36,727 nucleotides of DNA from Desulfobacula sp. (lineage in GTDB: Bacteria > Desulfobacterota > Desulfobacteria > Desulfobacterales > Desulfobacteraceae), in contig JAAUSZ010000016.1 of NCBI GenBank assembly GCA_012031875.1, positions 1 through 36,727 on the forward strand, in the 5' to 3' direction. The translations under genes and the position numbers were made by a program. Positions 1 through 36,727 of this stretch are shown here, in pieces (position 1 is the stretch's first letter; each line of letters begins with the position of its first letter). The notes under the pieces were generated by a model. The model saw nothing but the letters and a program-made list of their open reading frames with translations. It was not told the origin of the DNA and ran no database searches.

Positions 1-763
1 ACTTCCTTTCCGTTTTCATCAACAGCTATCAGTCGATCTGCGTCTCCATCAAACGCGAGGCCGAGGTCTGCTTTTCTGTCACGACATCCCGCCTGAGCTG
101 ATCCGTATATTGAGACCCGCAGGCCTCATTAATATTTGTTCCGTTGGGAGAATCATAAAGAAATGAGGCTTCGAACAGGTGTGGATGAAAAATCATGTGA
201 CTGATTTTTGACGCTGCCCCGTTTGAGCAGTCTATAACCAGTTTTAATTTTTTGTTTGCTTTCTCAAATGAAAATTTTGAAAACAAAAATTTTGCATATT
301 TACCCAACCCGTCTGGAAGTATGCTTATCTTACCTATGTTATCCTGTGGAACAAAATCATTGCTAAGGATTGATGTTTCAATCTTATGTTCTTCCTCATC
401 AGAAAGCTTTGTTCCGTTGTGTTTGAAGATTTTAATGCCATTATCGTAAAATGGATTGTGGGAAGCGGATATCACTATTCCGGCACCGGCCTCTTGGACA
501 TTGGTACATAAAAATGCTATCCCGGGTGTCGGAATAATACCTGCCAGAAGAACATCAATCCCGGTTGATGCAACTCCTGAGGAAAGTGCCGCCTCCAGCA
601 TATCTCCGGAAATACGGGTGTCTTTGCCAATGATGACGGATGTATATCCATTGTCTTTGACAAAGGCGCCGACAGCCTTTCCTGTATTCAAGGCAATCTC
701 ACATGTCATGGGGTAATGATTGGCCTTCCCCCTGATGCCGTCTGTTCCAAAAAGTATGCCCAT
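1..763 (-). CDS. glmM: Phosphoglucosamine mutase, 3' end beyond window, one frame break
   Basis: GlmM interconverts glucosamine-6-phosphate and glucosamine-1-phosphate on the cytoplasmic route to UDP-GlcNAc. The N-terminus [12 protein letters not shown] is typical, and the phospho-serine loop SASHNP is present with the catalytic Ser near residue 101. The frame starting at 763 closes at 29, but after ...DVVTEK the conserved metal loop ([13 protein letters not shown]) continues in another frame to the window edge. Restoring one T in the TTTT run at 72-75 (an A on the coding strand) joins them. I therefore treat this as an intact mutase with a one-base deletion, probably a sequence error. The start lies 4 bp after the stop of the beta-helix gene, so the two are likely co-transcribed. 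The alternative is a general phosphomannomutase/phosphoglucomutase; the N-terminus favours GlmM. Confidence 0.9.
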
Positions 764-767
764 CTTT

Positions 768-1991
768 TTATTCCTGTCCGATCAAGAGTTTTTCAAGCAT
801 GCCTTGTTCGATATTCTGCAACCAAACGATTCCCTGATGCTGATCATCCGGGCCCAGGCTTTTAATCACATGAATATAGTTTTTACCGTTTCTATTGATT
901 TTTTTCTCCATGATTTTAATAAACGCTTCACCCTCGGCTTTTAATTCATTGTTTTTAAATTCCAGATCAAAGGTTTTCTCAGCCAAATTCATTTTTGCCA
1001 ATACGCTCTTAGCATTGCCTGGGGCTTCTTTGTCCATATAGCTATTGAAAGCCCTGTCTTGATGAAATGCTTCTAATTGACTGCAAAATTGCTTGAGCCG
1101 GGATATTCTTTCCGTGATACATTCATCAAGAACCTCCTGCATACCTTTGACCAGATGGCCTGAAAAATCGTCATAAATAAAGAGCGGCCGTATATGTCTA
1201 TACCAGGATTTCAAAGCCAAAAGTCCTGAAATATAAAAAATATTATTGTTAAAAATATGGCTGATATTTTTATAACCATTAAAACTTCTGGGCAGGGACG
1301 CCTCTTTATATGATCCCCCGACCAAGAGCCGGTCATTGCTTAATTCGTTTTTCCGGATAATGGACCCAGCGGCTGAAAGGCAGCCGTAATTAATCCGGAC
1401 CGGGCCCACGACCCCCCCCTGCCCTCCTAAGAAGATGGGTTTGGAATTGAGCATGACGCCGTGATGAACATCACCCATCATGGAAGGCGTGGCTTTATCC
1501 TGATGGGGAGTATAATTAAAATGGATAAATGAAGAGCCGACTTCGGAATGATCTTTCCGGCTTGTGCCGCCGGCCATAAAGCAATCGCAGAAATTAATCA
1601 GGCTGCCAAGGGTTACAAACGGAAAGAGAATGGTTTGTTTTAACCCGACGGTATGAGCGGCACCGGCTTCTTCTTCCAGGATAGTCCCCTCCCTGACATG
1701 GGCTCCGGAACCAAAGGTATTCCAGCCGGCAAAAACCGCACCTTTAAAAAAGCCGCCCGTTAATTTGGTTTTTTCGCCGATTAAAGTATTCTCAATCGTC
1801 ACCGGGGCCTCGTATCCGATTTGAGAATTTTTCATGATCAGGGATTTTTCTCCCATGATTTTACACCCGCCAAAGATGATGACGTTTTCACCGGATATTC
1901 GATCAGGGTTTACATCATCGGAAATATAAACGGTTTCGGGATTGGGCAGGGTCACCCCTTTTTTGATGAGCATTTCAATTTTTTTTTTCAT
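768..1991 (-). CDS. Left-handed beta-helix (GlmU C-terminal-like) protein
   Basis: A 407-residue protein whose residues about 25-240 show the short repeated turns of a left-handed beta-helix, as in the acetyltransferase half of GlmU (for example IGEKTKL, GSGAHVREGT, and a glycine-rich LGGQGGVVGP turn). The pyrophosphorylase domain of GlmU is absent; the C-terminal 150 residues are mainly helical and I do not recognise them. Position directly upstream of glmM suggests a role in UDP-GlcNAc or other nucleotide-sugar metabolism; that is inference. The start has no clear Shine-Dalgarno; Met7 (1973) is an alternative. A TTGACA (2023-2028, minus strand) sits about 30 bp upstream with a weak TTATTT at 17 bp spacing, giving a very short leader. 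Confidence 0.75.
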   Translation of the reverse strand: MKKKIEMLIKKGVTLPNPETVYISDDVNPDRISGENVIIFGGCKIMGEKSLIMKNSQIGYEAPVTIENTLIGEKTKLTGGFFKGAVFAGWNTFGSGAHVREGTILEEEAGAAHTVGLKQTILFPFVTLGSLINFCDCFMAGGTSRKDHSEVGSSFIHFNYTPHQDKATPSMMGDVHHGVMLNSKPIFLGGQGGVVGPVRINYGCLSAAGSIIRKNELSNDRLLVGGSYKEASLPRSFNGYKNISHIFNNNIFYISGLLALKSWYRHIRPLFIYDDFSGHLVKGMQEVLDECITERISRLKQFCSQLEAFHQDRAFNSYMDKEAPGNAKSVLAKMNLAEKTFDLEFKNNELKAEGEAFIKIMEKKINRNGKNYIHVIKSLGPDDQHQGIVWLQNIEQGMLEKLLIGQE

Positions 1992-2048
1992 GGAATTATA
2001 AATAATTGGCTGCGGGCGGAATTGTCAAGGGATTTTCCACATCAGGCC

Positions 2049-2077
2049 TTGACCGGTGAAAAAGCTTTTCGTATGAT
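2049..2077 (+). promoter_or_regulatory. Sigma-70-type promoter for pgi
   Basis: TTGACC (2049-2054), a 17-bp spacer and TATGAT (2072-2077), ending about 43 bp before the pgi start codon. Both hexamers are one or two bases from consensus and the spacing is optimal. Confidence 0.65.
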
Positions 2078-2119
2078 TAATGAACTTTTCCGCAATTTAT
2101 AATTTCTTCAGGAGAAAAA

Positions 2120-3742
2120 ATGAACCAGCCCCAATTATCCAGTTTTACAGCATACAAGGAATTGAAGAACCTTTCAAAAGAAATAGATCAAGACCATAAA
2201 CATTTAAAAAATCTTATCCAAGACCCTGAAAGGCTGACCCGTTTTTCAATCCAGGCAGACCGTTTTTTTTACGATTTTTCAAAACAAAGGATAGATGAGC
2301 CCATATTTAAACAATTGCTTCAACTTGCCGGGGAAGCCAAGGCAAAAGATCAATTCTCAAGGATGATGTCCGGAGAGATCATCAATGTGACGGAAAAAAG
2401 GGCTGTCCTTCATACTGCAACCAGAGATTTTTCCAGCTCCCCGGTTTTGTTGAACGGGACGGATGTCAAGCCTGAGATCCAGCGGGTGAATGAGCAAATC
2501 AAAAAATTTGTGTTAAAGATCCATACAAAGGAAATCAAAGGCACTACCGGAAAAGCATTTACCGATGCCGTTGTCATTGGGATCGGTGGGTCCTACCTGG
2601 GCTGTGAATTTGTTTTCACGGCCCTGAAACACAGTATCACCCCTCACATCAATCTTCATTTTCTACCCAATGTGGATATCGATAATTTCGGCCAGGTCAT
2701 TAAGGAAATCAACCCTGAAACCTGCCTCTGGATCGTGATTTCAAAATCCTATACCACCACCGAGACCATGGCCAACCTGGAGCAGGCCCTCCTATTTTTA
2801 AAAAATCATCATCTTGATCCGGCTCACCATTTGGTCACCGTCACCTCAAAGGGAAGCCCCGGAGATGATCCTTCCAATCCCGTGCTGGCCTCTTTTCATA
2901 TGTTTGATTTTATCGGAGGGAGGTATTCCGTCAGTTCAGCCGTCGGCGGGGTTCCCCTGAGCCTTGCCTTTGGCCATGATATTTTTATCCGGTTTTTAAA
3001 AGGCTGCCATAAAATGGATCTGCACGCCTTAACCGCTCCGGAAGATAAAAATATCCCTTTGGTTTCAGCCCTTGTCAGCATATGGAATTCAAATTTTCTA
3101 GGCTACCCGGCCCAGGCCATTATCCCATATTGCTCAGCCCTTTCAAAACTGGCTCCCCATATCCAGCAACTCTATATGGAGAGCCTTGGGAAGGGCGTGA
3201 CAATGGATGGGAATCCCTTAGCACATCAGACAGGGGTGATTATTTTTGGAGAGCCGGGAACCAATGCCCAGCATTCTTTCTTTCAGTTTGCCCACCAGGG
3301 CAGCCCGTTTCCTGTAGAATTTATCGGGGTGGTCAACCCGGTTTACACCAAGGCCCAGGCAAAATCAAAAGGCGTTTACAACCACCAGGAATTGTGGGCC
3401 AATATGATTGCCCAGGCCCAGGCCCTGGCCGTGGGTAAGGACGATGGCGACAAGGCTAAATTTTTCAGTGGAAACAGACCCTCTTCCACCATTCTTATCA
3501 ATGATCTGACGCCTGAAAACATCGGCATGCTCCTGTCTTTTTATGAGGCAAGAACAGTATATGAAGGCTTTGTCCTGGGAGTGAATCCCTTTGATCAATT
3601 TGGTGTTGAACTGGGCAAAATCCTTGCTTCAGACATCAGAAATCAGATCAGAAATAAGAATATGGATATGAATTATAATTTTGATTCCCTGAATCCGGCC
3701 GTTCAATTTTATCTGGATACACTGTTTAAAGGATCCTTATAG
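2120..3742 (+). CDS. pgi: Glucose-6-phosphate isomerase
   Basis: Interconverts glucose-6-phosphate and fructose-6-phosphate in the cytoplasm. The 540-residue length is normal for the long bacterial form. The sugar-phosphate-binding loop VVIGIGGSYLG, the signature GRYSVSSAVGG, the catalytic region MESLGKG (Glu354), the GTNAQHS loop (His385) and the C-terminal FGVELGK (Lys500) are all visible. AGGAGA six bases before the ATG supports the start. Its last 6 bases overlap the convergent fabH. Together with pyk and the amino-sugar genes it marks a standard central carbon background. Confidence 0.97.
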   Translation: MNQPQLSSFTAYKELKNLSKEIDQDHKHLKNLIQDPERLTRFSIQADRFFYDFSKQRIDEPIFKQLLQLAGEAKAKDQFSRMMSGEIINVTEKRAVLHTATRDFSSSPVLLNGTDVKPEIQRVNEQIKKFVLKIHTKEIKGTTGKAFTDAVVIGIGGSYLGCEFVFTALKHSITPHINLHFLPNVDIDNFGQVIKEINPETCLWIVISKSYTTTETMANLEQALLFLKNHHLDPAHHLVTVTSKGSPGDDPSNPVLASFHMFDFIGGRYSVSSAVGGVPLSLAFGHDIFIRFLKGCHKMDLHALTAPEDKNIPLVSALVSIWNSNFLGYPAQAIIPYCSALSKLAPHIQQLYMESLGKGVTMDGNPLAHQTGVIIFGEPGTNAQHSFFQFAHQGSPFPVEFIGVVNPVYTKAQAKSKGVYNHQELWANMIAQAQALAVGKDDGDKAKFFSGNRPSSTILINDLTPENIGMLLSFYEARTVYEGFVLGVNPFDQFGVELGKILASDIRNQIRNKNMDMNYNFDSLNPAVQFYLDTLFKGSL

Positions 3743-4750
3743 ATATTTATAAATCACACTGCCCCAGGTAAGGCCTGCCCCCAGGCCCACAAACAGGACC
3801 ACATCTCCTGACTTTCCGATCCGTCCCTGGGCCATGGCCTCATGAAGGGCCAGCGGGATACTGGCGGCCGTCGTATTCCCATATTTCTGGATATTATGAA
3901 AAATCTTATTTTCATCCAGTTTAAGGAACTGACCCAGGGCCTGGTTAATCCTCATATTGGCCTGGTGCGGGACGATGAGATCGATGTCTTCCAGACGCAT
4001 CCCTGCTTTTTCAAGAGCTTCGTTAATCACCTGGGGCATCATTCTCACCGCTTTTTTAAATATGGCAGGCCCATCCATGACCGGAAAATATCGCGGGTCA
4101 TCCGTGGGAACACCCTGCGGCAACCGAATGGGAAGTCTGGATGCAGGGAGTTCCGTCATCAAGGCGTCGGCATAATTGCCGTCGGCATGCAGGGCCGATG
4201 CCAGGACGCCGGCATGCTCACCGGTTTCAACGCCTTCAATACAAAGAGCGGCGGCCCCGTCTCCAAAAATTACGGTGACGTCCCGTCCCCGTGTGGATTT
4301 GTCCAGACCTGAGGAATGTACTTCTCCGCCCACCAGCAGGACTTTTCGGGCAAGCCCTGTCTTGATATAGGCATCTGCCGTGGCAAGGCCATATAAAAAC
4401 CCCGTGCATTGCTGCCGGATATCGAGGGCAGGCGTTGAATTCAAGCCCAGTTTTGCCTGAAGCAGACAACCGGAACCCGGAAACATGATATCCGGACTGA
4501 GGGTTGCAAAAATGATAAAATCAAGGTCTTCTGCGGTCCAGCCGGCATTTGCCAGGGCCATTTTAGAAGCCTCAAACCCTAAATCGGAAGACCCTGTGAC
4601 CCCTTCCGGGCTGATCCAGTATCTTTGCTCGATGCCGGTTCTTTGTCTGATCCACTCATCCGAGGTATCCATCATTTTTTCAAGGTCGTGGTTGGTGATG
4701 AGATTAGGCGGAACAAACATTCCCGTTCCTTTTATTATGCTTTTTTTCAT
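3737..4750 (-). CDS. fabH: Beta-ketoacyl-ACP synthase III
   Basis: Catalyses the first condensation of type II fatty acid synthesis, acetyl-CoA (or a branched starter) with malonyl-ACP. The 337-residue protein shows the catalytic triad Cys115 (QQCTGF), His262 (VPHQAN) and Asn292 (YGNTTAAS), and the C-terminal GLGAGLTWG glycine loop. AAGGAAGG lies about six bases before the ATG. It is convergent with pgi and has no fab neighbour in the window, so it may be a stand-alone FabH or a related initiating ketosynthase. Confidence 0.95.
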   Translation of the reverse strand: MKKSIIKGTGMFVPPNLITNHDLEKMMDTSDEWIRQRTGIEQRYWISPEGVTGSSDLGFEASKMALANAGWTAEDLDFIIFATLSPDIMFPGSGCLLQAKLGLNSTPALDIRQQCTGFLYGLATADAYIKTGLARKVLLVGGEVHSSGLDKSTRGRDVTVIFGDGAAALCIEGVETGEHAGVLASALHADGNYADALMTELPASRLPIRLPQGVPTDDPRYFPVMDGPAIFKKAVRMMPQVINEALEKAGMRLEDIDLIVPHQANMRINQALGQFLKLDENKIFHNIQKYGNTTAASIPLALHEAMAQGRIGKSGDVVLFVGLGAGLTWGSVIYKYL

Positions 4751-4947
4751 TCAGGCCTTCCTTGTCAAAACAGTATTTTTGTTGATCCTATACACCCAAG
4801 CCATAATATTTATTCACGCCTTATAGTATTAATTTTTTATTTAGGCAAGAATCATCAAATTTTTGTTTTTTTCCTTGCAGATGAAGCGCTTATATTATAT
4901 TGAGTAGTTGGCATAAACACTTTCCTTCATAATTAAGAGGCATGTAA

Positions 4948-5346
4948 ATGGCAGACCCGAACAGACTTCTGATCGTTGATGATAATGAAGATATATTGTC
5001 CACTTTCTACGAATTTTTCAATTCCATGGGTTACGAAGTAAAAACAGCCGTAGATGGATTTGCTGCGTTGAAACTGTTAAGGGATAAATCCAATTTTTTT
5101 GATTGCCTGATCACGGACCTTGTGATGCCGAATATCAGTGGAGTCGGACTGATTTCAATTGTCAAAAAAGAATACCCGCATCTTAAAATCATAGCCATGA
5201 CCGGATATGGAGATCAACCCGGCGCTCTCGCCTCGGAGGCGGAGGCCGATGTTGTTCTTTTCAAGCCCATTGATCTCTTTAAAATTGAGAATACTGTTTC
5301 GGAATTAATCAACCAGGCTAAAGATATAAAAGAGAAATTAAGATAA
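4948..5346 (+). CDS. Single-domain response regulator (CheY-like receiver)
   Basis: A 132-residue receiver domain with no output domain. The acidic pair Asp11/Asp12, phospho-acceptor Asp57 (ITDLVMP), Thr85 (MTGYG) and Lys106 (FKP) are all in place. AAGAGG lies upstream of the ATG. Its stop is 4 bp before the next gene, a sigma-54 activator lacking its own receiver, so the pair looks like an NtrC-type regulator divided into two polypeptides, or a receiver acting on the activator in trans. No histidine kinase is present in the window. Confidence 0.93.
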   Translation: MADPNRLLIVDDNEDILSTFYEFFNSMGYEVKTAVDGFAALKLLRDKSNFFDCLITDLVMPNISGVGLISIVKKEYPHLKIIAMTGYGDQPGALASEAEADVVLFKPIDLFKIENTVSELINQAKDIKEKLR

Positions 5347-5350
5347 AAAT

Positions 5351-6421
5351 ATGAGTACCCCTTTAATCGGCGTCAGCAAATCCATATTAAAAATAAAAGA
5401 ACTGATCAATCACGTCGCCAATACCTGCTTGAATGTATTGATAACCGGCGAAACCGGCGTGGGTAAGGAAGTCGTTGCCCAGAACCTGTATTCTGAATCA
5501 GCCAGATCAAAAAAGAATTTCGTAAAAATAAACTGTGCCGCACTTCCTGAAACCCTGCTTGAGAGCGAACTCTTCGGTTATGAAAAGGGCGCATTTACAG
5601 GCGCTCACAAGAAACGTCCCGGAAAATTCCAAACCGCGGACAAGGGCGTTCTTTTCCTTGATGAAATCGGGGATATGCCCATGGCTTTGCAGTCCAAGAT
5701 GCTTCATGTCCTTCAAAGCGGTGAATTTTCTCCCCTGGGGTCGGATCTGGAGTTCAAAACCGATGTCTGGGTCATCGCTGCAACCAATCACAAACTCGAA
5801 GAAAGCATACAAAAGAAAACATTCAGAGAGGACCTCTTTTACCGGCTTAACATTATCAAGATTGATGTTCCGCCGCTGCGGGAGCGAAAAGAAGACATTC
5901 CCTCTTTATTGGAATACTATTACAGACTGTATAAGTCGGAATATCCCGACAATCACGGAAGTAAGCCGGATTCCGATATTATCGTTAAATTGTGCAATTA
6001 CCCATGGCCGGGCAATGTCCGCCAGCTTCAAAATTGCATCAAGAAGCAGATGATATTAAATTCATGGGCAAAAATTATCGAAGAGCTGCCCCAGGAAAAC
6101 CCGGAATCAGTCCCGGAAATCGAGACGGCCACCCGGATAAATGGTCCTGCCGGGCAAAAAACCAATGAAATTCACGATGACCGGACCCTCATCATTTCCA
6201 AGTTTGTTGATCTCTCCACAAGCTCTGAGAAGCTGTTTGAGGACATCTCCCTTAAAAAAATTAAAAAATTAGCAGCAGACCGGGTGGAAAAAGAAGTGAT
6301 CCTGTTTGTTCTTGAAAAGGTGGGCTGGAACAGATCCAGGGCAGCTAAAATATTAAAGATCAGCTATAAGACCCTTCTTTATAAAATGAGTGAATTTGAT
6401 ATTTCCCCGCCGATAAAATAG
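5351..6421 (+). CDS. Sigma-54-dependent transcriptional activator without N-terminal sensor domain
   Basis: A 356-residue bacterial enhancer-binding protein that begins directly with the AAA+ domain. Walker A GETGVGK (33-39), the sigma-54 contact loop GAFTGA (80-85), Walker B LFLDE (101-105) and the arginine-finger region [10 protein letters not shown] are intact, and a Fis-type helix-turn-helix (NRSRAAKILKISYKTLLYKM) closes the protein. It should be competent to remodel sigma-54 polymerase. Between the AAA+ domain and the HTH is an unusually long linker (about residues 245-300). It is translationally close to the upstream receiver gene, which probably supplies signal input. The target promoter is unknown. 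Confidence 0.93.
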   Translation: MSTPLIGVSKSILKIKELINHVANTCLNVLITGETGVGKEVVAQNLYSESARSKKNFVKINCAALPETLLESELFGYEKGAFTGAHKKRPGKFQTADKGVLFLDEIGDMPMALQSKMLHVLQSGEFSPLGSDLEFKTDVWVIAATNHKLEESIQKKTFREDLFYRLNIIKIDVPPLRERKEDIPSLLEYYYRLYKSEYPDNHGSKPDSDIIVKLCNYPWPGNVRQLQNCIKKQMILNSWAKIIEELPQENPESVPEIETATRINGPAGQKTNEIHDDRTLIISKFVDLSTSSEKLFEDISLKKIKKLAADRVEKEVILFVLEKVGWNRSRAAKILKISYKTLLYKMSEFDISPPIK

Positions 6422-6427
6422 GCCTTC

Positions 6428-7807
6428 TTAACTTAAAGGGATATGCCATTTTTTCATATATTTCCATACGGAGGTCCTGCTTTTCCGTATTCTCCTGCCC
6501 ACTTCGGCTTTATTCCAATTGCTTTCCTGAAGCAAGGTCAAGAGCGTTTCCTTTGTAAGCTCAATCCGGGGTTCGGTTTGGCCCAAAGACCTATCCAAAG
6601 GATGGCAAGAATGTTTTTCCCGAATTTCCAGGGGCAGGTCGTTTAATGTGATCCGGTTTGAATTGCATATGACAAATGCATGTTCAACGGCATTCTCAAG
6701 CTCCCTGATGTTTCCTGGCCAGGAATGCTCCATCAGCCGCTTCATGGCTTGTTCATCAACGCCTTCTATGGATTTATTCTCCCGTTTGTTTCCTTTTTTG
6801 ATAAAATGGCTGACCAGAAGCGGGATATCTTCCCGGCGGTCTCTTAAGGGGGGCACCAGGATGGGAAAAACCTTTAACCGGTAAAAAAGGTCTTCCCGGA
6901 ATTTTCCCTGCTTTGTCAGTTCATAAAGATTTTGATGGGTTGCGGCAATGATCCGGATATCGATTTTTATTTTCCTGGAGTCCCCCACCCTTTCAATCTC
7001 TCGCTCCTGGAGGACCCTTAACAGTTTTATCTGCATATAAGGGGTTAATTCTCCGATTTCATCCAGAAAAATGGTCCCTCCGTCCGCCTCTTCAAACCGG
7101 CCTTTGCGATCCCTGTGGGCCCCGGTAAACGCGCCTTTCACATGGCCGAACAATTCGCTTTCAAGAAGGGTTTCGGAAAGGGCGGAGCAATTCACCGTGA
7201 TCAGGGGGCCTGCCTCGTCATTGCCGGTATGATGAATGGCTCCGGCCACTAATTCTTTTCCGGTTCCGCTGTCTCCCTGAATCAGGATATTGGCCCGGCT
7301 GTTGGCTGCGGCCCGTATGGCATCAAAGACATTCTGCATTGCAAGGCTTTTTCCGATAATATTCCCCAGTTGATACGCTTTCTTCAGTTTCCGCTGGGCT
7401 TCTTCAGCCGTCATCTTAATCTTTTTTAATTCCGTCAAATCCGTAATGGTTTCGACAATACCGAGAATGCGGCCATTATCATCAAGGGCCAGCCGGGCAT
7501 TTTTAATAACGGAGATATCATGGCCGTCCTTGTGGCGGATGGAACACTCTTTGGCCTCGGTCCTGCCATGCTGAATCACGCCGCAGGCATTTACATCGGC
7601 AGGGCACAGTTTGCCAAAGCATTGGCTGCATTGAATCAGGCTACAGGGTTGACCCACGGCTTCCTGCGCGGAATATCCGCTGATCTTTTCCATGGACCGG
7701 TTCCAGGATGTGATCCCCCCCTGTTCATCCAGGGTAAACAGGCCCTCGGCCATGGTATCCAGAATCTGATTTAAAAAATTAACATTCCATAATTGATGGG
7801 TTTCCAT
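6428..7807 (-). CDS. PAS-domain sigma-54 activator with Cys cluster (EBP1)
   Basis: A 459-residue enhancer-binding protein: N-terminal PAS domain (about 10-130), AAA+ domain with Walker A GDSGTGK (178-184) and GAFTGA (225-230), and a C-terminal Fis-type HTH ([20 protein letters not shown]). The PAS domain carries cysteines at 55, 60, 63, 68, 75 and 88; five of them have exactly the spacing found in the activator at 16120. I infer a metal, FeS or thiol redox sensor. The frame is open to 7855, but AAGGG five bases before the ATG at 7807 fixes the start there. It is convergent with the activator at 5351 (6-bp gap). GTAACG-type repeats just upstream (7843-7879) may be its own binding sites. Confidence 0.92.
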
Positions 7808-7842
7808 TTTTCCCTTGTTCTTTGTCCATAGCCATGATTTTA

Positions 7843-7879
7843 GTAACGTTACCATAACACAGGTAACGCAATTCTTACC
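7843..7879. promoter_or_regulatory. Candidate enhancer sites, GTAACG type
   Basis: A perfect palindrome GTAACGTTAC (7843-7852) is followed by GGTAA-N8-TTACC (7862-7879, containing GGTAACGC). The same core recurs at 17767-17807 upstream of a sigma-54 promoter. The pair lies immediately upstream of the EBP1 start codon, so EBP1 autoregulation is a reasonable inference. Confidence 0.5.
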
Positions 7880-7927
7880 ACCTAATTTTCTTTATTTTTC
7901 TGATTGGGTTTTTCTTGTCCGGCTTTT

Positions 7928-8047
7928 TTATTGCCCGTCACCTGACAGGCATCTTTCATTCATGTGGATATCCCCAGCCTGGGCAGGATATAGATCTGGA
8001 GCGAAGATAAACCCCCAAAAAATAAGAAGATAAATCATTTCTTTCAT
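7928..8047 (-). CDS. Short hydrophobic, signal-peptide-like ORF (39 aa)
   Basis: Within the 418 bp between EBP1 and the thioredoxin gene, the only ORF I can support is this 39-codon one: MKEMIYLLIFWGFIF followed by APDLYPAQAGD, which resembles a Sec signal peptide with an AQA cleavage site and leaves a tail of about 15 residues. GAGGG lies about six bases before its ATG, and a perfect -24/-12 promoter (8104-8120) fires toward it. I do not recognise a family. It could be a leader peptide, the remnant of a longer exported protein cut by an indel, or non-coding leader of the EBP1 transcript. Confidence 0.35.
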   Translation of the reverse strand: MKEMIYLLIFWGFIFAPDLYPAQAGDIHMNERCLSGDGQ

Positions 8048-8103
8048 ACAGTCCCTCATCAATATATAGTCGGTATCCGGTGATATGGCCTCCGTCACAT
8101 TGC

Positions 8104-8120
8104 AGCAAGTGCTGTGCCAA
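8104..8120 (-). promoter_or_regulatory. Sigma-54 (-24/-12) promoter, minus strand
   Basis: Read on the minus strand: TTGGCACAGCACTTGCT, a near-perfect match to TGGCAC-N5-TTGCW with the invariant GG-N10-GC spacing. Transcription would run through the 39-codon ORF into EBP1, about 300 bp downstream. Confidence 0.7.
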
Positions 8121-8159
8121 CCCCATAATGGCTGATATGAACCGGATATACAAATAATA

Positions 8160-8175
8160 TGGCATGAATTTTGAT
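8160..8175 (+). promoter_or_regulatory. Weak sigma-54-like promoter toward the thioredoxin gene
   Basis: TGGCATGAATTTTGAT has GG-N10-GA, one base off the invariant -12 GC. It lies about 50 bp before the thioredoxin start and would make 8104-8175 a divergent sigma-54 promoter region. The mismatch at an otherwise fixed position keeps confidence low. Confidence 0.35.
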
Positions 8176-8225
8176 AGTATATCCCCAATGGAAATATTTT
8201 TTTGAGGCTTTTACGGAGGATTAAA

Positions 8226-8525
8226 ATGGAAATGAATAGTTTTCAGGAAGAACTTAAAAAAGGCGTCACATTGATGGATTTTAACGCGCCCTGGTGTGCA
8301 CCCTGCAGGGCCCAGGAGCCGGTCATTAAAAAATTAACAAGTCTGTACCGGGATCGCGCCGCCATAATCGAAATCAATATTGACGAGCATCAACTATTGG
8401 CCACGGAATTCGGAGTTCAAAGCATTCCCACGCTCATTATTTTCAAGGAGGGCAAGGAAATGAAACGTTTTGTGGGTCTTCAAACCGAAGAGGCAATTGC
8501 CGAAAATTTGGATAACCTATTATAA
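8226..8525 (+). CDS. Thioredoxin-family protein
   Basis: A 99-residue cytoplasmic thioredoxin fold with the redox motif WCAPC (Cys24, Cys27) and the cis-proline loop QSIPT (Pro68). Canonical thioredoxin has WCGPC, so redox potential or partners may differ. The frame is open from 8202, but GGAGGA five bases before the ATG at 8226 sets the start, and the protein then begins as thioredoxins do. It is the first gene of a likely unit with the 59-aa Cys-rich protein and the transporter at 8746. No signal peptide is visible. Confidence 0.93.
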   Translation: MEMNSFQEELKKGVTLMDFNAPWCAPCRAQEPVIKKLTSLYRDRAAIIEINIDEHQLLATEFGVQSIPTLIIFKEGKEMKRFVGLQTEEAIAENLDNLL

Positions 8526-8554
8526 TAACAGAATCAACCGCATGGGAGATTAGT

Positions 8555-8734
8555 ATGGGCAAGTGTATCCATCACCCTGACCTTGAAACCGGCTATATCT
8601 GCATGAAACACAATATTTATCTTTGTGAAGAATGTCTGGAATGCCGTGACCCTGACCTGTATTGCAAATTCAGACCCTCCTGCCCTATTTATTTTATTTC
8701 CAGAAAAGGGTTTAAAGAGCCTGAACCAAATTAG
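8555..8734 (+). CDS. Small Cys-rich protein (59 aa), probable metal-binding
   Basis: Starts MGKCIHHPDLETGYICMKH and contains seven cysteines in 59 residues (4, 16, 24, 27, 30, 37, 43), including CEECLEC, plus an early His pair. Such CxxC arrays usually bind zinc or an FeS cluster. A possible GGGAG lies about seven bases before the ATG. It fits tightly between the thioredoxin gene (29-bp gap) and the transporter (11-bp gap), so the three are probably co-translated. I recall similar small proteins of unknown function in sulfate reducers but cannot name a family. Confidence 0.7.
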   Translation: MGKCIHHPDLETGYICMKHNIYLCEECLECRDPDLYCKFRPSCPIYFISRKGFKEPEPN

Positions 8735-8745
8735 AGGAGTCAATC

Positions 8746-9789
8746 ATGTGGAAATTTCTTGGCACCATCACAAAACACCTGACCATTGCCATTCCCGCCA
8801 TGATGGCAGCCGGGTTTCTTTTCGGGGTTATATTTGATTCATCATTTTTAAAAGGATTTATCATTCCCTTTACCTTTCTCATGGTCTATCCCATGATGGT
8901 CAACCTGAATATTCAAAAGGTATTTGAAGGCGGCGACCTGAAAGCCCAGGTGCTAACCCAGGTCATTAATTTTGGAATCATTCCCTTCCTTGCCTATTTT
9001 GTCGGGCTTATATTTTTTAAATCCGACCCTTATATGGCCCTGGGGCTCCTCTTGGCAGGGCTTGTTCCCACAAGCGGCATGACGATCTCATGGACGGGTT
9101 TTGCAAAGGGGAACCTTGAGGCAGCGGTCAAGATGACCGTCATAGGACTCGCATTAGGGTCTGTCGCCACCCCGTTTTATGTAAAATTTCTCATGGGTGC
9201 GTCCATAGAAATCAATTTTATTAAAGTCATGCAGCAAATTGTCATCATTGTTTTTATCCCCATGATCGCGGGTTTTCTCACACGGAAATTCCTGGTCAAA
9301 AAATATGGGCAGAAAGGATTCAAAGAAAATATCGGTCCGAAATTTCCAGCCATTTCGACCCTGGGCGTCATCGGTATCGTCTTTATTGCCATGGCGTTAA
9401 AAGCAAGGGGCATCGCGGCCTCTCCGGGTTTGCCAGCCTATATACTGGTTCCGCTGCTCATAATTTATTCCTTTAATTATGTTTTGAGCAGTGTGGTGGG
9501 GAAACTGTTTCTGTCCAGGGGGGATGCCATTGCCCTTGTATATGGATCCGTCATGCGGAATTTATCCATTGCACTGGCCGTTGCCATCAATGCCTTTGGC
9601 AAAGAAGGCGCAAGCGCTGCACTGGTGGTGGCCCTTGCCTATATTATTCAGGTTCAGTCTGCCGCATGGTATGTAAAATTCACGGATAAGATTTTTGGTT
9701 TGCCGGAACCGCAAATGCAGGCTCCGCTCTCTTCCTCTGATCGTTTTGTTGGAAATGAAGAAAAGGCCCCCATTCAGGAGGGAAGATAA
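8746..9789 (+). CDS. ACR3/BASS-superfamily membrane transporter
   Basis: A 347-residue integral membrane protein with about ten hydrophobic segments, of the bile acid:sodium symporter / arsenite exporter (ACR3) superfamily. The second segment FLMVYPMMVNL is close to the ACR3 signature, and the fourth region GLVPTSGMTISWTGFAKGN corresponds to the ACR3 substrate loop. The conserved Cys that ACR3 arsenite exporters carry in that loop (ARCIAMV) is absent here, so arsenite transport is not assured. GAGG lies upstream of the ATG. No arsR or arsC neighbour is present; context is thioredoxin and a Cys-rich protein. The last 30 residues form a soluble tail. Confidence 0.85.
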   Translation: MWKFLGTITKHLTIAIPAMMAAGFLFGVIFDSSFLKGFIIPFTFLMVYPMMVNLNIQKVFEGGDLKAQVLTQVINFGIIPFLAYFVGLIFFKSDPYMALGLLLAGLVPTSGMTISWTGFAKGNLEAAVKMTVIGLALGSVATPFYVKFLMGASIEINFIKVMQQIVIIVFIPMIAGFLTRKFLVKKYGQKGFKENIGPKFPAISTLGVIGIVFIAMALKARGIAASPGLPAYILVPLLIIYSFNYVLSSVVGKLFLSRGDAIALVYGSVMRNLSIALAVAINAFGKEGASAALVVALAYIIQVQSAAWYVKFTDKIFGLPEPQMQAPLSSSDRFVGNEEKAPIQEGR

Positions 9790-9810
9790 TTTTCCTGCCG
9801 GATTTATTCT

Positions 9811-9875
9811 GGTCATTTGATCATAATTTTTCTTGACAACCCCAAGGCGCTTTATTATATTATGATCAAATGACC
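9811..9875 (+). promoter_or_regulatory. Sigma-70 promoter enclosed by a 17-bp inverted repeat
   Basis: GGTCATTTGATCATAAT (9811-9827) is repeated in perfect inverted form at 9859-9875. Between and over the arms lies TTGACA (9833-9838), 17 bp, TATATT (9856-9861). One arm sits just upstream of -35 and the other overlaps and follows -10, the arrangement of a double operator. The DUF134 gene starts 33 bp downstream, so autoregulation by that protein is likely (inference). Confidence 0.7.
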
Positions 9876-9907
9876 ATAATGCTTTTCATTCAAACAAAGG
9901 ACAATGA

Positions 9908-10267
9908 ATGCCCAGACCCAAAAGATTAAGATGCATCATGGCCCCTCCGGCCATCAAAGAATTCAGGCCGGATAATGATGACAACAAAGGGGAAGCCACC
10001 TTGAGCCTTGAGGAATTTGAAGCCATCCGGCACATTGATTATGAAGGTCTGGACCAGAGTCAGGCCGCGGAAATCATGAATGTCTCCCGGCAGACCGTTG
10101 GAAGAATTCTCAGATCCGGCCGGTACACCCTTTCGTCTGCCCTGGTGAACGGGCTTCGGCTCAAACTGGAGGGCGGCTGTTATACCATGGGAGGCCTGGG
10201 GCATGGACACGGCCCCCACGGCAGGCGGCACGGCCGGCAAGGATGCGGCAGAGGAAAAATAAGCTGA
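9908..10267 (+). CDS. DUF134 (UPF0251) predicted DNA-binding protein
   Basis: A 119-residue protein starting MPRPKRLRCI with a sigma-70 region 4-like helix-turn-helix at about residues 50-80 (LDQSQAAEIMNVSRQTVGRIL). The C-terminus is rich in His and Gly (GHGHGPHGRRHGRQGCGRG), a possible metal-binding tail. DUF134 proteins commonly sit beside FeMo-cofactor-like (NifX/NifB-type) and DUF5320 proteins in anaerobes; here the next gene is DUF5320. AAGGA lies upstream of the ATG. The inverted repeat around its promoter suggests it represses or activates its own transcription. Confidence 0.88.
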   Translation: MPRPKRLRCIMAPPAIKEFRPDNDDNKGEATLSLEEFEAIRHIDYEGLDQSQAAEIMNVSRQTVGRILRSGRYTLSSALVNGLRLKLEGGCYTMGGLGHGHGPHGRRHGRQGCGRGKIS

Positions 10268-10326
10268 ATCCGTTGGGGTATTCCGTCATGGAATACCTTT
10301 TTACCATAAAAAAAGGAGGAAATATC

Positions 10327-10647
10327 ATGCCAGGATTAAATCAAAGAGGTCCCATGAATGACGGACCGATGACCGGCAGAAGAAAAGGTCTCTGCGCGGG
10401 GAGCGCTGCAGCAGGCCAGGGATTTGTCGGCGGCTATGGAATGGGCGGAGGTTTCAGAAGAAGCTGCCGGGCAGCCGCATGGGGAGGCGGCCGGGGAATA
10501 GGCCGGGGTGGGAATTTCAGCGCTTGGGCCGGGCCGTCTCCCTTAGTCTCAAGCCAGACCATTCTGCAGAACAGGGCCAGTATGCTTGAAGCCGAACTTG
10601 CTGAAATTAAGAACCAGTTGAATAAACAATCTGAATCCGGGGAATAG
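10327..10647 (+). CDS. DUF5320 family Gly/Arg-rich protein
   Basis: A 106-residue protein beginning MPGLNQRGPMNDGPMTGRRKGLC, typical of DUF5320, followed by a Gly/Arg/Ala-rich low-complexity middle and a C-terminal coiled coil (QNRASMLEAELAEIKNQL). The frame is open from 10243, but GGAGG eight bases before the ATG at 10327 and the family N-terminus fix the start. It is co-transcribed with DUF134. Function unknown; the family is usually found near nitrogenase-cofactor-like proteins, none of which is in this window. Confidence 0.82.
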   Translation: MPGLNQRGPMNDGPMTGRRKGLCAGSAAAGQGFVGGYGMGGGFRRSCRAAAWGGGRGIGRGGNFSAWAGPSPLVSSQTILQNRASMLEAELAEIKNQLNKQSESGE

Positions 10648-10670
10648 CCAAGCCTCACGGATGAGTTGAA

Positions 10671-10712
10671 CAGACGCCCGACAGGCCGTTACCCAGGCTT
10701 ATCAGGCGTCTG
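10671..10712. terminator. Hairpin between convergent DUF5320 and cytochrome genes
   Basis: CAGACGCC (10671-10678) pairs perfectly with GGCGTCTG (10705-10712) around a 26-nt loop. It lies between the stop at 10647 and the restored stop of the minus-strand cytochrome (10726). No strong U run follows on either strand (TTTT lies before it on minus), so terminator activity is a guess from position. Confidence 0.4.
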
Positions 10713-10725
10713 AAAACGCCATTCC

Positions 10726-12750
10726 TTATTTGTTATCTTTATATCCCATGGGCAGTTTTTTAAACCGGCCGCCGTATATGATGGGATCGCCCTTATACCC
10801 CAAGGCCTTAAAATTAATATAATCGGTTTTATCAATGAGATGTTCCACATCCCTTCCCTGGGATTTCATAAGGAAAAATCCGTTCCCTTATGGGCCACCT
10901 TTTGAAATCCACTTCCCGGCTGTCCTGATGGCAGCGGTTACAGGTCTTGTCGCCCTTCAGGCTGTCGTGGCACTGAACACAGGACAGGGCCATATTGGCC
11001 GGCATGACCTCGTGTTCCACACGCCAGTACATCCAGGTTTCCTTCCATTTGTAAGCGCCGCTGTATTCAAGCCCGGCAGCCTTCATGCCGTCCTGAAAGG
11101 ATTTTTCCCAGTCCAGGACCTTCCAGTAGGCCGTGGTGTCCTCCTTATCCCGGGGATACAGATGGGGGATAATAAAATATCCATGTTCCGCATCAATGGG
11201 CTGGATGGCCTTCATGATCTTAAAGGGGGTGATTTTGGAGCCGGGATCCTTAATGGAGCCGACGGGTTCGGTCAGGTTGATGATCTCCGCATTGAGGTTG
11301 ACCTTATCCCCGATCAATACCCGGTTCATATAGCCTGAACTCCAGGCATAATCCGGGACGGCCGACTCTTCCCATTTAAACTCGCCCTTCTGCCAGTTAT
11401 AATCCGGCTCTCCATATTTATCCTTTTTGGGCTTGCGTTCCTTATCCCCGGCCTTGGACCAGTCCCACCAGGTCTTGGTGGGTTTGCACTTGGCAAATAC
11501 CGGCGAATGGCAGACATTGCAGTCCAGGGTTTTGGAATGGGCATTCAGGTGATGGTCCAGAAGACCGCCGCTGTAATGGGAGGATTCGGAATGGCACTGC
11601 ACACAGGTCACGGCTGCTTCGGCCACGGGAACGGAGGAACTCCGGCCCGCAATCTTGTGGTTCCGGGTTTTATGGCATTCGGCGCAGTCAAAATCATAAC
11701 CGCCCATGTGAATATCGCAGTTCCGGTCCGGCTCAAGCAATTGCCGGGACATATCCGCGTGTTTGATGGCATCTCCGCCGCCGCCGTTAAAATGGCAGGC
11801 CCCGCAACTGGCCCGGCTGGAATGGCCGACATTCTGGGCCACCCGTTTTAAATCCACCTCTTTGGCCGGGAAACCTGCTCCCGGAGGCGGGGGGTCTTTT
11901 TATAGGTCCCGGTGGTGTCATGGCACACCAGGCAGTCCATTCTGGTTTTGTCCGTAAAATCAAAGGATGCATCTTTCCAGCCGTATCCTGCATGACAGGT
12001 TGTGCAACGAGCCTCGTTGCTGATGGGGCTGATTCAGAAATTATTCAGGGCCGTGGTGCCCTTGCCGTGCATGATATCCTTTCGATGTCCCGTGGTATAG
12101 GGTGAAGGCCCTTTCCAGAGCCAGTGGGCCGTGGTCAGCATATCCGTTGCCTGGGCGTCGTGGCACCGCAGGCATTCCTTGGTAACCTGGATTGGATCGG
12201 CATTATCGGCCAGCTTCACCAGTTCCTTATGATCCGGGACGTTCTGGAGATGGCATCCCTTACAGTCCGTGGGTCCCTTGCCCTCTGCCTGGTGGCATTC
12301 CATGCATTGCTGATGGTAAGCGGCCTTGAGGCCGATCCGTTCCGGATGATCCGGGTTAAAGGAGTCCTGGTGGCAGGCCGAGCACCGGGTGGTTTCCAGG
12401 GCATTTTCGTCTTTGGGACGAAAATGGTGGCAGATGCTGCAATCATTGGCCAGGGCCGCATGCCGTTTATGGGCAAACCGGACCGGCTCATACTGGTCTT
12501 CCCTTGATTTGATGACGGGGCTGTCCAGAAGAAAATAGACATCGGTTACATCCTTGATGGAAATCCCGGCATCAATGAGACAGGTCCTTCTGTTCACAAT
12601 GCAGTCATCCTTGTATTCCTTGACAAAGGGAACCGCCTCTTTGGCTCTTTGAATTGCTTTTTCCTGGTCCGGGGCCTTCCAGACCTCCGCAAGGCCCGGG
12701 GAAGCCGCTATTATCAGGAACCCGGCAAATAAAAATATTTTTTTCATCAT
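10726..12750 (-). CDS. 13-haem OTR-like periplasmic cytochrome c with in-frame UGA (putative selenocysteine)
   Basis: A Sec signal peptide ([16 protein letters not shown]...GLA) leads a periplasmic multihaem protein of about 674 residues. Five CxxCH motifs precede and eight follow an in-frame UGA at 12036-12034 (residue 239), in the context ALNNF-UGA-ISPISNEARCTTCHAGYGW. The part from the fifth haem on resembles octahaem tetrathionate reductase (OTR)-type cytochromes; the first four haems, with FAHKRH...CSICH, look like a cytochrome c3/c7-type addition. A perfect 7-bp hairpin follows the UGA at SECIS distance. Two homopolymer indels must be corrected: one G missing in 11889-11894 and one A extra in 10874-10878; the C-terminus then ends ...ALGYKGDPIIYGG...MGYKDNK at 10726. 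GGAGG and an ATGA overlap with the NrfD gene support the start. It probably takes electrons from the NrfD/FeS pair. Substrate unknown: tetrathionate, other sulfur or nitrogen compounds, or an electron conduit. Confidence 0.85.
12004..12020 (-). other. Putative bacterial SECIS hairpin in the multihaem cytochrome mRNA
   Basis: On the minus strand GCAACGA-GGC-TCGTTGC forms a perfect 7-bp stem with a GGC loop, beginning 14 nt after the UGA; the loop Gs are 21-22 nt from it. Bacterial SECIS elements bound by SelB need a short apical stem with G in the loop at roughly this distance. Confidence 0.7.
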
Positions 12751-13949
12751 GACGATACCTCCTTGGATTCCTGAAGAATCGGCAAATAGGTCACAGCAAA
12801 TCGATAGATAAACATCAGTGTGGCAATCAGTCCCAGGGTTACCAGGATTTCACCCGGCGCCGGAAAATAGGTGTTTTCCGCCAGGGGCGGTTTATATCCG
12901 ACAATAAACACATTGATCCGGTTCAGCACCACGCCGCCGACAATCAGGGCCGCCGCCGTAAAAATCCCTTTCCTGGACTTTCTGACCCGTTCAAACAGCA
13001 GCATGATCCAGGGGATCATGACCCCGAACAGGATTTCAATAATAAAGGAATTGGTCTGGTGGGTTCCGTCCAGAAGATAGACATAGGTGCCCCGGATGGC
13101 CATGTCCCCCAGTTTCAAAACCATATAGATGCCCAGAAGAAAAATGGTGATCCGGGTTAAGGGGGTCAGGATGCCCATTTCGTCATCCAGCTTGAATGAG
13201 GATGTCGCAAGGGTGGTTTCAAACACCACCATGGGATAGCCCACGGCAAAGGCGGAGGTCAGGAACAAAAGCGGCAGGATCGGGGTATACCAGAGGGGAT
13301 GGAGCTTGGTGGGCGCCACCAGCATGAGGGAGCCGAGGCTGGACTGGTGCATGCAGGACAGGACCACGCCCAGGATAATGAAAATCCACATGATTTTTTC
13401 CAGGATGGCGTCCCCGATCTTCAGGATGCCGTCCACCAGGCTGTTGAGACCGGACAACAAACCCGGCAGATGGACCCTGCCCTTGAACTGTTCCGCAATG
13501 ATGGGAAAAAATTCAATGTACAACACGTTCAGATACACCATCACGCACATAGCCACTTCAAAGAGGACCGAATTGGTATTCCAGTAAAACATGGGTTTCC
13601 AGATGGCCCAGGACCGTCCGATATCCACCAGAAGCCCTAGCACCACAAAGGTATATCCCAGGGCCGCCGTCAAAAGCGCCGGCCTGGTGACGGGTTCATA
13701 ATAATGCCGTCCGAAGATATGGGCCAGGGCTGCCGTGGTAAACCCGCCGGCGGCCAGAGCCACTCCCGTGGCCACATCCACGCCCACCCAGAGTCCCCAG
13801 GGCCGGGCATTGGAAAGATTGGTGACATAGCCGATGCCTCCGGTAAATCTGGCAATAATGGAAAGGGCGCCGGCCGCCATGAACACCGCCATGACCATCA
13901 CGCCCGGGGTCCAGAATTTACGGTTCAATGGGCTTGGTTTATGCGTCAT
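12747..13949 (-). CDS. NrfD/PsrC/HybB-type membrane subunit
   Basis: A 400-residue protein with about ten hydrophobic segments, of the NrfD family that exchanges electrons between the menaquinone pool and a periplasmic FeS subunit. Its length and the charged loops between segments (for example [21 protein letters not shown] and [12 protein letters not shown]) resemble HybB and DsrP. No haem ligation motif is expected and none is seen. GGAGG precedes the ATG; the start overlaps the FeS gene by 11 bp and the stop overlaps the cytochrome start (ATGA), so the three are translationally coupled and probably form one quinone-linked complex. Confidence 0.93.
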
Positions 13950-14862
13950 CAGGCCCCTCCTTTCTGTTTTGAATTATCCTTGCGCTGTTGGATTTTGCCA
14001 TAAATGCCCCGAGCACCCCGAAAAGGACGAGGGGGGACCACAGATAGCTGAAGAGTGAATGCTGAAGGGTTTCGGACAGTTTGGGCGAAGGCGCTTCCGG
14101 CAGAACCGGTAGGTTCACCTGGGTAAAGGGCACCGAGGAAATATAGAGCCAGGAGGTTCCGCCCACTTCTTTTTCCCCGTATACATGCTGGATGTACTGG
14201 CCCGGATTTTCCTTAAGCCGCTGATGAGCCAGGTTTAAGACCGTGCTTCGCCGGCCGAAGGTCAGGGCCTCCGTGGGACAGATGGTCACGCATCCGGGAA
14301 GCCCCCCGTCTTTGACGATTCTGTCATGGCAGAAGGTGCATTTCATGATCCTGGGGGTAATGGGGTCATGGTATTCATAGGCCGGGATCTCAAAGGGGCA
14401 GGCCACCATGCAATACCGGCACCCGATGCATTTTTCCACATCATAATGAACGGCCCCGGTCTCATCCTTGGTCAGGGCGCCCACAATACAGGCCGATACA
14501 CAGGCCGGGTCCTGGCAATGCATGCACTGAACCTTGGCGTAGGTGGGCAAGGGTTTGTCAAAGCTGTCCAGTTTGCCGGTAAAATACCGGTTGACCACGG
14601 TATAGGCCTTGTCATCGGGCCGGCGCTTTTTTTCAAATATGGTACATTGACAATTGGGTCTTTCCGGCGCCGGCAGGCTGTTTACCTTGCTGCAGGCTTC
14701 TTCACATTTGCGGCAGCCCACGCACCGGGTCAGGTCCACCAGGCACCCGTAAGGGTCCGGTGGGGCCTTGGACTCCCAGGCCTGAGCCGATGGGGCCGCC
14801 CCGGCCACCGTGGCCCCCGCCGCTCCCAGGAATTTAAAAAAACTTCGTCTTGTCAGTTTCAT
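13939..14862 (-). CDS. Tat-exported 4Fe-4S ferredoxin-like subunit (HybA/DsrO type)
   Basis: A 307-residue protein with a twin-arginine signal ([19 protein letters not shown]), then 4Fe-4S binding blocks: [35 protein letters not shown] with CPF, and CTFCHD...CVTIC. This is the HybA/PsrB/DsrO arrangement, usually carrying four clusters. A C-terminal hydrophobic helix ([19 protein letters not shown]) would anchor it at the periplasmic face. GGGAG lies six bases before the ATG. It follows PrxU by 21 bp and overlaps the NrfD-type gene, with which it should form an electron-transfer pair feeding or draining the multihaem cytochrome. Confidence 0.94.
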
Positions 14863-14883
14863 ACATTCTCCCTTGAAAACGGA

Positions 14884-15492
14884 TCAATCAAAAGCCATTT
14901 CGGTTTTCCATTCTTTCCAGACATTGCCCACCAGGTCCGGCCCCGGAGAAAGGGTCTTTTTGCCCGGTCTCCAGCCGGAAGGGGTCGCCTGGGTCCCCTT
15001 GGATTCCCTGACCCGTTGAAAGGCCTGGACCTGTCGCAGGCTTTCCAGGATATTTCTTCCCACGGGCGGGGTCAGGACCTCAAACCCCTGGACAATACCG
15101 TCGGGATCAATAATGAATCTGCCCCGGGTTTCCACCCCGGCGTCCTCGTCATAAATGCCGTAGACCTTTCCCACCCGGCCCCCGGCGTCGGACAACATGG
15201 CATAGGGAACCCCGCCCTTGACCATTTTCGAGAGTTCATGGTCGTTCCACATTTTATGGACAAAGATGCTGTCAATGCTCATGGACAGGATTTCAACCCC
15301 CAGGCCCTTGAACTCGTTATATTTTTCAGCAACTGCTGAAATTTCAGTGGCTCAGACAAAGGTGAAATCTCCGGGATAAAAACACAGCAGCACCCATTTG
15401 CCCAAATGATCTGATAATGTGACATTCACAAATTTTCCCTGGTGATACCCCGGTGCAGTAAAATCCGGGGCTTTTTTGCCGACTTGAATCAT
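14884..15492 (-). CDS. prxU: Selenocysteine peroxiredoxin (PrxU)
   Basis: AhpC/2-Cys-Prx-fold peroxidase of 202 residues. The peroxidatic site reads PGDFTFV-UGA-ATE, so Sec (residue 47) stands where other peroxiredoxins have FTFVCPTE. The frame continues uninterrupted past the UGA to 14884. The C-terminal region [13 protein letters not shown] corresponds to VCPANW of 2-Cys enzymes but lacks the resolving Cys; Cys37 is the only Cys. It should therefore recycle through an external thiol. AAGGAG six bases before the ATG at 15492 supports this start. The frame is also open upstream to an ATG at 15603 with its own GGAGG, giving a 37-residue extension that I think is not part of the enzyme or is a separate short peptide. 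A hairpin after the UGA fits a SECIS. Selenocysteine Prx is known from anaerobes such as Eubacterium acidaminophilum. Confidence 0.93.
15324..15341 (-). other. Putative bacterial SECIS hairpin in the prxU mRNA
   Basis: On the minus strand TTTCAGC-AGTT-GCTGAAA forms a perfect 7-bp stem starting 11 nt after the UGA (15354-15352), with the loop G 19 nt from the UGA. Position and loop G fit a SelB-dependent SECIS. Confidence 0.72.
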
Positions 15493-15599
15493 GGCTTTCT
15501 CCTTTTTGGGTTCTGAAATCCGGATGGATGTTTCTTCAGGGGCTTCTCCGCCTACCGGTCCGCCGGTGGGGCGGGCGCACCCGGCCTTTATCTCTTCCG

Positions 15600-15872
15600 T
15601 CATGGCGCCTCCTTCTGGGTTGATTTTTCATCCGTTTTAATATTTTTGCCTTTTTTAATGCCAAGGCAGATACAATCCGCCTTTCTTTTTTTATAAACCA
15701 CGTCATCACTGGACTTTTTGATGATAATCATCAGATCCGCCACCACGTCCGTGTCGGTCAGAAGAACTTCCAGCACCTCGCCTTTTTTTATGGAAGCCAG
15801 GCAGCTCTTGCATTTGAGCAGGTTCAGCGGGGAGATCACACCCCTCAAATCCAATATATGGGTGGTTGTCAT
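15600..15872 (-). CDS. TusA/SirA-like protein with Ser at the catalytic Cys position
   Basis: A 90-residue protein with the TusA-family opening [19 protein letters not shown] and the following beta-strand [14 protein letters not shown]. Family members have a CPxP motif with a sulfur-carrying Cys; here the motif reads ISPLN, with Ser14 in place of that Cys. Cysteines occur instead at 21, 24, 67 and 69, so a shifted thiol site is possible. Its stop overlaps an ATG (ATGA at 15600-15603) preceding prxU. It is the first gene after the sigma-54 promoter, so it is probably expressed with PrxU and the respiratory module, perhaps as sulfur carrier or redox partner (inference). Confidence 0.8.
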
Positions 15873-15928
15873 ACCGAGGCTCTTAAAAATAAGGGTTCCG
15901 ACCTCATATTCGGTCTGACGGAATCATA

Positions 15929-15945
15929 GCAACAGGCGTACCCAT
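15929..15945 (-). promoter_or_regulatory. Sigma-54 (-24/-12) promoter of the TusA-like/prxU/cytochrome operon
   Basis: Minus strand GGGTACGCCTGTTGCT keeps the invariant GG-N10-GC (plus positions 15929-15942). The -12 TTGCT is perfect and the -24 element deviates at two positions. The TusA-like start is about 57 bp downstream. Confidence 0.65.
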
Positions 15946-15959
15946 GGGAGGAGTCAGCC

Positions 15960-15989
15960 TATAAAAACAGTTAAGGGATTGTTTTTATA
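15960..15989. repeat. 10-bp inverted repeat in the divergent regulatory region
   Basis: TATAAAAACA (15960-15969) and TGTTTTTATA (15980-15989) are perfect inverted copies separated by 10 bp. They lie 15-60 bp upstream of the -24 element, where a repressor or IHF-like architectural protein could act. Function unproven. Confidence 0.5.
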
Positions 15990-16042
15990 AGCTAATTGAA
16001 ATAGTTCAACTCCATCCTTGACGATCCTGGCCCGCAATAGTA

Positions 16043-16091
16043 TTTAAACATATGTTTAAACATTTAAACAAACCGTATATCTGTTTAAACA
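16043..16091. promoter_or_regulatory. Candidate enhancer (UAS) with four TTTAAACA copies
   Basis: Two perfect palindromes TGTTTAAACA (16053-16062 and 16082-16091), centres 29 bp apart, plus two further TTTAAACA copies at 16043-16050 and 16063-16070. They lie about 110 bp upstream of the -24/-12 promoter at 15929-15945 and next to the EBP2 start, the usual geometry for activator binding sites. Confidence 0.6.
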
Positions 16092-16119
16092 CCTTGCCCA
16101 TGATAAATGGAGGCGATTG

Positions 16120-17514
16120 ATGAACGATCATGAAATGAATATTTTCTGGAAAAAAATTGTCAATACCATTAACGACGGGCTCATGTTTGTCGGCCCAGAA
16201 GGTTCCATCCTGATGGTGAACAAGGCCTTTGAAGCGCTGACCGGCTATACTTCAAACGAGGCCATCGGCATGTCCTGTGATATGCTGGGCTGCGACGCCT
16301 GTGAGCATACCCGGGCAAGCAAGGCCGAATCCTGGTGCAAATTATTTGAACCTGGCCGGCAGGACATGAAAAAATGCCGGTGCCAGGTCAGGCGAAAGGA
16401 CGGCAGTTTCCTGCCGGTGCTGAAAAATGCGTCCATTCTATGGGATGAAACCCATACCGCCCTGGGCGTGGTTGAAACCCTGACCGATATTTCCGAATTG
16501 ATCCGGCTGGATGAAAAGCTCCATATCCTGACCCGGCAATGCGATATTGAAACGGATTTCTTTGGCATGGTGGGCAAATCGCCGGTGATGCTCAATGTCT
16601 TCGAGATGGTTCGAAGGGCTGCCCAAAGCCGGGCCCCGGTCATCATCCTGGGGGAAAGCGGAACCGGAAAGGAGCTGGTGGCCAATGCCATCCATTTGTG
16701 CGGCTCCAGGAAAAACGGACCCTTTATCCAGCTCAATTGCGCCGCCTTAAATGAAGCCGTGCTTGAAAGCGAGCTGTTCGGCCATGCCAAGGGGGCTTTT
16801 ACCGGCGCTTACAACAACCGCATCGGCCGGTTTGAGGCGGCCAACCAGGGGGATTTCTTTTTGGATGAAATCGGGGACATTCCCATGTCCATACAGACCA
16901 AACTCCTGCGGGTCCTTGAATCCGGCCGGTTTGAAAGAGTGGGGGATATCTTGCCGGTCCATGTGGATGTGAGGATCATTACCGCCACCAACAAAGACCT
17001 GGATGAACTCATCAGAAAAAGCGAATTCCGGCAGGATCTGTTCTTCAGGATCAATGTCATCCCCATCCTTCTGCCGCCCCTGAGGGACAGAAAAGAAGAC
17101 CTTCCGCTGCTCATCAATGCCTTTATCCGGCACCTGAATATCAAAACCGGAAAGCGCATTCAAGGCCTGAGCCATGACGCCATGGAGGCTGTCATGGACT
17201 ATGCCTGGCCCGGCAATATCCGGGAGCTGAAGAACGCCCTTGAATACGCCTTTGTCACCACGGACGGCTCCCTCATCCAATGGGCCCATTTACCCAAAAA
17301 AATCAGCGGACAGCAAAACATCTGCCCCCCCCGGGATTCGCTCATTTCCGCGGATCCCCCGGTCCCGGATGAAAAATCCGAGCTGATCCGGGCCCTCCGG
17401 GAAACCAAAGGCAACCAGTCCCGGGCGGCCCGGATTCTGAACATCAACCGGGTAACGGTCTGGAACCGCATGAAAAAATACGGCATTGACCTGAAAACCC
17501 TCACGCCCGTGTAA
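16120..17514 (+). CDS. PAS-domain sigma-54 activator with Cys cluster (EBP2)
   Basis: A 464-residue enhancer-binding protein paralogous to EBP1: PAS domain (about 8-130), AAA+ domain with Walker A GESGTGK (178-184), GAFTGA loop and Walker B FFLDE, and a C-terminal Fis-type HTH (NQSRAARILNINRVTVWNRM). Cysteines at 53, 58, 61, 73 and 86 reproduce the spacing of EBP1 exactly, with an extra Cys88. The frame is open from a TTG at 16117, but GGAGG six bases before the ATG at 16120 fixes the start. It is divergent from the TusA-like/prxU/cytochrome operon, whose promoter is sigma-54 type, so it is the obvious activator of that operon. Signal unknown; redox, metal or sulfur species would fit the Cys cluster. 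Confidence 0.94.
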   Translation: MNDHEMNIFWKKIVNTINDGLMFVGPEGSILMVNKAFEALTGYTSNEAIGMSCDMLGCDACEHTRASKAESWCKLFEPGRQDMKKCRCQVRRKDGSFLPVLKNASILWDETHTALGVVETLTDISELIRLDEKLHILTRQCDIETDFFGMVGKSPVMLNVFEMVRRAAQSRAPVIILGESGTGKELVANAIHLCGSRKNGPFIQLNCAALNEAVLESELFGHAKGAFTGAYNNRIGRFEAANQGDFFLDEIGDIPMSIQTKLLRVLESGRFERVGDILPVHVDVRIITATNKDLDELIRKSEFRQDLFFRINVIPILLPPLRDRKEDLPLLINAFIRHLNIKTGKRIQGLSHDAMEAVMDYAWPGNIRELKNALEYAFVTTDGSLIQWAHLPKKISGQQNICPPRDSLISADPPVPDEKSELIRALRETKGNQSRAARILNINRVTVWNRMKKYGIDLKTLTPV

Positions 17515-17543
17515 CAGGCGGTTTGTTAAGGTCCCTGAAAAAA

Positions 17544-17583
17544 CTCCGGGGCAGCTTCTGGCGGTATTCAAGCTGCCCCGGAG
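17544..17583 (-). terminator. Strong 14-bp hairpin, U run on the minus strand
   Basis: CTCCGGGGCAGCTT (17544-17557) and AAGCTGCCCCGGAG (17570-17583) pair perfectly around a 12-nt loop. On plus the hairpin is preceded by AAAAAA, so it reads as an intrinsic terminator (stem then TTTTTT) only on the minus strand. It sits 30 bp after EBP2 and may still end that transcript, but as written it terminates leftward transcription. Confidence 0.65.
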
Positions 17584-17620
17584 ATTATGGAGGTGATTAT
17601 CAGATATTGGAGGTAAGCAA

Positions 17621-17740
17621 ATGGCCTTACGCGATCTGATGCCGATAACAGTCTGCATACATTGTGCCGGGCCTGTGATATTTTTTAATGCCCTTTGCCC
17701 TCATCCCGTCATGAGGATAATGTATCAAATATTCATTTAA
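17621..17740 (+). CDS. Possible 39-aa ORF in the 17515-18057 gap
   Basis: The 543 bp between EBP2 and the FeS gene contain a hairpin, this ORF, GTAACG-type repeats and a sigma-54 promoter. The ORF starts MALRDLMPITVC, has three cysteines, and is preceded by TGGAGGTAAGCAA, an excellent ribosome-binding site. I recognise no family, and a longer weak frame runs antisense (17627-17851). It could be a leader peptide, a gene truncated by an indel, or chance. Confidence 0.3.
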   Translation: MALRDLMPITVCIHCAGPVIFFNALCPHPVMRIMYQIFI

Positions 17741-17766
17741 AGGCGTATTCCACTTGGGTTTAAATA

Positions 17767-17807
17767 GCGTTACTTTTTTCAAAGGTAACGCAACCACAGC
17801 GTTACGC
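17767..17807. promoter_or_regulatory. Candidate enhancer sites upstream of the 18058 operon
   Basis: GCGTTAC (17767-17773) faces GTAACGC (17785-17791), and the palindrome GCGTTACGC follows at 17799-17807. These lie 126-168 bp upstream of the -24 element at 17935, the usual distance for a sigma-54 activator. The core matches the sites in front of EBP1. Confidence 0.55.
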
Positions 17808-17932
17808 TTGTGGGCGAGCATGGGCCCGGAAGAGGGTTGGACAAGGGTCATCCTATCCTTTATATGGATTCAATATATTGAATTTATATTATGATTTTAA
17901 GAATATGGAAATTTTCGTCCTTTACCGGGACC

Positions 17933-17949
17933 TTGGCATCAAGTTTGCT
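17933..17949 (+). promoter_or_regulatory. Sigma-54 (-24/-12) promoter of the FeS/cytochrome b operon
   Basis: TTGGCATCAAGTTTGCT matches the -24/-12 consensus, with exact GG-N10-GC spacing (17935-17948). The FeS gene starts about 110 bp downstream. Confidence 0.75.
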
Positions 17950-18057
17950 CTATCCGTACGGTAAGGATTAAGCCGCTTTTGTATGCGGACATTGGGAAAT
18001 AACCAATTTTGTTTGGGGTTTAAACAGGATATTTTTTTTAAGTAAGCGAGGGAAAAA

Positions 18058-19026
18058 ATGAGTCAAAAAATTTCACGCAGGGCATTCTTAAAAGGCTCTT
18101 TGACGGCTGCAGGGTCGGTGGCGGCATCGACCACCCTGGTCAAGACGGCTGCGGCATTGACCAGGGAAAAACAAGAACCCCTGGCCACCCTGATCGATAT
18201 TTCCAAATGCATTGGATGTGAGGCCTGTGTATATGCCTGCCAGGAGTCCAACGGGCATAAATTTGCCGAACCGAAGAAGCCCTATCCGAAAATGTATCCC
18301 CAAACCGTTCCCGTGGAGGACTGGTCGGACAAAAGGGAGGTCACGGACAGGCTCACCCCCTACAACTGGCTTTATATCCAGCATGCAGCCGTGACCGTCA
18401 ACGGAGTAGAAAGAGACCTGACCCTTCCCCGGCGCTGTATGCATTGTGAAAACCCGCCCTGTGTCAAGCTCTGCCCCTGGGGATCTGCAAAACAGGAAGA
18501 CAACGGCCTTTCACGGATTGACCCGGAGCTGTGCCTGGGCGGCTCCAAATGTAAAACCGTCTGCCCCTGGAAAATTCCCCAGCGCCAGACCGGAACCGGG
18601 CTTTACCTGGACCTTCTGCCGGCCTTTGCCGGTAACGGGGTCATGTACAAATGTGACCGGTGCTATGACAAACTTCAGGCCGGAGAGCATCCCGCCTGCA
18701 TCGAGGCCTGCCCTGAAAATGTCCAGACCATGGGTCCGAGAACGGAAATCCTTGAAAAGGCCCATCGCCTTGCCAGGGAGATGAACGGTTATATCTACGG
18801 GGAACATGAAAACGGCGGGACTCATACCATCTATGTGTCCCCCGTCCCCTTTGACGAACTTGACAAAGCCATAGAAACAGGAAAAGGCAGGCCCCACCTG
18901 AAACCGGCTGAAAATTCCATGGCACAGGGCAACAACCTGGCCCGGGCCATGCTCATTGCTCCGCTGGCAGGGATCGCGGCCGCGGTGGGCAAATTTTATA
19001 AGACTTCTAAGGAGGCAGACAAATGA
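18058..19026 (+). CDS. Tat-exported 4Fe-4S electron-transfer subunit (FdhB/HybA-like)
   Basis: A 322-residue protein with a twin-arginine signal (SRRAFLKGSLTAAGS) and four Cys blocks: CIGCEACVYAC, CMHCENPPCVKLC, CLGGSKCKTVC, and CDRCYDKL...CIEAC. This is a periplasmic four-cluster ferredoxin-type subunit as in formate dehydrogenase, hydrogenase or sulfur oxidoreductases. A hydrophobic C-terminal helix (ARAMLIAPLAGIAAAVG) may anchor it. GAGGGA five bases before the ATG supports the start. It overlaps the cytochrome b gene by ATGA. No molybdopterin or hydrogenase catalytic subunit is beside it, so it may serve a catalytic protein encoded elsewhere or link a cytochrome pool to quinone. Confidence 0.94.
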   Translation: MSQKISRRAFLKGSLTAAGSVAASTTLVKTAAALTREKQEPLATLIDISKCIGCEACVYACQESNGHKFAEPKKPYPKMYPQTVPVEDWSDKREVTDRLTPYNWLYIQHAAVTVNGVERDLTLPRRCMHCENPPCVKLCPWGSAKQEDNGLSRIDPELCLGGSKCKTVCPWKIPQRQTGTGLYLDLLPAFAGNGVMYKCDRCYDKLQAGEHPACIEACPENVQTMGPRTEILEKAHRLAREMNGYIYGEHENGGTHTIYVSPVPFDELDKAIETGKGRPHLKPAENSMAQGNNLARAMLIAPLAGIAAAVGKFYKTSKEADK

Positions 19027-19480
19027 AAAATAAATTCTCCGCTTCATCCCTGATTTACTGGATTACCCTGTTTTTTATCACCTTGTCCGGTTTCGCCCAG
19101 ATGCCCGTTTTTGAACGGTACCATATTTCAAGCCTGCCCGGCCTGGGCTGGCTGGCCGATTTTTATGTTACCCATCTGGTGCATTATGCCTTTGCCTCTG
19201 TGTTGATTGCCTGGGCAGTATATAAGATGATGACCGCGCTGATGCCGAGAACCAGATTGGATCAAAAATCCTTAATAAACCTCATCCTTCTGGGGGGATT
19301 GATTCTCACCGGCGCCCTGATGGTGATTAAAAATTTTTCCGGGACCCCGTTCTCCTTTGGGGTTATCATTGCCCTGGATCTCTTGCATCTCACGTTCTGT
19401 ATGGCGTTTTTAATGTTTGGGGGCTATCAATTGATATCTTCAAAAATGATATCTTCAAAAATAAGCGCCCCCAACCTTAA
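19023..19480 (+). CDS. b-type cytochrome membrane anchor, probable frame break near the end
   Basis: Four hydrophobic segments (about residues 8-25, 45-70, 83-103, 112-138) with His residues near membrane faces (VTHLVHYAF, DLLHLTFCM) fit a small b-haem quinone subunit, like FdnI or a cytochrome b561-type anchor. GGAGG lies seven bases before the ATG. As written, the frame continues to 19754, where its last 80 codons run antisense through the 3' end of lpdA, which is implausible. One extra A in either AAAAA run of the tandem repeat at 19433-19462 gives a stop at 19480 and a 152-residue protein ending 16 bp before lpdA. I prefer that reading. It pairs with the upstream FeS subunit. Confidence 0.7.
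19433..19462 (+). repeat. 15-bp tandem duplication at the end of the cytochrome b gene
   Basis: GATATCTTCAAAAAT occurs twice back to back (19433-19447 and 19448-19462). Fifteen bases is a whole number of codons, so slippage here adds five residues without changing frame. The A runs inside are candidates for the suspected indel. Confidence 0.8.
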
Positions 19481-19496
19481 CGCATTCTCTTTGGGG

Positions 19497-20928
19497 CTAT
19501 CCGTGGATGGGCGTGCCCGAGGCTTTCAGGGCCGCCTCGCCCATGATCTCCGCCAGTGTGGGATGGGCATGGATGGTATGGGCCAGATCCTTGGCCGTCA
19601 TCCCCTTTTGGACGGCAAGGGTGGCTTCGGCAATGAGATCCGTGGCATGGGCCCCCATGAGATGCACGCCCAGGATTTTCCCGGAATTTTTTCAATGATC
19701 ATTTTGCAAAACCCGGTAGTTCGTCAATGGCCTGGGCCTTCCCAAGGGTTCTGAAATTGACGGTAAAGCAGTCGGTATCAAGGCCTTTTTTTATGGCCTC
19801 AGCTTCGCTCAGGCCAACGGTGCCGATTTCCGGCATGGTAAAGATGGCGCCGGGGATGACTTCATAATTCATGGTGCTTTCTTTTCCCAGAGCATTTTCA
19901 GCCGCAATGATGCCTTCATGGGAGGCCACATGGGCCAGCATGACCTTCTGCGGGCCCAGGATGTCGCCAATGGCATAAACGCCTTTAATGCGGGTTTCCA
20001 TGCGCTCATCAGTCTCAATCCACCCCTGGGGGGTGGGGTTTAGGCCAATGGTTTCAAGGCCCAGGTCCTTGGACAGGGCTGACCGGCCGATGCAGACCGC
20101 CATTTTTTCAGCCTGGATCTCTTCGGCCTTTAATTTTTTGGGCTCCTTGTTGTCGGTAAAGGGGGAGACGGCCAGGCGGATGGAAAGGAGATCCCCGTTC
20201 AGCGTTGAAGACTGAACCACGGTATCGCAGATCACCGTAATTTTCCGTTTTTTCATTTCCTTTAACAGGAGTTTGGAGCAGTCTTCATCCACCGAAGGCA
20301 GGGGAAGCAGCCGTGACATGGCTTCCACAACGGTCACCTCGGCGCCCAGGGCGGAGAATATGCAGGCAAATTCACACCCAATGACCCCGCCCCCCACAAT
20401 GACAATGGATTTCGGGATCTCTGCCAGTTCAAGGACATCATTGGAGGACACAATCCGCTCATGATCAAAGGGAAAGGCAGGGACATCCAGAGGCTGGGTT
20501 CCCGCGGCAAGGATGAGCCGGTCATACTCAAGCTCTTTTAAGGTTCCGTCATTTAAAGCCACCTCGACGCAACCAGGCCCCTTGATTTTGGCCCGGCCCA
20601 TGGCCACGGACACATGACGGGCCTGGAGCAGCGAGGCTATCCCCTTTCTCTGGGTGTCCAGAATCTTGTTTTTCCTCTCCATCAAGGCTGCCATATCGGG
20701 AAGAATGTCTCCTTCAACCCGGATGCCCAGTTTCCCGGCCTCGGAAAATTTCACCAGCATATCGGCCGAATGCTTCATAATCTTGGACGGGATACATCCC
20801 CAGTTCAGGCAGGTGCCGCCCAGGTGTTCTTTTTCAATCAGGGTCACTTCCCCGCCCAGGGCCGCCGCCCGAAGGGCTGCCACATAGCCGCCGGGGCCAC
20901 CGCCGATAATCACAATTTTAACCGCCAT
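19497..20928 (-). CDS. lpdA: Dihydrolipoamide dehydrogenase (glycine cleavage L-protein), two frame breaks
   Basis: FAD enzyme that reoxidises lipoyl groups with NAD. Visible are the FAD fold IIGGGPGG, redox-active GGTCLNWGCIPSK (Cys40, Cys45), the NAD fold VGGGVIGCEFA, and the second FAD site GVYAIGDI. The frame stops at 19699 after PGFAK, but the interface domain follows in other frames: MIIEK, then NSGKILGVHLMGAHAT, then catalytic HAHPTLAE, ending TPIHG at 19497. Adding one T to the runs at 19702-19705 and 19687-19692 restores it, so I call one intact gene with two errors. GGGGAGG five bases before the ATG at 20928 sets the start; Met at 20949 is the alternative. Divergent from gcvT, it supplies the L-protein to the glycine cleavage system. 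Confidence 0.92.
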
Positions 20929-20941
20929 ACCAACCTCCCCA

Positions 20942-20965
20942 GGTTTCATTGATCATCATGAAACC
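20942..20965. promoter_or_regulatory. Inverted repeat upstream of lpdA
   Basis: GGTTTCAT (20942-20949) and ATGAAACC (20958-20965) are perfect inverted copies around TGATCATC. Lying 14 bp upstream of the lpdA start codon, they could be an operator. No binding protein can be assigned. Confidence 0.4.
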
Positions 20966-21068
20966 ATCTTAGTGGTCACTTCCTTACGAACCAAGAAGCA
21001 AATCAGAATGAATTTCATTAATTTTTATAAAAAAAATTGAATTTTACATAAGTTTATTTAATTTTTAT

Positions 21069-21097
21069 TTGACAATATCATTATAATTAGATAATTT
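21069..21097 (+). promoter_or_regulatory. Sigma-70-type promoter for the gcv operon
   Basis: TTGACA (21069-21074), 17-bp spacer, TAATTT (21092-21097), in a very AT-rich 230-bp spacer. A second AT-rich element (TATAAT at 21135-21140) lies closer to gcvT. Nothing like a glycine riboswitch is visible in the leader. Confidence 0.45.
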
Positions 21098-21162
21098 TCA
21101 AGAATCAATTTTAAAAATTCATTTTTTTGTTTAATATAATGTTCATATAAAGGAATATTATC

Positions 21163-22413
21163 ATGACTTCCTGCTTGAAGACCACACCTTTACATTCATG
21201 GCATAAAGATGCAGGCGCCAATATGGCGGATTTCGGCGGCTTTGACATGCCACTGTGGTATGAAACCGGCGTCAAAACAGAGCATCTGGCGGTTTTAACC
21301 TCGGCCGGAATTTTTGATACCAGCCACATGGCCTGTCTTTTTGTGACGGGCAGGGACGCGTTCAAGCTGCTCAATTATTGCTTTACCCGGGATATTTCCG
21401 GTCTTGAGCCGGGCCGGTGCGTGTATGGGGCCTTTCTTAATTCGAAGGGCCACTGCCTGGATGACGCCATTGTCTATAAAAATTCAGATGTGTTTTTTAT
21501 GATCTGCGTCAATGCCGGCATGGGAGCAGCCATTGCAGGCCATCTCAATGAAAACACAACCGGCCTGGAGGTGAAGATTGAGGATCTGACGGGAAAAATC
21601 GCCAAAATGGACATCCAGGGCCGCAATTCAGCCAGGATCCTTTCAAGGCTGATCCAGAACCCGGCAAAAATGTTTAATCCCCTGCCCTATTTTTCCTTTA
21701 AGGGCAATTTTAATGAAAGCCTTTTGGGGGATTCAGCCGTAAAGCTGTTGGACGGGACTCCCATCCTCCTGTCCAGATCCGGGTATACCGGGGAATTCGG
21801 TTTTGAGATATTTATCCATCCCAAGGCCATTGTCAACCTCTGGAAAGATATCCTGGTCGCCGGCAGGGACCTCGGGGTGACGGCCTGCGGCCTGGGGGCC
21901 AGGGATTCCTTAAGGGCCGGGGCCTGCCTGCCCCTGTCCCACCAGGATATCGGGCCTTGGAAATTTAAAAACCATCCCTGGGAGTTCGCCCTTCCCTATA
22001 CCAAGGATAAAACCTCTTTTACCAAGGATTTCCTGGGGGCCAAGGCCCTTTTGTCCACCGGGGGAGATGTATTTGTCTATCCTTTTGTGGGAGACTCCCT
22101 CAGAAAAGTCGCTGCCGGGGAGGAAACAAAGGTCCTGGATAAGGCCGGAGCCGTCATCGGCAGGGTCCTGACCTGCGCCACGGACATGGGCATCACCCGG
22201 CATGACGGAAAAATCATCAGTATCGCGTCCGGGAACCTGTTGCCGGACGTCCCGATAAAAGGCTTGAGCTGCGGTTTTGTCATGGTTTCAAAACAACTGG
22301 ACCCCGGCGTGACCTTGACCCTTACGGAAGGCAAAAGATCCATTACGGCCACCCTTGTGACGGATATCCGGCCGGACCGGACCGCAAGAAAAAAAATCAC
22401 CGATTTCTTATAA
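21163..22413 (+). CDS. gcvT: Aminomethyltransferase (glycine cleavage T-protein)
   Basis: Transfers the methylene group from aminomethyl-lipoyl-H-protein to tetrahydrofolate, releasing ammonia. The 416-residue protein begins with the family pattern TPLHSWHKDAGANMADFGGFDMP and contains the folate-site segment LSRSGYTGEFGFEIF, the ACGLGARDSLR helix and a C-terminal barrel. AAGGAA lies about eight bases before the ATG. It is the first gene of gcvT-gcvH-gcvPA-gcvPB-lipB-lipA. It is longer than many GcvT proteins (about 365), mainly through internal insertions. Confidence 0.95.
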   Translation: MTSCLKTTPLHSWHKDAGANMADFGGFDMPLWYETGVKTEHLAVLTSAGIFDTSHMACLFVTGRDAFKLLNYCFTRDISGLEPGRCVYGAFLNSKGHCLDDAIVYKNSDVFFMICVNAGMGAAIAGHLNENTTGLEVKIEDLTGKIAKMDIQGRNSARILSRLIQNPAKMFNPLPYFSFKGNFNESLLGDSAVKLLDGTPILLSRSGYTGEFGFEIFIHPKAIVNLWKDILVAGRDLGVTACGLGARDSLRAGACLPLSHQDIGPWKFKNHPWEFALPYTKDKTSFTKDFLGAKALLSTGGDVFVYPFVGDSLRKVAAGEETKVLDKAGAVIGRVLTCATDMGITRHDGKIISIASGNLLPDVPIKGLSCGFVMVSKQLDPGVTLTLTEGKRSITATLVTDIRPDRTARKKITDFL

Positions 22414-22434
22414 CTCTAATGAATGGAGGGCATG

Positions 22435-22833
22435 ATGAAAGACTTGAAAGACCTTAATTTTCCCGATGATGTAAAATACACCAAGGACCATGAATGGGCC
22501 AGAAAAGAAGGGGATCTGATCACCATCGGAATTGATGATTACGCCCAGGATCAACTGGGTGAAATCGTTTTTGTTGAGCTGCCGGAAATCGGAGCCGGCT
22601 TTTCCAAGGGAGATGAATTCGGCAGTGTGGAATCCGTGAAAGCCGTTTCCCAGATCTATATCCCGGTTTCCGGGGAAGTGGTTGAAATCAACACAGGGCT
22701 CGAAGATGCGCCCGAGCTGGTCAATCAATCCTGTTATACCCAGGGCTGGCTCATCCGGGTCAAACCCTCCCAGGTGTCTGAACTGGACAGCCTGATGGAC
22801 AAGGCGGCATACCTTGATATGCTGAAAGGATAA
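22435..22833 (+). CDS. gcvH: Glycine cleavage H-protein
   Basis: A 132-residue lipoyl carrier that shuttles the aminomethyl group between P-, T- and L-proteins. The lipoylated Lys is Lys69 in SVESVKAVS, and KYTKDHEWA at the N-terminus and the IPVSGEVVEIN strand are typical. The frame is open from an ATG at 22423, but GGAGG (22425-22429) five bases before the ATG at 22435 identifies the start; ATG 22432 is adjacent. It sits 21 bp after gcvT, and the lipoyl-attachment genes lipB and lipA are in the same operon. Confidence 0.96.
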   Translation: MKDLKDLNFPDDVKYTKDHEWARKEGDLITIGIDDYAQDQLGEIVFVELPEIGAGFSKGDEFGSVESVKAVSQIYIPVSGEVVEINTGLEDAPELVNQSCYTQGWLIRVKPSQVSELDSLMDKAAYLDMLKG

Positions 22834-22839
22834 ATTCCC

Positions 22840-24175
22840 ATGAGATACCTCCCCCATACCCGGGATGATATTGAGGATATGCTCAAGGTCACGGGCCACA
22901 AAAACCTGGACGACCTTTTTAACTGCATACCGGATCATCTCAAGACAAAACAGGGCATTGATATCCCGGAAGGCCTGTCCGAATGGGAACTCAATACCCA
23001 TATGGAAGCGCTTGCCTCCCAAAATATTGCCTGTAAAACCTATAAATGCTTTATCGGCGCAGGATCCTATGACCACTATATCCCGGCCATTATCCCCTAT
23101 CTGATTTCCCGGTCCGAATTCATGACCGCCTATACTCCCTACCAGCCTGAAGTCAGCCAGGGGACCCTGCAGGGCATATATGAATTCCAGACATGGTGAC
23201 CGAGCTTCTGGGAATGGATGTGGCCACGGCCTCCCATTATGATTGCGGCACCGCCCTTGCGGAAGCCTGCCTCATTGCCCTGAGAAAAGGCGGCGCCAAC
23301 CGGAAAATCGCCGTTTCCTCCCTGGTCCATCCCAGCCACCGGCAGATCATTCAAACCTATATCCGCCCTGCCGGCTATGAAATGGTGGAGATCCCCTATA
23401 CCCAAGAGGGTCTCACCGACCTGGCGGCCCTGGAAAAGATGGAAGGCATTGCCGGGATTGCCGTCCAATCCCCCAATGTTTTCGGAAATATTGAAATCTT
23501 AAAGCCTTTAAAACCGCGGCCGACGCAAAGAATATCCTGTTTATCGTCTCCTTTACCGAGGCCCTGGCCTATGGTCTGTTAAAAAATCCCGGCAGCTTCG
23601 GAGCCGACCTGGTGGCCGGGGAAGGCCAGAGCCTGGGCATTGCCAAATCCTTCGGCGGTCCGGGCCTGGGACTTCTGGCCGGAACCCAGAAACAGATGCG
23701 GAACCTTCCCGGCCGCCTCATCGGGAAAACCAAGGATGCCAACGGAGCCGACGGGTTTGTGTTGACCCTGGCCACCCGTGAGCAGCATATCCGGAGAGAA
23801 AAGGCCTCCTCCAATATCTGCTCCAACAACGGGCTCAATGCCATGACCGCGGCCATGTACCTTGCAACGACAGGCAAGACCGGCATCAGGGAAATTGCTC
23901 AACAGAATCACGACAAGGCGGCCTATTTAAAAAGCCGTCTCACGGCCTCGGGGTTTGAGCCTGCCTTTAACGCACCCTTTTTCAATGAATTTGTTATGAA
24001 GGCGCCTAAAGGTTTTGCCGAAAAACGAAGAAACCTGATTAATAATCATTGCATCTTCGCAGGAATGGACCTGGAGCCCTTTTATCCTGAACTGAAGGGG
24101 CATTATCTGTTCTGTGCCACGGAAACGGTTTCAAAAAAGGATATGGATCATCTGGCCAAGGAGGTGAAATCATGA
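22840..24175 (+). CDS. gcvPA: Glycine dehydrogenase (decarboxylating) subunit 1, two frame breaks
   Basis: N-terminal half of the split P-protein, which decarboxylates glycine on PLP. The start MRYLPHTRDDIEDML is typical. The sequence runs in three frames: to QGIYEFQT at about 23192, then MVTELLGMDVATASHYD...LKPLK to about 23510, then AADAKNILFIVSFTEALAYG onward to EVKS. Adding one A near 23193 (ACATGG should be ACAATGG) and one in the AAAA run at 23510-23513 gives one continuous protein of about 445 residues, the normal length. Both breaks look like sequencing deletions. The stop overlaps the gcvPB start (ATGA). Confidence 0.93.
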
Positions 24176-25629
24176 TTCAGCAACCCGGAACAAGCGGTCT
24201 TATTTTTAACGAACCCCTGCTTTGGGAAAAGAGCCGCAAGGGCCGTTGCGCCATGTCACTGCCAAGGCCGGATGTGGAGCCCTGCCCGCTGGATGCGGAC
24301 CTGACAGGGGAGGCCCCCAATCTTCCCGAACTTTCCGAGCTGGATGTGGTCCGCCATTATACCCGCCTTTCCCAGTGGAATTTCGGCGTGGACTCCGGCA
24401 TGTACCCCCTGGGGTCCTGCACCATGAAATACAATCCCAAGACCAACGAGGTCCAGGCCGGCCGCCAGGGATTTGCCGGGGCTCATCCTTTATCCGGGGA
24501 TGAATTCTCCCAGGGAGCCCTGGCGCTCATGTACCAACTGGAACAGTCCCTCGCAAAGATCACGGGGTTCCAGGCCGTCACCCTGCAACCGGCCGCAGGC
24601 GCCCACGGCGAACTCTGCGGCATGCTCATGATCCATGCCTTCCATGCCAAAAACGGCCGACAGCGCTCCAAGATCATCATCCCGGACACGGCCCACGGCA
24701 CCAACCCGGCCAGCGCCACCCTCTGCGGATATGAATCCGTGAACATCAAATCCGGGCCCGAGGGCATCCTGGACCCGCAAACCGTGGCAGCGGTCATGGA
24801 CGAGGACACCGCCGGCATCATGGTGACCAACCCCAATACCCTGGGCCTGTTTGAAGCCAATATCAAAGAGATTGCCGATATTGTCCATGCCAAGGGCGGC
24901 CTGGTCTACGGGGATGGGGCCAATATGAACGCCATCATGGGCATTGTCAAACCCGGTGAAATCGGTATTGACGTGCTTCACCTCAATTTGCACAAAACCT
25001 TTTCCACCCCCCACGGCGGCGGCGGTCCGGGCTCGGGTCCGGTGGCTGTGGGTAAAACCCTGGAGCCCTTTCTTCCGGTGCCCCGGGTGGTCAGGGAACT
25101 GGATACCTATAAATTCATCACGGACCGTCCGGACAGCATCGGCCGGATCCATACCTTTTACGGGCATTTCGGCATCATGGTCAGGGCCTATGCCTATATT
25201 CTGTCCATGGGGGCCCAAGGCCTCACCGACGCCAGCAGGCTGGCTGTGCTGAATGCCAATTATGTCAAGGAAAGCCTGAAAGGCACCCTGAACCTGCCCT
25301 ATGACAGGCCCTCCATGCATGAATGTGTATTCAACGATGAATTCCAGAAAGAATTTCATATCACCACCATGGATATGGCCAAACGGCTTCTGGATTACGG
25401 GTTTCATCCGCCCACGGTCTATTTTCCCCTGGTGGTGGAAGGGGCCTTTATGGTGGAACCCACGGAAACCGAGTCCAGGGAAGATATCGACCAGTTCATC
25501 CATGCAGTGAAATCCATTGCCCGGGAAGCCAAGGAGGATCCTGAAGCCCTGAAAAAAGCCCCCCGGCTGACCAAGGTGACACGGCTGGATGAGGTTCTGG
25601 CCGCCAGAAAACCATGCCTGAGGGGATAA
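24172..25629 (+). CDS. gcvPB: Glycine dehydrogenase (decarboxylating) subunit 2
   Basis: C-terminal, PLP-binding half of the split P-protein, 485 residues. The PLP lysine is Lys275 in HLNLHKTFSTPHGGGGPGSGP; the PDTAHGTNPAS and GDGANMNA segments line the cofactor site. GGAGG lies seven bases before the ATG. It pairs with gcvPA upstream and overlaps lipB by 16 bp. No frame break is seen. Confidence 0.97.
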   Translation: MIQQPGTSGLIFNEPLLWEKSRKGRCAMSLPRPDVEPCPLDADLTGEAPNLPELSELDVVRHYTRLSQWNFGVDSGMYPLGSCTMKYNPKTNEVQAGRQGFAGAHPLSGDEFSQGALALMYQLEQSLAKITGFQAVTLQPAAGAHGELCGMLMIHAFHAKNGRQRSKIIIPDTAHGTNPASATLCGYESVNIKSGPEGILDPQTVAAVMDEDTAGIMVTNPNTLGLFEANIKEIADIVHAKGGLVYGDGANMNAIMGIVKPGEIGIDVLHLNLHKTFSTPHGGGGPGSGPVAVGKTLEPFLPVPRVVRELDTYKFITDRPDSIGRIHTFYGHFGIMVRAYAYILSMGAQGLTDASRLAVLNANYVKESLKGTLNLPYDRPSMHECVFNDEFQKEFHITTMDMAKRLLDYGFHPPTVYFPLVVEGAFMVEPTETESREDIDQFIHAVKSIAREAKEDPEALKKAPRLTKVTRLDEVLAARKPCLRG

Positions 25630-26318
25630 CCGTAAACAAGCGCTCGGCTGTATTCATGGATCTGGGCATCCTGGAATACAAAAGAGCGCTTGAGCTTCAG
25701 ATCAAAACCCTGGAAGCCAGAATCGACAAGAGCCTTTCCCGGGACCGGGTTTTTTTTGTGGAGCATCCTCCGGTCTTTACCCTGGGCAAAAGAGGGGGAG
25801 AAGAGAATTTGACGGTGTCCAGGGAATTTTTAGCCTCCAGGGGAATTGACCTGGTTCAGACGGACCGGGGGGGAAATATCACCTATCACGGTCCGGGGCA
25901 GGCCGTTCTCTATCCTATTGTTAATCTTGAGGAGAAAAGGATGGGGGTGAAGGATTTTGTATGGGGCCTGGAAGAAGTCATGAAACAGACCGCGCTGGAG
26001 TTTAATATTAAAGCCGGCCGGGATACTTTAAACCACGGCCTCTGGGTGGGAAATGCCAAGATCGGCAGTGTGGGCCTGTGTATTAAAAAAGGGATCAATT
26101 TCCACGGTCTTGCCATGAATATCTGCCCGGATCTGGAACCCTTTTCCTGGATGAACCCCTGCGGACTCTCCCATATCTCCGTGACCTCGGTGAGAAATGA
26201 ACTGCAAAAGGCCGGAAAGGATTCGTCCGGGCCAGCCATAAACCAGGTTAAGGCGGCCTTTAAAAAGCATTTTGCCGCTATATTGAATTATGACATGAGT
26301 GAATCCCATGAATCCTGA
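25614..26318 (+). CDS. lipB: Octanoyltransferase
   Basis: Moves octanoyl from octanoyl-ACP to the target lysine of lipoyl domains such as GcvH. The 234-residue protein has the family core TDRGGNITYHGPGQAVLYPI and the catalytic Lys149 (GNAKIGSVG) and Cys183 (NPCG). The start at 25614 lies inside the end of gcvPB; Met15 (25656) is possible but would remove part of the usual N-terminus. Together with lipA it allows the operon to make its own lipoylated H-protein. Confidence 0.94.
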   Translation: MPEGITVNKRSAVFMDLGILEYKRALELQIKTLEARIDKSLSRDRVFFVEHPPVFTLGKRGGEENLTVSREFLASRGIDLVQTDRGGNITYHGPGQAVLYPIVNLEEKRMGVKDFVWGLEEVMKQTALEFNIKAGRDTLNHGLWVGNAKIGSVGLCIKKGINFHGLAMNICPDLEPFSWMNPCGLSHISVTSVRNELQKAGKDSSGPAINQVKAAFKKHFAAILNYDMSESHES

Positions 26319-27177
26319 AAAATCCATAAGAACCGGAAAGCCGGCCTGGCTGAAAAAAAGCCTTCCCAAGGGCGGCGATTACCAGCGGGTGAGAAATCTT
26401 TTGACCAAGGCCGGACTTCATACGGTCTGCAAGGAAGCGAATTGCCCCAATATGTTTGAATGCTTTTCCAAGGACACGGCCACCTTCATGATCCTGGGAT
26501 CTGAATGCACGAGAAACTGCCGGTTCTGCAATATCACCAATGGCGCCCCCTCCCCGGTTGATCCCGGAGAACCCCTGCGGGTGGCCAAGGCCGCCTTTGA
26601 TCTGAATTTGAAATATGTCGTGGTAACCTCGGTCACCCGGGACGATCTGGATGACGGGGGCGCCTCCCATTTTGCCGCCACCCTTCAGGCCATCCGGTCC
26701 CTGGCGGCCCATGCCAGAATCGAAGTCCTGATCCCGGATTTCAAAGGCGATAGAGAGGCTTTAAAAGCAGTTCTGTCGGCAAAACCGGATGTGTTGAACC
26801 ATAATATTGAAACCGTGGCCTCCCTTTATCCCGTGGTGAGACCGGAAGCGATCTATGAGAGATCCCTGTCCCTGTTGCAGACGGCAAAGGCCATGGACCC
26901 CGCCCTGCCCGTCAAATCCGGGATCATGGTGGGTCTGGGAGAAACCCTGGAAGAGCTTGAACAGGCTTTGAGGGATCTGTTTTCCCATGGCTGCGACATC
27001 CTTACCCTGGGCCAATACCTCCAGCCCACCCCAAACCATCTTTTGGTTGAAAAATATTATTCGCCTGAAGAATTTGAAGCCCTTGAGAAATTGGCCCGCT
27101 CCGTGGGATTCCAAAAAATCGCGGCCGGGCCCTTTGTCCGGAGTTCCTACCAGGCCCATGAACTATCCGGGCTTTAG
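26308..27177 (+). CDS. lipA: Lipoyl synthase
   Basis: Radical SAM enzyme inserting two sulfurs into octanoyl-lysine. The auxiliary cluster ligands are C-x4-C-x5-C (Cys41, 46, 52; CKEANCPNMFEC), the SAM cluster motif is CTRNCRFC (Cys67, 71, 74), and the C-terminal RSSY supplies the serine ligand. The 289-residue length is normal. I chose the ATG at 26308; a GTG three codons earlier (26299) keeps the same frame, and both overlap the lipB end. It is convergent with pyk, overlapping by 4 bp. Confidence 0.96.
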   Translation: MNPEKSIRTGKPAWLKKSLPKGGDYQRVRNLLTKAGLHTVCKEANCPNMFECFSKDTATFMILGSECTRNCRFCNITNGAPSPVDPGEPLRVAKAAFDLNLKYVVVTSVTRDDLDDGGASHFAATLQAIRSLAAHARIEVLIPDFKGDREALKAVLSAKPDVLNHNIETVASLYPVVRPEAIYERSLSLLQTAKAMDPALPVKSGIMVGLGETLEELEQALRDLFSHGCDILTLGQYLQPTPNHLLVEKYYSPEEFEALEKLARSVGFQKIAAGPFVRSSYQAHELSGL

Positions 27178-28589
27178 GCGCATTTCTCCTTGAAATTGGC
27201 AGCCGTGCTGATCTCGATATAGGAGGCCCCGTGTCTGACCCCGAAGCTTCCGGCAAGGACGATGATCAGGTCCTCATCCTTGAATTTTTTCTCGGCGATG
27301 AGCCGGCAGATGGAATCCTTCAAGGGCTGGGCCGAAGTGATGTCCATGGGCATATAATCGGCAAACACCCCAAAGGACAGGGAAAGCAGGCGCACCACCC
27401 GCCGGTCGTAAATCTGGGCATAGATGGGGTTATCCCCCCGGTATGCGGCCAGTTCCCGGATGGACTTTCCCGTCAGGGAGTCTGCCACAATGCCCTGGGT
27501 GTTCAGCCTTAAGGCCGCCTTGACCGCGGCTTTTGCAAGGTAGGCCGTGACCTTGTTTTCAAGGGTATAGGGAACATCCACATAGCTGCTTTTTTTGCTT
27601 TCCACCTCCATGGCGATCTTGGCCATGGTCATGACCGCTTCTTCCGGATATCTCCCGTTGGCGGTTTCCCCGGAGAGCATGAGGGCGTCCGTATGGTCCA
27701 GGCAGGCATTGGCCACATCAGACACCTCGGCCCGGGTGGGCCTGGGGGAATCGATCATGGAATGCAGCATCTGGGTGGCCACGATGACGGGCTTTCGCCT
27801 CTCAATACAGGTTTGGATAATGTCTTTCTGGATGAGTGGGATTTTTTCCGTGGGAATTTCAACGGCCAGATCCCCCCTTGCAATCATGACCCCATAGGCA
27901 TGGTCTAAAATTTCATTCAGATTCTGGACCCCCTGGGCGTTTTCGATTTTGGCAATGATTTTAATGGGGGATTTTTTTTTGTCCAGAATGGTTTGAACGG
28001 CCAGGACGTCTTCTTTGTTTCTCACAAAGGAATGGGCGATAAAATCCAGATCCTGGTCTGCCGCAAATTCGATAAAGGCCTTGTCCTTTTCGCTCAGGGC
28101 CGGCAGCTTGACATGAACCGAAGGGATATTGATGCTCTTGCGGGGATAGATGATCCCGTCATTTTCCACATGGCAGGTCAGATACGCTTCATCCTTTTCC
28201 ATGACGGCCAGGGCAATGCAGCCGTCATCAATCAATATGGAACTGCCCACGGGCACATCCTTGACAAAATGCGCGTAGGAAACACAGATGATGTCGTCAT
28301 GGGAGATCTGTCCGGGAGCGCCCTGAATTCTGATAGTATCCCCGCCTTTGACGGAAAGAGGGTCTTCACAGTTGCAGGTTCTGATTTCCGGACCCTTGGT
28401 GTCCAGGAGGATGCCGATTTTATCAGAGACTTTTCGTGTGTTCCGGATCACTTGCAGCGCATCCTCATGGGACATATGGGCCGTGTTCAGGCGGACCACG
28501 GTCATTCCTGATTTATAAAGCCCGCGGATAAATTCAGGGGAACCGTTTAAATTAGAAATGGTGGCGACGATCTTGGTTTTCATAGGCAT
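27174..28589 (-). CDS. pyk: Pyruvate kinase
   Basis: Converts phosphoenolpyruvate and ADP to pyruvate and ATP. Visible are TKIVATIS at the N-terminus, LDTKGPEIRT, the active-site stretch IIAKIENAQGV, GVMIARGDLAVEIP, and ATQMLHSMI with PTRAEVSDVANA. The 471-residue length is normal, with a C-terminal allosteric domain. GGGAGG upstream points to the ATG at 28589; Met at 28595 or 28583 are alternatives. It overlaps the 3' end of holA, so the two are probably co-transcribed. Confidence 0.96.
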   Translation of the reverse strand: MPMKTKIVATISNLNGSPEFIRGLYKSGMTVVRLNTAHMSHEDALQVIRNTRKVSDKIGILLDTKGPEIRTCNCEDPLSVKGGDTIRIQGAPGQISHDDIICVSYAHFVKDVPVGSSILIDDGCIALAVMEKDEAYLTCHVENDGIIYPRKSINIPSVHVKLPALSEKDKAFIEFAADQDLDFIAHSFVRNKEDVLAVQTILDKKKSPIKIIAKIENAQGVQNLNEILDHAYGVMIARGDLAVEIPTEKIPLIQKDIIQTCIERRKPVIVATQMLHSMIDSPRPTRAEVSDVANACLDHTDALMLSGETANGRYPEEAVMTMAKIAMEVESKKSSYVDVPYTLENKVTAYLAKAAVKAALRLNTQGIVADSLTGKSIRELAAYRGDNPIYAQIYDRRVVRLLSLSFGVFADYMPMDITSAQPLKDSICRLIAEKKFKDEDLIIVLAGSFGVRHGASYIEISTAANFKEKCA

Positions 28590-29831
28590 AAACAAACCCT
28601 CCCTTGCTGCATATTTTTATGATAAACATTTCAAAGGCCGTCTTGGCATCAAATGATGAAGATTTTAAGCGGTAATCCAGATCACTTAAAAAGATCAAGG
28701 CATCCTGAAGTTCGTTTAAGGAAAAATTTTCGGATTTCTGAAAAATCTGGAACACAGGATAGGCGTTTTGAGGATTGGATGCAAGCAAAAGATCATGGGC
28801 CGACCCGGTTTTTTCCTTAGGGTCTTTCTCACCCAGGAATTCTTTCCAGGCCTCTATCTTCGCCTTTGTCTCTTTATCATGGGTCAGAATTTCCGGCAGA
28901 ACGCTTTGTTTGAACACATTAAAATTCATATTCTTAAGATTCAATTTTTGATTTTCAGGGAGATCTCCCTGATTCCGCATTTCACCAGGATGAGCTTTCG
29001 GATCTGGTTTTCAAAGACTTTTAAAATCTGAAGCGGATGGGCCCCGTCTTTAAACAGGGAGTGGAGATAAAAAAGCGTGTCTTTGGCCTCCTTATCCATG
29101 AAGGCATTGGTCAGTTTGAATATGGGGTCTTTTTTATCCCGGGTCACCACCGCATGGACATCTTCGGGAGAAATGGCGTTTCGGTCGCCGGAATAGACAA
29201 TCAATTTTTCCAGGTTCCCGGCAAAGCGCTCAAAATCCAGGCCGGTCAAATCCATGAGAAGGTGAAAGGCCTGCCTGCCCAGGGTTTTTCCGGCCTTAGA
29301 CAGGGCCTGGTCCGAAACCGTCTGAAAAATTTTTTCCTGTTCATCCTGGTCGGCCTTTCGGGCCCCTTCGGCAACAAAGCAGTCAATGACCAGTCCTTTT
29401 TCTTCCAGGGCCTTATAGGTTCTCCGTCTTTTATCGATGGCCCCGGTCATGAGGACAAGGCTGTGGCCGGGCGGCAATCCCCCCTTATCCAGAAAATCCG
29501 TGAAATGCTCCAGATCCGCGGAAGAAAAACTTTTTTCCGTGGGGCCGGACTGAAACAAGGGGGCATTTTTAACGGCCACGATTTTTTTTGAAAACAGAAA
29601 TGAAAATGTCGAGGCCGTCTCAATAATATCCCCCATGGTAACGGACCCTCCTTCAAGGGTTTCCAGGGAAAACTCTTTTTTATCCGTTCCAAGAAGAAAG
29701 CCCAGCAGCTTTTGAAAGCTCTGTTTGGTGAGATAGGAATCCCCGAAAATCAGAAATAAGCCGGGGGTATCGCCTTTCTTTTGAAAAGAGTCCAGGGCCC
29801 GGTCCAATTGGTCATACCGGATCAGTGTCAT
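28552..29831 (-). CDS. holA: DNA polymerase III delta subunit, one frame break
   Basis: Clamp-loader delta subunit. The N-terminal AAA+-like part (FLIFGDSYLTKQSFQKLL; middle LGRQAFHLLMDLTGLDFERFAGNLEKL) lies in the frame from 29831, which stops at 28941. The typical C-terminal helices (LNELQDALIFLSDLDYRLKSSSFDAKTAFEMFIIKIC) continue in another frame to 28552. One base missing in the T runs at 28945-28955 (A on the coding strand) explains the break, giving about 426 codons. That is longer than the roughly 340 residues of Escherichia coli HolA. The extreme end overlaps pyk by 38 bp. The gene is essential elsewhere, so a sequence error is likely. Confidence 0.88.
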
Positions 29832-29871
29832 GGGAGGACCTCGGAAATATGAATCAATCCCGGCAACATGG

Positions 29872-30372
29872 TCATATATCCGGGATTTTATTGAACAGGA
29901 TATGGCCGATCAGTATCCCCATTCCAATACTGATGGCGCTGTCGGCAATATTAAAGGCCGGCCAGTGCAGGGACCCGATATAAAAATCAAGAAAATCCAC
30001 CACCTTGCCGTACAGGAACCGGTCGATGAGGTTCCCTATTGCCCCTCCGAAAATCAGGGCCAGGCCATAGGAAAGAAAAATATGAGTTTCAGCGCATTTT
30101 TTATAAAACCACAGGACAAACAGGGCCACAAGGGAAGAAAGAAACAGGAAGATGAATTTCCTGAGTTCCGGGGACCTTCCGGCAAAAAAGCCAAAGGCCC
30201 CGCCCGGGTTCAGAATATGGGTAATATTAAAAAAATGATCCAGCACCACAATATGGTCATGCAGGGAAAGAGTCAGTTTAATGATATACTTGGTTACCTG
30301 GTCGGCCATGACAACCGCCCCGCTGACCAGGACCAGGCGTATCCATGCCTTGGATTTCAGACCCGTGAGCAT
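29872..30372 (-). CDS. lspA: Lipoprotein signal peptidase (signal peptidase II)
   Basis: Membrane aspartic protease that cleaves prolipoproteins at the lipobox. The 166-residue protein has four hydrophobic segments and the catalytic aspartates Asp117 (GNLIDRF) and Asp144 (AFNIADSAI), plus the conserved FNITHILNPGGAFGF loop. It lies 4 bp after ileS, a very common lspA-ileS pairing. Confidence 0.96.
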   Translation of the reverse strand: MLTGLKSKAWIRLVLVSGAVVMADQVTKYIIKLTLSLHDHIVVLDHFFNITHILNPGGAFGFFAGRSPELRKFIFLFLSSLVALFVLWFYKKCAETHIFLSYGLALIFGGAIGNLIDRFLYGKVVDFLDFYIGSLHWPAFNIADSAISIGMGILIGHILFNKIPDI

Positions 30373-30376
30373 GGGA

Positions 30377-33175
30377 TCACAAAAATTTTTTTAAGGCGGC
30401 GGCGCATCGCCCGCAGGCGGTTGCATGCTCGGGATCATGGCCGATGGTGGTGTCGAACCGCCAGCAGCGGTCGCATTTTTGGCCTTCGGCTTTACCTACC
30501 TTGATGACCAGACCCTGGATTTCTTTTCCCCGGTAGGCGGCCTCATCATCCAGGACATCCACCAGCCGGGCCGTGGATACGATAAAGATATCATTCAGGT
30601 TTTCGGTCAGATTCTCCACCTGGGTTTTCAACTCCGTATCCGGCAGCTTGATATCCAGGGCCGCATCCAGGGAGTGGCCGATGCGTTTATTGATCCTGGC
30701 CTCTTCAAGGGCCTTGGTCACTTCCCCCCTCAGCACCAGGATTTTGTCCCATTTGTCTGAAAGGGCCTGGTCTTCCCAGTCTTCTTGGGGTTCCACCATG
30801 GGTTCAAGATGGATGCTCTCCTTGTGGGCCGGGCCCTTGGGCATATGCTGGTAGATCTCATCCGCGGTAAAGGGCAGGATAGGCGCCATGATTTTGACCA
30901 GGGCATCCAGAATGATGAGCATGGTTGTCTGGGCGTCTCGTCTTAAGGGGTCCGCCGGGGGCGAGGTATACAGCCGGTCCTTGATGATGTCCAGATAAAA
31001 GGCCGACAGGTCAATGACGCAGAAATTGTGCAGGGTATGGTAAATGGTGTGGAATTCATACCGGTCATAGGAGGTCCGGGCCCGTTTCACCACCTGGCCG
31101 AGCCGGTGGAGGATGAAGCGGTCCAGTTCAGACATTCCTTTGACCGGCCTCATGTCCTTTGTGACGTCAAAATCGGAAAAATTACCCAGGATGAACCGGC
31201 AGGTATTGCGGATCCGGCGATAGGCGTCGGACAATTGCCGCATGATATTATTGGAGATGCTCACATCCCCCCGGTAATCGGCAGAACTGGCCCAGAGCCG
31301 GAGCACATCGGCCCCGTATTGTTTGATCACGGTATCGGGCGCCACCACATTGCCCACGGATTTGGACATCTTCCGCCCGTTTTCATCCACCACAAAGCCA
31401 TGGGTGAGAACGGCTTTATAGGGGGCCTTGCCGGTCCGGCCCACGCTGGTCAAAAGGGAGGAATGAAACCATCCCCGGTGCTGGTCGCTGCCTTCCAGAT
31501 ACATATCGGCCGGTCGGGCCAGACCTTCCCTTTCTTCAAGGACGGCCGCATGGCTCACCCCGGAATCAAACCAGACATCCAGGATATTATGGTCCTTGGA
31601 AAATTCGGCAGAACCGCATTTGGCGCATGTTACACCCTCTGGCATCAGGTCCCTGGCCTCTTTTTCAAACCAGATGTCCGAGGAGTGTTCACGGAACAGG
31701 GCATGGATTTTATCCACGGATTCCCGGGTGACATAGATTTCCGCGCAGGATTTGCAATGAAAGACCGGGATGGGGACCCCCCAGGACCTCTGCCGTGAAA
31801 GGCACCAGTCCGGCCGGTTTTCAATCATGGAATAGATCCGTTCACGGCCCCAGGAGGGAATCCAGGCCACGTTGTTGATTTCTTCAAGGCTTTTCTGCCG
31901 AAGTCCCTTGTTATCCATGGAGATGAACCACTGGGGCGTGGCCCTGTAAATGACCGGGTTTTTGCATCGCCAGCAGTGGGGATAGGAATGGGTCAGATTG
32001 TCGCTTTTTAACAAAAGATTCAGGCTGGTGAGCTTTTCATTGATGGCTTTATTGGCCTTAAAAATAAATTCTCCGCCAAAAAATTCCACATCCTTTGAAA
32101 AGGTCCCGTTGTCTTCCACCGGGGAATAACAGTCAAGCCCGTATTTCTCGCCCACCATATGGTCGTCGGCCCCGTGGCCCGGTGCGGTGTGAACACAGCC
32201 GGTGCCGGCTTCCAGGGTCACGTGGTTTCCCAGGATGACCAGGGAATCCCGGTCATAGAAGGGATGTCGGCATTTTTTATGTTCCAGGTCCCGGGCCGTC
32301 AGATCCCCCATCAGGGTATAGTCGTCAATGCCAAAGGTTTTCATGGCCTTTTCCACAAGCTCCTTGGCCATAATCAGGATGCCCTGGTCCCAGGTCTTTA
32401 CGGCTGCATAGGTAAAATCAGGGTGGAGACAGATCCCGAGGTTGGCGGGAAGGGTCCAGGGGGTGGTGGTCCAGATGACAATAAAAACATCCCCCTTCAA
32501 TCCCGGCAGAAGGCCCGAAAGATCGTCTTTGACCGGGAATTTCACAAAAATGGAGGGAGAGGTGTGGTCATGGTATTCGATCTCGGCTTCGGCCAGGGCC
32601 GTCTGGCAACTGCAGCACCAGTAAATGGGTTTTTTGCCCAGGAACATATCTCCTGAAAGCGCAAATTCACCGCATTCCTTTGCAATCCTGGCCTCATAGG
32701 GGTAGTTCATGGTCAGGTAAGGGTTGTCCCATTCTCCCATGACCCCGAACCGCTTGAATTCCTCTTTCTGGATGTCTACGAATTTAGCGGCATAGGCCCG
32801 GCATTCCCTTCGGATCTGGACATCGGTCATATGTTTTTTCTTTTCACCCAGACTTTTGTCCACATTGTGTTCAATGGGAAGCCCGTGGCAGTCCCAACCC
32901 GGAACATAGGGCGCATCAAATCCGGCCATCTGCCTTGACCGGACAATAATATCCTTTAAAATTTTATTAATGGCGTGGCCCATGTGCAAATGACCGTTGG
33001 CATAGGGAGGGCCGTCATGGAGGATAAAAAGTTCCCTGCCCTTGGATTGTTCTCTGAGCTTCTGATAGATTTTCTTGTCATCCCATTCTTTTAACTGAAG
33101 GGGTTCGCGCTGGGGTAGATTGGCCTTCATGGCAAATTCCGTAGAAGGCAGGTTCAGGGTATTCTTATAATCCAT
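30377..33175 (-). CDS. ileS: Isoleucyl-tRNA synthetase
   Basis: Class I synthetase, 932 residues. The HIGH-type motif is HMGH (64-67, in [15 protein letters not shown]), the KMSKS motif is intact ([10 protein letters not shown], near residue 600), and the editing domain ([12 protein letters not shown]) is present. The C-terminal zinc site CDRCW...CGRC identifies the bacterial type. It lies between rsmG (93-bp gap) and lspA on the same strand. No T-box or other leader is visible in the short upstream region. Confidence 0.97.
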
Positions 33176-33268
33176 TAGTCCTCCGCTGTTGGGATCGGTT
33201 GGGTTTCAATAGTTAAGCTTTTCTTTGTATGGTTAAAGCAGGGAAAAGTCAAGAATTAACCTTGATTC

Positions 33269-33933
33269 TTAGTTTGCTGAAAGCCGTATCACATACCGGT
33301 CCGCTTTTTCAAAAGGCAGCCGGTAATGATGGGTTTTGCACTCGAACCGCGCGGCCAGGTCCGGGGTTATTTCCATATCCAGGTGCCTGCCTTTCATGGC
33401 GTAAATCCGTCCCCCCGGATGCAATAGGGGCAGGGACAGGTCCGCAAACCGCCCCAGATCCGTAAAGGCTCTCGAGATTACCGCATCAAACCGCTTTAAA
33501 AAGGAGGGATCTGAACCCAGGGTTTCAACCCTGGCATGGAGGGCGTCAATATTTTCAAGTTTCAGACTGCGGATGACATGCTTGAGAAAATTGATTTTTT
33601 TTGGGACGCGTCAATGAGAAGGATGTTTAATTCAGGCTTCATGATTTTCAGGGGGATGCCGGGGAACCCGCCGCCGGACCCGATATCGGCCAGGGAGGTT
33701 TCGTTTTCGAGGAAGGAAGCCACGGCAATGGAATCAAAAAAATGTTTTTCCGCCATTCCAAAGGGATCTTTTATGGCCGTAAGGTTCATTTTTTGGTTCC
33801 AGGTCAGCAGCTCTGCCGCATGCCCCGCCATCCGGTCCATCTGGAGGGATGAAAGGGTGATGCCGATGGTTTCCAAGGCCTTTTCAAGATGGTGTCTGAA
33901 TTTTTGAATGAATGGTTCCGGCAGGGGGGTCAA
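33269..33933 (-). CDS. rsmG: 16S rRNA (guanine-N7) methyltransferase, one frame break
   Basis: SAM-dependent enzyme methylating a guanine in the 530 loop of 16S rRNA. The N-terminal frame from 33933 contains LLTWNQKMNLTAI and the SAM loop ADIGSGGGFPGIPL, and stops at 33562. The remainder (INFLKHVIRSLKLENI, RFDAVISRAFTDLGRF, and a C-terminus ending YVIRLSAN) continues in another frame to 33269. One T missing from the run of eight at 33595-33602 joins them into about 221 residues, the normal size. It appears to be the first gene of the rsmG-ileS-lspA-holA-pyk set. Confidence 0.9.
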
Positions 33934-33978
33934 AATATACCGTCTTGTGCGTCTAATATAATTTTAATGAATTATTTC

Positions 33979-34007
33979 TTGACAAATTAAAGGGTTAAAT
34001 ATAAAAT
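33979..34007 (+). promoter_or_regulatory. Sigma-70-type promoter for the EF-G gene
   Basis: TTGACA (33979-33984), exactly 17 bp, TAAAAT (34002-34007). It leaves a leader of about 145 nt before the EF-G start, long for a simple leader. Confidence 0.65.
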
Positions 34008-34158
34008 GCCGCTTTTCATAAATTAAGGTTAGCTTCGGGCTCACACTAACAAAATCGTAATAATTTGGCAATATTAAAATACGGCAAAGCCTTTATCAAC
34101 GATTGCATTGAGAAATGGTGACAAAGGCGGATTTTATTTTAATTTAAGGATGTTTACA

Positions 34159-36240
34159 ATGATCAGAGATTTAAAAAGAGTTAGAAACATTGGAATCAGC
34201 GCCCATATTGATTCCGGTAAAACCACCCTGACGGAAAGAATTCTTTTTTACACGGCAAGAATCCATAAGATTAATGAAGTCAGGGGCAAGGACGGGGTCG
34301 GCGCCACCATGGATTCCATGGAACTGGAAAGAGAAAGGGGCATCACCATTGCCTCGGCCGCCACCTATTGTGAATGGGACAAGCATAATATCAATATTAT
34401 CGACACCCCGGGCCATGTGGACTTTACCGTTGAGGTCGAACGCTCCCTAAGGGTTCTGGATGGGGTCATCCTGGTGCTCTGCTCCGTATCCGGAGTCCAG
34501 TCCCAGTCCATTACCGTTGACCAGCAGATGAAGCGGTATCAGGTTCCCTGTATTGCCTTTGTCAACAAATGCGACCGCTCCGGCGCCAATCCCGCCAAGG
34601 TCAGCGCCCAGCTCCGGGATAAACTGGGCCATAATTCCGTTCTCATGCAGCTTCCCATCGGGCTTGAAGACCGGCATGAGGGCATTGTCGATCTGGTGAC
34701 CATGACCGCCCTGTATTTTGATGGGGAGAATGGGGAAAAGGTTGTGGTCAAAGACATCCCCGCGTCTATGATGGATGAGGCCAAGGCGGCCCGGGAAAAG
34801 ATGATTGATGCGGTTTCTCTTTTTTCCGAAGCCCTTACCGATGCCATCCTTGAAGAAAAGGAACTCACAACGGACCTCATCATGGATGCGGTCCGGACCG
34901 GAACCATTTCCCGGCAGATGACCCCGGTATTCCTGGGCTCCGCCTATAAAAACAAAGCGGTACAACCCCTTCTGGATGCCGTTGTCAATTACCTGCCCTC
35001 CCCCCTGGATATTGAAAATCAGGCCATTGACATGGATAACAATGAAGAAGCCGTTATCCTGGAAAGCAGCTTTGACAAGCCCACCGTGGCTCTTGCCTTT
35101 AAGCTGGAAGACGGACAGTACGGCCAGTTGACCTATATCCGGGTCTACCAGGGATGTATTAATAAGGGAGACACCCTTGTCAATGCCAGGGATGGAAGAA
35201 AATTCAAGGCCGGACGGCTCATCCGGATGCATTCCAACCAGATGGAGGATGTGGAAGCCGTGCCGGCCGGACATATCGGCGCCATGTTCGGCATCGAATG
35301 CGCTTCGGGCGATACCTTTGTTTCCCCCCAGATCAATTATACCCTTCTTTCCATGCATATCATGGAGCCGGTCATCTCCCTGTCCATTGTGCCTAAGGAC
35401 AATAAGGCCCAGATCAATATGTCCAAGGCCCTGAACCGATTCACCAAGGAAGACCCGACCTTTAAGACCTATGTGGACCATGAAACCGGGGATACCATTA
35501 TCCAGGGCATGGGTGAACTGCACCTGGAAGTCTATGTGGAAAGAATGAAACGGGAATACGGGGCTGAAGTCGTCACGGGCCAACCCAGGGTGGCTTACAG
35601 GGAAACCATTACCCAGAAGGCGCTGTATAATTACACCCATAAAAAGCAGACCGGTGGCGCAGGTCAATATGGCCGTGTCTCCGGTTTTATCGAGCCCTGT
35701 GAGGAAGACTTCCTGTTTGTGAACAAGGTCACCGGGGGCCGGATCCCCACCAATTATATACCGGCCTGTGAGCACGGATTTAAGGGCTGCATGGAAAAAG
35801 GCCCCAAACTGGAATTCCCGGTCACAGGCATCAAGGTCACCCTGGAAGACGGGGCCTATCATGCGGTGGACTCTTCGGACATGGCCTTCAAGGCTGCGGC
35901 CAGGGGCGGATTTCTGGAAGCCTATGCCAAGGCCAAACCCGTCATCAAGGAACCCATTATGAAGGTGGTCATTGAAACTCCCAATGAATTTCAGGGTTCC
36001 TGCATGGGGCTCATTAATCAGAGGAGAGGGATAATCCAGGGCTCCCAGGAAGAAGGCGTCATGTCGGTGGTTGAATCCCAGGTGCCCTTATCTGAAATGT
36101 TCGGTTTTTCAACCATTCTCCGGTCGGCTACCCAGGGAAAGGCCCAGTTTACCATGGAATTTTCAGCTTATAAACAGGTTCCCCAATCCGTGGCAGAAGA
36201 GATTGTCAAAAAAAAGCTGGAAGAAAAATCTAAAAAATAA
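34159..36240 (+). CDS. fusA: Elongation factor G, spd/mtEFG1-like type
   Basis: Translational GTPase of 693 residues. G1 reads AHIDSGKTT (15-23), with Ser where classical EF-G has Ala; G2/G3 appear as [11 protein letters not shown] and DTPGHVDF, and G4 as NKCD. Domain IV ([25 protein letters not shown]) and domain V are complete. The Ser in G1 is typical of the spd/mtEFG1 group found in spirochaetes, planctomycetes and some deltaproteobacteria. AAGGA eight bases before the ATG at 34159 sets the start, although the frame is open from 34108. It is not in a str (rpsL-rpsG-tuf) operon, which fits an additional EF-G copy. Confidence 0.94.
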
Positions 36241-36263
36241 AAATATATTTGGAGATAGGACCC

Positions 36264-36727
36264 ATGTTAAAAAAAGATCTCATTCTTAAAAGTCCGGTTT
36301 CAAAAACCATCGGTATTGAAAATATCAAGGACGGCCGGTTCGGCGCCGTCATTTCCCGGGCCGGTGTCGGAAAGACCAGTTTTCTGGTCCAGATCGCCAT
36401 TACCCAGCTCCTGATGAATGAAAAAATTCTCCACGTCAGCCTGGTGGAGCCCATTGAAAAAATCAACCTCAGGTATAATGACGGGTATACCAATCTCATT
36501 GACAGCATCGGATATGTGGATCCCCAGAAGGCTCTGAGGCTTTGGGAAGATATTTATCCGAACAAGGTGGGAATCAGCTATAATGAATCCACCTTTGATA
36601 CGGAGAAAATCAAGGATTATCTGAAAAGCTTTAAAAAGGCAGACCTTGCCATGCCCTCCATCATTATCATGGATGGTCTGAATTTGATAAGGATGTTTCA
36701 GGGACCCTTGAAAGACTGGATCAGTTG
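36264..36727 (+). CDS. P-loop ATPase, cut by the right edge
   Basis: Starts MLKKDLILKSPVSKTIG and has a Walker A (SRAGVGKTSFL, about 35-45) and a probable Walker B (PSIIIMDGL, about 131-139), so it is a RecA/KaiC- or AAA-like ATPase of unknown role. Near 36680 the coding-like sequence switches frame: in the frame of the start it reads NLIRMFQG, but one extra G gives EFDKDVSGTLERLDQL, which looks more natural. It follows EF-G by 23 bp and may be co-transcribed. Confidence 0.65.
   Translation, partial: MLKKDLILKSPVSKTIGIENIKDGRFGAVISRAGVGKTSFLVQIAITQLLMNEKILHVSLVEPIEKINLRYNDGYTNLIDSIGYVDPQKALRLWEDIYPNKVGISYNESTFDTEKIKDYLKSFKKADLAMPSIIIMDGLNLIRMFQGPLKDWIS

Follow-up and report, generated by a model that had tools for sequence, protein, structure and literature searches.

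The window, which here denotes the whole stretch of 36,727 nucleotides under analysis, carries on its minus strand a multihaem cytochrome gene (10726–12750) that begins with an ATG at 12750 and that, as assembled here, contains two interrupting indels. A signal peptide-like start is followed by a c3-like part (residues ~84–167) and by an OTR domain from residue ~173, and the gene, as read from its sequence, is of the type that encodes a 13-haem cytochrome with a c3-like part fused to an OTR (TIGR04315) domain. Relatives of this form possess 13 CxxCH motifs, eight of which align with the OTR core. The TIGR04315 profile, with its cut-off of 375 bits, matches the window gene in two pieces divided by a frameshift (132.9 and 352.3 bits); intact relatives score 485.8 bits (the 673-residue protein P0001) and 497.3 bits (locus L028).

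The frame from the ATG meets a UGA at 12034–12036 (minus strand), around which it reads ALNNF-UGA-ISPISNEARCTTCH. This codon, for residue 239, aligns with Cys64 of the Shewanella oneidensis OTR (1sp3) and is read here as selenocysteine (Sec). The same frame then crosses two CxxCH motifs (RCTTCH and CLVCH) before the first frameshift is reached. The CTTCH at 11992–12006 is the binding motif of OTR haem II, the catalytic haem in Shewanella OTR, and the codon at 11762–11764, also on the minus strand, specifies a Lys aligned with Lys153 of 1sp3, which we presume to ligate haem II. The longest ordinary open reading frame at the gene is 238 residues long.

Reading of the minus-strand frame confirmed the claim of an earlier note on this DNA that the frame stays open from the UGA through two more CxxCH motifs. 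In the same note these motifs come before any indel; this holds for the first frameshift (11878–11896), which is absent from five same-genus orthologues, but a second (10885–10905) also interrupts the copy, after which the original frame reaches a stop at 10726. Both indels lie downstream of the UGA and, as assembled, the allele encodes no full protein. They are probably assembly errors, because rpoB (contig C287) and selD (C260) of the same genome are each split across two reading frames as well. Completeness of the assembly is 87.44% and contamination 5.99%. One TGA is also found within the first selD piece.

Gene neighbourhood of the cytochrome

Upstream of the cytochrome gene and on the same strand lie genes for an NrfD-family membrane subunit (PF03916; 12747–13949), a probable quinone-facing partner, and for an HmcB/HybA-like periplasmic Fe-S protein (13939–14862). 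Beyond these, again on the minus strand, are genes for a Sec peroxiredoxin of known type (14884–15603; PF00578, 124.2 bits), with its UGA at 15352–15354 in PGDFTFVU, and for a TusA-like sulfurtransferase-family protein (15600–15872). The motif of Sec peroxiredoxins is given as PxxxTxxU in a 2026 review (PMC13188914). The peroxiredoxin gene has its own SECIS hairpin on the minus strand (UUUCAGC-AGUU-GCUGAAA; 15324–15341), of which L028, L029 and L034 show a version with a compensatory change in one stem pair. The earlier note had described the next gene of the operon as a selenoprotein. A Sec peroxiredoxin, recognizable from both motif and hairpin, is indeed part of the same apparent operon, but it is not adjacent: the gene lies further upstream, separated from the cytochrome by the genes for the HmcB-like and NrfD-like proteins. 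A PAS and sigma-54 activator encoded divergently on the plus strand (16117–17514) is, from its position, a possible regulator. Downstream of the cytochrome, on the opposite strand, the region 8202–10647 (+) holds thioredoxin, SBF-family transporter, DUF134 and DUF5320 genes.

The arrangement recurs among relatives. HmcB-like and NrfD-like genes stand just upstream in 34 of 37 13-haem loci, the other three beginning at a contig edge, and a TusA-like gene is found upstream of the HmcB-like gene at 12 of the 37. A Sec peroxiredoxin is near the cytochrome in four (L015, L028, L029 and L034) of the 80 loci retained as the best of 177 relatives. The HmcB-like and HmcC/NrfD-like partners and the c3-like haem part resemble the Hmc complex, from which the system differs in that the catalytic part is OTR and not HmcA. 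Membership in the Hmc complex itself was rejected, the scores falling below the equivalog cut-offs for both HmcB (347.8 of 420 bits) and HmcC (290.7 of 550 bits).

Cysteine and UGA at one column of the OTR domain

Relatives were collected by a scan of one genome per species, from which the best 80 of 177 confirmed relatives were kept, and by a census of 395 genomes of the phylum, which contributed 30 TGA-bearing OTR matches and further loci. Eleven of 146 hit rows that do not cover the column of the UGA were dropped, and six more were omitted (the window duplicates L099 and L100, and paralogue rows in L116, L149, twice, and L150). At the 129 aligned loci that remain, the codon is TGA in 60, TGC in 56, TGT in 13 and nothing else in any; the ratio of 60 to 69 is not a prevalence, because half of the UGA loci (30 of 60) were fetched for holding a TGA. 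The earlier note expected Cys (NNFC) at this position, and Cys is found there in 69 loci and, as Cys64, in 1sp3. Every one of the 122 full-length rows, a count that omits L098, has Cys or Sec in this column, and no other column outside the eight haem pairs has Cys in more than 50%. The column of Lys153 is similarly constant, with Lys in 126 of the 128 rows that have a letter there and Arg in the other two. L098, in the window's own genome (C62:12997–14325), is a second OTR gene of the Cys form, with NNFC.

In the phylum census, 30 OTR matches above the cut-off, found in 29 of the 69 genomes with such matches, hold exactly one TGA, and all 30 TGAs fall at the Cys/Sec codon; no TAA or TAG occurs in the over-cut-off matches listed. 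A second UGA in L148, at the end of the match (+359), is probably its stop. A census of the order (291 genomes) gave at least 23 matches with one TGA somewhere within the match.

In the named collection, 28 of 29 UGA loci stay open beyond the UGA until a later stop and have a full set of haem motifs, 13 in 25 of them and eight in three; the remaining locus, L022, is frameshifted, as is the window copy. A search of 26 genomes of the window's genus found full-length orthologues with a single TGA in five, 84–100% identical to P0001 and intact apart from the UGA (one is identical to L012), and five others have a relative at 54–57% with Cys at the site. Purifying selection beyond the UGA is strong: in five within-genus pairs dN/dS is 0.05–0.08 after the UGA, compared with 0.04–0.09 before it. 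For the window copy against L012 the values are 0.062 before the UGA, 0.029 in the 48 codons between the UGA and the first frameshift, and 0.043 past that frameshift, with dS near saturation.

These results bear on the reading in which the UGA is a nonsense mutation or a sequencing error and the gene a pseudogene. The two downstream indels in the window copy, and the completeness and contamination of its assembly, speak for such a reading, but the split rpoB and selD genes point to assembly indels, the same codon is TGA at 60 loci, the listed over-cut-off matches contain TGA but neither TAA nor TAG, five same-genus orthologues are intact, and selection acts past the UGA also on the pieces of the window copy. 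This leaves the pseudogene a negligible probability, and we reject it.

For 123 OTR domains a quick tree was computed by maximum likelihood, from an alignment that lacked the columns between the UGA and haem II. It requires eight Cys/Sec changes, of which well-supported branches force at least six; it is the product of a short search without bootstrap, and the loci are partly non-independent, 121 of the 123 rows being different. Six short rows, the frameshifted window among them, and two UGA paralogue rows lie outside it. As judged from this tree, the relatives have exchanged sulfur and selenium at the invariant Cys several times. Two Cys loci, L020 (Desulfospira joergensenii) and L026 (Desulfobacter vibrioformis), are nested in a UGA clade and may be Sec-to-Cys reversions; both keep a Pro that UGA loci lack, the hairpin is not intact in either, and both genomes possess SelB. 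Since a single genus sometimes contains Cys forms as well as Sec forms, the two offer matched pairs for asking why selenium is kept.

The SECIS hairpin and the selenocysteine machinery

Shortly after the UGA, the minus strand can form a SECIS hairpin, GCAACGA-GGC-UCGUUGC (12004–12020), with seven perfect pairs, a 3-nt loop whose Gs are 21 and 22 nt past the UGA, and a folding energy of -9.0 kcal/mol. It codes for the end of a Ser and then N-E-A-R-C, and with this final Cys the haem II motif begins. The rules for bacterial SECIS elements in section 5 of PMC13188914 call for a loop of 3–9 nt, a stem of 4–16 bp, a G in the first two loop positions, a spacing of 16–37 nt and a minimum free energy of -7.5 or lower. 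With its GGC loop, 7 bp, 20 nt and -9.0 kcal/mol, the hairpin falls within all of these, as the earlier note had proposed from its geometry. The energy is unremarkable against shuffled sequence (z -0.19, with 81 of 200 shuffles folding equally well or better), and because of this the case for the hairpin must rest on comparison.

That comparison separates the two forms completely. Each of the 60 UGA loci can form all seven pairs in one or the other of two registers; none of the 69 Cys loci can, their best pairing in either register being six, reached in three. The UGA loci divide into 30 with register A, the form found in the window, and 30 with register B (CUGGUGC-AGGU-GCACCAG, or with AGUU as the loop, and near variants), which codes for N-W-C-R/S-C. 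In a set of 30 UGA loci that counts the window, the identical 17-nt hairpin occurs in 27 and the other three use the other register. The distance between loop and UGA is 20 nt in register A and 24 nt in register B, and these distances and the loop Gs of both registers agree with the bacterial SECIS model of the same section (PMC13188914). In codon usage, residues +6 to +10 (N, E, A, R, C) are each encoded by a single codon in 30 of 30 register-A loci, and for each of the conserved residues +11 to +18 between two and four codons are in use. The hairpins vary so little that covariation is weak: there is one compensatory pair, C-G to U-A in L055 and L147, in register B, which also has one-sided G-U changes (L133 and L137).

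The hairpin appears to be paid for in the protein. Two residues ahead of the haem II motif, 59 of the 69 Cys loci have Pro, whereas the UGA loci have Ala (30) or Cys (30); a G-containing hairpin loop requires Ala or Cys in place of Pro. Since the loop falls on or beside the Pro codon, we read the loss of Pro from the alignment as the protein-side price of the SECIS. A SECIS that overlaps a haem-binding motif is an example of protein and RNA constraints solved together.

The machinery for Sec insertion, named beforehand as a check on the claim, was found in the source genome, which has a tRNA-Sec with a UCA anticodon (75.7 bits), SelA (605.8 bits), SelB (356.4 bits) and SelD, the last split over two frames as noted above. 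SelB scores above the cut-off in 24 of the 28 UGA-form genomes, and was not found above it in the other four, which are draft assemblies, one with a 226-bit partial match. The presence of SelB does not separate UGA genomes from Cys genomes, because it is also over the cut-off in seven of the ten listed genomes with the Cys form only. A changed genetic code or a natural suppressor that reads UGA as another amino acid would fit the alignment, as the position is Cys in relatives and UGA as Cys would serve equally well, but such a reading is scarcely credible and we reject it, because UGA still ends the neighbouring peroxiredoxin gene and the cytochrome gene itself in L014, L016, L017, L019 and L033, the specific tRNA with the UCA anticodon is tRNA-Sec, and a SECIS-type hairpin accompanies each of the 60 UGA genes.

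The candidate selenocysteine cytochrome put forward in the earlier note is thus supported by the Cys/UGA column, by the SECIS, by the Sec machinery and by the Sec peroxiredoxin of known type in its neighbourhood, and from the comparison of sequences we hold it to be nearly certain that codon 12036–12034 specifies Sec. Standard annotation truncates such genes at the UGA.

A proposed role of selenium at the haem II site

In the proposed mechanism, SelB and tRNA-Sec would decode the UGA as Sec, directed by the hairpin within the haem II coding region, and Sec would take the place of the single invariant non-haem Cys of the OTR domain, ten residues before the haem II motif. The selenolate may then be the reactive group, acting together with haem II and the Lys. 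Electrons would pass from quinol to NrfD, to the HmcB-like Fe-S protein, to the c3-like haems, to the OTR haems and finally to haem II with its Sec, and the substrate may be a sulfur or nitrogen oxyanion (tetrathionate-like, or nitrite or hydroxylamine). As a whole, the explanation that the gene encodes a periplasmic 13-haem selenocytochrome, into which SelB and tRNA-Sec insert Sec in place of an invariant Cys, is very probable in our estimate.

The Shewanella enzyme provides the structural reference. The OTR domain aligns with 1sp3 along its length, in two pieces (124.5 and 246.4 bits), in which Cys64, Asp150 and Lys153 match Sec239, an Asp and the Lys of the window protein. In 1sp3 the Cys (NNFC) is likewise followed by ten residues and then the haem II motif; unlike the window form, the Shewanella protein has Cys, eight haems and no c3-like part. 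Cys64 presumably lines the haem II pocket. The putative proximity of residue 239 to haem II is taken from this alignment, because the AlphaFold2 model of P0001 with 11 aligned relatives was too poor (mean pLDDT 37.8, pTM 0.31) and was not used. The second haem, haem II, is described as catalytic in PMC4484225 and PMC11024163, the latter also describing it as Lys-ligated, and tetrathionate, nitrite and hydroxylamine are given there as substrates of Shewanella OTR. No text linking Cys64 with tetrathionate reductase was found in a search of the open-access literature.

One different use of the codon would be as a switch, by which a shortage of selenium yields a 238-residue, five-haem protein with a role of its own and Sec read-through is a minor event. 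The truncated stretch comprises a complete c3-like tetrahaem part and OTR haem I and could carry electrons alone. Against this, the eight-haem UGA forms (L046, L047 and L055) have a single haem motif before the UGA, which makes a useful short product unlikely, and selection after the UGA equals in strength that before it. We consider a switch quite improbable.

The rival with the greatest remaining weight accepts that Sec is incorporated but gives it a structural or protective function, for example against oxidation, and not a catalytic one. It draws on the fact that Cys works in 69 loci and on L020 and L026, which have Cys within the UGA clade although both genomes retain SelB. Set against it are the absolute Cys/Sec invariance at one non-haem Cys column and the location of the residue just ahead of the catalytic haem motif, and on balance we think a purely structural or protective Sec unlikely. 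The alignment somewhat favours Sec as a direct catalytic group beside haem II, and the new active-site chemistry put forward in the earlier note is in this light a hypothesis. By a slight preference, we also suggest a fuller account in which the enzyme is a periplasmic reductase linked to quinol, its Lys-ligated c-type haem has the selenolate as catalytic partner, and Sec was gained repeatedly through the NEARC and NWCRC SECIS designs with loss of the Pro. If this selenolate–haem reading is true, the family would be a natural laboratory for studying how Cys and Sec replace each other at a haem site. In many sulfate-reducing bacteria, Sec very probably occupies the one invariant reactive Cys of a haem enzyme family with an unsettled physiological role.

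The earlier note did not place this family among described selenoproteins, and here it requires correction. TIGR04315 (WP_331457571.1) already appears in a single table row of the 2026 review, as a selenoprotein annotated in GenBank that has one Sec and for which no motif is given (PMC13188914). The row concerns the same family as the window cytochrome and does not state the position of the Sec, and the available part of that review makes no mention of the 13-haem form linked to HmcB and NrfD, of the SECIS registers or of repeated Cys/Sec switching. In searches of the open-access literature no description was found of the Sec position, the two SECIS designs, the recurrent switching or the 13-haem form. 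ExtKL of Geobacter is another known multihaem c-type cytochrome with one Sec (PMC13188914 and PMC5877670). ExtKL differs in being a five-haem protein from another gene cluster, and membership in its family was rejected, as the NCBIfam matches listed for the window pieces and for P0001 do not include NF040886.

A UGA in frame is also found, in YU-APPNTVAGHNWIGIL, at the OTR Cys64 column of a more remote OTR-like multihaem cytochrome, whose score to TIGR04315 (198.8 bits) is below the cut-off of 375. It is represented by L149:1361–2704 (+) and L150:1765–3114 (reverse strand), which are 69% identical to each other and are carried by two of 24 genomes of that family, and from its sequence it is possibly a second type of Sec cytochrome.
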